The notes under the pieces: generated by a model
What the model was told of the DNA's origin: nothing
Seen by the model: only the letters and a program-made list of their open reading frames with translations
The model's database searches: none
Source of the DNA: Ruania rhizosphaerae
GTDB taxonomy: Bacteria; Actinomycetota; Actinomycetes; Actinomycetales; Beutenbergiaceae
NCBI RefSeq assembly: GCF_009805705.1
Contig: NZ_VSMB01000007.1
Location: 149,958-213,957, forward strand
Length of the DNA stretch: 64,000 nt
Direction: 5' to 3'
Made by a program: the position numbers and the translations under genes
In this document: piece after piece, positions 1 to 64,000 of the stretch
Position numbering within the stretch: the first letter of the stretch is position 1
Layout: each line of letters starts with the position of its first letter

Positions 1-567
1 GAACCGATCGATATCCACCGCGATCTCGTGGTAGTCGCGGCCGCGTGTGAGGGTGAGGATATCGAGGCTGCCGGTGGCGTATCCGTCGAACTGGTAGCCG
101 TTGCGTCCGGTGCTGACGCCGACGCCCAGCAGGTCGGCGAGCACATCGACGTCGACATAGCCGCGCCGATCCTCGATGCGCAACTGGTCCTCGGGGACGC
201 GTTGCGGTTCGGCGTAGGCCCGCGGGTCGCCGTCCATGACCCAGGTCTCGGCGTGATCGCCGTCGGCCCACACGTAGCGGACATCCTCGGCGAAGGTGGA
301 GTCCCCGGCCACGCGGAAGCCGAGTGCACTGTCGTCGATCGCGCTCGGGAAAGTGAGCTGCGTCCACTGCCCGAACTCATCGGATCCGGTGTCGGTCACT
401 GACGCATTTCCGTCGAGTGGCACACCCTCGATGGCCGGCTCACCGGGCCCGGCATAGTGCACGATCAGGGTCGCCGGCGGTCCGGCCGAAGCGACTCCCG
501 CTCCGAGCGTGGCAAGTCCGAGCGCTCCCACCAGCGTGAGTGCGACGGATCGGATTCGGCGGGTCAT
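1..567 (-). CDS. Secreted protein with pullulanase-associated (PUD-like) domain, partial
   Basis: The gene starts at an ATG at 567 and runs off the window edge, so only the first 189 codons are visible. A GGGAGG ribosome site lies just upstream. The product opens with a signal peptide (two arginines, a hydrophobic stretch, cleavage likely after AGVASAG near residue 29). Residues about 32-118 begin LIVHYAGPGEP and end ETWVMDGDPRAYAEP. That start, a DEFGQW block and the closing WxxxGDP read like the bacterial pullulanase-associated domain found in secreted alpha-glucan enzymes. Residues about 128-150 (RRGYVDVDVLADLLGVGVS) resemble the copper-amine-oxidase N-terminal-like repeat of cell-surface proteins. 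No catalytic domain is visible, so the enzyme class is unknown. Confidence 0.6.
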   Translation of the reverse strand, partial: MTRRIRSVALTLVGALGLATLGAGVASAGPPATLIVHYAGPGEPAIEGVPLDGNASVTDTGSDEFGQWTQLTFPSAIDDSALGFRVAGDSTFAEDVRYVWADGDHAETWVMDGDPRAYAEPQRVPEDQLRIEDRRGYVDVDVLADLLGVGVSTGRNGYQFDGYATGSLDILTLTRGRDYHEIAVDIDRF

Positions 568-636
568 TGGGCCTCCCGGGCTCGACAGATGACAGCGATG
601 TCTGAGGTCGACCGAGTCGGAACCGGCACCCGGCCT

Positions 637-687
637 GATTAGAAAGTACCAACCGAGCGAGGCAAACGGAAGATTTGTTTCTAAATC
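637..687. promoter_or_regulatory. Candidate operator, spaced inverted repeat
   Basis: GATTAGAAA at 637-645 and TTTCTAAATC at 678-687 are near-exact inverted copies 32 bases apart, AT-rich against a GC-rich background. They lie between the RpiR-type regulator and the secreted PUD-domain gene, in that gene's promoter region. A binding site for the neighbouring regulator is the natural guess, but it is untested. Confidence 0.35.
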
Positions 688-719
688 ATCTGGAGGCGGG
701 TCGCGGAGAAGTCATCGGC

Positions 720-1598
720 CTACTGGCGGAATTCTTCATCGAGGCGGAGCGCCTGGACGGCCTCGCGGGTGCGCTGCAGTGGCTCGGCCAGGTGCTCGAC
801 GTCGGCTTGGAGCATCCGGACCACCAGGTAGTCCACGACGGCAAGCTGTGCCATCCGGCTCGCGATCGCACCGGAGCGTCTCTCAGGCTCGCGGGCGTGG
901 GTGGGCAGCAGGATCTGTGCTGCCTGGGCGACAGGAGAGGAAGGTGCGTTGGTGACTGCCACCGTGGTACCGCCGTGCTGACCGGCGGCGGTGAGGAACG
1001 CGACGGTTTCCTGCGTTCTGCCGCTGTGGGAGAAGGCCACGGCGACGCGTGCCTTGTTCGCCAGGCCTGCTGCTGTCAGTGCCAGGTGCGGATCGACGAA
1101 GCAACTCGACGCGATGTCGAGGCGGGTGAGCTTCTGGTGCAGGTCAGCGGCGGCGAGCCCGCTGGAGCCGCCGCCGTAGATGTCCACCCGCTCGGCAGCG
1201 CCGAGTGCGTGTGCGACATGGTCGAGTGCGGCCGCGTCGATGTGCTGGGCCGTCTCCTCGATCGCACGCATCTGCTGATAGGCGACCTTGGCGACCAGGG
1301 AGGGGACGTCGTCGTCGGCTGCGATCTCAGCGTCGGAGACGCGAAGGTAGCTGAGCGCCTCGGCCTCGCGGCTACGGGCGGACGCGACGGCCAGACGGAA
1401 GGACTTGTACCCATCGAATCCTGCAGCGCGGCAGAAGCGGACGACCGTGGCCTGCGACGTGGCGCAACGCTGCGCCAGTTCGGCGATGGTGGAGGCGACG
1501 ACGATCTCGGGGTCGGCGAGAATGGCACGCGCGAGCTTCCGCTCGGCCGGGGCCAGCGAATCGAGTCGCTGCTCGAGTTGGACGAGGACGTCCATCAC
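720..1598 (-). CDS. MurR/RpiR family transcriptional regulator
   Basis: A 292-residue regulator of the RpiR/MurR family, which senses phosphosugars and controls sugar or amino-sugar genes. Residues about 1-77 form the RpiR helix-turn-helix, with the typical TSQATVVRFCRAAGFDGYKSF segment of the recognition helix region. Residues about 120-255 are a SIS phosphosugar-binding domain, marked by the YGGGSSGLAA turn and the FSHSGRTQETV motif. Length is normal for the family. The start could be either of two adjacent ATGs (1598 or 1595). The gene lies downstream of an SGNH hydrolase on the same strand, with a 123-base gap, and upstream of the PUD-domain gene. The effector cannot be read from sequence. 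Confidence 0.9.
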   Translation of the reverse strand: MMDVLVQLEQRLDSLAPAERKLARAILADPEIVVASTIAELAQRCATSQATVVRFCRAAGFDGYKSFRLAVASARSREAEALSYLRVSDAEIAADDDVPSLVAKVAYQQMRAIEETAQHIDAAALDHVAHALGAAERVDIYGGGSSGLAAADLHQKLTRLDIASSCFVDPHLALTAAGLANKARVAVAFSHSGRTQETVAFLTAAGQHGGTTVAVTNAPSSPVAQAAQILLPTHAREPERRSGAIASRMAQLAVVDYLVVRMLQADVEHLAEPLQRTREAVQALRLDEEFRQ

Positions 1599-1628
1599 GG
1601 CGCCCGGCGACCGATGGCGTCGGTGGAG

Positions 1629-1646
1629 CGGTGCATCGCTGCACCG
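1629..1646. promoter_or_regulatory. Small perfect inverted repeat upstream of the RpiR regulator
   Basis: CGGTGCA and TGCACCG flank a TCGC spacer, giving a perfect 7-base-pair stem about 30 bases upstream of the regulator start at 1598. It could be an autoregulatory operator or a weak terminator for the SGNH hydrolase gene upstream. Nothing in the sequence decides between these. Confidence 0.25.
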
Positions 1647-1721
1647 GCGACGCGATGACAGTGGCGAAGCATGGGCCCACTGTAGGAGATCGACGGCGGT
1701 GCGCTCGGGTGCGCCGGCTAC

Positions 1722-2309
1722 TCAGCGGCGGTAGTTGTCCAACCAGAGGTCAGCGAGGAAGCGGTGTCCCGTCGGGGTGGGGTGCACGCCGTCGTGGGCG
1801 AGGAACTCCGGTGACGTGCGTGACGCCGTCTGGGTGAGCGGGCCGTCGGTGGCCAGATACTCGGCGTCGAACTCGGCAGCCAGACGGCGCACCGCCTGGA
1901 TCTTCGGGTCGAGATCCTCCCGCCAGGCCCACTGGTCGGCGTTGACCGGCAGCAGGAACGGTTCGACCAGGATGATCCGCTTCACCCCGGCGGACCGGGA
2001 GCGGGTGAGCAGGTCGCGGTAGCCGGATTCGTAGGCCTCGGCCGAGGTGGGGTCGTCGGAGTCGTAGCGGCGCCAGGTGTCGTTGATGCCGATCATGATC
2101 GAGAGCACCTCGGGGGAGTGGGCGAGGACATCCTCCTCCCACCGGGCCTGGAGGTCGACCACGCGGTTGCCGCCGATGCCGGTATTGATCACCCGCTGCT
2201 CCGGAGTGTCCGCCGCCACCAGCGAGGCGTAGCCCTCGCCGAGGCTGGTCAGATCGGATCGGTCACGGCCGCAGTCGGTGATCGAGTCACCTGTCAGAAG
2301 AATGGTCAC
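1722..2309 (-). CDS. SGNH/GDSL-type hydrolase (esterase/lipase-like)
   Basis: A 195-residue SGNH-fold hydrolase with no signal peptide, so probably cytoplasmic. Block I is near the N-terminus (ILLTGDSITDCGR, nucleophile Ser in GDS). Block II is the Gly of GIGGNRV, block III is GINDT (Asn), and block V is DGVHPT near the C-terminus, supplying the catalytic Asp and His. The whole set is intact. The GTG at 2309 was chosen because the conserved block I begins right after it; an in-frame ATG at 2342 would add 11 residues. Relatives act on carbohydrate or lipid esters, and this family often deacetylates sugars, but the substrate is not evident. Confidence 0.88.
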   Translation of the reverse strand: MTILLTGDSITDCGRDRSDLTSLGEGYASLVAADTPEQRVINTGIGGNRVVDLQARWEEDVLAHSPEVLSIMIGINDTWRRYDSDDPTSAEAYESGYRDLLTRSRSAGVKRIILVEPFLLPVNADQWAWREDLDPKIQAVRRLAAEFDAEYLATDGPLTQTASRTSPEFLAHDGVHPTPTGHRFLADLWLDNYRR

Positions 2310-2346
2310 GAACTGTGAGCCTACCGATTGGAGTCGGGACATGAAC

Positions 2347-2386
2347 TGTACGGTCAGCATGACTTCTGCTGTACATCTAGCATGAC
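2347..2386. promoter_or_regulatory. Divergent promoter region with repeats
   Basis: This lies between the SGNH hydrolase (minus) and the MarR regulator (plus). TGTAC at 2347-2351 and GTACA at 2371-2375 are an imperfect inverted pair, and AGCATGAC occurs twice directly (2356-2363 and 2379-2386), 23 bases apart. The repeats suggest a regulator site, but they do not match the clear MarR-type palindrome at 2976-2994. Confidence 0.3.
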
Positions 2387-2441
2387 CACCGGCCCGGTGG
2401 CCGAACCGCATCGGTAGTGGAGCGGCGGATAGTGTGCCTGC

Positions 2442-2978
2442 ATGTCCTCGCCCGACCGTGAACCCACAGCTGACCCGGGAACCCATGGCGCCGAGCTCGC
2501 TGCGGCTGAAGCGGAGATCACGGCCTTCTGGCGCCGTGCCCGCTACACCTCGCGCAGCCTCGCGACCCAGGTGCATCCCCAGCTCGAACCCTCGGGCTAC
2601 ACCGTGCTCGCTGCCATCGACGATCTCCAGATCCCGGGCGAGGGGACCGGGGCGGGGGTGCGTGCCCAGGAGGTCGCCGAGCGCCTGGACCTGCACAAGT
2701 CCACGCTGTCCCGGGTGATCGCCGATCTGGAGGGGCTAGGTCTGTTGGAGCGCACGGTCGACCCCGGCGACGCCCGGGCCAGGCTGCTGCAACTGACGCC
2801 CGACGGGGCGGACTCGCTGCGAGAGGCGAGGCGGCGCCGTCGGGCGGTGTTCTCGGCCCGGCTCGCCCGATGGTCGCCGGAAGACTTGAGTGACCTGGCG
2901 CGCCTCATGGGCCGCCTCAACCACGACCTGCGCCCGGACGGGGCAGCCGGTGAGGAGCCTCACACCCCTCCAGGATAG
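2442..2978 (+). CDS. MarR family transcriptional regulator
   Basis: A 178-residue winged-helix regulator. The MarR DNA-binding core spans about residues 50-135: a helix carrying QEVAERLDLHKSTLSRVIADLEGLGLLER, then the wing with the typical DPGDARARLLQLTPDG segment. The N-terminus is about 25 residues longer than usual and disordered-looking. The next gene downstream on the same strand is an MFS efflux pump, and a perfect palindrome overlaps this gene's stop codon. That arrangement is typical of a drug-responsive MarR repressor controlling its pump. The inducer is unknown. Confidence 0.9.
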   Translation: MSSPDREPTADPGTHGAELAAAEAEITAFWRRARYTSRSLATQVHPQLEPSGYTVLAAIDDLQIPGEGTGAGVRAQEVAERLDLHKSTLSRVIADLEGLGLLERTVDPGDARARLLQLTPDGADSLREARRRRRAVFSARLARWSPEDLSDLARLMGRLNHDLRPDGAAGEEPHTPPG

Positions 2979-2998
2979 TTGTGTTACACAACTAGTTG
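2976..2998. promoter_or_regulatory. MarR-type operator in front of the MFS pump gene
   Basis: TAGTTGTGTTACACAACTA (2976-2994) is a perfect palindrome with 9-base arms around one central base. A second palindrome, CAACTAGTTG (2989-2998), overlaps it, so the CAAC/GTTG half-site occurs at least three times. The first three bases are the stop codon of the MarR gene. The size and symmetry are those of MarR-family operators. Repression of the downstream pump by the adjacent MarR protein is inferred. Confidence 0.7.
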
Positions 2999-3080
2999 CT
3001 ACGCTGGCTCCGCAGGTCACGCGGAGATGGCTGCCCCTCTCCGCGTGCCCGCTGGCGTCGAATGAGAGGTGAGCCAGGTC

Positions 3081-4634
3081 GTGACCGACACCATTGCCGA
3101 GCAGATCGAGACCCGCGAGTACACCCACAGGGAGATCCTGAAGGTCTTGACCGGCCTGCTGGCGGGCCTGTTCACCGCGATGATCTCCACCACGATCGTC
3201 TCCACGGCCCTGCCGACGATCATGGCCGACCTGGGCGGCACGCAGCGGCAGTACACCTGGGTGATCACCGCGGCCCTGCTGGCGATGGCGATCTCCACGC
3301 CGATCTGGGGCAAGCTCGCGGACCTGTTCAACAAGAAGGTCCTCGTCCAGACCGCGATCGTGCTCTTCGTGATCGGTTCCATCGGGGCAGGGGCTGCACA
3401 GGCGATTCCGGCGATGATGGCTTTCCGGGCCGTGCAAGGGCTGGCGATGGGTGGCCTGACCGCGCTCGTGCAGGCGGTGCTCGGCACGATCATCCCGCCC
3501 CGGCAACGCGGCCGGTACTTCGGCTACATGGGGGCCGTGATGGCCGTCGCCACGGTCTCCGGCCCGCTGCTGGGTGGCGTGATCACCGACCACCTGCACT
3601 GGCGCTGGTGCTTCTTCGTGTGCGTACCGCTCGCCGTGATCGCCATCGCGGTGCTGCAGGCCACCCTCACTCTGCCCACGTCGCCGCGTGCTCGGGTGCG
3701 CCTCGACATCGCCGGAGCGGTGCTGGTCGCGATCGCCGCTGCCCTGCCGATGCTGTGGGTCACCTTCGCCGGGAACGACTTCGCCTGGCTCTCCTGGCAG
3801 ACGGGAGCCTTCTTCGGTGGTGCGCTGCTCGCTGTGGTGATCCTGGTGCGGGTGGAGTTGCGTGCCTCGCAGCCGATCATTCCGCTGCGGGTGCTGCGCA
3901 ACCGCACCACTGGCCTGATGATCGTCGCGAGTATCGCCGTCGGGGTCGCGATGTTCGGCACCGGGGTGTTCGCCACGCAGTACTTCCAGCTCGCAGGCGG
4001 TCACTCACCCACCACGGCCGGGTTGATGACCATCCCGCTGATCGTCTCGCAGATGGCCGCCGGCATCGCCAGTGGTCAGATCGTCACCCGCACCGGCCGG
4101 TGGCGGCCGGTGATGGTGGTGGCGGCCGTGCTGCTCGTCGTCGGGCTCGGCGGGCTGGGGCTTGTGCTCGACCACACCACGCCCTACTGGGTCGTGGCTG
4201 TGTTCATGGCCGTCTCCGGCGTGGGCGTCGGGGGACTGATCCAGAACATCGTGCTCGCCGTGCAGAACACTGTGGACGTCAAGGATGTCGGCGCGTCCTC
4301 GGCCACGATCGCGTTCTTCCGATCGGTCGGGGGAACGATCGGAGTCTCCGTCCTCGGGGCGGTGCTGGCCAACCAGGTCACCTCACGCATCACCGACGGC
4401 GTCCAGGCCCTGGGTATGGACGCCTCCCAGGTGGGGGCGAGCCAGGGCAGCCTGGACGTGGCGAGCCTGCCCGCGGCGCTGCAGGAGCTCTTCCACCAGG
4501 CCTATGGCGACTCCTTCGGGCTGCTGTTCGAGATTGCCGGCGCCGCCTCGATCGTCACCCTGCTGGCGATCGTGCTGGTGCGCGAGACCGCGCTGCGCAC
4601 GACGGTGCACATGGCGACCGAGCGGGCAGACTGA
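3081..4634 (+). CDS. MFS transporter, DHA2 (EmrB/QacA-like) family drug efflux
   Basis: A 517-residue, roughly 14-helix proton-driven exporter of the EmrB/QacA type, in the cytoplasmic membrane. Visible markers are STALPTIMADLGG in the first helix region, the WGKLADLFNKK loop (motif A), and RAVQGLAMGGLTALVQAVLGTI in helices 4-5 (motif C region). GTG at 3081 is preferred because AGGTGAG sits 8 bases upstream; a GTG at 3069 would add four residues but has poor spacing. The gene follows a MarR regulator and its palindromic operator, so it is probably induced by its own toxic substrates. The substrate cannot be predicted. Confidence 0.9.
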   Translation: MTDTIAEQIETREYTHREILKVLTGLLAGLFTAMISTTIVSTALPTIMADLGGTQRQYTWVITAALLAMAISTPIWGKLADLFNKKVLVQTAIVLFVIGSIGAGAAQAIPAMMAFRAVQGLAMGGLTALVQAVLGTIIPPRQRGRYFGYMGAVMAVATVSGPLLGGVITDHLHWRWCFFVCVPLAVIAIAVLQATLTLPTSPRARVRLDIAGAVLVAIAAALPMLWVTFAGNDFAWLSWQTGAFFGGALLAVVILVRVELRASQPIIPLRVLRNRTTGLMIVASIAVGVAMFGTGVFATQYFQLAGGHSPTTAGLMTIPLIVSQMAAGIASGQIVTRTGRWRPVMVVAAVLLVVGLGGLGLVLDHTTPYWVVAVFMAVSGVGVGGLIQNIVLAVQNTVDVKDVGASSATIAFFRSVGGTIGVSVLGAVLANQVTSRITDGVQALGMDASQVGASQGSLDVASLPAALQELFHQAYGDSFGLLFEIAGAASIVTLLAIVLVRETALRTTVHMATERAD

Positions 4635-4941
4635 CCGATCTGCCCGGTGCGGACCCAGGTTCCGGGCGCTGACCGAGGTTCCCGCCTCGGTCGGCGCCGG
4701 GAACTGAGGTCGGTACCGGGAACGCGGGTCGGCAGGTGGCGGGGCGGACGGTCCGCTTCATCCCGGCCGATGTGACACTCGCCACGCAAGTCGTGGTTTC
4801 GGGGCCCGATAGGGGAGACTGAGGGCAGGGCGTTGTCGACTCGCGCCCGGCATCGCGGTTTCGTGTGCGCTCACCTGGACGCCGAGTAGCACCAGTGACG
4901 GTCTCTGCGGTGAATCCCTACCTCAGAGAGCTGTTCTCTTC
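4635..4941. other. Intergenic stretch, 307 bases, no gene seen
   Basis: No credible reading frame was found between the MFS gene and the DEAD-box helicase. The left end carries a large hairpin (4659-4704), which is listed separately. The right end must carry the helicase promoter and leader. No clear -10/-35 pair was recognised. Confidence 0.5.
4659..4704 (+). terminator. Hairpin terminator after the MFS gene
   Basis: A 20-base stem (4659-4678 pairing with 4685-4704) has only two mismatches and a 6-base loop, starting 25 bases past the MFS stop codon. The inner 8 base pairs (GACCGAGG/CCTCGGTC) are perfect. There is no T-tract, as is common for hairpin terminators in high-GC actinobacteria. 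Confidence 0.6.
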
Positions 4942-6519
4942 ATGTCTGATTCCCCCCTGTCCTTCCGCGCCCTCGGCGTACCCGCTTCGCTGGTGCGCTC
5001 CCTCGAAGGGCGTGGCATCACCGAGCCGTTCCCGATCCAGACGGCCACGCTGCGCGACACCCTCGCCGGCCGTGACGTGCTCGGCCGTGGTCGTACCGGT
5101 TCCGGTAAGACTCTCGCCTTCTCGCTGCCGCTGGTGGCGCGCCTGTCCGACTCCCGTCCGGGCAGGTCCGGCGCTCCGCGCGGACTCGTGCTGGCTCCCA
5201 CGCGCGAGCTGGCCTCGCAGATCGCCGAGACCATTGCCCCGCTGGCCGCCGCCGCGGGTCTGACCCACACCGTGATCTTCGGTGGCGTCGGCCAGGGCAA
5301 GCAGGTGGAGGCGCTGCGCCGCGGCGTCGACATCCTCGTGGCCTGCCCCGGACGCCTCGAAGACCTCAAGGGCCAGGGCCACCTGCGCCTGGACGCCGTC
5401 GAGATCTCCGTACTCGACGAGGCGGACCACATGGCGGACCTGGGGTTCCTGCCGGCCGTCAAGCGCATCCTCGACGCGACGCCGCGCGGCGGGCAGCGGA
5501 TGCTGTTCTCCGCCACCCTCGACAACGGTGTGGACATCCTCGTCAAGCGGTACCTCACCAACCCCCTCACCCACTCCGTGGACCCCTCCTCCTCGCCGGT
5601 GGCCGCGATGACCCACCACATCCTCGAGGTGGCTGACGTGGGCGCGAAGCGCGACCTGGTCGAGCAGCTCGCCTCGGGCCGCACCCGCCGGCTGTTCTTC
5701 ACCCGGACCAAGCACCAGGCCCGCAAGCTGGCGCGCCAGCTCACGGCTAGCGGAATCCCCGCCGTCGACCTGCATGGCAACCTCTCCCAGAATGCTCGCG
5801 AGCGGAACCTCGACGCGTTCTCCACGGGCGCGGTGAAGGTGCTCGTGGCCACGGACATCGCGGCGCGCGGGATCCACGTCGACGACATCGACCTTGTCGC
5901 GCACGTCGACCCCCCGGCCGAGCACAAGGCCTACCTGCACCGCTCCGGCCGCACCGCGCGCGCCGGTTCGGGCGGAACGGTCGTCACGATCATGCTCCCG
6001 GAGCAGCGCAAGGACGTTCGCCAGTTGCTGCGGGCCGCCAAGATCGGCGCCCAGCCCACCGCACCGGAGGCGGCGATCGTCGCCGGCCTGGTCGGGGAGA
6101 TGGCGCCGCGCGTGGCACCGAACGAGGCGCCGGAAGCTGCGGCCCGCAAGCCCGCCGCACAGCCCGCTCGCGGGCAGGGCGGATCCGGTCGCGCCGGTTC
6201 GGGTCAGGGCCGTTCCGGCCGGGGACGCCGCCCGCGCGGCGGTCAAGGAGCGTCGGGCTCGGCTCCAGATGGTGGGCAGCAAGGCCGGCGTCGCGACGAC
6301 GGCGGCTCGCGCACGCGGAATGGCGCCCGTGGTTCCAGGCCCACTGCCGACGGCGGAGCTCGCCTTGCGCGGACGGCGGAAGGTGGCGGTCGCGCGGTCT
6401 ACGTGTCCGAGAGTGGGGCGCGCCCTGCTCGCGATACCTCCGCGGGGCGTGACGGGGGAGGGCGGCCATCTCGCCGTCGTGCTCCCCGCCGGGCCACCAG
6501 CGGCGGCACGCCCCGCTGA
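4942..6519 (+). CDS. DEAD-box ATP-dependent RNA helicase
   Basis: A 525-residue cytoplasmic RNA helicase. The Q motif region (FRALGVPASLVRSLEGRGITEPFPIQ) lies at about residues 7-33. Motif I (GRGRTGSGKT) is at about 49-58, the DEAD box is at residues 159-162, and motif III (SAT) follows in FSATLD. Motifs IV-VI follow in the second RecA domain, ending in HRSGRTARAG. The last ~150 residues are a low-complexity tail rich in Gly, Arg and Ser, with RGG-like repeats that usually bind RNA. Relatives unwind structured RNA in ribosome assembly and mRNA decay, often under cold stress. Confidence 0.95.
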   Translation: MSDSPLSFRALGVPASLVRSLEGRGITEPFPIQTATLRDTLAGRDVLGRGRTGSGKTLAFSLPLVARLSDSRPGRSGAPRGLVLAPTRELASQIAETIAPLAAAAGLTHTVIFGGVGQGKQVEALRRGVDILVACPGRLEDLKGQGHLRLDAVEISVLDEADHMADLGFLPAVKRILDATPRGGQRMLFSATLDNGVDILVKRYLTNPLTHSVDPSSSPVAAMTHHILEVADVGAKRDLVEQLASGRTRRLFFTRTKHQARKLARQLTASGIPAVDLHGNLSQNARERNLDAFSTGAVKVLVATDIAARGIHVDDIDLVAHVDPPAEHKAYLHRSGRTARAGSGGTVVTIMLPEQRKDVRQLLRAAKIGAQPTAPEAAIVAGLVGEMAPRVAPNEAPEAAARKPAAQPARGQGGSGRAGSGQGRSGRGRRPRGGQGASGSAPDGGQQGRRRDDGGSRTRNGARGSRPTADGGARLARTAEGGGRAVYVSESGARPARDTSAGRDGGGRPSRRRAPRRATSGGTPR

Positions 6520-6655
6520 CAACTCGGTAGCGCGCTGCCCCCGGTTCCCCGGGTGGGCACTGTCCGGCGTGACACAGCTGCGCCGGGTGTGGGCGCTATG
6601 GTGCGCGGGCTGACGTATCGCGGTCGATTGCGTCGCTGAATCGCCCGCTATCAGG

Positions 6656-6704
6656 AATCCGTCGTCGATCTGGTCACTCACAGTGACCAGATCGACGACG
6701 GATT
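6656..6704. terminator. Perfect 23-bp hairpin (dispersed intergenic element)
   Basis: Bases 6656-6678 and 6682-6704 are exact inverted copies around a CAC loop, giving one of the longest perfect stems in the window. It lies 137 bases past the helicase stop and is followed by a T-rich stretch, so it can act as a terminator. Its right arm (ACCAGATCGACGACGGATTT) recurs exactly at 46707-46726, and related arms occur at 19786-19850 and 46631-46686. It therefore belongs to a repeated family. Confidence 0.75.
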
Positions 6705-6725
6705 TCGTGTTTTCGGGTCTGAGCC

Positions 6726-6755
6726 TTGCAACCTACAACCAATCGGTTGTAGATT
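6726..6755 (+). promoter_or_regulatory. Promoter of arsR-type gene, probably leaderless
   Basis: TTGCAA (6726-6731) and TAGATT (6750-6755) are 18 bases apart, a good -35/-10 pair. The ATG at 6762 lies 7 bases past the -10 box and has no ribosome site, so transcription probably begins at the start codon itself. Confidence 0.65.
6733..6752. promoter_or_regulatory. ArsR-type operator
   Basis: CTACAACCAATCGGTTGTAG is a perfect palindrome with 8-base arms and a 4-base spacer. It fills the space between the -35 and -10 boxes and overlaps the -10 box. A repressor bound here would block polymerase, which fits autorepression by the ArsR-type product encoded immediately downstream. Confidence 0.75.
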
Positions 6756-6761
6756 GTACTC

Positions 6762-7142
6762 ATGACCGAGGGCACCAACGAGGACCGGGCAGATGCCCTG
6801 TTCCACGCGCTCGCCGACCGGACCCGGCGCGACATCATGCGCCGCGTCCTGGCCGGGGAGCACTCGGTCTCGGCGCTGGCTCAGCACTACGACATGAGCT
6901 TCGCCGCGGTGCAGAAGCACGTCGCCGTGCTCGAGAGAGCCGGTCTGATCACCAAGCGCCGCGTCGGTCGTGAGGCGCTCGCGACCGGCGATATCGACAC
7001 CGTCCGCTCCGTCGGCTCCATGCTCACCGAGATCGAGCAGGTCTGGCGCGGACGCATCGCGAGGATGGACGACCTCCTCGCCTCCCCATCCGAGTCCGGC
7101 TCGTCTTCACCCAGCCCGATCGACACCACGAAGGAGCACTGA
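6762..7142 (+). CDS. ArsR-family winged-helix regulator (SRPBCC-linked type)
   Basis: A 126-residue repressor. The winged helix covers about residues 10-80: RADALFHALADRTRRDIMRRVL, a recognition helix in SFAAVQKHVAVLERAGLI, and a KRRVGRE wing. There are no cysteine pairs for metal binding, so this is the metal-independent subgroup that travels with an SRPBCC partner. The stop codon is two bases before the next gene's ATG, so the two are an operon. A perfect palindrome overlaps the promoter, suggesting autorepression. Confidence 0.92.
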   Translation: MTEGTNEDRADALFHALADRTRRDIMRRVLAGEHSVSALAQHYDMSFAAVQKHVAVLERAGLITKRRVGREALATGDIDTVRSVGSMLTEIEQVWRGRIARMDDLLASPSESGSSSPSPIDTTKEH

Positions 7143-7144
7143 TC

Positions 7145-7633
7145 ATGCCTGTCACCGGAGTCCAGAAGGACATCGACACCCGCACTCTCACCATCACCGC
7201 CGAGTTCGCCGCGCCTGTGGAGCAGGTGTGGGGGATCTACGCCGACCCGCGCAAGCTCGAGCAGGTCTGGGGTCCGCCGACCTACCCGGCGACTTTCGTT
7301 GAGCACTCACTCACCCCGGGAGCTCGAGTCACGTACTACATGACGAGCCCCGAGGGTGAGAAGCACGGGGGGTGGTGGGAGATCGCCGAGGTCGACGCGC
7401 CGCACTCCCTCCGGTTCCGGGACGGCTTCGCCGACGCCGACCTCAGCCCAGTCGACACGGCGCCCGTCTCGGAGAACGTCTACCGGTTCGAGGCCATTGA
7501 CGGCGGTACCCGAGCGGTCTACACCAGCACCTACGCCACGGCTGAGGCGCTCCAGCAGGTGCTCGACATGGGGATGGAGGAAGGTGCCACCCTCTCGATC
7601 AACCAGATCGACGGGTTCCTCGCCGCGGCCTGA
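7145..7633 (+). CDS. SRPBCC (AHSA1-like) domain protein
   Basis: A 162-residue single-domain protein of the START/AHSA1-like SRPBCC fold. The family opening is intact (TLTITAEFAAPVEQVWGIYADPRKLEQVWGPPTYP), followed by a GEKHGGWWEIAEVDAPHSLRF segment and a C-terminal amphipathic helix. Such proteins enclose a hydrophobic ligand pocket. Those paired with an ArsR repressor are thought to bind or sense small hydrophobic molecules. It is coupled to the ArsR gene (2-base gap). The ligand is unknown. Confidence 0.92.
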   Translation: MPVTGVQKDIDTRTLTITAEFAAPVEQVWGIYADPRKLEQVWGPPTYPATFVEHSLTPGARVTYYMTSPEGEKHGGWWEIAEVDAPHSLRFRDGFADADLSPVDTAPVSENVYRFEAIDGGTRAVYTSTYATAEALQQVLDMGMEEGATLSINQIDGFLAAA

Positions 7634-7654
7634 TCCTCGCATCGTCGCCGTAGG

Positions 7655-7709
7655 CGACAGTGCTGCGTCAGGTGGGCCACAGAGTGCTCCACCTGATGCA
7701 GCACTGTCG
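7655..7709 (+). terminator. Hairpin terminator after the SRPBCC gene
   Basis: A 21-base stem (7655-7675 with 7689-7709, one G/A difference) encloses a 13-base loop, starting 22 bases past the SRPBCC stop codon. It separates the ArsR/SRPBCC operon from the glutaredoxin-like gene. Confidence 0.65.
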
Positions 7710-7786
7710 ATCGCGTGATGAAGCCCGCGCGAGGATCCGTCGCGCGGGGGATGACGAACCGTGCCGCCGGCAGGAACGCTGGGGGG

Positions 7787-8224
7787 ATGCGCTCACGATT
7801 GCTGTGGTTCGGCCTGCTCGTCCTCATCGCCGCGATGGCGGCTCTGATCGTCGCCGATATCTCGTGGTGGTTGATGATCCCCGTCGGCGTGCTGGTCGCG
7901 GTGTACGGCTGGTGGAGCTTTCCTGGCCGTGGTGGCGGTACCACCCACGCCGTGGCCACCCAGCTCGCCGAGGTGGACTCTCGCGGCCGGGTGATCATCT
8001 ACTGGCGCCCCGGTTGCACCTACTGCTCGGCGTTGCGGCGCCGCCTCGGATCGGCCAGGGACGAGGCCCTGTGGGTCAACATCTGGACCGATCCGGAGGC
8101 CGCTGCCTATGTGCGCAGCGTCAATGACGGCAACGAGACGGTGCCCACGGTCGTGATCGAGGGACGTGCGCACACCAACCCGGACGCAGGGCTGGTCCGC
8201 CGGCACCTGGCCACCGCGGCCTGA
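7787..8224 (+). CDS. Membrane-anchored glutaredoxin/mycoredoxin-like protein
   Basis: A 145-residue protein from the ATG at 7787; an upstream in-frame ATG at 7751 would add 12 arginine-rich residues. Two hydrophobic segments fill residues about 5-45. They are followed by a glutaredoxin-like domain with the redox motif CTYC (Cys77 and Cys80) after IIYWRPG, and a cis-proline region NETVPTVVI. This resembles actinobacterial mycoredoxins, which reduce mycothiol mixed disulfides, but tethered to the membrane. The thiol partner is inferred from the lineage only. It stands alone between two hairpin or repeat regions. Confidence 0.85.
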   Translation: MRSRLLWFGLLVLIAAMAALIVADISWWLMIPVGVLVAVYGWWSFPGRGGGTTHAVATQLAEVDSRGRVIIYWRPGCTYCSALRRRLGSARDEALWVNIWTDPEAAAYVRSVNDGNETVPTVVIEGRAHTNPDAGLVRRHLATAA

Positions 8225-8235
8225 GGGCGCAGCTA

Positions 8236-8262
8236 GCACTGCGGCACTGCGGCACTGCGTCG
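8236..8262. repeat. Three tandem copies of a 9-base unit
   Basis: GCACTGCGG is repeated at 8236-8244 and 8245-8253, with a third copy at 8254-8262 ending in T. It lies 12 bases past the glutaredoxin-like stop codon. This is probably slippage-prone simple repeat DNA, with no evident role. Confidence 0.8.
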
Positions 8263-8349
8263 AGCCCGAGTGCTCCGACGTCGCACCGGAGGGCGGGCAG
8301 GTGCCGATGCGCCACTAGGCTCTCCCCACACGGCGAGCGAGGAGGACAG

Positions 8350-9387
8350 GTGGCGGGTAGCACGCGGACGCAGCGTCCGGGGATGAGCGATGTGGCCCGG
8401 GTGGCCGGTGTCTCGCACCAGACGGTGTCGCGGGTGCTGAACGATCATCCCCATGTGCGCCCGGAGACCCGGGAGAAGGTGCTCGACGCGATCTCCGAAC
8501 TCGGCTACCGCCGCAACAGCGCCGCCCGCGCGCTCGTCACCCGGCGTTCGGCGATCGTCGGCATCGTGACGAGCGGTTCGTTGCACTTCGGGCCGGCCAC
8601 CACCCTCGCGGTACTCGAACAGTCAGCCCGCTCGGCCGGCTACTTCGTCAGCGTCGCCACGGCGACCGACCCGACGCCAGAAGCCATGACCGACATCTTC
8701 GGCTCATTCATGGATCAGTCGGTGGAAGGCATCGTGGTGATCGCCCCGGACGAACGCGTGGCAGCGGCCGCCCGAGCCGCCTCGGCGCACGTGCCGGTGC
8801 TGCTGCTGGCCGCAATGACCAGTGCACCGGGAGACCCGCCGATCCTCTCGGTGGATCAGGCCGGCGGAGCCCGGTTGCTGGCCCGTCACCTGATCGGGCT
8901 CGGGCATCGCGATCTCGTTCACATCACCGGCCCTGCCGACTGGTTCGATGCCATCTCCCGTCGCGATGCCTGGCACGCCGAGCTCGCGGCCGCGTCCTTG
9001 GTGCCTCGCGCCGACGTCCCGGGCGACTGGACCGCTGCCACCGGATACCAGGCGGCTCAGGGATTGCTCGGGAACCTGCCCGACGCTGTCTTCGCTGCCA
9101 ACGACCAGACCGCACTCGGGGTGCTCCATGCCTTTGCCGACGCCGGAGTGCGGGTACCCGAGGACGTCTCGGTGGTCGGATATGACGACGTCGAGGGTTC
9201 CGACCACTTCATCCCGCCGCTGACGACCGTGCGCCAGGACTTCGGCGCGCTCGGCCGGCAGGCGATGGAGGTACTGATCCGCGCGGTGCAGGGAGAGCCT
9301 GCCCGTCCGGAACCGGTACCGCCGGAGCTGCTCGTGCGTTCCAGCACCGGGCCCCCCGCGGAGAGTGCGCGGCCCACCCATCGATGA
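8350..9387 (+). CDS. LacI-family repressor, probably of the arabinose operon
   Basis: A 345-residue LacI regulator. The helix-turn-helix and hinge cover residues about 12-70 (MSDVARVAGVSHQTVSRVLNDHPHVRPETREKVLDAI, then YRRNSAARALVTRRS). The rest is the periplasmic-binding-protein-like sugar domain, with the late VSVVGYDDVEGSDHFIPPLTTVRQDF signature. The GTG at 8350 is chosen because GGAGG lies 5-9 bases upstream; the ATG at 8383 would cut the N-terminal arm. araBDA begins 142 bases downstream on the same strand, behind a LacI-type half-palindrome. Control by L-arabinose or a phosphorylated product is inferred from context. Confidence 0.9.
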   Translation: MAGSTRTQRPGMSDVARVAGVSHQTVSRVLNDHPHVRPETREKVLDAISELGYRRNSAARALVTRRSAIVGIVTSGSLHFGPATTLAVLEQSARSAGYFVSVATATDPTPEAMTDIFGSFMDQSVEGIVVIAPDERVAAAARAASAHVPVLLLAAMTSAPGDPPILSVDQAGGARLLARHLIGLGHRDLVHITGPADWFDAISRRDAWHAELAAASLVPRADVPGDWTAATGYQAAQGLLGNLPDAVFAANDQTALGVLHAFADAGVRVPEDVSVVGYDDVEGSDHFIPPLTTVRQDFGALGRQAMEVLIRAVQGEPARPEPVPPELLVRSSTGPPAESARPTHR

Positions 9388-9404
9388 GGGTGGCGCCGCC
9401 ATGT

Positions 9405-9418
9405 TGTGAACGCTAACA
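9405..9418. promoter_or_regulatory. Probable LacI operator of araBDA
   Basis: TGTGAACGCTAACA has the LacI-family layout: 7-base half-sites, five of seven positions symmetric, meeting at a central CG. It lies between the LacI gene and araB, embedded in an AT-richer island. Confidence 0.6.
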
Positions 9419-9529
9419 TTACGACGTGGGAGGCTGGACCAGCGGTCACGCCAGTCTCAGCCGGACCGCCCGGACCAGCACGCCTGCCCAGAACGCGACC
9501 TGTGCAATGACGCCGACCCAAGGAATGCC

Positions 9530-11257
9530 ATGACTGACCAGGACACCTACACCATCGGTGTGGATTTCGGGACCCTCTCCGGCCGGGCGGTCGTCGTCCG
9601 GACCCGTGACGGTGCCGAACTCGGAAGCGCCGAGCACCCCTATGCCCACGCCGTGATGGACCGGACCCTCACCGCCTCACCCGCCCGCACCGAGCTCCCC
9701 CCGGAGTGGGCGCTGCAGGTGCCGGCCGACTACGTCGAGGTACTTCGCACCGCCGTGCCACGCGCCGTGGAGGCAGCCGGCATCGACCCGGCCCAGGTGG
9801 TCGGCATTGCCACCGACTTCACCGCCTGCACCATGATCCCGGTGACCGCCGACGGGACGCCGCTGTGCGAGCTCGAGCAGTTCGCCGACCGCCCGCACGC
9901 CTACGTCAAGCTGTGGAAGCACCACGCCGCTCAGCCCCACGCCGACCGCATCAACGCGATCGCCCGCGAGCGTGGCGAGTCCTGGCTGCCCCGGTACGGC
10001 GGACTCATCTCCTCCGAGTGGCAGTTCGCCAAGGGGCTGCAGCTGCTGGAGGAGGACCGCGAGATCTACGATGCGATGGACCTGTGGGTGGAGGCGGCCG
10101 ACTGGATCGTCTGGCAACTCGGAGGTTCGTACGCCCGCAACGCCTGCACCGTTGGCTACAAGGGCATCCACCAGGACGGTGCCCATCCGGGTGAGGACTT
10201 CCTGACGGCGCTCAACCCTGACTTCGGAGGTTTCGTCCAGGAGAAGCTGGAGGCTCCGATCGCCCAGCTGGGGGACGCCGTCGGACATCTCACGGCCGAG
10301 GCGGCCGCCTGGACCGGCCTGCCGGAAGGCATCGCCGTGGCTGCCGGAAATGTGGACGCGCACGTCACCCTGCCGGCCGCGAACGCCGTCGGGAACGGGC
10401 AGATGACCCTCATCATGGGCACCTCCACGTGCCACGTGGTCACCAGCGACGAACTGCACGAGGTCCCCGGCATGTGCGGCGTGGTCGATGGCGGGGTGAT
10501 CGCCGGTACCTACGGCTACGAGGCCGGGCAGAGCGGCGTCGGGGACATCTTCGGGTGGTTCGTCTCCACCGGGGTGCCCGCCGAATACACGGCCGAGGCC
10601 GAGCGCCGGGGGATCTCCACGCATGCCTATCTCACCGAGCTCGCGCAGAAGCAGCCGATCGGCGGCCACGGACTGGTGGCCCTGGACTGGCACAACGGCA
10701 ACCGGTCGGTGCTGGTGGACACCGAGCTCTCCGGGGTGATCATCGGTCAGACGCTGGCCACGCGGCCCGAGGACGTCTACCGGGCGCTGCTGGAGTCCAC
10801 GGCCTTCGGCACTCGCACCATCATCGAGGCATTCACCTCCTCCGGGGTGCCGATCACCGAACTGGTGGTGGCCGGTGGCCTGCTGAAGAACGAGTTCCTG
10901 ATGCAGATGTACGCCGATGTGACCGGATTGCCGCTCAGCACGATCACCTCGACCCAGGGCCCCGCGGTCGGGTCGGCGATCCATGCCGCTGTGGCCGCCG
11001 GCGTGTACCCGGACGTGCGTGCTGCCGCAGCAGCCATGGGGCACCGCGTCGTGGGCGCGTACCAGCCGAACGCTGACGCGACTGAGGCCTACGACCGGTT
11101 GTTCGCCGAGTACACGCGGCTGCACGACTACTTCGGGCGCGGTGAGAACGACGTGATGAAGCGGCTCAAGACCATCCGCCGCGAAGCCTGGGAGGCGAGC
11201 AACGCCGTCGAGGCCGACGCCGCTCCAGCCCTGACCGTTCCCGAGGAGCTCTCATGA
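9530..11257 (+). CDS. araB: Ribulokinase
   Basis: A 575-residue FGGY-family kinase that phosphorylates L-ribulose to L-ribulose 5-phosphate, the second step of L-arabinose breakdown. The first ATPase motif is at residues about 8-22 (TIGVDFGTLSGRAVVVR, with the FGTLSGR form typical of ribulokinase). The second is near residues 272-305 (GNVDAHVTLPAANAVGNGQMTLIMGTSTCH), and VVAGGLLKN follows in the C-terminal domain. Length matches AraB. Its stop overlaps the araD start by four bases (ATGA), so the two are translationally coupled. Confidence 0.96.
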   Translation: MTDQDTYTIGVDFGTLSGRAVVVRTRDGAELGSAEHPYAHAVMDRTLTASPARTELPPEWALQVPADYVEVLRTAVPRAVEAAGIDPAQVVGIATDFTACTMIPVTADGTPLCELEQFADRPHAYVKLWKHHAAQPHADRINAIARERGESWLPRYGGLISSEWQFAKGLQLLEEDREIYDAMDLWVEAADWIVWQLGGSYARNACTVGYKGIHQDGAHPGEDFLTALNPDFGGFVQEKLEAPIAQLGDAVGHLTAEAAAWTGLPEGIAVAAGNVDAHVTLPAANAVGNGQMTLIMGTSTCHVVTSDELHEVPGMCGVVDGGVIAGTYGYEAGQSGVGDIFGWFVSTGVPAEYTAEAERRGISTHAYLTELAQKQPIGGHGLVALDWHNGNRSVLVDTELSGVIIGQTLATRPEDVYRALLESTAFGTRTIIEAFTSSGVPITELVVAGGLLKNEFLMQMYADVTGLPLSTITSTQGPAVGSAIHAAVAAGVYPDVRAAAAAMGHRVVGAYQPNADATEAYDRLFAEYTRLHDYFGRGENDVMKRLKTIRREAWEASNAVEADAAPALTVPEELS

Positions 11258-12006
11258 GCGATACCAGCAGACCTGTCCTTGCCCAGATGCCCGCGGCCGT
11301 TCAGGCCGAGGTGGCCGCGACCCGGGAGCGGGTCGCGCGGCTGCACGCCGAGCTCGTCCGCTACGAACTGGTGATCTGGACCGCCGGGAATGTCTCCGAG
11401 CGGGTCCGGCTCGAGTCCGGCAGCGACGCCCCCGAGCTGTTCGTGATCAAGCCCTCCGGCGTCTCCTACGACGAATTGACGCCGGAGTCGATGGTGGTGT
11501 GCACCCTCGACGGCACCAAGATCGACGACGGCACCCCGGACCGGTTGACTCCGAGCTCGGACACGGCCGCGCACGCCTACGTCTACCGGCACATGGACGA
11601 CGTCGGGGGAGTGGTGCACACCCACTCCACCTACGCCACGGCATGGGCCGCCCGGAACGAGCCGATCCCGTGTGTGATCACCATGATGGGCGACGAGTTC
11701 GGCGGCGAGATCCCGATCGGCCCGTTCGCGCTCATCGGTGACGACTCCATCGGCCAGGGCATCGTGGAGACCCTGCGGGGCAGCCGCTCCCGGGCGGTGC
11801 TGATGGCCAACCACGGCCCGTTCACCATCGGTTCCGACGCCAAGGACGCCGTCAAGGCCGCCGTGATGTGCGAGGACGTGGCCCGCACGGTGCACATCGC
11901 CCACCAACTCGGCGGCGTCGTCCCGATCGCTCCCGAGCACATCGACTCCCTCTTCGACCGCTACCAGAACGTCTACGGCCAACGCGCCCAGGACGGTAAG
12001 GACTGA
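11254..12006 (+). CDS. araD: L-ribulose-5-phosphate 4-epimerase
   Basis: A 250-residue class II aldolase-fold enzyme that converts L-ribulose 5-phosphate to D-xylulose 5-phosphate, feeding the pentose phosphate pathway. The metal-binding histidines are visible as [13 protein letters not shown] (His122, His124) and ANHGPF (His187). [18 protein letters not shown] is the usual substrate-phosphate loop. It overlaps araB by four bases and is followed five bases later by araA. Confidence 0.96.
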
Positions 12007-12010
12007 CGAC

Positions 12011-13519
12011 ATGGACAACCCCTTCGAAGGCCGCGAGATCTGGTTCCTCACCGGAAGCCAGGACCTCTACGGCGAAGAGACGCTGCAGCAGGTCGCCGAG
12101 CAGTCCCAGGAGGTGGCACGCCACGTGGAGCAATCCGCCGAGGTGTCGGTGCGCATCGTCTGGAAGCCCGTGCTCAAGGACACCGCCTCCATCCGCCGGG
12201 CGGCGCTGGAGGCCAACGCAGACGACAACTGCGTGGGCGTGATCACCTGGATGCACACCTTCTCCCCGGCGAAGATGTGGATCACCGGCCTCGACGCGCT
12301 GCGCACTCCGATGCTGCACCTGCACACGCAGGCCGGCATGGAGCTGCCGTGGTCGGACATCGACATGGACTTCATGAACCTCAACCAGGCCGCCCACGGC
12401 GACCGGGAGTTCGGGTACATCGCCACCCGCCTCGGGGTGGCGCGCAAGATCGTCGTCGGGCACGCCAGCACGCCCGATGTGCAGGCGCAGGTCGGCACCT
12501 GGGCGAGGGCCGCCGTCGGGTGGGCCAGTCTGAGCGGGATGAAGCTCGCCCGCTTCGGCGACAACATGCGCAACGTGGCCGTGACCGAGGGCGACAAGAC
12601 CGAGGCGGAACTGCGGTTCGGCGTCTCGGTGAACACCTGGGGCGTGAACGACCTGGTCGCCGCCGTGGACGCGGTGGACGAGGCGACGATCGATGGCCTC
12701 GTGCAAGAGTATCTGGACGCCTATGAGGTGGTTCCCGAACTGCGGCCCGGGGGCCCGCGGCACGAGTCGCTGCGCTACGGTGCCCGGCAGGAGGCCGGGA
12801 TGCGGTCCTTCCTCGACGCGGGCGGGTTCTCGGCGTTCACCACGAACTTCGAGGACCTCGGCGGGCTGCGTCAGCTCCCGGGCCTGGCTGTGCAGCGGCT
12901 GATGGCCGATGGCTACGGCTTCGGCGCCGAGGGCGACTGGAAGACGGCGATCCTGGTGCGTTTGGCGAAGGTGATGGGCTACGGACTGCCCGGCGGTGCC
13001 TCGCTGATGGAGGACTACACCTACGAGCTCACACCCGGCAAGGAGAAGATCCTCGGCGCGCACATGCTCGAGATCTGCCCGTCACTGACCACCTCCCGGC
13101 CGCGGCTGGAGATCCACCCGCTCGGTATCGGCGACCGGGAGGACCCGGTGCGGCTGGTGTTCGACACCGACCCGGGCGAGGGGCTCGTCGTGGCACTGTC
13201 CGACATGCGGGAGCGGTTCCGGCTGGTGGCGAACGAGGTCGACATCGTGGGCCCCGACGCCGAGCTGCCCAACTTGCCGGTGGCGCGGGCGGTCTGGGTG
13301 CCCCGCCCGGACTTCACGACTTCCGCCCGGGCCTGGCTGACCGCCGGGGGAGCCCACCACACGGTGCTGACCACGCAGGTGGGCACGGAGGTGTTCGAGG
13401 ACTTCGCCGAGATCTCCCGCACCGAGCTGGCCCTGATCGATTCCTCGACGACGGTGCGCGCCTTCCAGCGTGAGCTGCGGTGGAACCAGATGTACTACCG
13501 CATGACTGCCGGGGCCTGA
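12011..13519 (+). CDS. araA: L-arabinose isomerase
   Basis: A 502-residue isomerase catalysing L-arabinose to L-ribulose, the first pathway step, in the cytoplasm with Mn2+. The N-terminus [23 protein letters not shown] is diagnostic for AraA. The active-site region is also recognisable ([27 protein letters not shown], then [18 protein letters not shown] and [13 protein letters not shown]). Length is standard. It is the last gene of araBDA, and a long hairpin follows 17 bases after the stop. Confidence 0.97.
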
Positions 13520-13536
13520 GACCGGCGGCTCGTTCG

Positions 13537-13594
13537 CCGGGGGTGAAGTTGACGTCGATTATCCGGCCATAACCGACGTCAACTTCACCCCCGG
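13537..13594 (+). terminator. Long hairpin after araA
   Basis: Bases 13537-13557 and 13574-13594 form a perfect 21-base-pair stem, extended inward by TTAT/ATAA past one mismatch, with a CCGGCC loop. It lies just past araA and 78 bases before the next LacI gene, so it most likely ends the ara transcript. It shares the GACGTCGAT core with the intergenic elements elsewhere in the window but is otherwise different. Confidence 0.7.
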
Positions 13595-13671
13595 TGGTCG
13601 TGGTGGCGGTACGCGCGGTGGGTGGCCGACCTGAGAGGATCTACGATCGGCTCAGGCGCGAAGGGAGCACA

Positions 13672-14733
13672 ATGCCCGCCACCATGCGTGACGTCGCGAA
13701 GCTGGCCGGGGTCTCGGTCAAGACGGTCTCGAACGTCGTCAACAACACCTACCCCTACATCCGCCCCGAGACCCGGGCGCAGGTCGAGGCTGCCATGGCC
13801 GAGCTGGGGTACCGGCTGAACGTGACGGCTCGCAAGCTCCGGACGAACCGGACCGGACTGATCGGCTTGGCACTTCCGGAACTGCGGCACCAGTATTTCG
13901 CCGAGCTCGCCGACGATGTGATCCGCGAGGCAGCGAAGGCCGGTTTGAAGGTGATCATCGAGCAGGTCGAACCTTCCGAGCACGTGGCGGTGGAGCGCCT
14001 GGTGGGGTCGCACACCCATCTCGTGGACGGTGCGATCGTGGCGCCGGTCGGACACGGAGACGTGGTCTCGGAGTCGGCACCACCCGGGTTTCCGGTGGTG
14101 GTGCTGGGTGACCACCGCATCACCGACGACGTCGATCAGGTGTACATGGCGAACGCGCGTGGGGCAGAGCTCGTGATGGAGCACCTCATCTCCCGGGGCG
14201 CCCGCCGCATCGTGGCGCTCGGCGCTGACCTCGGAGCCGTGGTGGGAGCGGAGGGGGAGCGCACCCGCGGCTACCTGGAATCGCTCGAGCGGCACGGCAT
14301 CGAGGTTGACGACCAGCTCATCCTCACCACCGACGGCTGGAGCAAGGCGGTCGGTGTCGCGGCCATCCGCGACCTGACGACACGAGGGGTGTCGTTCGAC
14401 GCCGTCTTCGGCTTCAACGACACACTCGCCCTCGGCGCTCTCACCGAGGTGCTCCGCAGTGGCAGGCGCGTTCCGGAGGACGTGCAGGTGATGGGATTCG
14501 ACAACATCGACGATGCCCAGTACAGCGTGCCGGCGCTGAGCACGGTGGCCGTCGATCGCGCCCAGCTCGCCGAGCTGGCGGTCGACATGATCGTGCGGCG
14601 GTTGCGCAGCCTCTACGAGGCGGAGAACCGGTCCGAGCACGATGCTGAGGGTGCGGCGCCGGAGCGATGGGCGATCGAGGTGCCCGCCAGCCTGGTGCTG
14701 CGTGACTCCACGCGGCAGGAACCCCGACCGTGA
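13672..14733 (+). CDS. LacI-family repressor of the sulfatase/ABC locus
   Basis: A 353-residue LacI regulator starting at the ATG at 13672 with GGGAG upstream. The helix-turn-helix is residues about 4-50 (ATMRDVAKLAGVSVKTVSNVVNNTYPYIRPETRAQVEAAM), with the hinge ending near YRLNVTARKLRTNRTG and then the sugar-binding domain. Its C-terminal segment VQVMGFDNIDDAQYSVPALSTVAVDRAQLAELAV is typical. It lies 100 bases upstream of the sulfatase. Matching GTAC-containing inverted repeats in front of the sulfatase and of the ABC binding-protein gene make it the best candidate regulator of both. The inducer is probably an imported glycan fragment (inference). Confidence 0.9.
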   Translation: MPATMRDVAKLAGVSVKTVSNVVNNTYPYIRPETRAQVEAAMAELGYRLNVTARKLRTNRTGLIGLALPELRHQYFAELADDVIREAAKAGLKVIIEQVEPSEHVAVERLVGSHTHLVDGAIVAPVGHGDVVSESAPPGFPVVVLGDHRITDDVDQVYMANARGAELVMEHLISRGARRIVALGADLGAVVGAEGERTRGYLESLERHGIEVDDQLILTTDGWSKAVGVAAIRDLTTRGVSFDAVFGFNDTLALGALTEVLRSGRRVPEDVQVMGFDNIDDAQYSVPALSTVAVDRAQLAELAVDMIVRRLRSLYEAENRSEHDAEGAAPERWAIEVPASLVLRDSTRQEPRP

Positions 14734-14755
14734 CCGATCGGTGACCTGACCAGGG

Positions 14756-14784
14756 TTGACTGGCTCGGAAAACGTCCGTAATCT
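14756..14784 (+). promoter_or_regulatory. Promoter of the sulfatase gene
   Basis: TTGACT (14756-14761) and TAATCT (14779-14784) are 17 bases apart, a near-consensus sigma-70-type promoter. The palindromic operator begins two bases after the -10 box and so covers the likely start of transcription. Confidence 0.7.
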
Positions 14785-14785
14785 T

Positions 14786-14809
14786 CCGTAGTACACCGTT
14801 GTACTACGG
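14786..14809. promoter_or_regulatory. Operator of the sulfatase promoter
   Basis: CCGTAGTACA and TGTACTACGG are exact inverted copies around a CCGT spacer. The site sits directly downstream of the -10 box, the position expected for roadblock repression. A related site occurs at 16481-16495 before the ABC transporter genes. Confidence 0.8.
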
Positions 14810-14833
14810 ACCTGACGAAGGGTTGAACACGCA

Positions 14834-16444
14834 ATGACGCGGCCAGATGTGCTCGTGATCCTCGCCGACGACATGGGCTTCTCCGACCTCGGCTGCTACG
14901 GCGGCGAGATCGAGACGCCCGTGCTCGACGGGCTCGCGCGCCGCGGTACGCGCTTCACCCAGTTCTACAACTCGCCTCGCTGTTCCCCCACCCGCGCCAG
15001 CCTGCTCACCGGACTGCAGCCGCACCAGGTGGGGATCGGGATCCTCACCGGTGATGAGCGCCCCCGCGGCTACCGCGGGGACCTGGCCGAGGAGTGTCAC
15101 ACGATCGCCGAACTTCTCCGCGACGCGGGATACGGCACCTACCTCTCCGGCAAGTGGCACCTCTCGGACGACATGGCCGCGCCCACGCCGTCGTGGCCGA
15201 ATGCCCGAGGGTTCGAGCGCACCTTCGGCACCATCGAGGGTGCGGGGTCATTCTTCGACCCAGTGAGCCTGCACCGGGACGGATCTCCCGTGGACGAGGC
15301 GCAGGTTGAGGACTTCTACTACACCGACGCGATCGGGGCGGCGGGGGCGCAGTTCGTCGCCGAGCATGCCCGCGACCAGGCCGAGAACCCGATGTTCCTG
15401 TACCTGCCGTTCACTGCGCCCCACTGGCCGCTTCATGCGCGTGAGGAGGAGATCGAACGCTATCGCGGCCGCTTCGACGCGGGCTGGGACGAGCTGCGCG
15501 AGCAGCGCCGCCAGCGAATGATCTCCGAAGGCATCCTGGACGAGTCGTGGTCGCTCAGCGAGCGCGACCCCGACGTTCCCGCCTGGGAAGCCGCGGCGGA
15601 CAAGGACTGGCAGGTCCGGCGGATGGAGGTCTACGCCGCCCAGGTGAGCGCCATGGACCGGGCGATTGGCGCCGTCGTGGATGCACTCGAGGCAGCAGGC
15701 CGGCTGGACAACACGCTCATCCTCTTCCTCTCCGACAACGGCGGCTGCGCCGAGGACCTCCCTCCCGGTGGTCATGACGGCTTCTGGGACCTGCGGATGA
15801 TTCCGCAGGCCACCCGCGCCGGAGAGCCGATGCGCTACGGCAACAAGCCGCACATTCTCCCCGGCCCCGAGGACACCTACGCCAGCTACGGCCCCGAGTG
15901 GGCCAATGTCTCCAATACCCCGTTCCGCGAATACAAGCACTGGGTGCACGAGGGCGGCATCGCCACACCACTGATCGCGCACTGGCCCGCCGGTCTCGGT
16001 CAACCAGGAGACCTGTGCCACGCCCCGGGCCAGCTCGTCGACCTGGTGCCGACCATCCTCGAGGCCACTGGCGCCGCCTATCCTGCCGAGCGCAACGGTG
16101 CGGCCGTGCCGCCGATGGAGGGAGCGAGCCTGCTCGCGGCCCTGCAGGGTGGCGACCGCTCAGATCGCCCAGAGCGCCCCCTCTACTGGGAGCACGAGGG
16201 CAACGCCGCGGTCCGCCTCGGCCAGTGGAAGCTGGCACGCAAGTACCCCGGCCCGTGGGAGCTCTACGATCTGCTCGCCGATCGCACCGAGACCCACGAC
16301 CTTGCGGCCGATCGTCCGGAGCTCGTCGCAACCCTCGCTGCGGCGTATGAGCAATGGTCTAGGCGCGTGGGCGTCATTCCCCGTGAGCGGATCACCGGTG
16401 AGGGTGCGGTGGACGCCGCCGGTATCCCGTACATCAACCCCTGA
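14834..16444 (+). CDS. Sulfatase (arylsulfatase type, cytoplasmic)
   Basis: A 536-residue type I sulfatase that hydrolyses sulfate esters. Metal-binding residues are in VILADDMGFSDLGCYGG. The modification site CSPTRASLLTG carries Cys50, which must be converted to formylglycine for activity (established for this family). GKWHLS and LFLSDNGG complete the active site. There is no signal peptide: the protein starts MTRPDVLVILADD, so it probably acts on substrate already imported. No formylglycine-generating enzyme is in the window. It is followed by a sugar ABC importer and a GH1-like enzyme, and its promoter carries a strong palindromic operator. The sulfated substrate is unknown. Confidence 0.93.
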   Translation: MTRPDVLVILADDMGFSDLGCYGGEIETPVLDGLARRGTRFTQFYNSPRCSPTRASLLTGLQPHQVGIGILTGDERPRGYRGDLAEECHTIAELLRDAGYGTYLSGKWHLSDDMAAPTPSWPNARGFERTFGTIEGAGSFFDPVSLHRDGSPVDEAQVEDFYYTDAIGAAGAQFVAEHARDQAENPMFLYLPFTAPHWPLHAREEEIERYRGRFDAGWDELREQRRQRMISEGILDESWSLSERDPDVPAWEAAADKDWQVRRMEVYAAQVSAMDRAIGAVVDALEAAGRLDNTLILFLSDNGGCAEDLPPGGHDGFWDLRMIPQATRAGEPMRYGNKPHILPGPEDTYASYGPEWANVSNTPFREYKHWVHEGGIATPLIAHWPAGLGQPGDLCHAPGQLVDLVPTILEATGAAYPAERNGAAVPPMEGASLLAALQGGDRSDRPERPLYWEHEGNAAVRLGQWKLARKYPGPWELYDLLADRTETHDLAADRPELVATLAAAYEQWSRRVGVIPRERITGEGAVDAAGIPYINP

Positions 16445-16480
16445 TCTCAATAGCCCCCTTCCCCCGCATCGGTCACCCTC

Positions 16481-16495
16481 ATACACCGATGTACT
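16481..16495. promoter_or_regulatory. Second copy of the sulfatase-type operator
   Basis: The segment TACACCGATGTACTAC matches TACACCGTTGTACTAC at the sulfatase operator at 15 of 16 bases. It lies 20 bases before the binding-protein start. The left outer arm is degenerate, so this is a weaker, half-conserved version. It suggests that the same repressor controls both transcription units. Confidence 0.7.
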
Positions 16496-16514
16496 ACCGA
16501 TAAGGAGAACAAGG

Positions 16515-17828
16515 ATGTCCCCTTCAACGCCAGCACTACGCCGACCGGCACGACGCCCACGCGGCGTGCTGCTCGCCGCAGGTACCGCGGCCGCTCTGAC
16601 ACTCGCTGCGTGCTCCTCTGGCACCGACGCCGGTGACTCCGGTGACGGCGACAGCGGTACCACCACCGTCAGCGTCTGGCACGGCTTCACCGAGGCCGAT
16701 GGTGACGTGGTCAACCAGCTCGCTGATGAGTTCAATGCCTCCCAGGACGAGTACGAGATCTCCGTCGAGGTCAACCCGTGGAACGTCATCACCGACAAGC
16801 TCCTGCCCGCCGTCTCCGCCGGTAACGGACCTGACCTCGTGGTCCAGCCCGCCGACGCCGGTGAGGGCTACGTCAACCAGGGTGTCTTCGTCCCGATGGA
16901 CTCCTTCTACGAGAATCCGGAGAACGAGACGGACAGCTACTACCCGCACGTGGTCGACTACGCCACCTTCGACGGCAGCCGCTACGCCGTCCCGATGGCG
17001 TACGGTCCGTTCTCGGTCTGGTACAACACCGAGATGTTCGCCGAGGCGGGCATCACCGAGGATGACGTCCCCACCACGTGGGAGGAATGGGTCGCCCTCG
17101 CCGACGAGCTCACCGTGGACGAGAACGGTGACGGTGAGCCGGAGATCTACGGCCTCGCGCTGCCCGATGCCGACGGCACGTTCCTTCCGAGCTTCATCCA
17201 GGCCGGCGGCGGCTCCGTGTACACCGACGGCGACGTCACGCTGGACACCCCGCAGAATGTCGAGACGCTGCAGTGGTGGCAAGACGCCTACGAGGGCGGC
17301 TGGGGCCCGACGAATGTGACACTGCCGGAGGCGGTCGATCTGTTCAAGGCAGGAAAGGCCGCGATGACCGTGATCGGCCCGTGGATCATCACCGGAGCCG
17401 AGAGCGTGGGTCTGGACATCGACGTCTTCGAGATGCCGGCCGGCCCGGAAGGCGTGGTCACCCAGGCCGCGGCCAACTACTGGTGGCTGACTTCCCAGGC
17501 CGATGAGCAGACCACGGCTGGCGCCGAGGCGTTCCTGCGCTACTACAACTCCCACGACTCGCAGGTGCTGTGGGCGCAGCAGTCCTACTACCCGCCGAAC
17601 CGCACGGACATCACGGCCGATCAGATCGGCGACACGCCGTTCGTGGGCACCATGATCGACCACACCGAGAACTCCTACATCCGGATGTATGGCATCCCGG
17701 GCGGGCTGACCGACGTCAACGCCGAGCTGTCGACCCTGAACACCACGGTCACCCAGGGCGGCGATCTCGCTGCTGTGACCACCGAGACTGCCGGCTCCAT
17801 CGCCGACATCCTCTCCCGGTTCGAGTGA
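16515..17828 (+). CDS. Sugar ABC transporter, substrate-binding lipoprotein
   Basis: A 437-residue family 1 extracellular solute-binding protein. The signal peptide has an arginine-rich start and a lipobox LAAC (Cys33), so it is a lipoprotein anchored outside the membrane. The binding fold begins VSVWHGFTEADGDVVNQLADEFNASQ and contains the typical YAVPMAYGPFSVWYNTEMFAEAGI segment. AAGG lies just before the ATG. It is followed by two permease genes. No ATPase is encoded here, so a shared MsiK-type ATPase elsewhere probably powers it, as is common in actinobacteria. The ligand is likely an oligosaccharide. Confidence 0.93.
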   Translation: MSPSTPALRRPARRPRGVLLAAGTAAALTLAACSSGTDAGDSGDGDSGTTTVSVWHGFTEADGDVVNQLADEFNASQDEYEISVEVNPWNVITDKLLPAVSAGNGPDLVVQPADAGEGYVNQGVFVPMDSFYENPENETDSYYPHVVDYATFDGSRYAVPMAYGPFSVWYNTEMFAEAGITEDDVPTTWEEWVALADELTVDENGDGEPEIYGLALPDADGTFLPSFIQAGGGSVYTDGDVTLDTPQNVETLQWWQDAYEGGWGPTNVTLPEAVDLFKAGKAAMTVIGPWIITGAESVGLDIDVFEMPAGPEGVVTQAAANYWWLTSQADEQTTAGAEAFLRYYNSHDSQVLWAQQSYYPPNRTDITADQIGDTPFVGTMIDHTENSYIRMYGIPGGLTDVNAELSTLNTTVTQGGDLAAVTTETAGSIADILSRFE

Positions 17829-17892
17829 TCGACTCCCACATCGACGGTGGTGCCGGGGATTCCCCGGCACCACCGGAGCCCTTGGAGACCTC

Positions 17893-18852
17893 ATGACCAG
17901 TGTGCAACCGGCCTACCGGGCCCCCAGGCGCCTCGGTGGCGGCATTCCGCCGGACCGGTCTCGCCAGATCGCCCGCCACGAACGTGGCAGGGCGTTGCGG
18001 GCGACGGCGTTCCTCGCCCCGGCGCTGGCGGTGATCATCGCGTTCGTGTTCCTCCCGGCGTTCTCGGCGCTACGGCTGTCCTTCACCGACGCCTCCGGCT
18101 TCGGCGAGGAATCCTGGATCGGCCTGGACAACTACGTCGCCGTCTTCACCGACCCGGCGACGTTGCGGGCGATCTGGAACACGGTGGGGTACGCCGTCAT
18201 GTACGGACCCTTGGTGATCGCCGTCGGACTCGGGGCGGCGCTGCTGCTTAACCGCAAGGACGTGCCGCTGCGCAGCTTCTTCCGCACGATCATCTTCCTG
18301 CCGTTCGTCATCTCGATGGCGGTGGCCTCCCTGGCCTGGGCTTTCCTGCTCGACCCGAACCTCGGCCTGATCCCGTACTGGCTCGGCAAGGTCGGCATCC
18401 AGATGGGTGACATCTTCGCCTCCACCACCTGGGCACTGCCGGCGGTGACCGCCGTCGCGATCTGGAAGAACTTCGGCTACTTCATGGTCATCTTCCTCGC
18501 CGGCCTACAGGGGATCCCGCGCTATCTGTACGAGGCCGCGATCCTCGACGGTGCCGGCGCCTGGCGTCAGTTCCGGGCGGTCACCATGCCTGGGCTGCGC
18601 GCGACGATGACGTTCGTGATCGTGTTCGCGATCATCGGCGCGTTCCAGGCCTTCGACCAGATCTACATCATGACCCAGGGCGGACCGGACCGGGCCACCG
18701 AGACGATCGTCTACCGCATCTACACCGACGGGTTCCGCGACTTCCGGATGGGCTTCGCCTCGGCCCTGTCCTACGTATTGCTGGTGATCACCCTCGCCCT
18801 GGGGCTGATTCAGCTCCGGATCGGGGCCAAGCGTGAGAAGGACCTGGAGTGA
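17893..18852 (+). CDS. Sugar ABC transporter permease (MalF-like)
   Basis: A 319-residue inner-membrane permease with about six helices. The first is near residues 35-57 (ATAFLAPALAVIIAFVFLPAF). The EAA loop, which contacts the ATPase, is visible as YEAAILDGAGAWRQFRAVTMPGL. It lies 64 bases after the binding-protein gene, and its stop overlaps the start of the second permease, so the three are one operon. Confidence 0.93.
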   Translation: MTSVQPAYRAPRRLGGGIPPDRSRQIARHERGRALRATAFLAPALAVIIAFVFLPAFSALRLSFTDASGFGEESWIGLDNYVAVFTDPATLRAIWNTVGYAVMYGPLVIAVGLGAALLLNRKDVPLRSFFRTIIFLPFVISMAVASLAWAFLLDPNLGLIPYWLGKVGIQMGDIFASTTWALPAVTAVAIWKNFGYFMVIFLAGLQGIPRYLYEAAILDGAGAWRQFRAVTMPGLRATMTFVIVFAIIGAFQAFDQIYIMTQGGPDRATETIVYRIYTDGFRDFRMGFASALSYVLLVITLALGLIQLRIGAKREKDLE

Positions 18853-19754
18853 GTGCCATGAATCAGACCACGACGGCGTCCCTCGCCCCCGCGCGTCCGC
18901 CCGCCCGCCGTCGGGGCAGCGCAAGCACCGCCCGGCTGCTCACGCAATCGGGTGTGGTGGCCGGCCTACTCGTGTTCGCGGCTCTCACCTCCTTCCCGGT
19001 GGTCGTGGTGGTGCTCTCCGCCTTCTCCCCGGAGTCGGAGGTGCTCTCCTGGCCACCGAACTTCATCCCGTCCCGGTTCACGCTCGAGAACTTCGACGGG
19101 CTCACTGCCCGCATCCCCGTGTTCGCGCAGTCGTGGAACTCCTTCGTGTTCGCGGCTGCCGTGACCGGGCTGTCCCTGGTGTTCAACTCGCTGGCTGCCT
19201 ACGCGTTGGCCCGGATCGACTTCAAGGGCCGGTATGTGATCTTCACCGTGCTGATCGCGATCATGATGGTGCCCTTCCAGGCGCTGCTGGTGCCGCTGTA
19301 CGAGCTGATCTCCGACATCGGCTGGGTCAACACCTACGCCGGGCTGGTCATCCCGCGCGCCGCGGATGTGGCCGGGATCTTCCTGCTGCGGCAGTTCTTC
19401 ATCACCCTCCCGCGGGACCTGGACTCGGCGGCCCGAATCGACGGCGCCAGCGAGCTGCGGGTGTTCTGGTCGATCATCCTGCCGAATGCCAAACCGGCTC
19501 TGCTGACGATGGCGCTGTTCCACTTCGTCAACAACTGGAACGACCTGTTGTGGCCGCTCATCATGACCAGCGATTCGAGTGTGAGGCCATTGACGGCGGG
19601 GCTCGCCCTGCTGACCGGATCGGCCACGGGTGTGGCCCCGTACGGGGTGATGATGGCCGGCTCGCTCGTGGCGATCGTGCCGCTGGTGGTGCTCTACCTG
19701 CTCGTGCAGCGCCGCTTCATCGAAGGCGTGGCCATGACCGGCATGAAGGGGTGA
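18849..19754 (+). CDS. Sugar ABC transporter permease (MalG-like)
   Basis: A 301-residue permease pairing with the upstream one. The GTG at 18849 overlaps the previous stop (GTGA), with AGGA six bases upstream; an ATG at 18858 is the alternative. It has six hydrophobic segments, the EAA-type loop SAARIDGASELRVFWSIILPNAKPAL, and the conserved FVNNWNDLLWPL region. The C-terminus VQRRFIEGVAMTGMKG is the classic MalG-type ending. Compare the broken copy of the same family at 42970-43213. Confidence 0.93.
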   Translation: MSAMNQTTTASLAPARPPARRRGSASTARLLTQSGVVAGLLVFAALTSFPVVVVVLSAFSPESEVLSWPPNFIPSRFTLENFDGLTARIPVFAQSWNSFVFAAAVTGLSLVFNSLAAYALARIDFKGRYVIFTVLIAIMMVPFQALLVPLYELISDIGWVNTYAGLVIPRAADVAGIFLLRQFFITLPRDLDSAARIDGASELRVFWSIILPNAKPALLTMALFHFVNNWNDLLWPLIMTSDSSVRPLTAGLALLTGSATGVAPYGVMMAGSLVAIVPLVVLYLLVQRRFIEGVAMTGMKG

Positions 19755-19785
19755 CGCCGCAGCCCTCCACTCACCCGCCCCAGAC

Positions 19786-19850
19786 ATTGCACGTCGATCT
19801 GGTGGCGGGTCCTCCCCCCATCAGAAATCGCACGTCGATCTGGCGGTGAC
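19786..19850. repeat. Two direct copies of the dispersed intergenic element
   Basis: GCACGTCGATCTGG occurs at 19789-19802 and again at 19829-19843 within longer similar blocks (each preceded by ATT or AAAT), 40 bases apart in the same orientation. They lie between the permease and GH1-like genes. Related arms form the hairpins at 6656-6704 and 46631-46686. Confidence 0.7.
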
Positions 19851-19901
19851 GACCACCACCGCGCCCAGCGTGCGCGACCCAGCACACCTAGTGAGGACCT
19901 C

Positions 19902-21170
19902 ATGACCTGGTACCAGGACGGCCGACTGCACTTCGGCATCGGCGTCGAGGACACCTTCGTCCCGCAGACCCGCCCGGGCGAACGCGCCTTGGACGAATAC
20001 GAGCTCACCGAGCACTACGACCAGTGGCACACCGACCTGGGCCTCGCCTCCGAGGTAGGAGCGGAGTTCATGCGCTGGGGAATCCCGTGGTACCGGATCA
20101 ACCCGGCGCCGGGGCAGTGGGACTGGTCCTGGCTGGACCCGGTGATGGCGCGGTTCGCCGAGCTGGGGATCAGGCCGATGGTGGACCTGTTGCACTACGG
20201 CACTCCGCAGTGGCTGGAGGGGGAGTTCGCCCACCCGGACTACCCGAAGCGCGTGGCCGAGTACGCGGTCGCGGTGGCCGAGCGGTATGCGGACACAGTC
20301 ACCGATTACACCCCGGTGAACGAGCCCATGATCCACGCCCGGTTCTGCGGCGAGCTGGCCTACTGGCCGCCCTATCTCTCCGGTGAGGAAGGTCTCACCA
20401 GGATGGTCGCGGCGCTCGCGGACGGATTCGCGCGGACTCAGCACGGCATCGCCGAGGTGCTCGGTGAGCGCGCGACCTTCGTGCACGTGGATGCGACCTC
20501 CCGGTTCTCCGGTGATGTGGACGGTGAGCACGCGGACAAGGTGCGGTTCCTGCGGGAGCAGAGCTACGTCGTCGAGGATCTCGTGACGGGACGTGTCCGC
20601 GAGGGGCACCCGATGCTCGAGCACCTGCTCGCGCACGGGTTCTCGCCCGATCTGCTTGACCGGCTCGCCGGCGCTCCCGTGCTGCCGGACGTGATGGGTG
20701 TGAACTACTACCCGCGCCACTCGACCACCCTGGTGCAGGACGGGGTCTGGCACGCGGGTGGGTTCGTGGACCCGGCTCCGCAGATCGACGAGGGCGTGCT
20801 CGGCCTGGAAGACGTGCTGCGTAGCTACGCCGATCGCTACGCCGTGCCCGTGGCGCTGACCGAGACCTGCGTGACCGCCTCCGTCGAGGAGCGAGTGGCG
20901 TGGCTGGACGACTCGGTCGCGCTCGTGCACCGGCTGCGGGAGGAGGGGGTGCCCATCGTCGGCTACACCTGGTGGCCGCTGTTCGACATGTACGAGTGGA
21001 CGTACCGCCACGCGGACACACCGCGGGAGGCCTCGCTGCTCACCATGGGCCTGTGGGACCTGGTCGAATCAGACCAGGGGTTGCTGCGCCGTCGGAACCC
21101 CGTGGCGGATGCGTTTGCCCGCCATGCTGCCGCTGATCGGGCCGTGGCTCCTTCCTTCACGAGGGGGTGA
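19902..21170 (+). CDS. Glycoside hydrolase family 1-like enzyme
   Basis: A 422-residue TIM-barrel protein resembling GH1 beta-glycosidases. The acid/base glutamate is in TPVNEP (Glu141), and the likely nucleophile is Glu321 in VALTETC, where most GH1 enzymes have TENG. FMRWGIPWYRINPAPGQWDWSWLDPVM and YTWWPLFDMYEWTYRH are further GH1-like blocks. There is no signal peptide, so it is cytoplasmic. It closes the sulfatase/ABC locus and probably cleaves the imported, desulfated oligosaccharide. The changed nucleophile motif means specificity cannot be assumed. Its 3' end overlaps the convergent kinase gene by 14 bases. Confidence 0.85.
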   Translation: MTWYQDGRLHFGIGVEDTFVPQTRPGERALDEYELTEHYDQWHTDLGLASEVGAEFMRWGIPWYRINPAPGQWDWSWLDPVMARFAELGIRPMVDLLHYGTPQWLEGEFAHPDYPKRVAEYAVAVAERYADTVTDYTPVNEPMIHARFCGELAYWPPYLSGEEGLTRMVAALADGFARTQHGIAEVLGERATFVHVDATSRFSGDVDGEHADKVRFLREQSYVVEDLVTGRVREGHPMLEHLLAHGFSPDLLDRLAGAPVLPDVMGVNYYPRHSTTLVQDGVWHAGGFVDPAPQIDEGVLGLEDVLRSYADRYAVPVALTETCVTASVEERVAWLDDSVALVHRLREEGVPIVGYTWWPLFDMYEWTYRHADTPREASLLTMGLWDLVESDQGLLRRRNPVADAFARHAAADRAVAPSFTRG

Positions 21171-21795
21171 GGAGGGCGCGCAGATCAGCCTCGGCGGCGG
21201 CGACACTCGTGGCACGGCACCCCTGCGCCGTCCAGGCGCGCACCTTCGCCGGCTCGGCGCGATAGTGCGCCAGGCCGCGGCGGATCAGCGTCACCGGAGG
21301 CTTGCGTGCCTCGGCCAGATCGCGCAGGAGCCGGAACCAGAACGTCTGCAGCCGGGGCCGGACGAGGCAGATCGCATCGGCGAGCACACCTTCGGATCGC
21401 AGGCTCGCCACCAGCTCACCGGCGAAGATCCCCTCGGCCAGGACGATCGGGGACTCCTCGGCCACCACCGTCGTCGTCCCCGTCCGGCGGGAGGTGGGGA
21501 TGTCGTAGATCGGCACCTGCGCCTCACCGTCGCGGCAGAGCGCTACCAGTGCTGCGGTCGCCGCCGAGGCATTCCAGCTCTGCGGTGCGTCCCAGTCCAC
21601 GCTCCCGAACCGTTGCGGCAGGCCGGGAGTGCCGAGGTCGTGATAGAAGTCGTCGAGTGCCACCACCGGCAGGCCCAGGCGCCGGCTGAGCGAGCTCTTC
21701 CCTGACCCGGACGGTCCGGTCAGCAGGACCACCTGGCGCGGGTACCGGCGGGCGCCGTCGGGAACGGGGAAGAGGGCGGAGTCTGCGGGCGGCAC
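21157..21795 (-). CDS. Uridine kinase-like P-loop NTPase
   Basis: A 212-residue protein from a GTG at 21795. The Walker A loop GPSGSGKSS is near residue 30, followed by ALDDFYHDLGTPGLPQ, which matches the substrate loop of uridine kinases, then PIYDIPTSRRT and a Walker-B-like IVLAEGIFAGEL. Uridine kinases phosphorylate uridine or cytidine in salvage, but actinobacteria have several such proteins of unproven substrate. It stands alone. A nucleoside hydrolase lies 5 kb away, which may be coincidence. Confidence 0.8.
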   Translation of the reverse strand: MPPADSALFPVPDGARRYPRQVVLLTGPSGSGKSSLSRRLGLPVVALDDFYHDLGTPGLPQRFGSVDWDAPQSWNASAATAALVALCRDGEAQVPIYDIPTSRRTGTTTVVAEESPIVLAEGIFAGELVASLRSEGVLADAICLVRPRLQTFWFRLLRDLAEARKPPVTLIRRGLAHYRAEPAKVRAWTAQGCRATSVAAAEADLRALLTPS

Positions 21796-21983
21796 CAGGC
21801 GATTATCGCCCGTACGCCACCGTGAGCTGGAGCGCGGGGGTGACAGACATCTCAACGCCACCGGCGCCGTCAGGAATCCGACCTGGCTTGACACGCGGAG
21901 GTGACCTCGGAAGACTCCACTGAATCGTTCCATTCTTGCCGGCGGTGGCACTCGCCACGTCCGGAGTGCGGGAGTATTGAGGC

Positions 21984-23240
21984 ATGGTTCAGCGTCGAGT
22001 ACCCAAGGTGCGCGATCTCGCGCCTCTTTTGCAGTTCAAGCGTCCGGAGCTCGATGGGCGCAAGCGCCGCCTCGATGCGGCCTTGACGGTGGCCGATCTG
22101 CGCCACATCGCCCAGCGGCGCACACCCAAGGCCGCCTTCGACTACACCGAGGGTGCCGCCGAGCAGGAGCTTTCACTGGCCCGTGCCCGTCAGGCGTTCG
22201 AGGACATCGAGTTCCATCCCGCGATCCTGCGGGACGTCTCCCGCGTGGACACCGGCGTGGACATCCTCGGTGGACGGTCCGAGCTGCCGTTCGGGATCGC
22301 GCCCACGGGCTTCACCCGCATGATGCAGACCGAGGGCGAGATCGCCGGTGCCGGTGCCGCCGCCGCAGCCGGCATCCCGTTCTCCCTCTCGACCATGGGC
22401 ACCTCCTCCATTGAGGACGTCGCCGCCGCCAACCCCGCGGGGCGCAACTGGTTCCAGCTGTACATGTGGAAGGACCGGGACCGCTCGATGGCGCTGGTGA
22501 ACCGCGCCGCCGCAGCGGGCTTCGACACTCTGCTGGTGACTGTCGACGTGCCGGTGGCGGGCGCGCGTCTGCGGGACAAGCGCAACGGGATGACGATCCC
22601 GCCTTCGCTCAGCCTCAAGACCGTGATCAACGCGATCCCGCGGCCCGCGTGGTGGATTGACTTCCTCACCACCGAACCGCTCGCCTTCGCCTCCCTGGAC
22701 CGCTGGTCCGGCACCGTGGCGGAGTTGCTGGACACGATGTTCGACCCGACTGTGGACTTCGACGACCTCGCCTGGATCAGCAAGCAGTGGCCCGGCAAGG
22801 TCGTGGTCAAGGGCATCCAGACCCTCGAGGACGCCCGCCGTGTGGCCGAGCTCGGGGTGGACGGCATCGTGCTCTCCAACCACGGCGGCCGCCAGCTCGA
22901 CCGCGCCCCCATCCCGTTCCACCTGCTGCCCGAGGTGGCCACCGAGCTCGGCGACCAGCTGGAGATCATCCTCGACACCGGCATCATGAGCGGCGCGGAC
23001 ATCGTCGCCTCGCTCGCGCTCGGTGCCGACTTCACGCTTGTGGGTCGCGCCTACCTCTACGGCTTGATGGCCGGGGGCCGCGAGGGCGTGGACCGGATGA
23101 TCGAGATCCTTGGCTCCGAGGTTGAGCGCACGATGAAACTGCTCGGTGTCTCCTCCGTGGCCGAGCTCGAGTCCGAGCACGTGACGCAGCTGCGCCGGCT
23201 GCTGCCGGTCGAGCACGGGGTTCCCGCCCGCACCCGCTGA
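21984..23240 (+). CDS. lldD: FMN-dependent alpha-hydroxy acid dehydrogenase (L-lactate dehydrogenase type)
   Basis: A 418-residue flavoenzyme of the glycolate oxidase/LldD family, probably oxidising L-lactate or a related 2-hydroxy acid to the keto acid. The FMN barrel runs from about residue 45 ([17 protein letters not shown]) to the end. The catalytic His is His300 in SNHGGRQLD, and the substrate arginine follows in the same motif. The [13 protein letters not shown] and [12 protein letters not shown] segments are standard. GAGG precedes the ATG. Lactate would be made by the rhamnose pathway (lactaldehyde to lactate), giving a plausible metabolic link. The exact substrate is uncertain. Confidence 0.85.
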
Positions 23241-23251
23241 GGCGTTCGCCG

Positions 23252-24901
23252 TCAGCGGGTGAGCGAAGTGTCCCCGCACAGGTGCACCGGCACGCCCAGG
23301 GCGTCGAAGAGCGCGGCCTTCGCCGTGAGTGCGCGGTCGGCGGTCTCGGCGTCGGGTGCGTAGACGACGTTCAGGTGGTTGGCCTTGTGCCGCGCCATGA
23401 ACTGGTCCCGGCTGACCCCGTGCAGCACCGCGTGCATGATCGGCCACTCCGGGTTGGTGGCCTCCTTGCGGCGCCGGGTCTCCTCCTCGGGGAGCGCGAC
23501 CACCGAGGCCCGGCCCATGTCCACCTGGAGCTTGCCCTCGGCGATGTAGACCCGCGACCAGACGATCTCGCCGGGCTTGGAGATCCCGTTGATCGTGGAG
23601 CCGCCGGCGGGGAAGAACACGGGTCCCTGCCGCCAGCCCTCGGCGTCGGCGTAGCCGTTCTCGAAGTGCGACGGCGGCACCGAACCGGAGATCTCGAAGA
23701 CCCAGACGAACTGGCCGTCGTACTCCTCCCCCCAGCGCACGTCGTGCAGCGTGGTGGCCGGGTCCAGGCCCATCGCGGTCCAGATCCGGTTCGTCACCAG
23801 CGCGTCAACGGCCACGCCCTCGTCCGCCTCGTTGAAGTGCGGCAGCGCCTTGCCCTCCCAGAGCACGCGTTCGCCGTCGCGGGAGCGCACCGGCGGGCGG
23901 GAGACGTTGTTCAGCAACCCCTCGGGCAGGTCGGAGGCGGGGGAGAGGTCCTTCAGCCCTTGCTGGTACTGGATACCGACCGCGTCCAGTCCGAAGTCAT
24001 CGGCGATCCGCAGTGCCGCGATATACATCTTGTGCTGCCAGCGCAACTGCTCCATCGTCAGCTCGGTGGCGTCGTCGGTGCCGAGTCGGAAGGTCATCCC
24101 GGCCTCCTCGAGCCACGCCTGTACCTCGTCCGCCTCTCTATCGGGCACCCGCTGCATCTCCGCCCACAGCGCGGACTGGGAGAGCCGCTCCTTGTAGATG
24201 CCGAGCCCGTTCAGCAGCTCGTCGTCGAAGATCGCGTTGTACATGCCCATGCAGCCCTCGTCGAAGACACCGATGATCGCCTTCTCGCGCTGCAGCTGAG
24301 CGGCGAGCGCCCTGCCCAGCTCGGTCTCGGCGCTGTCCGGCAGCGCGGGGAGCGGGTGCACGTGCGAGGCGTCGTGGGCGATAGTCCCGGTGGTGACCCA
24401 CGAGCGGATCGCGTTCTGGAACCACTCGTCCGTGCCGTCCACGGTCCACACGGTGGAGTACGCCTTGTCCATCTTGGTCATCCCGGCGTTGATCCCGAGC
24501 AGCCCCACCAGTCCCGGCCATTCACCGGCGAAGTTCGCGGCGGTGAGGATCGGGCCGCGGTGGGTGCGCAGGCCGGCGAGGATGTGGTGGCTGTACTGCC
24601 ACACCGCCTCGGCCACGATCAGCGGAGCGTCCGGGGGAATGGTCCGGAACACCTCCAGTCCCATCCGCTGGCTGGAGATGAAGCCGTGCCCGGTGGCCGG
24701 GTCCACGTTGTTCGCGCGGATCACCTGCCAGCCGTTCGCGGCGAAGGCGTCGGTGATGATGCGCTCGAGCTCGACCTGGGTGGGCCAGCCGGCGCTGTTG
24801 GCGGACTCGCGCAGGTCACCGGAGGCCACCAGGTAGGCAGTCTTCTCCGGGGCGGCTGCGGGTTCGGTGAGGGTGGGGAGAGTGTAGGGCGATGTCGTCA
24901 T
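23252..24901 (-). CDS. L-fucose isomerase-like protein
   Basis: A 549-residue protein of the fucose/arabinose isomerase fold, which interconverts aldoses and ketoses using Mn2+. Candidate metal ligands lie in IIGVFDEGCMGMYNAIFDDELLN (Glu and Asp), with a C-terminal region ending ARHKANHLNVVYAP (His). Length fits FucI (about 590) loosely, and the N-terminus is shorter. No fucose kinase or aldolase is nearby, so the true sugar could be L-fucose, D-arabinose or another. A perfect TAATCGATTA palindrome lies 17 bases upstream of the start, indicating LacI control. Confidence 0.75.
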   Translation of the reverse strand: MTTSPYTLPTLTEPAAAPEKTAYLVASGDLRESANSAGWPTQVELERIITDAFAANGWQVIRANNVDPATGHGFISSQRMGLEVFRTIPPDAPLIVAEAVWQYSHHILAGLRTHRGPILTAANFAGEWPGLVGLLGINAGMTKMDKAYSTVWTVDGTDEWFQNAIRSWVTTGTIAHDASHVHPLPALPDSAETELGRALAAQLQREKAIIGVFDEGCMGMYNAIFDDELLNGLGIYKERLSQSALWAEMQRVPDREADEVQAWLEEAGMTFRLGTDDATELTMEQLRWQHKMYIAALRIADDFGLDAVGIQYQQGLKDLSPASDLPEGLLNNVSRPPVRSRDGERVLWEGKALPHFNEADEGVAVDALVTNRIWTAMGLDPATTLHDVRWGEEYDGQFVWVFEISGSVPPSHFENGYADAEGWRQGPVFFPAGGSTINGISKPGEIVWSRVYIAEGKLQVDMGRASVVALPEEETRRRKEATNPEWPIMHAVLHGVSRDQFMARHKANHLNVVYAPDAETADRALTAKAALFDALGVPVHLCGDTSLTR

Positions 24902-24917
24902 GTCCCCATCGTGCCAG

Positions 24918-24929
24918 GTAATCGATTAC
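24918..24929. promoter_or_regulatory. LacI-type operator of the fucose-isomerase-like gene
   Basis: GTAATCGATTAC is a perfect 12-base palindrome with a central CG, the classic LacI-family layout. It lies just upstream of the isomerase start at 24901, where a bound repressor would block transcription. The LacI gene at 25071-26090, immediately upstream on the same strand, is the nearest candidate regulator. Confidence 0.75.
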
Positions 24930-25070
24930 TAGGCTAGGTGTAGACGTGTGCGTGACCCAAGTGACCGGCACGCGACGAACGCCGCACGATCATGCGCAGG
25001 CCGACGCATACGTGTCGAGCCGGTCAGGCCGGGTGCTGGATGAGCCACGGGCGGGCCCAGTGCCTAGGGC

Positions 25071-26090
25071 CTAGTGCCGGGCGCCCACGGGAGCGACGGT
25101 CTGCACGATCGAACGCACCGGCGAACCTGGATCGGTGAGGCGCTCCAGCAACAGTTGCGCCGCCGTCGTCCCCAGGGCACGTGGATTCAATGGCACCAGG
25201 TGCACATCTGTGGTGCGGGACGTGGCGAACGGCAGGTCGCCGATGATCCCCACACCGACCGCGCCGCCGGGAACGGGTGCGCCGGCAGAGTCCCCCCGAC
25301 CGTGGCCGGTCAGTGCCACATGCGAGTCCGCCAGCGCGCGCAGCACCCCGACCCCCACCAGGTTGTTCGTTGCCAGCACGGCATCGGGAGGCTCGGGCAG
25401 GTCGAGCAGATGGGCCAATGCTTCATATCCGCCGTCCACACGGAAGTTGGCGTGGACGAGTAGGTCCTCCGGTGCGTCCACACCGACGGCCCCGAGTGCG
25501 CGCGACCACCCGGAGGCACGTTCGATCGCCGTCCGGGTGCCGACAGGCCCGGTGATGCATGCGATCCGGTGGAACCCGCTCGCCAGTAGTTCGCGGGCGC
25601 AGCGTTCACCCAGGGCCTGGTTGTCGAACGCCACCTGATCGACCGGCCGTTCCACCTGCCGGTCCAGCACCACCACCGCCCGGCCACGGTCCAGGAGGGC
25701 GTCCAGCTGGGGTTGTCCGCTCGCCGGAGCGATGAGTACCCCTGCCATGTTCTCGTGCTCGGCCACGCCGAGGTACCGGCCCTCCTTGCCGGGATCATCG
25801 TCGGTGTTGCACAGCACCACCGAGTAGCCCGCGCCATGCAGCACGTCCTCCACTCCGCGCGCCACGGCCGTGAAGAACGGGTTCTCGATGTCCGGGAGCA
25901 CCAGGGCCACCACGTCACTCGCTCCCCGTCGCAGCGACCGAGCCGTGCGATCCGGGATGTACCCGAGGTTCTCGACGGCGGATCGCACCTTCGCCGCCAG
26001 CTCCCGGTTGACGTCCTTGCCGTTGAGCACCCGCGAGACGGTGGCCGTGGACACACCGGCCTCACGGGCCACATCCACGATCCGCGCCAT
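25071..26090 (-). CDS. LacI-family transcriptional regulator
   Basis: A 339-residue LacI repressor from the ATG at 26090, preceded by a perfect AGGAGG. The DNA-binding part is residues 1-60 (ARIVDVAREAGVSTATVSRVLNGKDVNRELAAKVRSAVENLGYIPDRTARSLRRG), then the sugar-binding domain. It is divergent from a nucleoside hydrolase and lies upstream of the fucose-isomerase-like gene, so it could control either. The sequence PVPGGAVGVGIIGDLP replaces the usual VAVIGFDD signature with an Ala/Gly-rich insertion, which is unusual for the family. Confidence 0.88.
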   Translation of the reverse strand: MARIVDVAREAGVSTATVSRVLNGKDVNRELAAKVRSAVENLGYIPDRTARSLRRGASDVVALVLPDIENPFFTAVARGVEDVLHGAGYSVVLCNTDDDPGKEGRYLGVAEHENMAGVLIAPASGQPQLDALLDRGRAVVVLDRQVERPVDQVAFDNQALGERCARELLASGFHRIACITGPVGTRTAIERASGWSRALGAVGVDAPEDLLVHANFRVDGGYEALAHLLDLPEPPDAVLATNNLVGVGVLRALADSHVALTGHGRGDSAGAPVPGGAVGVGIIGDLPFATSRTTDVHLVPLNPRALGTTAAQLLLERLTDPGSPVRSIVQTVAPVGARH

Positions 26091-26133
26091 GTCTCCTCCT
26101 TGTCGTCCGCCACATCGTACGGAGGATGTCGAT

Positions 26134-26147
26134 TCCTGCCGGCAGGA
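26134..26147. promoter_or_regulatory. Perfect palindrome between divergent lacI and nucleoside hydrolase genes
   Basis: TCCTGCCGGCAGGA is a perfect 14-base palindrome, 44 bases from one start and 43 from the other. It is a candidate autoregulatory operator, although its GC-richness makes chance symmetry more likely than for the AT-containing operators. Confidence 0.4.
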
Positions 26148-26189
26148 CGGGCGGAACGTCGTCCTGCACACGACTGGCAGACTGGGCAC

Positions 26190-27155
26190 ATGACTGGTGC
26201 TACCCCGCTCTACCTCGACTGTGACACCGGAATCGACGACGCGCTCGCCCTCGCCTACCTCCTCGCCTCTCCGGAAGTGCACGTGGCCGGGATCGGCACG
26301 GTCAGCGGGAATGTCTCGGCTGGCGTGGCCGCCGAGAACACGCTGGCCCTGCTGGCCCTGGCGGGCCGGGAGGAGATCCCGGTGTCCGTCGGATCCACCG
26401 ACCCGCTGCGCGGGACCTTCGCCGGTGGATCGCCGGACGTCCACGGCCAGAACGGTCTCGGTGGGGTGAGCCTCGAACCGGCGACGGCCCGGCCGGACCC
26501 GCGGGACGCCGTCGACCTCCTCATCGACTTGGCTCGCCACTACCCCGGCGAGCTGCGGATCCTGGCCATCGGCCCGCTGACCAATCTCGCTCAGGCGCTT
26601 GAACGTGAGCCGGAGCTGCCGGCACTGGTGCGGGACGTCGTCGTGATGGGGGGCGCAGTCCTGGCCCCGGGGAACGTGAGCGCAGTGGCGGAGGCGAACA
26701 TCGCCAACGACCCCGAGGCGGCTGCGGCGGTGATGAGTGCCGACTGGGACGTCATGCTCGTGCCGCTCGACGTCACGATGGAGCACACGCTCGACGAGCT
26801 CGGCCGTCGTCGGCTGCTGGAGGCGCCGGAGGCGATCTCACGCGCGGTCGGTGAGTCGCTGGAGGCCTACCTCGACCGCTATCTGCAGGTCTACGGCTAC
26901 CGCGCCTGCGCCCTGCACGATCCGCTCGCCGCCGCGCTGGTGGTGGGGACAGTACAGGCCACGCGCGCGCCCCGGGTTCCGGTGGTGGTCGACCACAGCG
27001 ACGGACCGGGCCGGGGCCAGACGATCGCCGATATGCGTGAGCAGCGGCGAGGTCCCGTGGACGTACCGGGTGCACGGTGCCAGGTCGTCCTCGAGACCGA
27101 CCTGCAGGTCGGACCGGTACTGCTCGATCGGTTGGCCGGGCCGCCGGTCGCGTGA
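26190..27155 (+). CDS. Nucleoside hydrolase (IunH/RihA family)
   Basis: A 321-residue hydrolase that cleaves ribonucleosides to base and ribose. The calcium-binding motif LDCDTGIDDALAL is at residues 9-21, with the four aspartates intact. The VHGQNGLGG loop, the ILAIGPLTNLAQAL block and the late ALHDPLAAALV aspartate site are all present. Starting at the ATG at 26190 gives standard length. It is divergent from a LacI gene and convergent with another. It probably serves nucleoside salvage. Confidence 0.92.
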   Translation: MTGATPLYLDCDTGIDDALALAYLLASPEVHVAGIGTVSGNVSAGVAAENTLALLALAGREEIPVSVGSTDPLRGTFAGGSPDVHGQNGLGGVSLEPATARPDPRDAVDLLIDLARHYPGELRILAIGPLTNLAQALEREPELPALVRDVVVMGGAVLAPGNVSAVAEANIANDPEAAAAVMSADWDVMLVPLDVTMEHTLDELGRRRLLEAPEAISRAVGESLEAYLDRYLQVYGYRACALHDPLAAALVVGTVQATRAPRVPVVVDHSDGPGRGQTIADMREQRRGPVDVPGARCQVVLETDLQVGPVLLDRLAGPPVA

Positions 27156-27161
27156 GCCGGA

Positions 27162-28193
27162 TCAGATAGCCGAGCCGCTGGAGGCGCGCACGACCAGCTC
27201 CGGTTCGAACTCCACCTGCCGTGAGCGCCCGGGCTCGCTCTCGCGCAGCAGCATGTCGGCCGCGGTCCAGCCGAGGGTATGCATCGGCTGGCGGACCGAG
27301 GTCAACGGCGTGGTGAGCATCGAGGCGAAGATGACGTCGTCATAGCCGACGACGGCCATGTCCCCCGGAATGGAGACGCCGCAGTCGCGTAGGGCTCGCA
27401 AGGCGCCCAGGGCGGTGAAGTCGTTCGCGCAGAACATGGCCGTCGGGCGTTCGGTCGTCTCGGCCAGCAACCGGTGGACGGCGGCGTCGGCGGCGTCGGC
27501 ATTGAGCGCATCGAGGTTCACCTCGACCAGGGCCTCGGCCGGGTCGAAGCCGCGGGAGGTCAGGGTGGCGATGACGCCGTCACGCCGGTCCACGCACTGG
27601 CGGAGTGTGAGCGGGCCGTTGAGGAACACGAACCTCGTGTGCCCCAGATCGAGCAGGTGGTTCATCGCCAGCGATGCTCCGCCGACGTCATCAACGGCCA
27701 CCGACCCGATCTCCGGAACCGGGGAGGTGTGGTCGAGCAGCACCACGTCGGTGCCGCGTTCACGCAGCGCCAGCAGCCCGTCCAAGCTGCCGTGAGAGGG
27801 GGTGGCGATGACACCCCGCACCCCGCGCTCCTCGAACAGGCGCAGGAATCTGGCCTCACGCTCGGGATCCTCATCGGAGCTGCACAGCATGAGCGTGTGG
27901 TCGTCCTGAGCGAGCCGGTCCTCGATCCCGCGCGCCATCTCGGTGAAGAACGGGTTCGCGATGTCGAGCACCACGGCACCGACGGTGGTGATCTCGCCAC
28001 TACGGAGCTGGCGGGCGGAGGCGTTCCGGACGAAGCGGAGCTCCCCGATGGCCTCCTCCACCTTGGCCCGGGTGGCGGGAGAGACGGAGTCGGGCCGGTT
28101 GAGGACGTTGGAGACCGTGCCGACAGAGACGCCTGCCTGCTTCGCCACATCGGTGACGCTCGGGCGTCTCGGGCCGCCGTTCCGCCTGGGCAT
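27162..28193 (-). CDS. LacI-family repressor, probably of the rhamnose operon
   Basis: A 343-residue LacI regulator from the ATG at 28193, with GAGGAGC upstream. The helix-turn-helix is residues about 12-60 (SVTDVAKQAGVSVGTVSNVLNRPDSVSPATRAKVEEAI), with the hinge ending ASARQLRSG and then the ligand domain with the normal MAVVGYDDVIFASMLTTPLTSVRQP signature. A palindromic site in its own upstream region shares nine contiguous bases (TGAAACGAT) with the palindrome overlapping the rhaI promoter 6 kb away. That shared motif makes it the likely rhamnose regulator, which is an inference from motif matching. Confidence 0.88.
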   Translation of the reverse strand: MPRRNGGPRRPSVTDVAKQAGVSVGTVSNVLNRPDSVSPATRAKVEEAIGELRFVRNASARQLRSGEITTVGAVVLDIANPFFTEMARGIEDRLAQDDHTLMLCSSDEDPEREARFLRLFEERGVRGVIATPSHGSLDGLLALRERGTDVVLLDHTSPVPEIGSVAVDDVGGASLAMNHLLDLGHTRFVFLNGPLTLRQCVDRRDGVIATLTSRGFDPAEALVEVNLDALNADAADAAVHRLLAETTERPTAMFCANDFTALGALRALRDCGVSIPGDMAVVGYDDVIFASMLTTPLTSVRQPMHTLGWTAADMLLRESEPGRSRQVEFEPELVVRASSGSAI

Positions 28194-28233
28194 GGTGCTC
28201 CTCGTCTGTACCGGGTCTGCGCCGATCGGGTGA

Positions 28234-28247
28234 GTGTATCGTTTCAC
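28234..28247. promoter_or_regulatory. LacI-type operator upstream of the regulator and PPTase gene
   Basis: GTGTATCGTTTCAC has 7-base half-sites meeting at CG, with five of seven positions symmetric. It lies in the divergent region between the LacI gene (start 28193) and the phosphopantetheinyl transferase (start about 28274). Its complement contains TGAAACGAT, as in the rhaI operator. It may mediate autoregulation and could also touch the PPTase promoter. Confidence 0.6.
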
Positions 28248-28273
28248 CATTGGATGAGGGCGCATCTGCGACA

Positions 28274-28789
28274 ATGACGGCGATGGCCGCCCCCGTGCCG
28301 ACCGGCATACCCATCAGTGTTCAGTGGCATCGTGCCGACCTCGGCACTGATGAGGCCCTGCGCCGCCACCTCGCCGACGACCTGATGCCCATGCCGGGAG
28401 CGGATCTGCGGATCGGTCACCTGTGCCCGCGATGCGGCGGCGCCGACCACGGCCGCCCGTGGGCGCGTGCCCGCGAGCGCACCATCGCCGTCTCGGCCGC
28501 GCGTGCCGGGGGGCACCTGGTGACCGCCGCTGGCCTCCCGCCCGTTCACCGGATCGGGGTCGATATCGAATGCGCTGACGCGGTACCCATCGACCCCACG
28601 CTCGTCCTGCACCGGGACGAGTCCGGTCAGGACGTCCTGCAGGTCTGGGTTGCGAAGGAGGCGATCCTGAAGATGCTCGGGGTGGGGCTCAGCGTGTCGA
28701 TGCCCTCGATCCGGGTGGCCGACTTCTCGGTGCACGATCTGCCCGCACCCGCGGGCCTTCTTGCGCGGGTGTGCGTGAACTCACCGTGA
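28274..28789 (+). CDS. 4'-phosphopantetheinyl transferase (Sfp superfamily)
   Basis: A 171-residue enzyme that moves the phosphopantetheine arm of coenzyme A onto the serine of carrier domains. The two metal/catalytic blocks are present: RIGVDIE at about residues 94-100 and WVAKEAILKMLGVGL at about 125-139. It is shorter than typical Sfp enzymes (about 220 or more), so the N-terminal pseudo-repeat is compact. The start could be the ATG at 28250, 28274 or 28283. The NRPS-like protein whose Ser552 would need this modification is encoded 1.3 kb away, a strong functional link. The gene converges on the M1 peptidase with a 9-base overlap. Confidence 0.85.
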   Translation: MTAMAAPVPTGIPISVQWHRADLGTDEALRRHLADDLMPMPGADLRIGHLCPRCGGADHGRPWARARERTIAVSAARAGGHLVTAAGLPPVHRIGVDIECADAVPIDPTLVLHRDESGQDVLQVWVAKEAILKMLGVGLSVSMPSIRVADFSVHDLPAPAGLLARVCVNSP

Positions 28790-30118
28790 CGCGGGCAGTG
28801 TGACCTCGTGGAGCCAGGCGTCGAAGAAGGCGCGCAGCGACCGTCCGCTGACCTCCTCGGCCAACGCGAGGAAGTCCTCGGTGCAGACGACCCCACCGCG
28901 GTGCTGCGCGACCCAGCGGCGCAGCAGCTGCCCGAAGTCCTCGGCACCGATCAGGTCCCGCAGGGCCGCCAGCGTCAGCGCCCCGCGCTTGTAGACGCGA
29001 TCGTCGAACATGTCCGCCGCACCCGGATCGCTGAGCCGCAGATCCTGGGGCAGCGCGCTGAGCCGAGCGTGCTCGCGGGCCGCATGCTCGGCGATCCCCG
29101 GACCACCGGAGTGCTCGGACCACACCCATTCGCTGAAGCAGGCGAACCCTTCGTGCAGCCAGATGTCCTGCCAGGAGCTCGCCGTGACGGCGTTGCCGAA
29201 CCACTGGTGGGACAGCTCGTGCGCGATGAGCCGGACGGCGTCCCAGTCCGCCGAGCAGTGGTTGCGTCCGAAGGTCGAGAGGGCCTGTGACTCGAGCGGG
29301 ATCTCCAACGGGTCGTCGGTGATCACACACGAGTAGGAGTCGAAGGGGTAGGGCCCGAACGCGTCCTCGAAGCACGTCAGCATCTCGCGCTGCCGGCCGA
29401 AGGACGCCGCGAAAGCGTCCGTGGGCAGTCCCTCCGGCCGGAGGATCCGGATCGGTACGCCGGGTCCGTCCAGCGACTGCTCGCGGTACTTCCCTATCTG
29501 CACCGAGGCCAGGTACGGAGCCATCGGGTGGCGCTGCTGGAACGTCCATGTCCGCCGTGAGCCACGGCGTCTCACCTCCCGCGTCTCACCGCTGAAGGCC
29601 ACGGTGTAGTCGGCGGGCAGGGTGAGGTGCACGTCGTAGCTGGCCTTGTCCCGCGCCTGGTCGTTGCACGGGAACCACGACGGCGACCCGTGCGGCTGCG
29701 AGGCCACGATCACCCCGTCGGTCAGCTCCTCCCAGCCTGCCTCGCCCAGGGTGGCCGAGCGCACCGGCCTGGGGTTGCCCCCGTACTCGATGCGGACGAC
29801 GAGCTCCGACCCGGCGGGTGCGGGCTTCTTCAGGGTGACGGTGAGCCGCTTCGGCTTGCGGGTGTACTTGCCGAGCGTGGCGCCCGTCACGGACACCTTC
29901 GTCACGCGCAGCTCGTGCAGGTCGAAGCGCAGTGCGGAGGTGTCGGTGAGGGTGTGCAGCCGCACCTCGGCCACGCCGTCGAGCAGGTTGCTGCGGGGTT
30001 GATAGGTCAGGTCCAACTGGTAATGGTCGACGGCGTAGCGCGGGTCGCCATGGTCGGGCATGTACGTATCGGTCGTGCCGGGTGTAACGGGCGTCTCGGG
30101 GGTGTGCGTTCGCGTCAC
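28781..30118 (-). CDS. M1-family zinc metallopeptidase
   Basis: A 445-residue gluzincin aminopeptidase. The zinc motif HELSH is at residues 300-304 in LIAHELSHQWFGN, with the third ligand Glu in WLHEGFACFSEW about 20 residues on. The N-terminal part (YQLDLTYQPRSNLLDGVAEVRL) is the beta-saddle domain of M1 enzymes. It lacks the long C-terminal helical domain of PepN, so it belongs to the short M1 form. There is no signal peptide. The GTG at 30118 overlaps the stop of the NRPS-like gene (GTGA), so the two are co-translated. Its substrate may be the product of that enzyme (inference). Confidence 0.9.
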   Translation of the reverse strand: MTRTHTPETPVTPGTTDTYMPDHGDPRYAVDHYQLDLTYQPRSNLLDGVAEVRLHTLTDTSALRFDLHELRVTKVSVTGATLGKYTRKPKRLTVTLKKPAPAGSELVVRIEYGGNPRPVRSATLGEAGWEELTDGVIVASQPHGSPSWFPCNDQARDKASYDVHLTLPADYTVAFSGETREVRRRGSRRTWTFQQRHPMAPYLASVQIGKYREQSLDGPGVPIRILRPEGLPTDAFAASFGRQREMLTCFEDAFGPYPFDSYSCVITDDPLEIPLESQALSTFGRNHCSADWDAVRLIAHELSHQWFGNAVTASSWQDIWLHEGFACFSEWVWSEHSGGPGIAEHAAREHARLSALPQDLRLSDPGAADMFDDRVYKRGALTLAALRDLIGAEDFGQLLRRWVAQHRGGVVCTEDFLALAEEVSGRSLRAFFDAWLHEVTLPASR

Positions 30119-33100
30119 GCCTCCTCCTCCCAGGGGCCGATCGGGTTGCCGAGCCACCGGGTGCGGCTCGGTACGGATTCACCGCGCATCACCAGGGAGG
30201 CGGGCCCTACTGTGGCATCACGGTCGAGATGCGCAGCAGGCAGGATCACACTGTTCGGCCCGAGAGTGGCTCCGGCGCCGATGACCACGCGGTCCATGGC
30301 GAGCACACGGTCGTGGAACAGATGGGTCTGGACCACGCATCCGGCGTTGATGCATGATCCTGCGCCCAGCTCGACCAGATCCGGTTCGGGAAGCCAGTAC
30401 GTATCGCACCAGACGCCGTCACCGATCTTTGCCCCCATGGCGCGGAACCACACGTTCAGGGCGACGGTGCCCTGCGCCAGGGAGCAGAACCAACGCGCGG
30501 CGAGAACTTCGGTGAACGTGTCCGCCAACTCACCGCGCCACACAGCCCCGCTCCAGAGCGGGTGCTCACTGACCCGGTGCGTACCCACCAGGAGCCACTT
30601 CGCGGCCACGGTGATCCCCGCGGCGATCAGACCGGCGAGCAGGAGGACCAGCGGGCCCAGCAGCACTGCGGCGATGAGGCCCGTCCAGGACCAGGGTTCA
30701 CCGGCCGACCCTCCGAGGAGCACCAGCAGTGCGGTGCCCACGACGAGCATGAGGCACACGGAGCCGAACAGGGGGATCACCCGGCCCGTCTCGACCAGTC
30801 CGCGCAGCACTCGCAGGCGGGTGCTCGGTTCATAGGTGCGCGTCTCGTCGGCCGGCCCGCCCTCGCGGCGCAGCTGGGTGGGCGGGCTACCGATCCACGA
30901 CGTCCCCGCCCGCGCGGTGCCGCGCTTGGGTGCCGCGGAGAGGACGGCCACGAGGGAGGCCTTCGGGATCTTCCGCCCGGGTGCGGCCATCCCGGAGTTG
31001 CCGAGGAAGGCGCGCTTGCCGATCTTCACGCGTTCGGCTCGCAGCCAACCACCGGTGAGCTCGTAGCCGCCCACGAGGGTGTCGTCCGCGAGGAAGGACT
31101 GGTCGCCGATCTGCGTCAGCTTCGGGATCAACACCACCGTGGAGGCCTCGACGCCGCGGCCCACACGGGCGCCGAGTGCTCGCAGCCACCACGGCGTGAG
31201 TGCTCCGGCATACAACGGAAAGAGCCAGTCGCGGGCTTCGTCCATGAGCCGTACCGTGGCCCACACCGCCAGACCCCGCCCGGAGCGGACGGGCACCGGG
31301 CCGCTCCGGACGGCCGGGGCGAGGATCCGCACGACGGCGATGACGAGGATCATCAACGTCGCGTAGCCGGCCAGTGCGGCCAGTGGCAGCCACGGCCACA
31401 CTTTCGCCCACGCGTGGCTCAGGTCCGTCGTGGTACGAAGCACCGGCCACAGCACCAGCGCACCGACCGCGGCGGCGCACCAGGGCAGGGCGGCCAGGAG
31501 CATGCCGATGACGGCGTAGCCCGCCACCCAGGCGCGACCACCGGCCGGGGCTCGCTTCGACCAGGGCCCCCGGGCGGAGCCGGTGACCTCAGCGGGAGAT
31601 CCGGAGACCAGCCGCTCGGCCCGCACCCTGCCGGCGACGAACGATCCCGCAGCCACTTCGGCGCCCCGGCCCACTGTGGCGCCTGGGCCGAGCGTGCTCC
31701 GGGCACCGATCCGCGCCCGGGCGGCGATCGAGATCCGGCCCAGATGCACCCGGTCACCGTCGATCCATGCACCGGTCAGGTCCACCTCGGGTTCGACGCA
31801 GGCGCGTTTGCCGATCCGGAGGAACCCGGTGACTGGCGGCAGGGAGTGCAGATCCACGTTCGAGGCGATCTTGGCGCCGAGCAGGCGGGCGTACCACGTG
31901 ATCGAGGCGGCACCGGCGAGACCCGTCGCAGCCAGTTCATCCTGGATCCGGCCGGCCAGCCAGTACCGCAGATGGACCTTCCCGCCGCGGGGGTAGGTGC
32001 CCGGCTGGATGCCACGCAGCACCACCCGGATCAGCCCGGCCGCGACGAGCATCCGGCCCTGCGGGAGGACGAACAGTGCGGTGGTCACGACCACCAGCCA
32101 GATCGGGGGCGCCGGCCACCAGCCGAGTACCGGGTGCAGCAGCGCGCCGGCGAGCAGCAGCCAGGCGATCCATCGCAGCGTCGCCAGTGCGCGCAGCGGG
32201 TAGAAGGCGAGGATCTGCCCCACCTTCGTCCTCGTGCGGATGGGGGAGACCGCGCGGTTCGTGCGTGTGGTGGTCGTGCTTGACTGGACGAGGCTGTCCA
32301 GATATGCCGATAGTGCGCCCAGGGTCGGGTAGGCGTAGATGTCGCCGACGGCGACCTCCGGATGGCGTGCCCGGATCCGCCCGACGGTCTGTGCCGCGGT
32401 GAGCGAACCGCCGCCGAGGTCGAAGAAGTCCGCTCCGGCGTCGGCCGGATCCGCGGCGAGTACATCGCGCCAGATGCCCACCAGCCACTCCTGGGTGGGT
32501 GACCATCGTGCGGTCGTGCTCGGTGTGCTGGGCAGCGGCCACGGCAGCGCGTCCCGGTCCACCTTGCCGGAGGTGCGGGTGGGAAGGGTGTCGACCACGG
32601 CGAGGCGCGGCACCAGTGCCGCTGGCATGCGCTCGCGCAGCAGAGCGAGTGCGGCGCTCTGATCGAAGGTCTCCTCGACGGTGAGGTAGCCGACCAGCAC
32701 CTGGTTGCCGGCGGAGGTCTCGCGCACGGCAGCGGCGGCGCCGGCCACCCCGGCCAGTCGCAGCAGTTGGCCATCGATCTCGCCGAGCTCGATCCGTCGG
32801 CCGCCGAGCTTGATCTGATCGTCGGCCCGCCCGGCGAAGACCAGGCCGGCCGGGTCGTTCCTGACCAGATCGCCTGAGCGGTACCCGCGCGCCCAGCCCA
32901 GGGTGGGCACCGGCGCGTACTTCTCAGCGTCCTTGTCCGGATCGAGGTAGCGGGCCAGTCCCACGCCGCCGATGATCAACTCACCGGTCTCACCTTCGGC
33001 CACCGGGACGCCGTCGTGATCGACGACGGCGAGGTCCCACCCGTCCAGCGGCAGTCCGATCCGGACCGGCTCGGACCCGTCCAGGGGTGCTGCGCATGCC

Positions 33101-34059
33101 ACCACAGTGGCCTCGGTCGGGCCGTAGGTGTTCCACACCTCGCGGCCGGGCCCTTGCAGCCGGGCGGCGAGCTCGGCCGGTGCCGCCTCGCCGCCGAGGA
33201 TCACCAGCCGGACACGATCCAGCGACGCTGGTGGCCACAGCGCCACCAGGGTGGGCACCGTGGAGACGATGGTGATGTCGTTGGCCGTCAGCCACGGCCC
33301 GACGTCCACACCGGAGCGCACCAGCGAGCGTGGCGCGGGGACGAGGCAGGCGGCGTGCGCCCAGGCGAGCCACATCTCCTCACAACTGGCATCGAAACCG
33401 ACCGAGAGCCCGGCCATCACCCGGTCTCTCGGACCGATCGGGTCGGCGGTGAGGAAGAGACGGGATTCGGCATCGACGAAGGCGGCGGCACTGCGGTGGG
33501 AGACGGCGACGCCCTTCGGCGTTCCGGTGGAACCCGAAGTGAAGATGATCCACGCGTCATCGGCAGGGCGTGGGGTCCGCTCGGGTGCTTCTGCGGGCGA
33601 AGGTGCGCCGTGGACGCCAGGGGGAGGGCCGCCGTCGGGGGTGGTGAACTGCACCGTGGGAGCGGTGGCCGTGATCTCGAGACTGTTGCCGATGATGGCG
33701 ATCACGGCAGCCTCGGTGAAGACGGTGCGCGCCCGCTCCGGCGGGTCATCCGCATCGACCGGCACGTAGGCGGCGCCGGCCATCAGAGTGCCCAAGATCG
33801 CGACGTACAGCTCCGTGGTTCCGGAGCTGACCCGCACCCCCACCCGATCGCCGCGGCGCACACCGAGGGTGGTGAGCCGGTCGGCCAGGTCCGCAGCAGC
33901 TTCGGCGAGTTCGCGGTACGAGAGCTGGGTGAGGCCGCTGTCGAGGGCGGGGGCCTCGGGATGGGCGTTCACGGAGTCCGTGAAGATGTCCATCAGGGTG
34001 CGGGGCGGGGTGGCGCGGTCGGAGGCGAGCAGCGAGGGCAGCAAGCTGGCGGCGGGCAC
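30115..34059 (-). CDS. Pls/PosA-type NRPS-like membrane protein (A-T-beta-helix)
   Basis: A 1314-residue protein. Residues about 20-510 are an adenylation domain (IIFTSGSTGTPKGVAVSHR, NTYGPTEATV, GRADDQIKLGGRRIELGEID, PTRTSGKVDRDALP). Residues about 525-595 are a carrier domain with Ser552 in FFDLGGGSL. The remaining 700 residues alternate about six membrane helices with three left-handed beta-helix (hexapeptide) blocks, the last ending in the C-terminal EEEA. This layout is that of the Pls/PosA family, whose best-known relative is epsilon-poly-lysine synthetase. There is no condensation or thioesterase domain. It probably activates an amino acid and transfers or polymerises it at the membrane; the product is unknown. 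It is coupled to the M1 peptidase and near a PPTase. Confidence 0.9.
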   Translation of the reverse strand: MPAASLLPSLLASDRATPPRTLMDIFTDSVNAHPEAPALDSGLTQLSYRELAEAAADLADRLTTLGVRRGDRVGVRVSSGTTELYVAILGTLMAGAAYVPVDADDPPERARTVFTEAAVIAIIGNSLEITATAPTVQFTTPDGGPPPGVHGAPSPAEAPERTPRPADDAWIIFTSGSTGTPKGVAVSHRSAAAFVDAESRLFLTADPIGPRDRVMAGLSVGFDASCEEMWLAWAHAACLVPAPRSLVRSGVDVGPWLTANDITIVSTVPTLVALWPPASLDRVRLVILGGEAAPAELAARLQGPGREVWNTYGPTEATVVACAAPLDGSEPVRIGLPLDGWDLAVVDHDGVPVAEGETGELIIGGVGLARYLDPDKDAEKYAPVPTLGWARGYRSGDLVRNDPAGLVFAGRADDQIKLGGRRIELGEIDGQLLRLAGVAGAAAAVRETSAGNQVLVGYLTVEETFDQSAALALLRERMPAALVPRLAVVDTLPTRTSGKVDRDALPWPLPSTPSTTARWSPTQEWLVGIWRDVLAADPADAGADFFDLGGGSLTAAQTVGRIRARHPEVAVGDIYAYPTLGALSAYLDSLVQSSTTTTRTNRAVSPIRTRTKVGQILAFYPLRALATLRWIAWLLLAGALLHPVLGWWPAPPIWLVVVTTALFVLPQGRMLVAAGLIRVVLRGIQPGTYPRGGKVHLRYWLAGRIQDELAATGLAGAASITWYARLLGAKIASNVDLHSLPPVTGFLRIGKRACVEPEVDLTGAWIDGDRVHLGRISIAARARIGARSTLGPGATVGRGAEVAAGSFVAGRVRAERLVSGSPAEVTGSARGPWSKRAPAGGRAWVAGYAVIGMLLAALPWCAAAVGALVLWPVLRTTTDLSHAWAKVWPWLPLAALAGYATLMILVIAVVRILAPAVRSGPVPVRSGRGLAVWATVRLMDEARDWLFPLYAGALTPWWLRALGARVGRGVEASTVVLIPKLTQIGDQSFLADDTLVGGYELTGGWLRAERVKIGKRAFLGNSGMAAPGRKIPKASLVAVLSAAPKRGTARAGTSWIGSPPTQLRREGGPADETRTYEPSTRLRVLRGLVETGRVIPLFGSVCLMLVVGTALLVLLGGSAGEPWSWTGLIAAVLLGPLVLLLAGLIAAGITVAAKWLLVGTHRVSEHPLWSGAVWRGELADTFTEVLAARWFCSLAQGTVALNVWFRAMGAKIGDGVWCDTYWLPEPDLVELGAGSCINAGCVVQTHLFHDRVLAMDRVVIGAGATLGPNSVILPAAHLDRDATVGPASLVMRGESVPSRTRWLGNPIGPWEEEA

Positions 34060-34140
34060 GGTGAACAGTCTGGCGTATGCCGGACCGTACGCGCCGCCAT
34101 GGGGCCCGGTCGCGACGCGCGTTCCTCGACGGCCCAGCCC

Positions 34141-34170
34141 TTGACGGCAGCGGCAGGCATCTTCTAATCT
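34141..34170 (+). promoter_or_regulatory. Promoter of rhaI
   Basis: TTGACG (34141-34146) and TAATCT (34165-34170) are 18 bases apart. The -10 box is identical to that of the sulfatase promoter, and an operator again begins a few bases downstream. The promoter lies between the divergent NRPS-like and rhaI genes. Confidence 0.7.
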
Positions 34171-34174
34171 GATG

Positions 34175-34188
34175 CTGAATCGTTTCAG
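34175..34188. promoter_or_regulatory. LacI-type operator of the rhamnose operon
   Basis: CTGAATCGTTTCAG is symmetric at 12 of 14 positions around a central CG. It starts five bases after the -10 box, so it covers the transcription start. Its complement shares TGAAACGAT with the site at 28234-28247 next to the LacI gene at 27162-28193. Confidence 0.75.
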
Positions 34189-34237
34189 ATCGGATGTCGA
34201 CTGCTGTCGTCACCATCGGACTTGGAGTGCACTCCCC

Positions 34238-35416
34238 ATGACCACCTCGGCCACCGCCGCCCCGCAGGTACGTGAAGCCCTCGCCGCCCAGACCATCGAG
34301 CTCCCCTCGTGGGCGTTCGGCAACTCCGGCACCCGGTTCAAGGTGTTCTCGACCCCCGGGGTGCCGCGCGATCCCTTCGAGAAGATCGCCGACGTCGCCC
34401 AGGTGCACGCCTATACCGGCGCTGCGCCGCGGGTCTCCCTGCACATCCCGTGGGATCTGGTGGACGATTACGAGGCGCTCGCTGCACATGCGAGCGATCT
34501 CGGTGTGCAGATCGGGGCGATCAACTCCAACCTGTTCCAGGAGGACATCTACAAGCTCGGCTCGCTCACCCATGTCGACCCCGCCGTGCGCCGGAAGGCG
34601 ATTGACCACCACAAGCAGTGCATCGACGTGATGCGCGCGACCGGGTCCACCGACCTCAAGCTCTGGCTCCCCGACGGCACCAACTACGCCGGCCAGGACG
34701 ACATCCGGGGCCGGCAGGATCGCCTCGCCGAGTCCCTGCAGGAGATCTACGCCGCACTCGACCCGAACCACCGGCTGCTGATCGAGTACAAGTTCTTCGA
34801 GCCGTACTTCTACACGATGGACATCCCCGACTGGGGCACCTCGCTGGTGCACTGCCTGGCCCTCGGCGACCAAGCCGCCGTCGTGCTCGATACCGGCCAC
34901 CACGCGCCGGGGACGAACATCGAGTTCATCGTCGCCCAGCTGGTGCGGCTCGGGAAGCTCGGCGCGTTCGACTTCAACTCCCGCAACTATGCCGATGACG
35001 ATCTCATCGTCGGCGCCGCGGACCCCTTCCAGCTGTTCCGGATCATGAACGAGATCGTCACCAATGACGCGCTGAAGGCGGAAGCGGGCGTGAACTTCAT
35101 GCTCGACCAGTGCCACAACATCGAGCCGAAGATCCCTGGCCAGATTCGCTCGGTCATGAACGTTCAGGAAGCCACGGCCAAGGCACTGATCGTCGACCGC
35201 GAAGCCCTGCGCGAGGCGCAGATCTCCGGTGACGTGCTCGGTGCCAACGCCGTGCTGATGGACGCCTACAACACCGACGTGCGCCCGCTGCTCGCCGAGA
35301 TCCGCGCCGAGAAGGGGCTGGCCGAAGACCCCTACGCCGCCTTCAACGCCTCCGGATACCTCGACCAGATCGCCGCCGAGCGGGTCGGCGGGCAGCAGGC
35401 CGGCTGGGGCGCCTGA
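34238..35416 (+). CDS. rhaI: L-rhamnose isomerase (TIM-barrel, RhaI type)
   Basis: A 392-residue isomerase converting L-rhamnose to L-rhamnulose. It is of the Pseudomonas/actinobacterial type rather than the E. coli RhaA sequence type. Recognisable blocks include ELPSWAFGNSGTRFKVF near the start, DLKLWLPDGTNYAGQDDIRGRQ, the metal-site segment LLIEYKFFEPYFYTMDIPDWGTS, and LDTGHHAPGTNIEFIV. The ATG at 34238 is chosen by homology and length. It heads rhaI-aldolase/dehydrogenase-rhaB. The promoter and LacI operator upstream are clear. Confidence 0.95.
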   Translation: MTTSATAAPQVREALAAQTIELPSWAFGNSGTRFKVFSTPGVPRDPFEKIADVAQVHAYTGAAPRVSLHIPWDLVDDYEALAAHASDLGVQIGAINSNLFQEDIYKLGSLTHVDPAVRRKAIDHHKQCIDVMRATGSTDLKLWLPDGTNYAGQDDIRGRQDRLAESLQEIYAALDPNHRLLIEYKFFEPYFYTMDIPDWGTSLVHCLALGDQAAVVLDTGHHAPGTNIEFIVAQLVRLGKLGAFDFNSRNYADDDLIVGAADPFQLFRIMNEIVTNDALKAEAGVNFMLDQCHNIEPKIPGQIRSVMNVQEATAKALIVDREALREAQISGDVLGANAVLMDAYNTDVRPLLAEIRAEKGLAEDPYAAFNASGYLDQIAAERVGGQQAGWGA

Positions 35417-35466
35417 GCGCCCCGACGCATCTCTCGACAGTTCAGTCTCCCATCCAGAAAGCGATC

Positions 35467-37503
35467 ATGACGAACCAGGCAGTCACCGACCTGATCACCC
35501 GTTCCAACCGCCTCGGCGCCGACCCGCGCAACACCAACTACGCCGGCGGCAACACCTCCGCCAAGGGGTCCGAGACCGACCCTGTGACCGGCGAGCAGAT
35601 CGAACTGTGCTGGGTGAAGGGGTCCGGCGGGGACCTCGGCACCCTGAAGGCGTCCGGCTTGGCCGTGCTTCGCCTGGACCGGCTGCGCTCGCTCGTCGAC
35701 GTCTACCCCGGCCTGGACCGCGAGGACGAGATGGTCGCTGCCTTCGACTACTGCCTGCACGGCAAGGGCGGCGCGGCGCCGAGCATCGACACGGCCATGC
35801 ACGGACTGGTGGACGCCCCGCACGTCGATCACCTGCACCCCGACTCCGGCATCGCGATCGCCACCGCCGCCGACGGCGAGGCCCTGACCTCGACCATCTT
35901 CGGCGACCGGGTGGTCTGGGTGCCGTGGCGCCGCCCCGGGTTCCAGTTGGGGCTTGATATCGCCGCGATCAAGGAGAAGAACCCGCAGGCGATCGGCTGC
36001 GTCCTCGGCGGCCACGGCATCACCGCCTGGGGTGAGACCTCCGAGGAGGCGGAGGCGAACTCCCTGGAGATCATTCACACCGCCGAGTCCTACATCGCCG
36101 CCCACGGCAAGGCTGACCCGTTCGGCGCCGTCCGGCCCGGCTACGAGGCGCTCCCCGAGGCCGAGCGCCGCGCGAAGGCGGCTGCGCTCGCCCCGACCAT
36201 CCGGGGCATTGCCTCCACGGATGCTCCGCAGATCGGGCACTTCACCGATTCCGACGTCGTCCTGGACTTTCTCGCGAGCGAGAAGCTCGCCCCGCTGGCC
36301 GAACTCGGCACCTCCTGCCCGGACCACTTCCTGCGCACCAAGGTCAAGCCGCTCGTAGTTGACCTGCCCGCCGACGCCCCGGTCGAGGACGTGGTGGCAC
36401 GGCTGGAGGAACTGCACGAGACCTACCGCGCCGACTACGCCGGCTACTACGACCGCCATGCCAGTGCGGACTCACCGGCGATGCGCGGTGCGGATCCGGC
36501 CATCGTGCTCGTGCCCGGCGTCGGGATGTTCTCCTTCGGCAAGAACAAGCAGACCGCCCGCGTGGCCGGTGAGTTCTACGTGAACGCCATCAACGTGATG
36601 CGCGGCGCCGAGTCACTCTCCACCTACGCCCCGATCGAGGAGTCCGAGAAGTTCCGGATCGAGTACTGGGCACTCGAGGAGGCCAAGCTCCAGCGGATGC
36701 CGAAGCCGAAGGCCCTGGCCACCCGCGTCGCCCTGGTGACCGGTGCGGCTTCCGGGATCGGAAAGGCCATCGCCACGCGACTGGCTGCTGAGGGGGCGTG
36801 CGTCGTCATCGCCGACCTCAACCTGGAAGCGGCCCAGGAGGTCGCCGACGAGCTCGGTGGCTCCGACGTCGCTGCGGCCGTGGCGTGCGACGTGACCGAC
36901 GAGGCGCAGGTCAGCGCCCTCATCGACGCCGCCTCACTCGCCTTCGGTGGTGTGGACCTCGTGGTCAACAACGCCGGCCTGTCGATCTCCAAGCCGCTGC
37001 TGGAAACCTCCGTCAAGGACTGGGACCTGCAGCATGATGTGATGGCCCGGGGCTCCTTCCTGGTGGCCCGCGAAGCCGCCCGGGCGCTGATCGCTCAGAA
37101 GCTCGGCGGCGACATCGTCTACATCGCGTCCAAGAACTCCCTGTTCGCCGGCCCGAACAACATCGCCTACTCGGCCACCAAGGCCGACCAGGCCCATCAG
37201 GTGCGCCTGCTCGCGGCCGAGCTCGGTGAGCACGGTGTGCGCGTGAACGGCATCAACCCTGACGGTGTGGTCCGCGGCTCCGGCATCTTCGCCGGCGGCT
37301 GGGGCGCCAAGCGGGCTGCCGTCTACGGCGTCAAGGAGGAGGAGCTGGGCCAGTACTACGCCCAGCGCACGCTACTCAAGCGCGAGGTGCTTCCCGAGCA
37401 CGTCGCCGCCGCGGTTTTCGCCCTCACCGGCGGGGACCTCAGCCAGACCACCGGTCTGCACATCCCGGTCGATTCCGGGGTGGCGGCCGCGTTCCTGCGC
37501 TGA
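35467..37503 (+). CDS. rhaEW: Bifunctional rhamnulose-1-phosphate aldolase / lactaldehyde dehydrogenase
   Basis: A 678-residue natural fusion (RhaEW/YuxG type). Residues about 1-415 are a class II aldolase that splits rhamnulose 1-phosphate into dihydroxyacetone phosphate and L-lactaldehyde; the metal site shows DHLHPDSG and LGGHGITAWGET. Residues about 418-678 are a short-chain dehydrogenase with the nucleotide loop GAASGIGKA and the catalytic YSATKADQ, which oxidises lactaldehyde to lactate. The fusion lets the toxic aldehyde be passed on directly (known for the family). It lies 50 bases after rhaI and overlaps rhaB by one base (TGATG). Confidence 0.93.
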   Translation: MTNQAVTDLITRSNRLGADPRNTNYAGGNTSAKGSETDPVTGEQIELCWVKGSGGDLGTLKASGLAVLRLDRLRSLVDVYPGLDREDEMVAAFDYCLHGKGGAAPSIDTAMHGLVDAPHVDHLHPDSGIAIATAADGEALTSTIFGDRVVWVPWRRPGFQLGLDIAAIKEKNPQAIGCVLGGHGITAWGETSEEAEANSLEIIHTAESYIAAHGKADPFGAVRPGYEALPEAERRAKAAALAPTIRGIASTDAPQIGHFTDSDVVLDFLASEKLAPLAELGTSCPDHFLRTKVKPLVVDLPADAPVEDVVARLEELHETYRADYAGYYDRHASADSPAMRGADPAIVLVPGVGMFSFGKNKQTARVAGEFYVNAINVMRGAESLSTYAPIEESEKFRIEYWALEEAKLQRMPKPKALATRVALVTGAASGIGKAIATRLAAEGACVVIADLNLEAAQEVADELGGSDVAAAVACDVTDEAQVSALIDAASLAFGGVDLVVNNAGLSISKPLLETSVKDWDLQHDVMARGSFLVAREAARALIAQKLGGDIVYIASKNSLFAGPNNIAYSATKADQAHQVRLLAAELGEHGVRVNGINPDGVVRGSGIFAGGWGAKRAAVYGVKEEELGQYYAQRTLLKREVLPEHVAAAVFALTGGDLSQTTGLHIPVDSGVAAAFLR

Positions 37504-38963
37504 TGCCTGGGCCGGCAGCCTTCGCGGCGGTCGATCTGGGCGCCACCTCCGGGCGGGTCATCCGCGCGGAGGTGGCTGGGACCTCCGACGGCGTGGTGTT
37601 GCGTGAGGTGGCGAGGTTTCCCAACGCAGCCACGGCGGATGACGGCGGAACGTTGCGTTGGCACCTCACCGCCCTCTTTGAGGAGGTGCTCGAGGGGTTG
37701 CGGGCGGCCGGTGAGGCAGGGCCGCTCGACGGGATCGGGATCGACACGTGGGCAGTCGACTACGGGCTGCTGGATGCTGACGGCCAGCTGCTCGCCGAGC
37801 CGGTCGCCTACCGCGACCCGCGCACCGAGGCGGTGATCGACGACGTCCACACGAGAGTTCCGCCGTCGGACCTGTACGCCGTCTCGGGGATGCAGCACTT
37901 GCCGTTCAACACGGTCTACCAGCTGGCTGCCGAGCAGCGCGGTCCGCTGTGGGGCCGTGCCGAGCAGGCGCTGTTGCTGCCGGACCTTCTCGCTTACTGG
38001 CTCACCGGCGCGCGGGTGAGTGAGTACACGAACGCGTCCAGCACGGCGCTGCTGGACCAGCGCACCGGCCAGTGGTCGGGTGAGTTGATGGATCGGCTCG
38101 CGATCCCGGCGGGCCTGTTCCCTCCGGTCGTCCATCCGGGGGAGCAGATCGGGGTGCTGAGCGAGGAGATCCAGCGTCGTACCGGCCTCGGCCCCGTGCC
38201 CGTCTACGCCGTCGGATCGCACGACACCGCCTCAGCAGTGGCCTCGGTTCCGGCCGAGACGAGCGATTTCGCCTACATCTCCTCCGGTACGTGGTCGTTG
38301 GTGGGGGTGGAACTCGAGGAACCGGTGCTCACCGAGGCCAGCCGCGAAGCCAACTTCACCAACGAGCGCGGCGTCGACGGCACCGTCCGGTACCTGCGCA
38401 ACGTGATGGGCTTGTGGGTCCTGTCCGAATCCCAGCGGGTCTGGGACGAGCGTGGGCAAGGTATCCCGATCGGGCCGCTGCTGCAGGCGGCAGCTGAGGA
38501 AGCGCCGCGCCGGACGATCATCGACGTCGACCACCCGGACTTCCTGCCGCCCGGTGACATGCCTGCGCGGCTGGCCGAGCACGCCGCTGCGACTGGGCAG
38601 CCAGTGCCCGAGACACCCGCACAGGTGGCGCGATGCGTCATCGATTCCCTCGCGGTGGCCTACCGGAAGGCCATCGAGGACGCTCAACGTCTCTCCGGGC
38701 AGCGTGTGCCGGTGATCCACGTGGTCGGTGGTGGGTCGAAGAACGAGCTGCTGTGCCAGGCCACGGCGGATGCGACCGGCCTGCCGGTGATCGCCGGGCC
38801 CGAGGAGGGCACGGCACTCGGGAACGTGCTGGTGCAGGCGCGTGCTGCCGGAGTGCTCGCCGGCGACCTCACCGCCCTGCGCGCCGTCGGAGCCCGCGGG
38901 CTCGAGCTGCGCCGCTACGAACCGGATGCCTCCGAGCGCGAGGCGTGGGCCGCCGTCGGCTGA
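37503..38963 (+). CDS. rhaB: Rhamnulokinase
   Basis: A 486-residue FGGY-family kinase phosphorylating L-rhamnulose at O1. The N-terminal ATPase motif is FAAVDLGATSGRVIRAEV (residues about 7-24), with the ATSGR form typical of RhaB. DGIGIDTWAVDYGLLD and VGSHDTASAVASVPA follow, then YISSGTWSLVGVE and HVVGGGSKNELLCQATAD. The start overlaps the previous stop by one base. It is the last gene of the rhamnose operon here; the mutarotase lies 6.4 kb downstream in another cluster. Confidence 0.95.
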   Translation: MPGPAAFAAVDLGATSGRVIRAEVAGTSDGVVLREVARFPNAATADDGGTLRWHLTALFEEVLEGLRAAGEAGPLDGIGIDTWAVDYGLLDADGQLLAEPVAYRDPRTEAVIDDVHTRVPPSDLYAVSGMQHLPFNTVYQLAAEQRGPLWGRAEQALLLPDLLAYWLTGARVSEYTNASSTALLDQRTGQWSGELMDRLAIPAGLFPPVVHPGEQIGVLSEEIQRRTGLGPVPVYAVGSHDTASAVASVPAETSDFAYISSGTWSLVGVELEEPVLTEASREANFTNERGVDGTVRYLRNVMGLWVLSESQRVWDERGQGIPIGPLLQAAAEEAPRRTIIDVDHPDFLPPGDMPARLAEHAAATGQPVPETPAQVARCVIDSLAVAYRKAIEDAQRLSGQRVPVIHVVGGGSKNELLCQATADATGLPVIAGPEEGTALGNVLVQARAAGVLAGDLTALRAVGARGLELRRYEPDASEREAWAAVG

Positions 38964-39021
38964 ATGACTCTTTCCACAGCGCTCGGCGTGAGACGAGGCA
39001 TGGGTGGGCGCGGCGGTGCGG

Positions 39022-39048
39022 CAATCCGGATCGGGCCCGGCTCCGAAT
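39022..39048 (+). promoter_or_regulatory. Probable SigK promoter of the molybdoenzyme gene
   Basis: CAATCC (39022-39027) and CCGAAT (39043-39048) are 15 bases apart. The same pair at the same spacing precedes the fasciclin gene (40739-40765). The -10-like box ends seven bases before the ATG at 39056, so the transcript is probably leaderless. The boxes resemble the CCATCC/CCGAAT elements described for mycobacterial SigK. Confidence 0.65.
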
Positions 39049-39055
39049 ACCAGGC

Positions 39056-40732
39056 ATGCCTGGTTCTCACCGCGCCGCAGCGCCGCCTCGGTGGCTTCAT
39101 GCGCTGACGGGTGTCATCTCGGCTGCGGCGGGACTGGGCGTGGGCCACACGATCGCCGCGGTGACGGATCCCGCCACATCCCCGCTGCTGGCGGTGGGCA
39201 GTGCAGCCATCGATGCCGCTCCCACGCCGGTCAAGGAGTTCGCCGTCCAGACGTTCGGTAGCGCCGACAAGCCGGTGCTATTGGCCGGAATGGCAGTGGT
39301 GCTGGTGTTGATCACGGCCGGCCTGGGCCTGCTGGCCTACTGGCGCCGATGGATCGCCGTGGTAGGTCTGGTGGCGCTCGCCGCGATCGCCGGGGCCGCT
39401 GCGTTGACCAGGACACCCGACCCGATCGCCGTCGTGCCCGCCCTCGTCACCGGAGTGATCGCCGTAGCCGGCCTGCTGTGGGTACGGGCCGGCGTGCTCG
39501 GTAGTGCCGGCACTCAGAGCGGCACAGCGACAGGCACAGCGACAGGCACTGTGCCCGGGCCTGGCGCGGACGTAACCGGCGCGCGCGAGACGCCGGCAGC
39601 AGAGCGGCATGCGTCGCCGGCACGTGAGTCTCCGCTGGATGGTCCTCGCGTGCGCAGCGGCCAGTTCGTGCCCACGCGCCGCGGGGTCCTCATCGGCGGC
39701 CCCGCCGCGCTCGCGGTGGCGGGCGCCGCAGGTGGCACGCTGCTGGGACGACGTCGCGATGACGGTGCGATCGGGCGTGACCGGGCGCTGCCGGACCCGA
39801 GCGACCCTGCCCCGCTGCTCCCCGAGGATGTCCAGCTGGAGCTACCGGGAATCACCCCCTTCCGTACTCCCTCGCCCGACTTCTACCGCGTCGACATTGC
39901 CCTGAGCACACCCCGGATCGATGTCGACACCTGGTCGCTGCCGATCGGCGGTCTCGTGGACGAGCCGATCACCCTGCGATACGAGGACATCCTGGACATG
40001 GCGCTGGTGGAGCGCTGGATCACCCTGACCTGCGTCTCCAACCCGGTCGGCGGTCCATATGTGAGCACGGGCCGGTGGCTCGGGGTCCCGCTGGTCGATC
40101 TCTTCGAGCAGGTCGGCGTCCGGCCTGAAGCCGATCAGATCTTCACCGAGAGCGCTGACGGCCTCACCATGAGCATCCCCCTGGACGCTGCCACCGACGG
40201 TCGCGACGCGATGCTCGTGGTGGGGCTCAACGGTGAGCAGCTCCCGGTCGAACGAGGTTTCCCGGCCCGGCTCATCGTGCCCGGCCTGTTCGGCTTCGTC
40301 TCGGCTGCGAAGTGGATCACCCGAATGGACCTGTCCACCTATGACCGTGACATCGCCTACTGGACTGAGCGCGATTGGGCGACCGACGCGCCGGTGCTGA
40401 CTCAGAGCCGCATCGACGTGCCGGGTCCGTTGCAGCGGGTGCCCGCCGGCACCGTCACGATGGCCGGCATCGCCTGGGCGCAGCACCGTGGAATCCGCTC
40501 GGTCGAGGTGCGGATCGATGACGGCGACTGGCAGCAGGCAGAACTCGCGGCCGACGGTGGTGCGGATTTGTGGCGCCAGTGGCGCTTCGACTGGACCAGC
40601 ACCGGCTCCGGCCGTCACGACGTCCAGGTCCGCGCGACCGACGGCAGGGGAGAGGCACAACCGCAGGAACGCACCGCCCCCTTCCCCGACGGCGCCCGTG
40701 GGTGGCACTCGATCGCCTTCGTCGTGGAGTAG
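39056..40732 (+). CDS. Membrane-anchored molybdopterin-dependent oxidoreductase (sulfite-oxidase fold)
   Basis: A 558-residue protein. Residues about 15-145 hold four hydrophobic helices, then a Thr/Gly/Pro-rich linker. An RRGVLIGGPAALAVAGAAGGTLLG segment follows near residues 204-226, like a further membrane or export stretch. Residues about 260-430 are the molybdopterin-binding domain, with the cofactor cysteine Cys326 in TLTCVSNPVGG. A C-terminal Mo-oxidoreductase dimerisation domain follows. The family oxidises sulfite or reduces S/N-oxides and methionine sulfoxide. It has a putative SigK promoter and lies next to fasciclin, sigK and rskA, so it is probably part of an envelope redox-stress response. 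Confidence 0.88.
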   Translation: MPGSHRAAAPPRWLHALTGVISAAAGLGVGHTIAAVTDPATSPLLAVGSAAIDAAPTPVKEFAVQTFGSADKPVLLAGMAVVLVLITAGLGLLAYWRRWIAVVGLVALAAIAGAAALTRTPDPIAVVPALVTGVIAVAGLLWVRAGVLGSAGTQSGTATGTATGTVPGPGADVTGARETPAAERHASPARESPLDGPRVRSGQFVPTRRGVLIGGPAALAVAGAAGGTLLGRRRDDGAIGRDRALPDPSDPAPLLPEDVQLELPGITPFRTPSPDFYRVDIALSTPRIDVDTWSLPIGGLVDEPITLRYEDILDMALVERWITLTCVSNPVGGPYVSTGRWLGVPLVDLFEQVGVRPEADQIFTESADGLTMSIPLDAATDGRDAMLVVGLNGEQLPVERGFPARLIVPGLFGFVSAAKWITRMDLSTYDRDIAYWTERDWATDAPVLTQSRIDVPGPLQRVPAGTVTMAGIAWAQHRGIRSVEVRIDDGDWQQAELAADGGADLWRQWRFDWTSTGSGRHDVQVRATDGRGEAQPQERTAPFPDGARGWHSIAFVVE

Positions 40733-40738
40733 AGCGAC

Positions 40739-40765
40739 CAATCCATCCCGCCGACCGCGCCGAAT
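40739..40765 (+). promoter_or_regulatory. Probable SigK promoter of the fasciclin gene
   Basis: CAATCC (40739-40744) and CCGAAT (40760-40765) are 15 bases apart, exactly as at 39022-39048. A CCATCC hexamer also overlaps at 40743-40748. A leader of about 60 bases then carries AAGGAG before the ATG at 40830. Confidence 0.68.
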
Positions 40766-40829
40766 CCAAGTTGTCCGCACTGCACCGCACGACTGGTTCC
40801 GCCAGTCGCCTGATACAAGGAGTACGACC

Positions 40830-41468
40830 ATGAAGATCCGCACCTACGCACCGGCGCTCACGCTGGCTGCCGCGCTCGCACTGGCCTCCTGCTCCGGCGG
40901 TGAGGCTGACGAGACCGCTGACGCACCCGAGACCTCGGACCCCACCACCTCGGAGGAGATGACCGAGGAGCCGATGGACGAGACAGGCGCTCAGTTCGGC
41001 CCGGTGTGTGCCGACATCCCCGACGACGGCCCTGGCAGCTTCGACGGCATGGCTCAGGATCCGGTGGCAACCGCCGCCAGCAACAACCCGGCCCTATCGA
41101 CCCTGGTCGACCTCGTCGGTCTGGCCGAACTCGGTGACACCTTGAACGGTGCTGAGGACATCACGGTGTTCGCTCCGGCCAATGCGGCGTTCGAGGCATT
41201 GCCGGAGGAGACCGTCCAGGCAGTTCAGGACGACCCGAGCGGATTGCTTACCGAGGTGCTGACGTACCACGTGGTGCCGCAGACACTCACCCCGGAGGAC
41301 CTGGCCGGCACCTTCGAGACCCTCAACGGGGCAGAGCTGACGGTCGAGGGCTCCGGTGAGGACTTCACGGTCGGCGCCGAGGGCGCCGCGGTGGTCTGCG
41401 GTAACGTGCAGACGGCCAACGCGACCGTCTACATCATCGACGGCGTGCTGCTCCCGCCGTCGGAGTGA
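40830..41468 (+). CDS. Fasciclin-domain lipoprotein (MPT70/MPT83-like)
   Basis: A 212-residue secreted lipoprotein. Its signal peptide ends in the lipobox LASC (Cys21), followed by an acidic Thr/Glu-rich linker to about residue 60. The rest is a single fasciclin (FAS1) domain: DITVFAPANAAFEALPEE, LTYHVVPQTLTPEDL and a C-terminal ANATVYIIDGVLLPP. Two cysteines (in FGPVCADIP and VVCGNVQ) may form the disulfide seen in the mycobacterial relatives. MPT70 and MPT83 are SigK-controlled in Mycobacterium, and the same neighbours occur here. The role is probably adhesion or wall organisation. Confidence 0.92.
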   Translation: MKIRTYAPALTLAAALALASCSGGEADETADAPETSDPTTSEEMTEEPMDETGAQFGPVCADIPDDGPGSFDGMAQDPVATAASNNPALSTLVDLVGLAELGDTLNGAEDITVFAPANAAFEALPEETVQAVQDDPSGLLTEVLTYHVVPQTLTPEDLAGTFETLNGAELTVEGSGEDFTVGAEGAAVVCGNVQTANATVYIIDGVLLPPSE

Positions 41469-41497
41469 GTCCGACCTGACGTTCGGATAGCGCGATC

Positions 41498-42106
41498 ATG
41501 ATGAGAGCCAACGACCGGGTGCCGGAGGGGAAGAGCCCCTCCGGCACTCCCGGAGCCGACGGCGCGGGGCTCGCGGACCTTCTCCAGCGCAGCTCCCGCG
41601 GCGATTCGGAAGCCTTTGCCCAGCTCTATGACGCCACCTCGGCGCGCGTGTACGGCGTGGTGGTGCGCGTGGTCCGCGACCCGTCCCAAGCGGCTGAGGT
41701 GACTCAGGACTGCTACCTGCAGTACTGGGAGCAAGCCGCTCGGTACGACCCGTCCAAGGGGTCGGTGCAGGCGTGGATGACGACGATCGCTCACCGACGT
41801 GCCGTGGACCGGGTGCGCTCGGCCCAGGCGGCACAAGACCGGCACGTCCTGTACGAGGCGCGGCAGGCACGTCACAGTGACGATGTCTCGGAGGTGGTGG
41901 TCAACAGATTCGAGGCAGACCGGGTGCGACGGGCGTTGCGCACACTGACCGAGACCCAGCGCGAGGCGATCGAGTTCGCCTACTTCGGCGGCTACACCCA
42001 CGTCGAGGTGGCTGGAATCCTGAACATCCCGCTCGGGACGGCCAAGACGCGGCTGCGAGACGGGTTGATACGACTACGAGACTTCTTCGGAGGGGAGGAA
42101 CGATGA
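41498..42106 (+). CDS. sigK: ECF sigma factor SigK
   Basis: A 202-residue extracytoplasmic-function sigma factor. Region 2 is at about residues 28-100 (GDSEAFAQLYDATSARVYGVVVRVVRDPSQAAEVTQDCYLQYWEQA, then AWMTTIAHRRAVDRVRS). Region 4 is at about 140-200 (LTETQREAIEFAYFGGYTHVEVAGILNIPLGTAKTRLRDGLIRLRD). The close pairing with RskA and the fasciclin neighbour support SigK. Its stop overlaps the rskA start (ATGA), giving matched production of sigma and anti-sigma. Confidence 0.93.
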   Translation: MMRANDRVPEGKSPSGTPGADGAGLADLLQRSSRGDSEAFAQLYDATSARVYGVVVRVVRDPSQAAEVTQDCYLQYWEQAARYDPSKGSVQAWMTTIAHRRAVDRVRSAQAAQDRHVLYEARQARHSDDVSEVVVNRFEADRVRRALRTLTETQREAIEFAYFGGYTHVEVAGILNIPLGTAKTRLRDGLIRLRDFFGGEER

Positions 42107-42951
42107 CGGACGACGCCTCCATCCACGCATTGACAGGCGCCTATGTGCTTGATGCGCTGGACGAGACCGAACGCACGGCCTTCGAGGAGCACTTGGCTGA
42201 CTGTGCGGTGTGCCGTGACGAGGTCGCCTCGTTGCGCGGCGCGACTGAGCGGTTGGCGCACATCAGTGCCGTCGATCCGCCCCCCGAGCTGCGTGAGCAG
42301 GTCCTTGCCGGGATCGAACGGATCCGTCCCCTCCCTCCGATCGCGACTGAGGTCGCACAGCCCTCGGATGCAGGCCCCGACGTTCCACGCGTGAGCGAGT
42401 CCTCGCCTGAGGAGGCCGACGAGCTCGCGGAGACCGACGAGCTCGCGCTTCGTCGCCGTCGCAGGGATCGCAGCGGTGCCCTGCGTGCCTGGCGGCTCGT
42501 AGCGGCCGTTGCGTGCCTGGTGGCCGTGGTGGCCGTGGGTTGGGGAGTGGGTGCACGGCCGGACCAGGAGTTCCCGAGGCAGGTGGCTCCCATCGAGACG
42601 ACTACCGATGCCCAGCTGCTGCAGATCCTTCACGCCAGTGACCTCGAGGTGGTGACAGCGGGCGGTGCCGAGGCGCCGGAGGTGGCGCTGTTCGTCTCGC
42701 GTGAGAACGGTGCGGCCGCCGTGACCTTCCGGGGGCTGCCCGTGATCGGCCAGGATCAGGACTTCCAGGCGTGGACGCTCGTGGACGGCGTGCCAACCAG
42801 CGTCGGCGTGATGGCTGCCGCTGACGGTGCGGCCACGATGATCATGGATGCGGCGGCGCTCAGCACTGACGCCATGGCGGTCTCCGTCGAGCCGGCCGGG
42901 GGTTCGGATCAGCCCACGGGTGAGATTGTCGCGCAGATGCCGATGCCATGA
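42103..42951 (+). CDS. rskA: Anti-sigma-K factor RskA
   Basis: A 282-residue membrane protein that holds SigK inactive. The cytoplasmic sigma-binding domain (residues about 1-80) has the zinc-finger-like FEEHLADCAVCRDEV block. One membrane helix lies near residues 130-152 (RLVAAVACLVAVVAVGWGVG). The remainder is the extracytoplasmic RskA domain (LFVSRENGAAAVTFRGLPVIGQDQDFQAWTLVDG). Members are known to be cut in steps to free the sigma factor. It is coupled to sigK by a 4-base overlap. Confidence 0.93.
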   Translation: MTDDASIHALTGAYVLDALDETERTAFEEHLADCAVCRDEVASLRGATERLAHISAVDPPPELREQVLAGIERIRPLPPIATEVAQPSDAGPDVPRVSESSPEEADELAETDELALRRRRRDRSGALRAWRLVAAVACLVAVVAVGWGVGARPDQEFPRQVAPIETTTDAQLLQILHASDLEVVTAGGAEAPEVALFVSRENGAAAVTFRGLPVIGQDQDFQAWTLVDGVPTSVGVMAAADGAATMIMDAAALSTDAMAVSVEPAGGSDQPTGEIVAQMPMP

Positions 42952-42969
42952 TCGGCACCGAGGGCGCCG

Positions 42970-43213
42970 GTGGAGCCCACCTCCGTCATCGCCTCCTGGA
43001 ACGACTTCCCGGGACCCTTGCCTTATCTCGAGCGGCCCGATCTGTACGCCCGGCCGGTGGCGTTGCGGTTGTTTCGTGGACCTGGCCACCACCTCCGACT
43101 ACGGTGCACAGGTGGCGATGGCCGTGCTGGTGCTGATCCCGGTGATGATCTTCTTCTTCGTGTTCCAGCGAGATCTCATCGACGGTGTGGCCACACAAGG
43201 TCTGAAGGGATGA
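42970..43213 (+). pseudogene. Broken carbohydrate ABC permease, C-terminal remnant with frameshift
   Basis: Only the last ~80 codons of a MalG-type permease remain. One frame (from 42970) reads SVIASWNDFPGPLPYLERPDLYARPVALRLF. The +1 frame then continues FVDLATTSDYGAQVAMAVLVLIPVMIFFFVFQRDLIDGVATQGLKG, the classic permease ending. The switch is at the TTT run 43072-43074, consistent with one inserted T. The front of the gene, including the EAA loop, is gone, and the remnant begins about 20 bases past the rskA stop. Its stop overlaps the next gene's ATG (ATGA), so the two were once an operon. Confidence 0.85.
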
Positions 43214-43833
43214 GCATTCTGGCAGCGGCACGTGCGGGGCGCGGCGGCGGAGACGATCCGGCGCCGCGCCCGCCTGCCCTGCCGCTGTTCGCCGAGGTCA
43301 TGGCCACCGCCGTGGTGGTGGTGGTGCTGTGCCTTCCGGTACTGACGGCGCCTGCTGCCCTGGCGGCGGGCGTCACCCATCTGCGGCGTCACATCGAGGG
43401 GCGTTCGGACCGGGTGCGTGAGCTGCTGGCGGACTTCGTGGCGCAGGTGCGCGGTTCCTGGCTGTTCGCCGCGGGATCGTTGCTGCTGGCCGCGGTACTC
43501 GTGCTGAATCTGGACATTGCCCGCTTCACTGCCCTCCCCGGGGCTGAGGTGATCCGGGTGGTCTCGATCGCCGGGCTCGTCGCCGTGGTGCTGGTGCTGC
43601 TGCGCGCGATCGAGGTGCGTGGGCTCGAGCCGGCGCGTAGCTGGCGCACGGCGATCTCCGACGGCGCCAGGCTGGCGCTGGCCGACCCGATCGGATCGGT
43701 CCTGCTGCTGACCGCTGTCGGGCTGTGCATGACGATCGTGTGGATGTACACGCTGCTGGTGATCCTCGCCCCTGGCTTGCTCACCTTCGCGATCGTCGGT
43801 GTCGCCTCCCGGCGCGGTCGCACCGACTTCTGA
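43210..43833 (+). CDS. YesL-type (DUF624) membrane protein
   Basis: A 207-residue membrane protein with about five hydrophobic segments (residues about 25-50, 80-100, 113-130, 155-175 and 180-195). LPVLTAPAALAAGVTHLRRHIEG matches the conserved start of the DUF624/YesL family, which is typically encoded beside carbohydrate ABC transporters and has no proven function. The ATG overlaps the stop of the permease remnant. Because that remnant is frameshifted, its first half now reads in frame into this gene without a stop. The gene looks intact but has lost its transporter partner. Confidence 0.8.
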   Translation: MSILAAARAGRGGGDDPAPRPPALPLFAEVMATAVVVVVLCLPVLTAPAALAAGVTHLRRHIEGRSDRVRELLADFVAQVRGSWLFAAGSLLLAAVLVLNLDIARFTALPGAEVIRVVSIAGLVAVVLVLLRAIEVRGLEPARSWRTAISDGARLALADPIGSVLLLTAVGLCMTIVWMYTLLVILAPGLLTFAIVGVASRRGRTDF

Positions 43834-43958
43834 CACGGTTGACCGAGCTGACACAGATACGTGGAGTGCGGGGACGTGCTGCCCCACATGTGCCAGTACC
43901 GGTCGGTTCGGTCATCGCGACCTCCCCGCTCGTGCCGATCATTGCCTTCCCCTGCTCC

Positions 43959-43974
43959 GAGAAACCGGTCTCTC
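43959..43974. promoter_or_regulatory. LacI-type operator upstream of the oxidoreductase gene
   Basis: GAGAAACCGGTCTCTC is symmetric at 14 of 16 positions around CCGG. It ends three bases before a TATCCT -10-like box at 43978-43983, in the 204-base region before the oxidoreductase. The sequence differs from the other operators in the window, so a different LacI protein is implied. Confidence 0.6.
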
Positions 43975-44037
43975 GGCTATCCTGTGATGCAGCGGTGCGC
44001 CGCTGCCCGCGACCTACGACCCCTGGAGAAGTCCACG

Positions 44038-45363
44038 ATGACCACCCGCCGTCGCTACGCCGTCGCCGGCACCGGCTCCCGAGCCGGCATGTACCTCAAC
44101 GCCCTCACCCAGGACTACGCGCACGTCGGCGAGGTGGTGGCGCTGTGCGAACCGAACCCTGCACGGGCCGACTACTACGGAACCGGTCTCGTCCTCGACG
44201 TGCCGCGGTATGCGCCGGCCGATCTCGAGCGGATGATCGCCGAGCAGCGGGTGGACCGCGTGGTGGTGACCAGCCCCGACCATTCTCACGCCGATGTGGT
44301 GGCCCGCGCCATGCGCGCCGGAGCCGACGTCGTGGTGGAGAAGCCGCTGACCACTACCGCCCACGGGGTGCGCACCATCTCCGAGGCGATGCGCGAGACC
44401 GGGCGTGACCTGGTGATGACCTTCAACTACCGCTACTCGCCACGCAACTCCGAGCTGCGCCGCGTGATCGCCGACGGTGAGATCGGCCAGGTACTCTCCG
44501 TGCACTTCGAGTGGGCGCTCGACACCGTGCACGGTGCCGACTACTTCCGCCGCTGGCACCGCGACAAGGCCAACTCCGGTGGCCTCCTGGTGCACAAGTC
44601 CTCGCACCACTTCGACCTCGTCAACTGGTGGGTCGGTGCAGCGCCCGCGCGGGTGTACGCCACCGGTGGGCTGAAGTTCTACGGTCCCGACGGCGCAGGT
44701 GCGGCAGGCGCAGGCGCGCGGCCTGCGAAGGGGAGGGACGCCGTCGCGGGGGATCCGTGGTCGATCGACCTCGCCGCCGACCCGAAGCTGAAGGCGATGT
44801 ACCTCGACGCCGAGACGCACGACGGCTACGTCCGCGACCAGGACGTCTTCGCCCCGGGGATCACCATCGAGGACAACCTCGGCCTGACCGTGGACTACAC
44901 CTCCGGCGCATTCCTGACCTACTCCCTGAACGCGCATGCCCCGTGGGAGGGGTACCGGGTCACGGTGAACGGGTCCGAGGGGCGGGCCGAACTCGAGGTC
45001 ATCGAGCGGGGTTTCGTGGCCAAGGCCTCCGTGGTGGACCCCTCGGCCACGCCCGAGGGCGTGGAGGAGGACCGCGTGCGGCCGCAGGGGGAGAAGTTGG
45101 TGGTGCAGCGCCACTGGGAGGCCGCGCGGGAGGTTCCGATCCCCGAGGGCATCGGTGGTCACGGCGGCGGCGACGCGATCCTCCTGCGGGACATCTTCGA
45201 ACCCGGCACCCAGGATGACCCGCTCGGTCGTGCGTCCGGGGTGCTCGACGGAGTGCGAGCGGTCAGTACCGGGATCGCCGGTAACGTGTCGCTGGCCGAG
45301 GGGCGTGCGGTCACGATCGACGAACTCGCCCTCGGTGTGGACCTGACCGCGACGACGCTCTAG
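44038..45363 (+). CDS. Gfo/Idh/MocA family oxidoreductase
   Basis: A 441-residue NAD(P)-dependent sugar or inositol dehydrogenase family member. The Rossmann start is RYAVAGTGSRAGMYLNAL (residues about 5-22). EKPLTTTAHGVR is the conserved lysine motif, and VMTFNYRYSPRN and SSHHFDLVNWW are the substrate-side blocks, with the His likely catalytic. A 45-residue insertion rich in Gly, Ala and Pro (about 215-260) is unusual. It is followed 7 bases later by a rhamnose mutarotase gene, so a deoxy-sugar substrate is plausible but unproven. Confidence 0.88.
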   Translation: MTTRRRYAVAGTGSRAGMYLNALTQDYAHVGEVVALCEPNPARADYYGTGLVLDVPRYAPADLERMIAEQRVDRVVVTSPDHSHADVVARAMRAGADVVVEKPLTTTAHGVRTISEAMRETGRDLVMTFNYRYSPRNSELRRVIADGEIGQVLSVHFEWALDTVHGADYFRRWHRDKANSGGLLVHKSSHHFDLVNWWVGAAPARVYATGGLKFYGPDGAGAAGAGARPAKGRDAVAGDPWSIDLAADPKLKAMYLDAETHDGYVRDQDVFAPGITIEDNLGLTVDYTSGAFLTYSLNAHAPWEGYRVTVNGSEGRAELEVIERGFVAKASVVDPSATPEGVEEDRVRPQGEKLVVQRHWEAAREVPIPEGIGGHGGGDAILLRDIFEPGTQDDPLGRASGVLDGVRAVSTGIAGNVSLAEGRAVTIDELALGVDLTATTL

Positions 45364-45370
45364 GAACGCC

Positions 45371-45730
45371 ATGCCCCGCTATTGCTTCATCAACCGGGTC
45401 CGGCCCGACCGACTGGACGAGTACACCGAGGCGCACGCCGCCGTCTGGCCCGAGATGTTGGAGGCGCTGCGCGACTCAGGATGGCGCAACTACCAACTGT
45501 ACCTGGCCCCGGACGGGTTGCTGGTCGGGCACTTCGAGGCCGACGACTACGACGCTGCGCAGGCCGCGATGGGCCGCACGGCGGTGAACGAGCGATGGCA
45601 GGCGAACATGGAGAGGTTCTTCGTCAATCCGGGCAACCCGGACGAGGGCTTCGAGCTGCTCCCGGAGGTCTTCAGCCTGGAGGATCAGCTGGTGGCGGCG
45701 GGTCTGCCGACGGAGCCGGGACGGAACTGA
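45371..45730 (+). CDS. rhaM: L-rhamnose mutarotase
   Basis: A 119-residue protein of the RhaM family, which interconverts the alpha and beta anomers of L-rhamnose. Features are the start RYCFINRVRPDRLDEYTEAHAAVWPEMLEALRDSGWRNYQLYL, with the conserved His in EAHAAVWPEM, and WQANMERFF near the end. It lies 6.4 kb from rhaIEWB but is coupled to an oxidoreductase gene, so it may serve a second sugar-oxidation route. A hairpin follows the gene. Confidence 0.92.
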   Translation: MPRYCFINRVRPDRLDEYTEAHAAVWPEMLEALRDSGWRNYQLYLAPDGLLVGHFEADDYDAAQAAMGRTAVNERWQANMERFFVNPGNPDEGFELLPEVFSLEDQLVAAGLPTEPGRN

Positions 45731-45756
45731 CGGGCACAGCCCGTCGACTCTTGCAG

Positions 45757-45785
45757 GTGCCTCGACTCTGGGCCCAGCGAGGCAC
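45757..45785 (+). terminator. Hairpin after rhaM
   Basis: GTGCCTCG (45757-45764) and CGAGGCAC (45778-45785) pair perfectly, with CTGGGCCCAG nested in the loop. It separates rhaM from the next gene, whose own operator starts at the following base. Confidence 0.6.
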
Positions 45786-45799
45786 GGAAAGCGCTTGCC
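45786..45799. promoter_or_regulatory. LacI-type operator and promoter of the SDR gene
   Basis: GGAAAGCGCTTGCC is symmetric at 12 of 14 positions around a central GC, like CcpA/LacI-family sites. TTGCCG (45795-45800) and CATGAT (45819-45824) could be its -35 and -10 boxes, 18 bases apart. The operator overlaps the -35 box. Confidence 0.6.
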
Positions 45800-45858
45800 G
45801 TCGGGGGTGATTCTCAGGCATGATGAGGGGAACCGCCCCCGATCCGTAGGAGTTCTTC

Positions 45859-46629
45859 GTGCCCCAGGTCGCTCTCGTCACCGGAGGAAACCGAGGTATC
45901 GGCCTCGGTATTACCCATGCCCTGCTCGACGAGGGGTACGCCGTCGCCATCCTGGCCACACGCCCGGAGCCCGAGGAGCTGTTGGCCGAGCTGCGCGAGC
46001 GTGGCGAGGTGCTCTACGTCCAGGGGTCGGTGGCCGAGCCCGAGTCGCACGAGCGGTACGTCAACGCAGCCCTCGAGCGCTGGGGCCGGATCGACCTCCT
46101 CGTCAACAACGCCGGCGTGGCGCCCTCGGTGCGCGCCGACATCCTCGAGGCCGAGCCCGAGAGCTTCGACCGGGTACTCGGGATCAACCTGCGCGGTCCG
46201 TACTTCCTCACCCAGCGGGTGGCGAACGCCATGCTTGCCGGTCGCGACGAGCGCGGGCAGACAGACGGCGTGGTCGGCACGATCATCAACGTCTCCTCCG
46301 TCTCCGCGACGTTCGTCTCCACCAACCGCGGCGAGTACTGCATCTCCAAGGCCGGCGTCGGGATGGCCACGCAGTTGTTCGCTGCGCGTCTCGCCCCGGA
46401 GGGCATCGTGGTCTACGAGGTCCGGCCCGGCGTGATCGCCACCGACATGACCGCCGGCGTCAAGGAGAAGTACGACGCCCAGTTCGCTGACGGACTGGCC
46501 CCGATGCCGCGGTGGGGCACACCGCCCGACGTGGCGGGCGCCGTCGTGCAGCTCTCCGCCGGGAAGATGCCCTACTCCACCGGCGAGATCATCAACGTCG
46601 ACGGCGGGATGCACATCCCGCGCCTCTAA
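45859..46629 (+). CDS. Short-chain dehydrogenase/reductase (3-oxoacyl-ACP reductase-like)
   Basis: A 256-residue SDR from a GTG with AGGAG upstream. The cofactor loop is VTGGNRGIGLGI (residues about 7-18), NNAG lies mid-protein (LLVNNAGVAPS), and the catalytic set includes INVSSVSA and YCISKAG (Tyr-x-x-x-Lys). It ends GEIINVDGGMHIPRL, as in FabG-like sugar dehydrogenases. Though such proteins are often named 3-oxoacyl-ACP reductase, the neighbours (oxidoreductase, RhaM, flavoprotein) point to sugar or sugar-acid oxidation. Confidence 0.9.
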   Translation: MPQVALVTGGNRGIGLGITHALLDEGYAVAILATRPEPEELLAELRERGEVLYVQGSVAEPESHERYVNAALERWGRIDLLVNNAGVAPSVRADILEAEPESFDRVLGINLRGPYFLTQRVANAMLAGRDERGQTDGVVGTIINVSSVSATFVSTNRGEYCISKAGVGMATQLFAARLAPEGIVVYEVRPGVIATDMTAGVKEKYDAQFADGLAPMPRWGTPPDVAGAVVQLSAGKMPYSTGEIINVDGGMHIPRL

Positions 46630-46630
46630 C

Positions 46631-46726
46631 CGAAATCGCACGTCGATGTGGTCGTTCACCAACCGCCAAATCGACGTTGGATTTCGCGGGAGGGCCCCGA
46701 CGAGCAACCAGATCGACGACGGATTT
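46631..46726. repeat. Hairpin plus extra arm of the dispersed intergenic element
   Basis: 46631-46651 and 46666-46686 form a 21-base stem with three mismatches, each arm a CGAAATC...ACGTCGAT...TGG variant. A further arm (46707-46726, ACCAGATCGACGACGGATTT) matches the arm at 6685-6704 exactly. It ends 13 bases before the flavoprotein start. The hairpin lies just past the SDR stop and may terminate that transcript. Confidence 0.7.
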
Positions 46727-46739
46727 TGAGGACGAGCAC

Positions 46740-48878
46740 ATGAGTACCGCCACCGACGTACCCGGAGCCGAGTTCCACACGATCGCCGGCACCGACATCC
46801 CTGTCGTCACCGCGAACACGGTGGTGGTGGGCACCGGCTCAGCCGGATTCTGCGCGGCCGACCGTCTGTGGGAGTTCGGCCAGGGCGACATCGTCGTGGT
46901 CACCGACAAGGTGGGCGCCGGGGCCAGCCGCAACGCCGGCTCCGACAAGCAGACCTACTACAAGCTGAGCCTCTCCGGCGCCGAGGGCGATTCGGTCAAC
47001 GAGATGGCGCAGACGCTCTTTGCCGGCGGGGCGATGGACGGCGACAACGCGCTCGCCGAGGCCGCCCTCTCGGCCCGCGGATTCCTGCGGCTGTGCGACC
47101 TCGGCGTGCCGTTCCCGCAGAGCCGGTACGGGGAGTTCGTCGGCTACAAGACCGACCACGACCCCCGCCGCCGCGGCACCAGCGTGGGCCCCTACACCTC
47201 CCGCTCGATGGTGGAGCAGTTGGAGAAGAAGGTCGCCCGCAACGGCACTCCCGTCTTCGACGAGTGCCGCGTGGTCGACCTCATCGTCCGCGAGGGAAAG
47301 ATCGCGGGCATCCTGTTGCTGCGCACCGACGTCCCGCACGACGGCGAGCGCTCGCCCTACCTGCTGGTGCGCTGCACGAACGTCGTCTACGCCACCGGCG
47401 GTCCGGCCGGCATCTACGCCACCCGGGTGTTCCCGAACGGGCAGTGGGGGGCTTCCGGAGCTGCCTACCGTGCCGGGGTGCACGGCAAGAACCTCACCGA
47501 GTGGCAGTTCGGCCTGGCCTCGATCAAGCCGCGCTGGAACGTCTCGGGCACCTACATGCAGGTGATCCCGCGGTTCGTCTCCACCGATGCCGACGGCAAC
47601 GACGAGCGCGAGTTCCTCACCGAGGCGATTCCCGACTACGGCCGGATGCTCACCCTGGTCTTCCTCAAGGGCTACCAGTGGCCCTTCGACATCCGTAAGG
47701 CCCGGGACGGCTCCAGCCTCATCGACCTGCTCGTCTACCGCGAGACGGTGCTGCGCGGGCGCCGGGTGTTCCTGGACTTCCGTTCCAACCCGGTGCGGGA
47801 GACCTTCGACCACGCCGAGCTGGAGCCGGAGGCGCTGGAGTACCTCGAGAAGGCCGGTGTGCTCTTCGGGACCCCGATTGAGCGGCTGCGGCACATGAAC
47901 GAGCCTGCCTACCAGTTCTACCTGGACAAGAACCCGTACGTGGATCTCGAGCAGGAGATGCTCGAGATCGACGTGTGCGCCCAGCACAACAACGGTGGCC
48001 TGTTGGTGGACGCGTGGTGGCAGTCGAACGTGGCGGGCTTCTTCCCGGTGGGGGAGGCCGGCGGTGCGCACGGGGTCTACCGCCCCGGTGGCGCCGCGCT
48101 GAACAGTGGCCAGGTCGGGGCCACCCGGGCGGCGCAGTTCATCGCCGCCCGCCGTACTGATGCCCCGCTCGCCGCCGAGGGCTTCACCGCGGCCGCCGAG
48201 CCCGTGGTCACCGGGGCGATCGCGCTGGCAGAAGCCGCGGCCGCCCGCCGCGCGAGCGGCACCCCGGACAACACCGGCGACCTGCTGACCCAGGTGCAGG
48301 AGCTGATGAGCGCCAAGGCCGGGCCGGTGCGCTCGCCGGAGTCGATCCAGGAGGCCCTCGTGCAGGTGCACGAGTGGCTGAGCAACTACGACGAGCTCAT
48401 CAGCGCCGACCAGACCTCTCGCCGTTCGATGAACCGCACCTTCCTCGTGCGCGACATCCTCACCACCGCCTACATCTACCTGTCGGCGATGGCGGACTAC
48501 GTCGGCCACGGCGGCAAGTCCCGTGGTTCGGTGCTCTACACCGACCCGGAAGGCCAGCTTCCGCTGGTCGGCTATGGGGAGAACGCCGAGGCCGAGCTGG
48601 ACCTGCCGGAGCTGTTCCGCTTCACCCTCGACGGCGGAGCCCTGGCTCACGAGGTACAGGAGACCGCATGGGTCGCCCCTTCGGGAGCCCACGGCGCCTG
48701 CGCCCCGTCCGAGGTCCCGACGGCGGAGCCTGAGTTCTCCGAGATCGTCACCCGGGAGGAGGGTGACCGGGCCGGGCGTCCCCTGTTCCGGTGGCGGCCC
48801 GTGCGTCCCCTACCCACCGACGATGACTTCTTCGAGAACGTGTGGAAAGCCTACCGCGAGGACGGCAACATCCACTGA
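46740..48878 (+). CDS. FAD-binding oxidoreductase (fumarate reductase/succinate dehydrogenase flavoprotein type)
   Basis: A 712-residue flavoprotein. The dinucleotide-binding loop VVVGTGSAGFCAADRL lies at about residues 23-38, then SRNAGSDKQTYYKL. The C-terminal FAD region is NNGGLLVDAWWQSNVAGFFPVGEAGGAHGVYRPGGAALNSGQVGATRAAQFI. It is longer than typical fumarate reductase flavoproteins by a C-terminal extension of about 150 residues (from LSNYDELIS on). GAGGA precedes the ATG. No iron-sulfur partner is encoded next to it. It lies downstream of an SDR and a hairpin, so its coupling to the cluster is not certain. The substrate is unknown. Confidence 0.82.
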   Translation: MSTATDVPGAEFHTIAGTDIPVVTANTVVVGTGSAGFCAADRLWEFGQGDIVVVTDKVGAGASRNAGSDKQTYYKLSLSGAEGDSVNEMAQTLFAGGAMDGDNALAEAALSARGFLRLCDLGVPFPQSRYGEFVGYKTDHDPRRRGTSVGPYTSRSMVEQLEKKVARNGTPVFDECRVVDLIVREGKIAGILLLRTDVPHDGERSPYLLVRCTNVVYATGGPAGIYATRVFPNGQWGASGAAYRAGVHGKNLTEWQFGLASIKPRWNVSGTYMQVIPRFVSTDADGNDEREFLTEAIPDYGRMLTLVFLKGYQWPFDIRKARDGSSLIDLLVYRETVLRGRRVFLDFRSNPVRETFDHAELEPEALEYLEKAGVLFGTPIERLRHMNEPAYQFYLDKNPYVDLEQEMLEIDVCAQHNNGGLLVDAWWQSNVAGFFPVGEAGGAHGVYRPGGAALNSGQVGATRAAQFIAARRTDAPLAAEGFTAAAEPVVTGAIALAEAAAARRASGTPDNTGDLLTQVQELMSAKAGPVRSPESIQEALVQVHEWLSNYDELISADQTSRRSMNRTFLVRDILTTAYIYLSAMADYVGHGGKSRGSVLYTDPEGQLPLVGYGENAEAELDLPELFRFTLDGGALAHEVQETAWVAPSGAHGACAPSEVPTAEPEFSEIVTREEGDRAGRPLFRWRPVRPLPTDDDFFENVWKAYREDGNIH

Positions 48879-48903
48879 CAGCTCGTACTGAGCGCGGTAT
48901 ACT
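48875..48903 (+). promoter_or_regulatory. Promoter of the toxin-antitoxin pair, probably leaderless
   Basis: CTGACA (48875-48880) and TATACT (48898-48903) are 17 bases apart, a near-ideal pair. The -35 box overlaps the stop codon of the flavoprotein gene. The -10 box ends six bases before the antitoxin ATG at 48910, so the mRNA likely starts at the start codon. GCGGTAT and TCGGTAT repeat directly across the -10 region and could be the antitoxin operator. Confidence 0.7.
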
Positions 48904-48909
48904 CTCGGT

Positions 48910-49149
48910 ATGACTGCGACGACGATCAAGGTCGATACCGACCTGAGAGACCGACTCAAGGCGCAGGCGGCGGACCATGGAACAACGCTCGGCCAGCACC
49001 TGGCTGCGCTCGCAGATCTCGACGATCGATCGCGTCGGTTCGAGCGCTTGCGTGACCAGATTCGGCGGACGCCTCCGGATGAGTGGGCGAGTTACCTGGA
49101 CGAGACAGCCGCATGGGATGGTGCCGTTTCCGACGGCCTCACCTCGTGA
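48910..49149 (+). CDS. Antitoxin of a MazF-type toxin-antitoxin system
   Basis: A 79-residue protein with an N-terminal ribbon-helix-helix-like stretch (ATTIKVDTDLRDRLKAQAADHGTTLGQHLAALADL) for DNA binding and dimerisation. The acidic, Trp-containing tail (DEWASYLDETAAWDGAVSDG) should bind and block the toxin. Its stop overlaps the toxin's GTG start (GTGA), typical of such pairs. It was recognised from architecture and the neighbouring toxin rather than from strong family similarity. Confidence 0.85.
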   Translation: MTATTIKVDTDLRDRLKAQAADHGTTLGQHLAALADLDDRSRRFERLRDQIRRTPPDEWASYLDETAAWDGAVSDGLTS

Positions 49150-49493
49150 CGGAGGCGCCTGGGCTTCTCCCCGGTGCGCTCGTGTGGGTTGCGTTTGACC
49201 CTGTCACCGGGCGGGAGCAGGGAGGGTTGCGACCTGCTGTTGTCGTCTCCGGTGCAATCCACCTGCAGGTGGTGACCACGTTGGTGACGGTGGTTCCCGT
49301 CACCAGCGTGGATCGAGGCTGGGAGAACCATCTACGGATCCGTGGTCAGACTGGCCTCCCCCGGGAATCCTTCGCGATGACCGAGCAGGTCAGGACCATC
49401 GCACGGGCGCGAGTTCATCGTGTGGCCGGTACGGTAGATCACCGGTGCCTCACCGACATTCGACGCTGGGTGGTCGACTTCCTGAGCGACTGA
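49146..49493 (+). CDS. MazF/PemK-family endoribonuclease toxin
   Basis: A 115-residue toxin. MazF hallmarks are GALVWVAFDPVTGREQGGLRPAVVVSG near the N-terminus, the VTVVPVTSVDRGWENHLRI strand, and SFAMTEQVRTIARARV containing the catalytic Thr/Ser-Glu-Gln region. MazF toxins cut mRNA or tRNA at short motifs and stop growth when the antitoxin is degraded. It starts at a GTG inside the antitoxin stop. It is intact and of normal length. The pair is a small mobile-type module lodged between two metabolic clusters. Confidence 0.92.
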   Translation: MTEAPGLLPGALVWVAFDPVTGREQGGLRPAVVVSGAIHLQVVTTLVTVVPVTSVDRGWENHLRIRGQTGLPRESFAMTEQVRTIARARVHRVAGTVDHRCLTDIRRWVVDFLSD

Positions 49494-49523
49494 GCCGTCC
49501 TCGGGCCCCGAGATGCGGGCGCC

Positions 49524-51695
49524 TCAGGACGCCTCCGGTATCTCACGAGTGCGTGTGATCCCCTGCAGCGTGAGGTCGCTGGACCGGTGGCATGCGGCGT
49601 CGTGATCCTCGTCGACGCGGGTCAGAGCCGGCAGCGTCGTTGAGCACCCGTGATCGGAATCGGCGAAGGTGCACCGTGTGTGGAAGGAGCACCCAGCCGG
49701 TGGGTTCATGGGGTCCGGGAGTTCGTCGGGCACGGTGCTGGAGCGTTCGGGCCGGGCGAACGGATCGGGGATCGGCACCGCGTCCAGGAGCGCCTGGGTG
49801 TACGGGTGTTGTGGCGCCCCGAACAGGGCGTCGGCTGGCCCCTCCTCGATAATCCGGCCCATGTACATGACGGCGACACGGTCACTCACATGTTCGACGA
49901 CCGACAGGTCGTGCGAGATGAAGAGGTAGGTCAGGCCCAACTCGTCCTGCAGGTCGCTGAGCAGATTCAGGATCTGCGCACGCACGGAGACGTCCAACGC
50001 CGAGACCGGTTCGTCGGCGATCACCAACTCGGGTTCGGTGATCAACGCCCGGGCGATGTTGAGCCGCTGCCGCTGCCCGCCCGAGAAAGCATGCGGGTAC
50101 CGCGACATGTACTCCGGTTGGATCCCGACCTTGCGCAGCATCTCGGCTACCTGATCAGTGAGCGTGCTTCCTCTGGCCATGCCGTTCGCCCGCAGCGGTT
50201 CACCGACGATCTGCTCGACAGTCATCCGTGGGTTCAGCGACGAGAACGGGTCCTGGAAGATCACCCGCACCCGGGTGCGGTAGCGGCGTAGAGCCGCCCC
50301 GCGCAACGCTGCAAGGTCGACCTGAGTGCCGTCGCGATCCCGGAACAGCACCTCCCCGGAGGAGGCGTCGACGAGCCGGGCGATACTGCGACCGAGGGTG
50401 GTCTTTCCGCATCCGGACTCGCCCACGAGCCCCAGGGTTTCCCCCGGTCTGATCGTCAGACTCACATCGCTGACGGCGTGCACGGTGCCCTTGTTGCGGC
50501 GGAACATTCCGCCGGAGACGGTGTACTGCTTGGTCAGGTTCCGCACTTCCAGGACCGGGGCGCCCTCGGCCTGGCCGCGTCCGCTGCGGTCGGTGGCGTG
50601 CCCGCGCACGGCCGGCGCCGGGAGCGGCACGCTGCCTCCGCCGTCGGGGTGGCTGTACCGATGACAGGCGGCACGGTGGCCGTTGTCGAAGGGCGACTCG
50701 GGCGGTTCCTCGACGTCGCACACACCACCGATCGCAGCATCGCACCTGGTCCAGAACGGGCAGCCGGTGGGCCGGTTCTGGGGGTGCGGGACCATGCCGC
50801 GGATCGCGGTCAGTGGCCGTCGATGCGTGGTGTCCTCGAGGGTGGGCAGTGAGCCCAGCAGGGCCTGGGTGTACGGGTGTTTCGGTGTGGTGAAGATCTG
50901 TTCGACGGTGCCATGCTCGACGGCCTGGCCCAGGTACATCACGGTGACGTCGTCGGCGATCTCGGCCACGACTCCGAGGTCGTGGGTGATGAACATCATC
51001 GCCATGCCGTTGTGACGCTGCAGGTCCTTGAGCAGGTCGAGGATGCGGGCTTGCGTGGTGACGTCCAGGGCTGTCGTGGGTTCGTCGGCGATGAGCAGGG
51101 CCGGATCGCAGCTGAGGGCGATCGCGATCATCACGCGCTGGCACATCCCGCCGGAGAGCTGGAACGGGTAGGCGTCGAAGCGCCCTTCCGGCTGGGGGAT
51201 CCCGACCTGGGTGAGGAGATCGATCCCGATCTGACGGGCCTCGTCGGGGGTGACGTCACGGTGCAGGAGAATCGCCTCGGTCAGCTGCGCCCCGATGGTG
51301 TACATGGGGGAGAGTGAGGCCATCGGTTCCTGGAAGACCATCCCGATCTCGTTGCCACGGATCCGGCGTATCTGCTCACCGTCCGGCTCCAGGGCGGTGG
51401 TGTCGACCGGACCGGACTCGCCGTGGTTCCAGCGGATCGAACCGCTCACGATCTTGCCGGGTGGCTCGACGAGCTGGAGAACGGATCGGGCCATGATCGA
51501 CTTCCCGCACCCGGACTCGCCGACCACGCACAATGTGCGACCGGCGCGGACGGTCAAGCTCACGCCGTCCACGGCGCGTACTTCACCGTCGGCGGTGTCG
51601 AAGCGGGTGTGGAGCGAGTCGATCTCAAGCAGCGGCGCGGCGGCAGCGGGCGGTTCTGCGGTCCGCTCGTCTGTGGCGGTGAGTGGGTGCTGCAT
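49524..51695 (-). CDS. Fused dual ATPase of a Dpp/Opp-type ABC importer
   Basis: A 723-residue protein joining two ATPase domains that are often separate (DppD-DppF). The first (about 20-300) has Walker [10 protein letters not shown], signature LSGGMCQR and Walker [13 protein letters not shown]. The second (about 375-650) has [17 protein letters not shown] and [12 protein letters not shown]. Each is followed by the family's oligopeptide-binding C-terminal extension, with cysteines in [17 protein letters not shown] and [22 protein letters not shown] precedes the ATG. It is the last of four genes of an importer operon on this strand. Confidence 0.93.
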
Positions 51696-51740
51696 GGGGG
51701 CTCCCGGGAATCTGAGGGACTGGTCGGGGTGGTGGCGGCG

Positions 51741-52913
51741 TTAGTTCTTGTACGGATCGGCCGCGTCCCGCAGGCCGTCGCCGAAGAAGTTCATCGCGAG
51801 CACGGTGATGACGACGGCGACACCGGGCAGCAGGATCCACGGTGCGGTGGAGACGGCGCGGATGTTCTGTGCCTCCTGCAGCAGCACACCCCAACTCACG
51901 GTCGGGGACTGCAGGCCCAGCCCGATGAAGGAGAGCGCCGTCTCGGCGAGGATGATCGTGGGGATCGACAGCGAGAGGTTGGCGATGATGTGGCTGGTGA
52001 ACGAGGGCAGCATGTGACGGAACATCACCCTGCCCTGGCTCGCACCGTCGGCGATGGCTGCCGAGACGTACTCTTCGTTGCGGACGGCGAAGAACTTCCC
52101 GCGCACCTCGCGGGCCATCCCGACCCAGCCGACGAGAGAGATCACCACGGTCAGCGCGAGGTAGCGCTGCACCGGGCTCCAGCTGGCGGGTACGGCGGCG
52201 AACAGGGCCATCCACAGCGGGATTGTCGGGATCGCGATGATGAACTCGATGAGCCGCTGGATCGCGGTGTCGACCTTCCCGCCGAGGTAGCCGGAGAGGC
52301 CGCCGAGGACCACGCCGAGGAAGAGGGAGAGCAGCACCCCGACCAGGCCGACGGACATCGAGATCGTCGTCCCGTGCATGATCCGTGAGAGCAGGTCTCG
52401 GCCATTGGCGTCGGCGCCGAGCAGGTACATGGGCCCGGCGTCGTAGTCGGTGGGACCGATCAGGTGCCGGTCCCAGGGGATGAACCCCAGGATCTCGTAC
52501 TCGGGTCCCTCGACGAACAGCCCGATCGGGATCACGATCTCGGGATCGACCTCGAACGTCAGCGCGAGCGTGTCCGGGTCCTGCTCGAAGGAGTAGCCGT
52601 TGACGTGCGGACGGAAGGTTCCCTCGTGGAGGAGGTGGACCGACTGCGGAGGTGCGTACGTGTATTCGTTGTTGTGATGGCCCGAGGGGTAGGGGGCGAG
52701 GAAGGGGGCCAGGATCGCGATCGCGTAGATCGCGATGGTGATCACGCCGCAGACCAGAGCCAGGCGGTGCTTCTTGAAGCTCCACCAGACGAGCTGGGAC
52801 TGCGAGGCGAGAGCGAGCCGGTCCTGACCTGTCGACTCCGTCGGCTCCGGGCCTGGGCCGAGGTCGGGTTTGGCCAGAGCGCCACCGGCGTCAGGGTTTG
52901 GTGCGTTCGTCAT
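51741..52913 (-). CDS. Dpp/Opp-type ABC transporter permease (DppC-like)
   Basis: A 390-residue permease, with a helix near residues 50-72 ([22 protein letters not shown]), then an extracytoplasmic loop of about 100 residues and five more helices. The EAA loop equivalent is [24 protein letters not shown]. The extended loop and N-terminus are longer than in small-peptide transporters. Its end lies 45 bases from the ATPase gene. Confidence 0.92.
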
Positions 52914-52928
52914 GGGCGGCGCTCCTTC

Positions 52929-53921
52929 TCAGTACCGGAGCCGGACCCGGGGGTCCAGCCAGGCGAGGGCGAGGTCGGAGATCAGGGTGCCGATGACCAC
53001 CAGCAGCGCGCTGATCAGAAGTACTGATCCGGCCAGGTACATGTCCTGGGCGAGCAGCGCATCGAGCAGGAGGGGGCCGGTGGTGTTGAGGTTCAGTACC
53101 TGAGAGGTGATCGCGTCCGCGGCGATCAGCCCGGGCAGGATCCACCCGATGGTGGAGAAGAACGGGTTCATCGCCACCCGCACGGGGTACTTGATCGTCA
53201 GGAGCCCCCGCTTCATCCCACGGGCTCGGGCTGCGGTGACGTACGGCTTGCGCAGTTCGTCGAGCAGGTTCGCCCGGAGCACCCGGATGTTCGCCGCGGT
53301 TCCGGCAGTTCCCCAGATCACCACAGGGATCCACAGGTGCGCGAGCAGGTCGCCGAACTTGGGCATGCTCCATGGAGCATCCCGGTACTCCGGGGAGAAC
53401 AACCCGCCGACGCTCGTGCCGAAGTACTGCAGGCTCACCCACATCAGCACCAGAGCGATCAGGAAGTTCGGCACCGCCAGCCCGAGGTACCCGAAGAAGG
53501 TGAACGTGTAGTCACCCACCGAGTACTGACGCATCGCCGAGTACACTCCGATCGGGAACGAGACGGCCCAGATGAACAGCAACGTCAGCACCGACAGCAG
53601 GATCGTCAGCGGTAGCCGTTCGGCGAGCAGTGCACCGACCGGACGTCCGTAGACGAAGGAGTCGCCGAAGTCGCCGTGGAACAGGATGTTCGAGATCCAG
53701 GTCCAGTACTGCACGTATACCGGCTGGTCCAAGCCGTAGCGCTGCGTGAGTCGTTCCAGCTCCTGGGCGCTGAGCGAGCCGTCGCCCTGTGCGGACAGCT
53801 GGGCGATCCGGGTGGTGAGGTAGTCCCCGGGGGGCAGTTGGATCACGATGAACGTGACCACCGAGATCGCGGCGAGCGTCGGGATGAGTATGAGTAGCCG
53901 GCGAGTGATGTAGCGGAGCAA
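52929..53921 (-). CDS. Dpp/Opp-type ABC transporter permease (DppB-like)
   Basis: A 330-residue permease with the standard start MLRYITRRLLILIPTLAAISVVTFIVIQL, a first-helix signature of DppB. It has about six helices, a conserved cytoplasmic segment YVTAARARGMKRGLLTIKYPVRVAMNPF (EAA loop), and the C-terminal ALAWLDPRVRLRY ending. It lies 42 bases after the binding-protein gene and 15 before the second permease. Confidence 0.93.
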   Translation of the reverse strand: MLRYITRRLLILIPTLAAISVVTFIVIQLPPGDYLTTRIAQLSAQGDGSLSAQELERLTQRYGLDQPVYVQYWTWISNILFHGDFGDSFVYGRPVGALLAERLPLTILLSVLTLLFIWAVSFPIGVYSAMRQYSVGDYTFTFFGYLGLAVPNFLIALVLMWVSLQYFGTSVGGLFSPEYRDAPWSMPKFGDLLAHLWIPVVIWGTAGTAANIRVLRANLLDELRKPYVTAARARGMKRGLLTIKYPVRVAMNPFFSTIGWILPGLIAADAITSQVLNLNTTGPLLLDALLAQDMYLAGSVLLISALLVVIGTLISDLALAWLDPRVRLRY

Positions 53922-53962
53922 TGGTCACCTCCTCCTGGGGCGCGGGCTAGGGCCCGAGCTGG

Positions 53963-55969
53963 TCACGGCGTGAAGAACCAGGTCGGTGGGTTGATGTGGC
54001 CCGGGGTCATGTGCAGCCAGGAGTCGGGGAAGGACTCGACGACATTCTCGAGGTTGTCCTTGGCGATGGCGTAGCCCGCGGTCGGCAGCGCGATACCGAT
54101 CACGTAGAACTGCTCCTTCGCGATCTGCAGGATCTCTCGGAAGATCTCCTTCTGCGTCTCGACATCGGGCTCGAGCGGGATCTGCCGTGCCAGCTCCATC
54201 TGCCGCAGCGTCGGCTCCGGCGGCTCGACGGCGTTCTCCCCCTCGCCACGGTTCACGTAGTACTCTGCCCACTGCGTGGCGTAGTTCGACTCGCCGCCGT
54301 TGGGGAACCACCATCGCTGTTCGAGCATCTCGATCTTCAGGCCACCGTCGCCCGCCCAGATGTTGGCGTCGTGCTCGTTAGCAGCGGCCTCCTTTCGTTC
54401 GTAGAACAGGCTGCGCTCGATCGGGTTGACCTGGGCGTCCACGCCGACCTCGGCCCAGGTCTGGGTGATCAGATCGGCTGCTGGAGCCCATTCGGGGAAG
54501 AGGTTGGCGATGTCGATGCTGAAACGAAGCCGCTCTCCGTTGGGGCGCAGCCGGAACCCCTCGGAGTCCTTCTCGGTCAGTCCAGCAGCGTCGAGGTGGC
54601 TGTTGGCGAGGTCGAGATCGAACTCCGTGTACTGCTTGGCGAACTCCTCGTCGAAGAACTCCGAGTCCGGGTGCGGTGCCGCCTGCCAGGGTTCGCCCTG
54701 GCGCTGGTATGCGGTGTCGATGATGTCCTGCCGGTCGATGGCGTGCGAGAGGCCGACGCGGAAGTCCTTGTTCTGGAAGATGCCGCGCAGCTCCTCGTCC
54801 TGGTGGTTCAGGTTCAGCGCGATCACGAGCCGGTTCATCGACGTCGGCTGCACAGGAACGAAGTGGTATCCCCCGCTCTCGCGGCCTTCTGCGAGGACCG
54901 GCTTATTCGCGTCGGAGTTGAAGTGCCGTGAATGGAAGTCGAGCTCACCGTTGACGGCCTTGAGGAGCATGACCTCCTCCTCTTGGATGATCTCGAACTC
55001 GAGGCGGTCGATGTAGGGCAGCTGCGCACCTTCGGAGTCGACCTTCCAGTAGTACGGGTTGCGTTCGGCGTGGACGACGTTTCCCTCGTTCAGCGGGTCG
55101 GTGATGACCCATGGATAGAGAACGGGACGGTCGGGGTTGTTCCACCACTCGATCCGGTCCTCCCAGTACGCGGTCCAATCGCCGAAACCCGCTTCTTCGG
55201 CGACGGATTCGGCGTCGGGGTTCAGATCGGGGAGGAACTGCTCCAGGTAGTGCTTGGGGTAGAAGAGCAGATTGGGCGAGACGGCGTTCGCTGCGCGGGA
55301 GGCCTCTTCGATGAAGTCTCCCTTGGACTGGGAGAACGTGAGTGTGACGGTGTGGTCGTCCACCTTCTCGGCCTCGCACGGGTCACCAGCTGTCGTGAGC
55401 AGGCCGGGAGGTGTGGCGTGGATGTTGGTGTTGTAGAAGACATCGTTGACCGCGAACATGATGTCGTCGGCGGTGACTGGCTCGCCGTCGGACCACTTCA
55501 TCCCGTCCCGTAGGTGGAGGGTGAACACTGTGGCGTCGTCGTTGACAGTGATCTCGCGCAGGGTGCCCGGCTGGGCGAACTCGTCCAGGTTGGGGTCGTA
55601 TCGCAGAAGGGGCTCGTAGGCGAGCATGCGCTCCAGCCAGGGAGAGTCACCCTGGTCGGCGACGGCACCGTGATAGACGCCGCCGTACACCCCGAGTGCG
55701 GCCGTCGCGACGACGAGGCGATCGGATTCGACCGGGAGGCGCTCCTCGAGCGGCGGAAGGTCACCGGCATCGACCCGTTCGGTGAGCTCAGGGGCTTCGA
55801 GTGGGCGGTTCGGGTCCGGCGCCCCCTGCCCCCCGTCGGTCTCTCCGGTGCCCTCGGCGGGGTCGCAGGCCGTGAGCGACAAGGTCGCCAGGGCAGCGGC
55901 ACCTCCGCCCGCCTGCAACAGGTGGCGCCGGCTGATCTCTGTCGCCGTGTTCCTGCTCGAGCGCTTCAT
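53963..55969 (-). CDS. ABC transporter substrate-binding lipoprotein, family 5
   Basis: A 668-residue binding protein with a Tat-type signal peptide: twin arginines at 14-15 in ISRRHLLQAGGG and a lipobox LTAC (Cys35), so it is exported folded and lipid-anchored. The family 5 core is clear (FTLHLRDGMKWSDGEPVTADDIMFAVNDV, and FRVGLSHAIDRQDIIDTAYQRQGEPW). It is much longer than peptide-binding relatives (about 540). Long family 5 proteins in actinobacteria and Thermotoga often bind plant oligosaccharides. With a DeoR/LacI hybrid regulator next door, a sugar ligand is plausible but unproven. Confidence 0.9.
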   Translation of the reverse strand: MKRSSRNTATEISRRHLLQAGGGAAALATLSLTACDPAEGTGETDGGQGAPDPNRPLEAPELTERVDAGDLPPLEERLPVESDRLVVATAALGVYGGVYHGAVADQGDSPWLERMLAYEPLLRYDPNLDEFAQPGTLREITVNDDATVFTLHLRDGMKWSDGEPVTADDIMFAVNDVFYNTNIHATPPGLLTTAGDPCEAEKVDDHTVTLTFSQSKGDFIEEASRAANAVSPNLLFYPKHYLEQFLPDLNPDAESVAEEAGFGDWTAYWEDRIEWWNNPDRPVLYPWVITDPLNEGNVVHAERNPYYWKVDSEGAQLPYIDRLEFEIIQEEEVMLLKAVNGELDFHSRHFNSDANKPVLAEGRESGGYHFVPVQPTSMNRLVIALNLNHQDEELRGIFQNKDFRVGLSHAIDRQDIIDTAYQRQGEPWQAAPHPDSEFFDEEFAKQYTEFDLDLANSHLDAAGLTEKDSEGFRLRPNGERLRFSIDIANLFPEWAPAADLITQTWAEVGVDAQVNPIERSLFYERKEAAANEHDANIWAGDGGLKIEMLEQRWWFPNGGESNYATQWAEYYVNRGEGENAVEPPEPTLRQMELARQIPLEPDVETQKEIFREILQIAKEQFYVIGIALPTAGYAIAKDNLENVVESFPDSWLHMTPGHINPPTWFFTP

Positions 55970-56158
55970 GTGTGGTCCTCCTCGACTCTGGGTCCCGGCC
56001 GAACGGTCGATGTTCAGCACGAGGGTCTGGCTTCAGGCGCCCGGCCTCGCCGTGGCGATGCCACGTGGCCTGGTGCCTTCGTCACTGATAGCACTGGGCC
56101 AGCTGCGGCGGGTTGTGCCCGGTTGTGGTCGTCAGGTTAATCAGCGCGAGGTTCGGAA

Positions 56159-56178
56159 CGACGAAAAGCGACAAAACA
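56159..56178. promoter_or_regulatory. Direct repeats upstream of the ABC importer operon
   Basis: CGACGAAAAG and CGACAAAACA are adjacent 10-base repeats about 190 bases upstream of the binding-protein start. The GACAAA core also appears inverted in the promoter region between the hybrid regulator and the 2-hydroxyacid dehydrogenase (57347-57365). It is a candidate DeoR-type binding site with helical-turn spacing. Confidence 0.45.
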
Positions 56179-56236
56179 GATCATCCGGGTCGTGCAGGCA
56201 CCCGAGCGGGGGTTCCGCACCGCCTGCCACTGCCTC

Positions 56237-57304
56237 TCAGGCCGAGGCCGGGGATGGTGCAGTGGACTGACGCACCGTCAGCCGCGGCAGCAACTGGAGG
56301 TGGTGCGGTGCAGCGGCCTCATCCGGCCGCTCGACTCGTGTCATCACCATCCGCAGTGCTTCCCGGCCGAGCTCGACCCGCGGCGGTGTCACTGCGGTCA
56401 GCGGTACGGCCGCGTGCGCCGCCAGGACGTCGTCGTAGGAGACGATCGCCATGTCCTCCGGGACTCTGAGCCCTCGAAGCTGGCACACCTCGGCGATCTG
56501 GATCGCATGATGGTCGGAGTGCACCAGCAGCCCCGTCACTCCGGTCCGCAGATACTCATCGATCAACTGGTTGGCCGAGTTGGTGATCGCCTCGATGTCA
56601 TTCGGGTCCGAGGGCAGTTCGACGACCGGCGGGGGTTCCATCGCGAGCCGCGTGGTCACTTGCAGATAGCCCTGCTGGATCCACGGGGCCGTCGGGGTCC
56701 ACATGTCCACCGCCAGGCCTATCCGTTCGTGGCCCAGGTCGCGGAGGTGCTCGACGGCGAGTTCGGCTCCGTAGGCGTGGTCGGTGCGTACGCTGTCGAT
56801 CCGTCGGACCTGGCTTGTCGCATTGACGTGTCGCTCCAGCAGTACCACAGGCACGGGGATCGCCGTGAGCCAGGACGCTACGTCGTCAGCGTTCTGGAGA
56901 TGGCTCGGTGTCAGGATCAGCCCCTGCACACCGAGCGAGAGCAGCCGCTCCACCCGACTGCGCTCGGTTTCGGGCTCATATCCAGCCACGCCGAGAATCA
57001 GCCGGGCGCGCATGCGCGAGGCCACGAGCTCCATACCGTGCACGACCTCGGGGTAGTAGAAGTTGCGCAACGGGACCACAGCGCCGATGAGCGTGCGAGC
57101 CGGATCCGGCCGGGAGGTCTGCCGTGCCAGGGAGAGGGCGCCACCGTGCACTCGTTCCATCAATCCCTTGTCGGCGAGCTGATCGATGTCGCGCCGGATC
57201 GTGACGGGCGAGACATCGAGCGCTTCCGCGATCTCACTGGCACGGATGCTGCCGTGCAGCTCGAGCTGGCGGATCAGATACTCGTGGCGTGCGTGCGGCA
57301 GCAT
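56237..57304 (-). CDS. Hybrid regulator: DeoR-type HTH plus LacI-type ligand domain
   Basis: A 355-residue regulator. Residues about 1-60 are a DeoR winged helix (HEYLIRQLELHGSIRASEIAEALDVSPVTIRRDIDQLADKGLMERVHGGA), including the VSPVTIRRDI recognition helix. Residues about 75-340 are not a DeoR sensor but a LacI-type periplasmic-binding fold (AVVPLRNFYYPEVVHGMELV, VQGLILTPSHLQNADD, and the late MAIVSYDDVLAAHAAVPLTAVTPP). The ATG at 57304 is chosen, with GGAGA upstream. It is divergent from a 2-hydroxyacid dehydrogenase and adjacent to the importer operon. It likely senses a sugar-related ligand. Confidence 0.9.
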   Translation of the reverse strand: MLPHARHEYLIRQLELHGSIRASEIAEALDVSPVTIRRDIDQLADKGLMERVHGGALSLARQTSRPDPARTLIGAVVPLRNFYYPEVVHGMELVASRMRARLILGVAGYEPETERSRVERLLSLGVQGLILTPSHLQNADDVASWLTAIPVPVVLLERHVNATSQVRRIDSVRTDHAYGAELAVEHLRDLGHERIGLAVDMWTPTAPWIQQGYLQVTTRLAMEPPPVVELPSDPNDIEAITNSANQLIDEYLRTGVTGLLVHSDHHAIQIAEVCQLRGLRVPEDMAIVSYDDVLAAHAAVPLTAVTPPRVELGREALRMVMTRVERPDEAAAPHHLQLLPRLTVRQSTAPSPASA

Positions 57305-57346
57305 CAGTTCTCCAGCAGGTGACCAGGTGTTGTCGGCATCGTGACG

Positions 57347-57365
57347 GACAAAGATCACTTTTGTC
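57347..57365. promoter_or_regulatory. Inverted repeat in the divergent promoter
   Basis: GACAAA (57347-57352) and TTTGTC (57360-57365) are an inverted pair around seven bases. The right arm overlaps the -35 box of the dehydrogenase promoter. The core matches the direct repeats before the importer operon. Confidence 0.55.
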
Positions 57366-57389
57366 TATATCTGACGAGATTCGTAGAGT
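57361..57389 (+). promoter_or_regulatory. Promoter of the 2-hydroxyacid dehydrogenase gene
   Basis: TTGTCT (57361-57366) and TAGAGT (57384-57389) are 17 bases apart. The ATG at 57398 lies nine bases past the -10 box with no ribosome site between them, suggesting a leaderless mRNA. This supports that start codon over the upstream in-frame ATG at 57341, which lies before the promoter. Confidence 0.6.
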
Positions 57390-57397
57390 TCTCCGCC

Positions 57398-58432
57398 ATG
57401 ATGTGCCCGGATCCGATGACCGAGGATGGGGTGGAACCGGTGCACAAGCCGCGCACGACGATGGCGATGGAGTCGATCGAGTTACGGGACGGGCTGTTCG
57501 GCCCGGAGACGATGGATCGACTCCGGGGCCTGGTGGATCTGGATGACCGGCTGCTGTCGCCGCTGGACTCCGAGGATGCTGCCCGGGCGCTGGCCCGGAC
57601 CGAGATCCTCATCACCAGCTGGGGAACGCCGCGAATCGGCGCCGAACTGCTCGACCGTGCTCCGCGGTTGCGCGCCGTGGTGCACAGCGCGGGGTCGGTG
57701 AAATGGTGGGTCGATCCGGTCGTGTGGCAACGAGGAGTCCTGGTCTCCAGTGCTGCGACGGCCAACGCGCAGCCGGTGGCCGAGTACACCCTCGCGATGA
57801 TCATCCTGGCTGGGAAGCGGGTGCTGTGGCCGGCGAGTCATGACCCTCGGGGCGGGTGGAATCCGCTGCAGCAGGTCGGAAACTACGGGACGACGATCGG
57901 GATCGTGGGCGCCTCGCGGACCGGTCGACGCGTGATCGAGATGCTCGCAGCGCTGGATGTGGATGTGCTGGTCTACGACCCATGGGTCGGCGAGCGTGAG
58001 CTCGCCGGGCGCGCCGAGCGCGTCGGTTCCCTGATCGAGCTGGCCGAGCGCTCGGACGTGCTGTCCGTCCATGCGCCTGCCCTGCCCGCGACGCGGCACA
58101 TGATCGACGCGTCGGTGCTGGCGGCGATGCGTGAGGGCGCGGTTCTCATCAACACCGCTCGCGGCTCCCTGCTGGATCATGAGGCCCTGCGGCACGAGAT
58201 CCAGAGGCGACCGCTCTATGCCGTCCTGGACGTGACGGATCCGGAACCGCTTCCCCCCTCCGATCCGCTCCTCTCGCACCCGGCAGTTCTCCTGACACCG
58301 CACGTCGCCGGCTCAGCCGGCAACGAACTGCGCCGGCTCGGGAGCAGCGCCGTCGACGAGGTCGAACGGCTGGTGGGTGGTCAGCCGCTGCTGCACGCGG
58401 TCGCCGAGACTGAACTTGCGGTCTCGGCTTGA
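57398..58432 (+). CDS. D-isomer-specific 2-hydroxyacid dehydrogenase family protein
   Basis: A 344-residue NAD-dependent dehydrogenase. The Rossmann loop is modified as IGIVGASRTGRRVIEML (GxSRTG where GxGxxG is usual). The catalytic Arg is in INTARGSLLDHEAL, Glu in DVTDPEPLPPSDPL, and His in LLTPHVAGSAGNELRRLG. These complete the triad, and the GSAGNE ending is typical of a phosphonate/hydroxypyruvate-like subgroup. The start was placed by promoter position. It may process a product of the neighbouring importer. It overlaps the convergent propeller gene by 52 bases. Confidence 0.88.
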   Translation: MMCPDPMTEDGVEPVHKPRTTMAMESIELRDGLFGPETMDRLRGLVDLDDRLLSPLDSEDAARALARTEILITSWGTPRIGAELLDRAPRLRAVVHSAGSVKWWVDPVVWQRGVLVSSAATANAQPVAEYTLAMIILAGKRVLWPASHDPRGGWNPLQQVGNYGTTIGIVGASRTGRRVIEMLAALDVDVLVYDPWVGERELAGRAERVGSLIELAERSDVLSVHAPALPATRHMIDASVLAAMREGAVLINTARGSLLDHEALRHEIQRRPLYAVLDVTDPEPLPPSDPLLSHPAVLLTPHVAGSAGNELRRLGSSAVDEVERLVGGQPLLHAVAETELAVSA

Positions 58433-59772
58433 CGCTCGGTCACCGGATCGGGGCCTAGCGATCGGGGGAGTCCTTCCAGAGCAAGCAACTGTCCACCCCG
58501 ACGTATGTAGACCGTCGTGTCATCGGTGGCGATGTCCCACTCCCGCACGCGCGGGTTCTCTGCCGTCACCTGTTCCACCTCGAACCGTTCGACCACCTCG
58601 GTGCCGTGGATCATCACGATGTCGATCCGGTACCGGCCCTGCCGGAGTGCGTCGATGTCCTCGACCCAGTAGCCGTGGGCGACCAGAGTGTCGTCCACCC
58701 ACGCGCAGGGGCATGTGAACGCCCGGTAGTCACTCACCGTCCCCGCGGCATCGCCCTCGATCAGGGCACGGGTCCGGAGCGTGGCGAAGCCGAGGGCTCC
58801 CTCACCCTCGAGCGCACCGACGATGTCGGGCAGCACGGCGGTCGTCACCTCTGTTGATGAGACGGCGATCGGCTCCTCGCTGGCGTCCCACCGCCAGAGC
58901 CAGGCGCCCTCGACGCTCTCGGCCACACCGCCGGTCATCACCGCCACCTCGCTGTCAGGGGCGCGCGAGTCGGCCTCCAGGTAGGTCAGCGTCCGTTCGA
59001 ACTCCAGCGGGAGACTTGAGGTGTACGGTGCGGCGGTCAGGGTCGGCAGGCGCTCGCCGGTGACCGGGTCGAGCATGCCAGGCTCGGACCAGCGCACGTC
59101 GTCCTCGGCGAACCACCAAGCGATGGAGCGCCCGCTCACCGTGAGCTCATCGAAGGACAGTTGCTCCGAGCGGCTCGGCGATTCCGGGGTCACCACGGTG
59201 CGCCATTGCTGCGCGTCGCCGGGGCTGATCCTGGTGAGCCAGCGCTCATCGTCGCCGGTTCCGCCGGCCACCACCAGGTCCTCACCGAGAGGGCTCGCCA
59301 GCCGCGCGCCCTCGACCTCGGCCATCGTGGCTCCACCATCGGCATCGATCACCGTGATCACACCGTCGGTGGCTCGCGACGGAGGACCGGATGGGACGCA
59401 GGCGAGCCGCACACCATCGGAGGCGCAGCGCGGCTCTCGCACGCCCACCCGCCAGCGTTCGTCGCCGTCGGCAACGGCGCGTCCGACGATCTCGTCTCCT
59501 TCGCTCACGGCCACGATGTCATCGATCACCCACACTCCGGGATGCGCTGCGCCGCTGAGCGGAACCGACCAGGCCACATCCGCCGGCAGCACGGGGCGTT
59601 CGCCCTGCGGAGAAGTCACCACGCCCGCCCCGAGGAGCACGACGGCGACCATCGCCCAGGGCCACGGGCCCGACCAGGTCTGGGGTCGCCGTCGTGGAGG
59701 TGGGGGTGCGTGGGCGGCCGCCGGATCTTCACCGGCGATCGTGAACTCGTCGTGAGTCATCTGTCCCATCAT
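58381..59772 (-). CDS. Membrane-anchored beta-propeller-like protein, paralogue 4
   Basis: A 463-residue protein: a short charged cytoplasmic tail with PPPPRRRPQTWSGPWPW, one membrane helix (about 34-52), then a large exported domain. The domain has repeated WxxGVRxPxC/VIDADG-type strands, resembling PQQ-like beta-propellers in layout without a cofactor motif. It has a C-x8-C pair (CASDGVRLAC) and a CPCAW motif. It is the last of four tandem paralogues, and its ATG overlaps the previous stop (ATGA). No function is known. Its 3' end overlaps the convergent dehydrogenase gene. Confidence 0.75.
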   Translation of the reverse strand: MMGQMTHDEFTIAGEDPAAAHAPPPPRRRPQTWSGPWPWAMVAVVLLGAGVVTSPQGERPVLPADVAWSVPLSGAAHPGVWVIDDIVAVSEGDEIVGRAVADGDERWRVGVREPRCASDGVRLACVPSGPPSRATDGVITVIDADGGATMAEVEGARLASPLGEDLVVAGGTGDDERWLTRISPGDAQQWRTVVTPESPSRSEQLSFDELTVSGRSIAWWFAEDDVRWSEPGMLDPVTGERLPTLTAAPYTSSLPLEFERTLTYLEADSRAPDSEVAVMTGGVAESVEGAWLWRWDASEEPIAVSSTEVTTAVLPDIVGALEGEGALGFATLRTRALIEGDAAGTVSDYRAFTCPCAWVDDTLVAHGYWVEDIDALRQGRYRIDIVMIHGTEVVERFEVEQVTAENPRVREWDIATDDTTVYIRRGGQLLALEGLPRSLGPDPVTERQAETASSVSATACSSG

Positions 59773-61007
59773 GCCCTCGGGTCAGGGAATGCCGACAGGA
59801 CGCCGTCGGTGAACAGATAGGTCGCGTGCGCATCCGAGGCGAGCGACCACGGGCCGGGCCCGATCGGGAGGCGAGCGCGGACCCGGCCGTCGCGCTGATC
59901 GAGGAAGAACAACTCGACGTCGTCCGGCTCGCTGCCGGCTAGGGGTCCGGCGACGCCGGCGACCGTGAACGTGCCCTCGGTCGCCGCACACGGGCAGATC
60001 GCGTGGACGGACCCGGGCAGGGTCACGGACCATCGATGCCTCCCGTCGGGCACTTCGACGGCGCTCAGCGCAGCGTCATGGAGATCGTTCGAGGAGGTGT
60101 AGACGGTCGTGCCGAGCGCCGCGAGCGGAACTTCTGAGGCCCAGCTGATGACGGCGCCGCCAGGGTCTTCGAACCGGGCGATGCCGGTGGAGTTCTGCAG
60201 GTCGACGGTGATCGCCGCATCCGGGTGCTCGGTCAGGTCGCGTGAGGCCAGCCACAACGGCCGGTGGGTGTCCGAATCGAACCGGGGATCGTCCACTGCG
60301 GTGGTCGTGGCGCTGCCGATCTGCGCGAATGACATGCTCGCGGGGGAGCCGTCGGCCACGTACGCCGTCCAGATCAGCCCGGACAGGTCGGGCCACGGAC
60401 CAGCCATGGCGGTCACTACATTCTGCTGGATGGTCAGATCCGCCCACGAGACGCCACCGTCCTGCTCCTTTACCCACTGTTCCTCGCCGTCGGGGGAGTA
60501 ACGCCCGAGCCATGAGGTCGCTGCATTGCTGCCGGCCACGACCAGGTCGCCTGTGGGGGTCCTGGCTGCGACGTCGGCGCCGGGCATGGACAGGTCGCTC
60601 CATGCGCCATCAGCTGCTATCGAGCTCACTGTCGCCTCGCCTGCCTCACCGTGGACACAGATCAGCTCCTCGTGGGCGCTCGTGCAGGTGGGGTCGTCGA
60701 GGTCGAGGCGCCAGAGCCGCTGACCGTCGGCGTCGAAGGCGACGAGCCCGGTTGCCGTGGTCGCGAGCACGAACCGCGGGAGTACCCACACCCTGGGCGC
60801 CGACCCCGGGTTCAACTCAACCTGCCAGGCGGCCTCAGGCTCGGGCGACAGCACGCGGGGGGAGATCATCACCGCGGTCACGAGGAGCACGACGGCGACC
60901 ATCGCCCAGGGCCACGGGCCGGACAAGGTCTGGGGTCGCCGTCGGGGACTGTCGGTCTGAGGTGTGTCGAGGCTGTCTCCGAGCTCGAACTCCTCGCGTT
61001 CCTTCAC
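59769..61007 (-). CDS. Membrane-anchored beta-propeller-like protein, paralogue 3
   Basis: A 412-residue paralogue with the same RRRPQTLSGPWPWAMVAVVLL linker and helix, a C-x8-C pair (CTSAHEELIC) and CPCAATE. The GTG at 61007 overlaps the previous stop by four bases; a GTG at 61019 is possible. A 64-base segment encoding its linker and helix (60881-60944) matches paralogue 4 (59631-59694) at 62 positions, though the flanking DNA is much more diverged. That suggests recent local gene conversion. The propeller has WRLDLDDPTC and TSWLGRYSPDGEEQW strands. Confidence 0.75.
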   Translation of the reverse strand: MKEREEFELGDSLDTPQTDSPRRRPQTLSGPWPWAMVAVVLLVTAVMISPRVLSPEPEAAWQVELNPGSAPRVWVLPRFVLATTATGLVAFDADGQRLWRLDLDDPTCTSAHEELICVHGEAGEATVSSIAADGAWSDLSMPGADVAARTPTGDLVVAGSNAATSWLGRYSPDGEEQWVKEQDGGVSWADLTIQQNVVTAMAGPWPDLSGLIWTAYVADGSPASMSFAQIGSATTTAVDDPRFDSDTHRPLWLASRDLTEHPDAAITVDLQNSTGIARFEDPGGAVISWASEVPLAALGTTVYTSSNDLHDAALSAVEVPDGRHRWSVTLPGSVHAICPCAATEGTFTVAGVAGPLAGSEPDDVELFFLDQRDGRVRARLPIGPGPWSLASDAHATYLFTDGVLSAFPDPRA

Positions 61008-62182
61008 GACAGGTCCCACCCGCTGACGCCAGTCTCGTCCAGGATGTACAGGCGTTCGCCGTCACTGGAGAAGTCGAGGATGACGTCCTGTGGTGCGATC
61101 GTCCAGCGTGTGCTTCCGGTGGAAACGTCGAGTGCGATCAGCTCGGTGGAGTCGGAGTAGAGGAACGTCTCGGGCCCGAGCAGGGGCGGGTCCCACATCG
61201 ACACCTCCGGCCCGGTGCGCCACAGTTCCTCGCCTGTGTCGGGAGCCTCGGCGATGAGTACGCCGGGACCGTGCTCACGGATGGTGAGGAACCCCAGAGT
61301 GACCTCCGGGAGGAACGCGACTGGGCGCCAGCGGTCCAGTTCTTTCTCGTCGATGGCTCGGATCAGGGTGGGGTCCGGCGTCGCAATCCGCTCGGAGATC
61401 CAGCCGTTGAATGCCAGCGACGGGTCGTCTCGTACATACAGCCAGGTGGCACTCAGGTCAGTCGACCGCCACAGCCCGTCACGGACAGAGTGTGGAGAAC
61501 GGCCGGCGTCGGGTACGGAGACCTCATTCCCCGTCTCGGCATCGAGGAGGGTGCTTCCTGACCTGATGGAACTGACCGCTACCGTGCTATGGATCAGTTC
61601 CGGCGGCGCGTTCATCGCACGGCCGAAGACGATTTCGCTCCGCCAGATGAGCCGGCCGCTTCCGTTCACACGGCGGATGTCGTGGGTGGTGACCGCGACG
61701 ATATCGCGGTCCACGCTCGCGGCAGCAGCGACTCCGGGAACCTCATACGGCCGTGCCCGGCCCGATCGTGGGTCGATGACCTCCACCGTGTCGGGGCCGG
61801 TGGTGCAGGTGAGGTCGACGCCGTCGGAGGTGCAGGTGGGTTCCTCAGCCTGGATGCTCCAGATCTCCTCGCCGCTCGCCGAGTCGAGGCCGGTGACGCC
61901 GTCGGGGCCCCGCGCGACCACCGCCCTAGAGAACAGCCAGAACGCATCTGCCGTGAGGTCTGTCTCCCAGGCCAGCTCCGGCTCGTCATGGAGGTTGGGC
62001 AGGTACCCCCACGGGTCGACCACCGGACCAGGTCGCGGGACGGTCAGGACCGCAGCCACTACGAGCAGGACGGCGAGCACCGCCCAGGGCCACGGGCGTG
62101 ACCAGACTTGGGGTCGCCGTCGGGCTGCCTCTGGGCTGGTGGGCGAGGTCGGTGCTGGCTCGAACTCGTCGGTGGGGCGCAT
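61004..62182 (-). CDS. Membrane-anchored beta-propeller-like protein, paralogue 2
   Basis: A 392-residue paralogue: RRRPQVWSRPWPWAVLAVLLVVAAVLTV linker and helix, then VVDPWGYLPNLHDEPELAWETDL, shared closely with paralogue 1, and a C-x8-C pair (CTSDGVDLTC). Strands such as LDSASGEEIWSIQAEEP and DTGEELWRTGPEVS are clear PQQ-like propeller blades. The ATG at 62182 shares one base with the previous stop (TGATG). It looks exported and anchored, perhaps as a ligand-binding or envelope scaffold; no enzyme motif was seen. Confidence 0.75.
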   Translation of the reverse strand: MRPTDEFEPAPTSPTSPEAARRRPQVWSRPWPWAVLAVLLVVAAVLTVPRPGPVVDPWGYLPNLHDEPELAWETDLTADAFWLFSRAVVARGPDGVTGLDSASGEEIWSIQAEEPTCTSDGVDLTCTTGPDTVEVIDPRSGRARPYEVPGVAAAASVDRDIVAVTTHDIRRVNGSGRLIWRSEIVFGRAMNAPPELIHSTVAVSSIRSGSTLLDAETGNEVSVPDAGRSPHSVRDGLWRSTDLSATWLYVRDDPSLAFNGWISERIATPDPTLIRAIDEKELDRWRPVAFLPEVTLGFLTIREHGPGVLIAEAPDTGEELWRTGPEVSMWDPPLLGPETFLYSDSTELIALDVSTGSTRWTIAPQDVILDFSSDGERLYILDETGVSGWDLS

Positions 62183-63405
62183 CAGCCGGTCAACTCCCAC
62201 GCGGAGATGACTGAGGGGCCGGAGAGATAGAGGTTCCCGCCCCCGGCCTGCACGCCGTGGATCTCGTGGTCGCGCTCGATCCGCCAACGCTCCTCGCCGG
62301 TGTGAGTATCGAGCGCGAGCACAGCCGAGAGGGCTCGAGACTCAGTCGATTCGGTGAGGGCGGCGATCGTGTCCTCGTCGACGATCGGTCGGGAGAACCA
62401 TTGCATCGTGGGCTCGGACCAGAGCTCCTCGCCGGTCCGGGTGTCGATCGCGATGAGCGTCATCATGCCGCGCTCGTCGTGGGTGTAGCGGATCGATACG
62501 CCTGGCACGATGGCGGACGCGAACCACTCCGCATCCGTGTCGGACGGTGCGAAGTCGAGCAGGGCTGGGTCGGTCGTCGCCGCCGCAGGCATCAGTGTGG
62601 CTCGTTGTCCCTCGCCGCGGGCGAACACCCAGGTCGACTCGCCGTCGTCCGTCACCCACGCGCCATCCCGGATCGGGAACGCTGTCTGGCCGACCTCGGC
62701 CGGCTCGCCCGGCTCGCCGGTCTCGACATCGAGTGGCGGCAGTCCTCCCCGGGCAGGGTCGGTACTGACCAGGACGTGACCGTCCATCACCGCCGGCCCG
62801 TAGAAGACGGGACTCCCCTCCGGCAGCGGCGTCCTCCAGACGGCGGAGCCGTCGACGCGCACCCGCCGGATGTCGCTGGAGGTCGCCACGACGATGTCGT
62901 CCTCGTAGGCCGTGGCTGCCTGGGCGCCTGGAACGGATACCGGCTCGTCCATGTTGCCGGTGACAGGGTCGATCACGATGATCTCGTCGTCGATCGAGGT
63001 GCAGGTCAGACTGGACCCGTCTGAGCCGCATTGGGCGGCCTTGCTCTCGACGCGCCACCGCTCGGCCCCAGTCGCGGCGTCGATCCCGCGCACTCGCTCC
63101 AGCTCTGCGATCGCCAGCACCCCACGAAATGCCCACATGCCCGTGATCTCGGTGGTCTCCAGCTCCCACGCGAGCTCGGGTTCCCCGCCCAGGCCGGGCA
63201 CGTACCCCCAGGGGCTCACGACCGCACCCGGCGCAGGGGCAGTCATGACGCCGGCGAGGATCAGCGCCAGCGCCGCTGCGACCCACGGCAGTCCCGGCCA
63301 CAGCCGATGCGGTGCTGAGCGGTCGCCCCGGCTGCCGGGGCGCGGGGGAGGAGAGTGATCGCTGCCCGAGTCGAGCGCGAACTCCTCGACGTCCCTGGTC
63401 CCCAT
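62182..63405 (-). CDS. Membrane-anchored beta-propeller-like protein, paralogue 1
   Basis: A 407-residue protein heading the four-gene array. A 35-residue tail precedes one helix (LPWVAAALALILAGVMTAPAPG). The exported part has blades such as IDAATGAERWRVESK, IDTRTGEELWSEPTM and LDTHTGEERWRIERD, which are the best PQQ-like blade repeats of the set. It carries the C-x8-C pair (CGSDGSSLTC). Its N-terminal linker lacks the RRRPQ block of the other three. The promoter must lie in the 307-base gap upstream. Confidence 0.78.
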   Translation of the reverse strand: MGTRDVEEFALDSGSDHSPPPRPGSRGDRSAPHRLWPGLPWVAAALALILAGVMTAPAPGAVVSPWGYVPGLGGEPELAWELETTEITGMWAFRGVLAIAELERVRGIDAATGAERWRVESKAAQCGSDGSSLTCTSIDDEIIVIDPVTGNMDEPVSVPGAQAATAYEDDIVVATSSDIRRVRVDGSAVWRTPLPEGSPVFYGPAVMDGHVLVSTDPARGGLPPLDVETGEPGEPAEVGQTAFPIRDGAWVTDDGESTWVFARGEGQRATLMPAAATTDPALLDFAPSDTDAEWFASAIVPGVSIRYTHDERGMMTLIAIDTRTGEELWSEPTMQWFSRPIVDEDTIAALTESTESRALSAVLALDTHTGEERWRIERDHEIHGVQAGGGNLYLSGPSVISAWELTG

Positions 63406-63446
63406 CCGTCCATCATGACGCAGCCCTTGGTCCCCAGCGATGTGCG

Positions 63447-63474
63447 TGGGGGCGGGTGCGTCGCCACGCCCCCA
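63447..63474. terminator. GC-rich hairpin
   Basis: TGGGGGCG (63447-63454) and CGCCCCCA (63467-63474) pair perfectly around a 12-base loop. It lies between the divergent propeller array and the HNH-like gene region. It could be a terminator for a lost gene or an operator. Confidence 0.35.
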
Positions 63475-63489
63475 ACCACAGGAAGGGTC

Positions 63490-63582
63490 GACGTCGGTGG
63501 TCGGTGGGAGGCTCGGGTCATGACTTCGACAACCACAGGTCCAGCCACGGCCCCGGATTCTCCGTTTCGGCTGGACACGTGA
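63490..63582 (+). pseudogene. 5' remnant of a DUF222/HNH-like gene
   Basis: DNA around the ATG at 63520 closely resembles that around the next gene's ATG at 63713. Both have a GTCGGTGGT leader about 28 bases upstream and code MTST-TG at the start. The remnant reads MTSTTTGPATAPDSPFRLDT and then hits a stop at 63580-63582. It is a truncated duplicate of the gene start. Confidence 0.55.
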
Positions 63583-63712
63583 CCGTGGACGCCATCGAAG
63601 GCTTGGTGCCCGGTGTCATGGGTGGGGTGTCGGGTGGGGCTGATGGCCGGCGCGGATCCGCCCTGACCTGGGCAGACGTCCGGATGTCGGTGGTGGGTGA
63701 GAAGCTGAAGGC

Positions 63713-64000
63713 ATGACCTCGACAGCTACTGGTTCCGCGTTCTCGGCTTCGGCTGAGCGTGACGTGCTGGCGGCTGTGCGGGAGAACCGGGCTGCAGCCC
63801 GGGCGGTGGAGATCGAGTGTGCTGAGTTGGTGGTCTCCTGGGTCGCGGAGCGAGCGATCGACCCTGACCAGCACGGTGCGGGTGCTGTGGGCGTGTTCGA
63901 CCCTGAGGTGGACATCGAGGTTCCGGGGTCGGTGGTGCCTGGCATGGAAGAACCGATGCGTCTTGCGGGTGCGGGTGCTCCGTGGGTGTCTGATCTGGGG
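63713..64000 (+). CDS. DUF222/HNH endonuclease-type protein, partial
   Basis: The first 96 codons run off the window end. The start MTSTATGSAFSASAERDVLAAVRENRAAARAVEIECAELVVSWVAER resembles the N-terminus of actinobacterial DUF222 proteins, which usually carry a C-terminal HNH nuclease domain and exist in many genomic copies. The HNH domain itself is not visible, so the call rests on the N-terminal style alone. Codon use is less GC-biased at third positions than in the surrounding genes. Confidence 0.6.
   Translation, partial: MTSTATGSAFSASAERDVLAAVRENRAAARAVEIECAELVVSWVAERAIDPDQHGAGAVGVFDPEVDIEVPGSVVPGMEEPMRLAGAGAPWVSDLG

What the first reader, a model, noticed from the sequence alone, without database searches (positions are those of the whole stretch)
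28274..34059. Pls/PosA-type NRPS-like protein with its own PPTase and a co-translated M1 peptidase
A 1314-residue adenylation-carrier-membrane-beta-helix protein shares a 4-base start/stop overlap with an M1 metallopeptidase gene. A phosphopantetheinyl transferase that could load its carrier serine (Ser552) converges on them. Architecture alone (seen) places the big protein in the Pls/PosA family, whose known member makes epsilon-poly-lysine. There is no condensation or release domain, so the enzyme may transfer one amino acid or make a homopolymer at the membrane. The peptidase could trim, recycle or give immunity to the product. I infer a three-gene peptide-tailoring system of unknown product.
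Basis: partly seen in the sequence, partly recalled or inferred. Interest (0 to 1): 0.75.

Follow-up and report, generated by a model that had tools for sequence, protein, structure and literature searches.

The report
Epsilon-polylysine synthetase, loader and degrader cassette
This stretch of a bacterial genome, most likely from a Ruania species, carries three adjacent genes that are predicted to make the natural antimicrobial epsilon-poly-L-lysine, to switch its synthetase on, and likely to protect the cell from the product; the synthetase-peptidase pair is already known from Streptomyces and Corynebacterium, while the attached activating gene and the rhamnose-gene setting are the less familiar parts.

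Summary
In detail: a Pls/PosA-type synthetase (34059-30115, minus), an M1 peptidase sharing GTGA with its stop (start 30118), and a phosphopantetheinyl transferase (PPTase, 28274-28789) converging on them. The 'unknown product' reading does not hold. The adenylation pocket reads DAESIGTVVK, identical to the solved S. albulus epsilon-poly-L-lysine synthase, in the window and all 80 relatives compared. The M1 gene is the positional counterpart of PldII, the published polylysine-degrading enzyme translationally coupled to pls. The core is therefore a new member of a known kind. Beyond the papers I could search: a convergent PPTase lies beside 25 of 78 examinable relatives (24 of 33 Micrococcales plus Propionibacteriales, 0 of 42 Mycobacteriales). 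In eight same-genus genomes the three genes are together present (4) or together absent (4), and the four empty sites place the block between two operator-like palindromes of a LacI/rhamnose locus. Rhamnose control of polylysine is a testable, unproven reading.

The parts
30115..34059 (-). Pls/PosA-type NRPS-like synthetase, 1314 aa, predicted epsilon-poly-L-lysine synthetase
   Evidence: TIGR02353 637.8 bits; best solved chain 7wew, S. albulus epsilon-poly-L-lysine synthase, 607 bits; 50% identical to an annotated Streptomyces Pls
32527..34011 (-). adenylation domain, residues 17-511, pocket DAESIGTVVK
   Evidence: alignment to 7wew; pocket in 81 of 81 sequences
32299..32490 (-). carrier (PP-binding) domain, residues 524-587, Ser552 codon 32404-32406
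   Evidence: PF00550 47.4 bits; Ser in 81 of 81
30139..32217 (-). C-terminal membrane and acyltransferase-like region, residues 615-1307; invariant His1246 and His1249 in the third strand-rich domain
   Evidence: TIGR02353 stretch; model pLDDT 84; weak fold matches; conservation; hydrophobic segments
30115..30118 (-). GTGA start/stop overlap, with a GGAGGAGGAGG run just upstream of the GTG
   Evidence: sequence
28781..30118 (-). two-domain M1 metallopeptidase, 445 aa, PldII-like; HELSH at residues 300-304, Glu323
   Evidence: Pfam; model pLDDT 93 best matching the two-domain Deinococcus M1 enzyme; invariant residues in 39 aligned sequences
28274..28789 (+). phosphopantetheinyl transferase, 171 aa, convergent with the M1 gene
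   Evidence: PF01648; same place in 25 of 78 examinable relatives; motifs HGRP, GVDIE, WVAKEAILK
27162..28193 (-). LacI-family regulator flanking the block (ORF open to 28274; ATG at 28193 preferred)
   Evidence: Pfam; retained in all eight same-genus genomes examined; start codon
28235..28246 (.). operator-like palindrome TGTATCGTTTCA, 27 bp before the PPTase ATG
34176..34187 (.). operator-like palindrome TGAATCGTTTCA, between pls and rhaI, 117 bp from the pls start
34238..35416 (+). rhaI, L-rhamnose isomerase, flanking gene and marker of the empty site
   Evidence: TIGR02635 603.3 bits; ATG read; same-genus loci

Best explanation
The block is a likely epsilon-poly-L-lysine cassette: a membrane synthetase predicted to polymerise L-lysine, a peptidase whose start codon overlaps the synthetase's stop and which is predicted to cut the polymer, and a phosphopantetheinyl transferase predicted to load the synthetase. 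Shown by sequence: domain order, the pocket DAESIGTVVK, carrier Ser552, the GTGA overlap, the M1 zinc motif, the convergent PPTase, and joint presence or absence of the three genes in the genus. Inferred: the PPTase puts phosphopantetheine on Ser552; the A domain activates L-lysine onto it; the C-terminal acyltransferase-like domains, perhaps the third with invariant His1246, join lysines through the epsilon amine at the membrane; the peptidase, made in step with the synthetase, limits chain length and stray product and so protects the producer, as published for PldII. Possible and untested: control by the flanking LacI/rhamnose regulator.
For: Pls/PosA model 637.8 bits. Best solved chain is the S. 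albulus epsilon-poly-L-lysine synthase; pocket identical in 81 of 81. M1 downstream in 79 of 80 relatives within 800 bp. Annotated Streptomyces pls with the same 4-base M1 overlap. Published: pldII coupled to pls, repression lowers tolerance and lengthens chains (PMC9223678 passages); a C. variabile homologue with a peptidase gene in its operon made epsilon-PL of 26-35 residues in S. coelicolor (PMC8117764 Results). PPTase in the same convergent place in 25 of 78, and in the same 4 of 8 same-genus genomes as pls and M1.
Against: No product, activity or expression was shown here. 53 of 78 relatives lack the PPTase beside pls, and C. variabile pls worked in S. coelicolor with no added PPTase mentioned in the section read, so a private PPTase is not generally needed. 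The same gene gave no product in C. variabile culture or C. glutamicum. The M1 protein has no visible signal or membrane segment, while PldII is reported outside the membrane. The M1 protein is only 38% identical to the Streptomyces one. PMC9223678 calls PldII endo-type and also describes stepwise cutting from the N-terminus, so its mode is unsettled.
Confidence: 0.82

Rival explanations
1. The synthetase makes a different cationic homopolymer: beta-lysine, ornithine, diaminobutyrate or diaminopropionate.
For: The family makes all of these, and close homologues can differ in substrate (PMC10522769 passages).
Against: Pocket DAESIGTVVK equals that of the lysine enzyme 7wew. Published pockets for ornithine (DMEHNGTVSK) and beta-lysine (DGESISVVNK) differ; a diaminobutyrate-type homologue reads DFECLSAVTK and has transaminase and kinase neighbours, no M1 gene.
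Confidence: 0.07
2. The enzyme transfers single lysines to an acceptor at the membrane and makes no polymer.
For: The C-terminal half resembles hexapeptide acyltransferases, and no product is shown.
Against: It aligns end to end, 50% identical, with an annotated epsilon-PL synthase, and homologues with the same pocket type make polymer.
Confidence: 0.06
3. The PPTase is a general-purpose enzyme that merely sits beside the operon and is not specific to the synthetase.
For: Absent beside pls in 53 of 78 examinable relatives; it converges, so it is not in the pls transcript; G000 has an additional stand-alone carrier it could serve.
Against: Same place and orientation in 24 of 33 loci of two orders; found in the 4 pls-bearing and none of the 4 pls-free rha loci of the genus; in G001, G003 and G005 the Pls carrier is the only PF00550 match besides one small stand-alone carrier.
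Confidence: 0.2
4. The two palindromes serve only the rhamnose genes and lacI, and the block was inserted there without coming under their control.
For: Both sites exist without the block in the four empty-site genomes; the rhaI-side site sits just downstream of a TTGACG/TAATCT promoter-like pair that reads towards rhaI, 117 bp from the pls start.
Against: The lacI-side site lies 27 bp before the PPTase ATG in the window.
Confidence: 0.65

Closest known systems
pls-pldII operon of Streptomyces albulus (epsilon-poly-L-lysine synthetase and type II degrading enzyme)
   Same: Domain order, lysine pocket, M1-type peptidase gene directly downstream and translationally coupled
   Different: A convergent PPTase lies beside the window operon; none was found beside the annotated Streptomyces pls in L178. 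The S. albulus locus itself was not available.
pls-peptidase operon of Corynebacterium variabile (PMC8117764)
   Same: Synthetase and peptidase in an operon; lysine pocket; product proven in a heterologous host
   Different: No PPTase is mentioned in that paper (0 occurrences of 'phosphopantetheinyl')
PosA, delta-poly-L-ornithine synthetase of Acinetobacter baumannii (PMC10522769)
   Same: Same family and architecture
   Different: Pocket DMEHNGTVSK; single-gene operon without neighbours
Two-domain M1 metallopeptidase of Deinococcus radiodurans (6a8z, 6iff)
   Same: Best sequence and fold match for the M1 protein, TM 0.86-0.90, two domains only
   Different: 31% identity; any synthetase link of that enzyme was not looked for

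Membership tests
Pls/PosA cationic homopoly(amino acid) synthetase | A domain, T domain and the family's C-terminal domain in one chain | tested here: met
   TIGR02353, AMP-binding and PP-binding
Pls/PosA cationic homopoly(amino acid) synthetase | No canonical condensation or thioesterase domain | tested here: met
   Pfam lists four families, neither among them
Epsilon-poly-L-lysine synthetase (Pls) | Lysine pocket as in S. albulus Pls | tested here: met
   DAESIGTVVK at all ten positions
Epsilon-poly-L-lysine synthetase (Pls) | Makes epsilon-poly-L-lysine | not testable with these tools
   needs expression and mass spectrometry
PldII-type degrading enzyme | Gene directly downstream of pls with translational coupling | tested here: met
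   GTGA overlap; 79 of 80 relatives adjacent
PldII-type degrading enzyme | Metallo-aminopeptidase fold with active-site residues | tested here: met
   M1 domain, HExxH and Glu323 invariant in 39 sequences, fold
PldII-type degrading enzyme | Located outside the cell membrane | tested here: inconclusive
   No signal or membrane segment by hydropathy; no dedicated predictor was run
PldII-type degrading enzyme | Degrades epsilon-polylysine | not testable with these tools
   needs an enzyme assay
Sfp-type phosphopantetheinyl transferase | PPTase signature motifs | tested here: met
   PF01648 over cut-off; GVDIE and WVAKEAILK; the motif definition is recalled
Sfp-type phosphopantetheinyl transferase | Activates the Pls carrier | not testable with these tools
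   needs a loading assay
LacI-type RhaR regulon of Actinomycetales | LacI-family regulator with palindromic operators before rhamnose genes | tested here: inconclusive
   Sites conserved; such a regulator is published (PMC3870299 passages), but orthology and motif identity were not compared

The most novel reading that the evidence does not exclude
A self-contained polylysine cassette (synthetase, private PPTase, immunity peptidase) sits between the two operators of a rhamnose LacI repressor and has been captured by it, so that the repressor switches both outer genes, pls and the PPTase: Ruania would make its antimicrobial polymer in response to rhamnose.
Probability: 0.22. Interest if true: 0.55.

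Novelty: new member of a known kind. Interest (0 to 1): 0.35.

Why it matters
Epsilon-polylysine is used as a food preservative, and at least one actinobacterial carrier of pls (C. variabile) stayed silent in culture. A conserved companion PPTase is a concrete reason to co-express it when such genes are tested, and the rhamnose-operator setting offers a cheap induction test outside Streptomyces. Why the companion PPTase is frequent in Micrococcales and Propionibacteriales but absent in the 42 Mycobacteriales loci examined is a small evolutionary question. If only the core holds, it adds one more genus to a known system.

Tried and rejected
Rejected: product of unknown kind (pocket equal to the lysine enzyme). 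Rejected: M1 as a chance neighbour (79 of 80). Tried without a clear result: whether genomes lacking the adjacent PPTase have another. Of 27 genomes asked for, 26 were searched (L024 not held); 8 of 9 such Micrococcales/Propionibacteriales genomes have at least two PF01648 loci, one (G016) has one; the Pfam model also misses some adjacent PPTases that my profile finds (G020 shows only one locus), so the question stays open. C-terminal model: confident (pLDDT 84), but whole-model PDB matches are weak (7 with E <= 0.001, query TM at most 0.17 in the 50 listed), mostly hexapeptide acyltransferases such as serine acetyltransferase, GlmU and LpxD. The 1-in-70 chance per gene for co-occurrence is not used, because the genomes are related. 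The start choice picks the start nearest to a 4-base overlap, so 45 of 81 with a 4-base and 16 of 81 with a 1-base overlap (L005 and L007 included in the 81) lean towards overlaps. Dropped rows: the L044 PPTase hit (E 0.0054); L002, L003 and L006, reversed or own-genome copies; L037 and L058, too short downstream. Some rows were left out of the alignments given to the structure tool: A1 holds the window and 36 of the 80 loci, A2 the window and 38 of the 80. Checked after drafting: the convergent gene next to the M1 gene in L178 is no match to the PPTase profile, nor is anything in the four block-free rha loci or in the second PF01648 locus of G006.

Literature: searches for a PPTase tied to polylysine synthetase (2 papers; 0; 2) and for polylysine with rhamnose or LacI (494 papers, 10 listed) showed no relevant paper among those listed; the single PPTase mention in PMC4361855 is a genome-wide statistic (passages), the two papers were seen as listings only. 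Searches listed 20 of 1,100, 48 and 650. One search asked for Ruania or polylysine; its 8 listed of 8,129 held no Ruania, so it says nothing. The library is open access only; Yamanaka 2010, the primary pldII paper, is not held.
Full report
Observation. The three genes are present as described. The synthetase runs from GTG 34059 to the stop at 30115 on the minus strand, 1314 aa, and scores 637.8 bits against the NCBIfam Pls/PosA model TIGR02353, cut-off 423.1. [quoted passage not shown] The M1 gene can start at GTG 30118, sharing GTGA with the synthetase stop, just behind a GGAGGAGGAGG run. The PPTase, ATG 28274 to 28789 on the plus strand, 171 aa, converges on the peptidase, whose stop codon is at 28781.

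Host. The closest M1 homologue outside the window's own cluster is from Ruania halotolerans, 77% (P0002). That protein's longest contig, 4,270,413 bases, has the length of the contig of G005, one of seven other genomes of the same genus. I infer that the window is from Ruania. The genome has one TIGR02353 match over the cut-off and one weak fragment.

Substrate. The best-matching solved chain is 7wew, the epsilon-poly-L-lysine synthase adenylation domain (607 bits). The ten pocket residues (223, 224, 227, 266, 287, 289, 311, 319, 320, 499) read DAESIGTVVK, the same as in the 7wew alignment, and are identical in all 81 sequences compared: the window and the 80 best of at least 579 relatives. 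These 80 are close relatives, so the sameness is partly a matter of choice. The pocket positions follow the usual GrsA-based code, which I recalled. PMC10522769 gives Ala at the second position for lysine enzymes, Met for the ornithine enzyme and Phe for the diaminopropionate and diaminobutyrate types (passages). A diaminobutyrate-type homologue fetched as a contrast reads DFECLSAVTK and is followed by a diaminobutyrate transaminase and an aspartate kinase, with no M1 gene in the stretch.

Peptidase. In 79 of 80 relatives an M1 homologue begins within 800 bp downstream on the same strand; in L059 it begins about 2.2 kb downstream. The pairing is published. In S. albulus pldII is translationally coupled to pls, and repressing it lowers tolerance to epsilon-PL and lengthens the chains (PMC9223678, passages). 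In C. [quoted passage not shown] coelicolor, though not in C. variabile culture or C. glutamicum (PMC8117764, Results section). An annotated Streptomyces pls overlaps an M1 gene by four bases; the window proteins are 50% (synthetase) and 38% (M1) identical to that pair. The M1 model (pLDDT 93) best matches the two-domain Deinococcus enzyme. Glu276, His300, Glu301, His304 and Glu323 are invariant in the 39 sequences aligned. No signal or membrane segment is visible by hydropathy, so the reported outside location of PldII is not confirmed for this protein.

PPTase. An iterated profile finds a PPTase convergent with the M1 gene in 25 of 80 relatives. Of 78 loci with at least 900 bp downstream, the counts are 14 of 18 Micrococcales, 10 of 15 Propionibacteriales, 0 of 42 Mycobacteriales, 0 of 2 Pseudonocardiales and 1 of 1 unplaced MAG. 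I assigned the orders from genus names by recall; three negatives (L040, L097, L100) have only 1.4-1.6 kb downstream. The annotated Streptomyces locus L178 has none. The protein carries HGRP, GVDIE and WVAKEAILK, which I recall as the signature regions of the family. In G000 the only other PF01648 match looks like AcpS by its span. In G001, G003 and G005 the Pls carrier is one of only two PF00550 matches, the other being a stand-alone one; G000 has two stand-alone ones.

Unit behaviour and site. Of eight same-genus genomes, the synthetase over the cut-off, the close M1 homologue and the local PPTase occur in the same four (G000, G001, G003, G005) and not in the other four. G006 has a second PF01648 locus elsewhere, but it does not match the PPTase profile; G004 is a 92% complete draft. 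In the four without the block, the flanking LacI gene and rhaI are neighbours, about 0.24 kb apart in G006 and 1.0-1.2 kb in G002, G004 and G007 by alignment ends. What fills that 1 kb was not examined. Single-gene trees put the block-free G006 among or next to the bearers, which fits loss of the whole block there, but repeated gain is not excluded.

Operators. TGAAWCGWTTCA with up to one mismatch occurs three times in the window against 0.05 expected: at 34176 before rhaI, at 28235 between lacI and the PPTase, and at 21921 before an FMN-dependent dehydrogenase gene. The rhaI-side site is exact in 8 of 8 genomes; the lacI-side site is present with one mismatch in 7 of 8, not in G005; the dehydrogenase-side site is present in the 7 genomes whose stretch covers it. 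In bearers the block lies between the first two sites. In the 80 relatives' loci, 1.79 Mb, the pattern occurs 3 times. A LacI-type RhaR of Actinomycetales is published (PMC3870299, passages). That the repressor now controls pls and the PPTase is a proposal: the 34176 site follows a promoter-like TTGACG/TAATCT pair reading towards rhaI and may serve rhaI alone.

Joining chemistry. The C-terminal 725 residues model at pLDDT 84 with three strand-rich regions between helices; hydrophobic segments lie at 653-674, 843-874, 889-922, 1088-1121 and 1122-1159. Foldseek matches are weak and mostly hexapeptide acyltransferases, in line with the published description of three acetyltransferase-related domains and six membrane helices. 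His1246 and His1249 in QTHLFHDR of the third domain are invariant in 81 of 81; the diaminobutyrate-type homologue keeps the first and has Glu for the second. His738 in the first domain is also invariant. From the alignment, compared by eye, I infer that the third domain is the likeliest condensing site; this was not tested.

Verdict. The core is a new member of a known kind: an epsilon-polylysine synthetase with its PldII-type peptidase. The conserved companion PPTase and the place between rhamnose operators are modest additions that I did not find in the papers searched.

Noticed in passing
window 21921-21932 and 21984-23240: A third operator-like palindrome stands before an FMN-dependent dehydrogenase gene (Pfam FMN_dh), perhaps for the lactate made from rhamnose; present in the 7 same-genus genomes whose stretch covers it.
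   Followed up: partly
window 35467-37503: Two-domain class II aldolase plus short-chain dehydrogenase protein, the layout of the published RhaEW enzyme of rhamnose catabolism (PMC3870299 passages), followed by an FGGY-type kinase at 37503-38963.
   Followed up: no
L140, L141, L143 (G002, G004, G007), lacI-rhaI gap: About 1 kb of other sequence fills the lacI-rhaI gap in three block-free genomes, so this site may be a recurrent insertion spot.
   Followed up: no
G000:C12:18642-18833: An extra stand-alone carrier domain (PF00550, 115-codon frame) in the window's genome; G001, G003 and G005 have one stand-alone carrier, G000 two.
   Followed up: no
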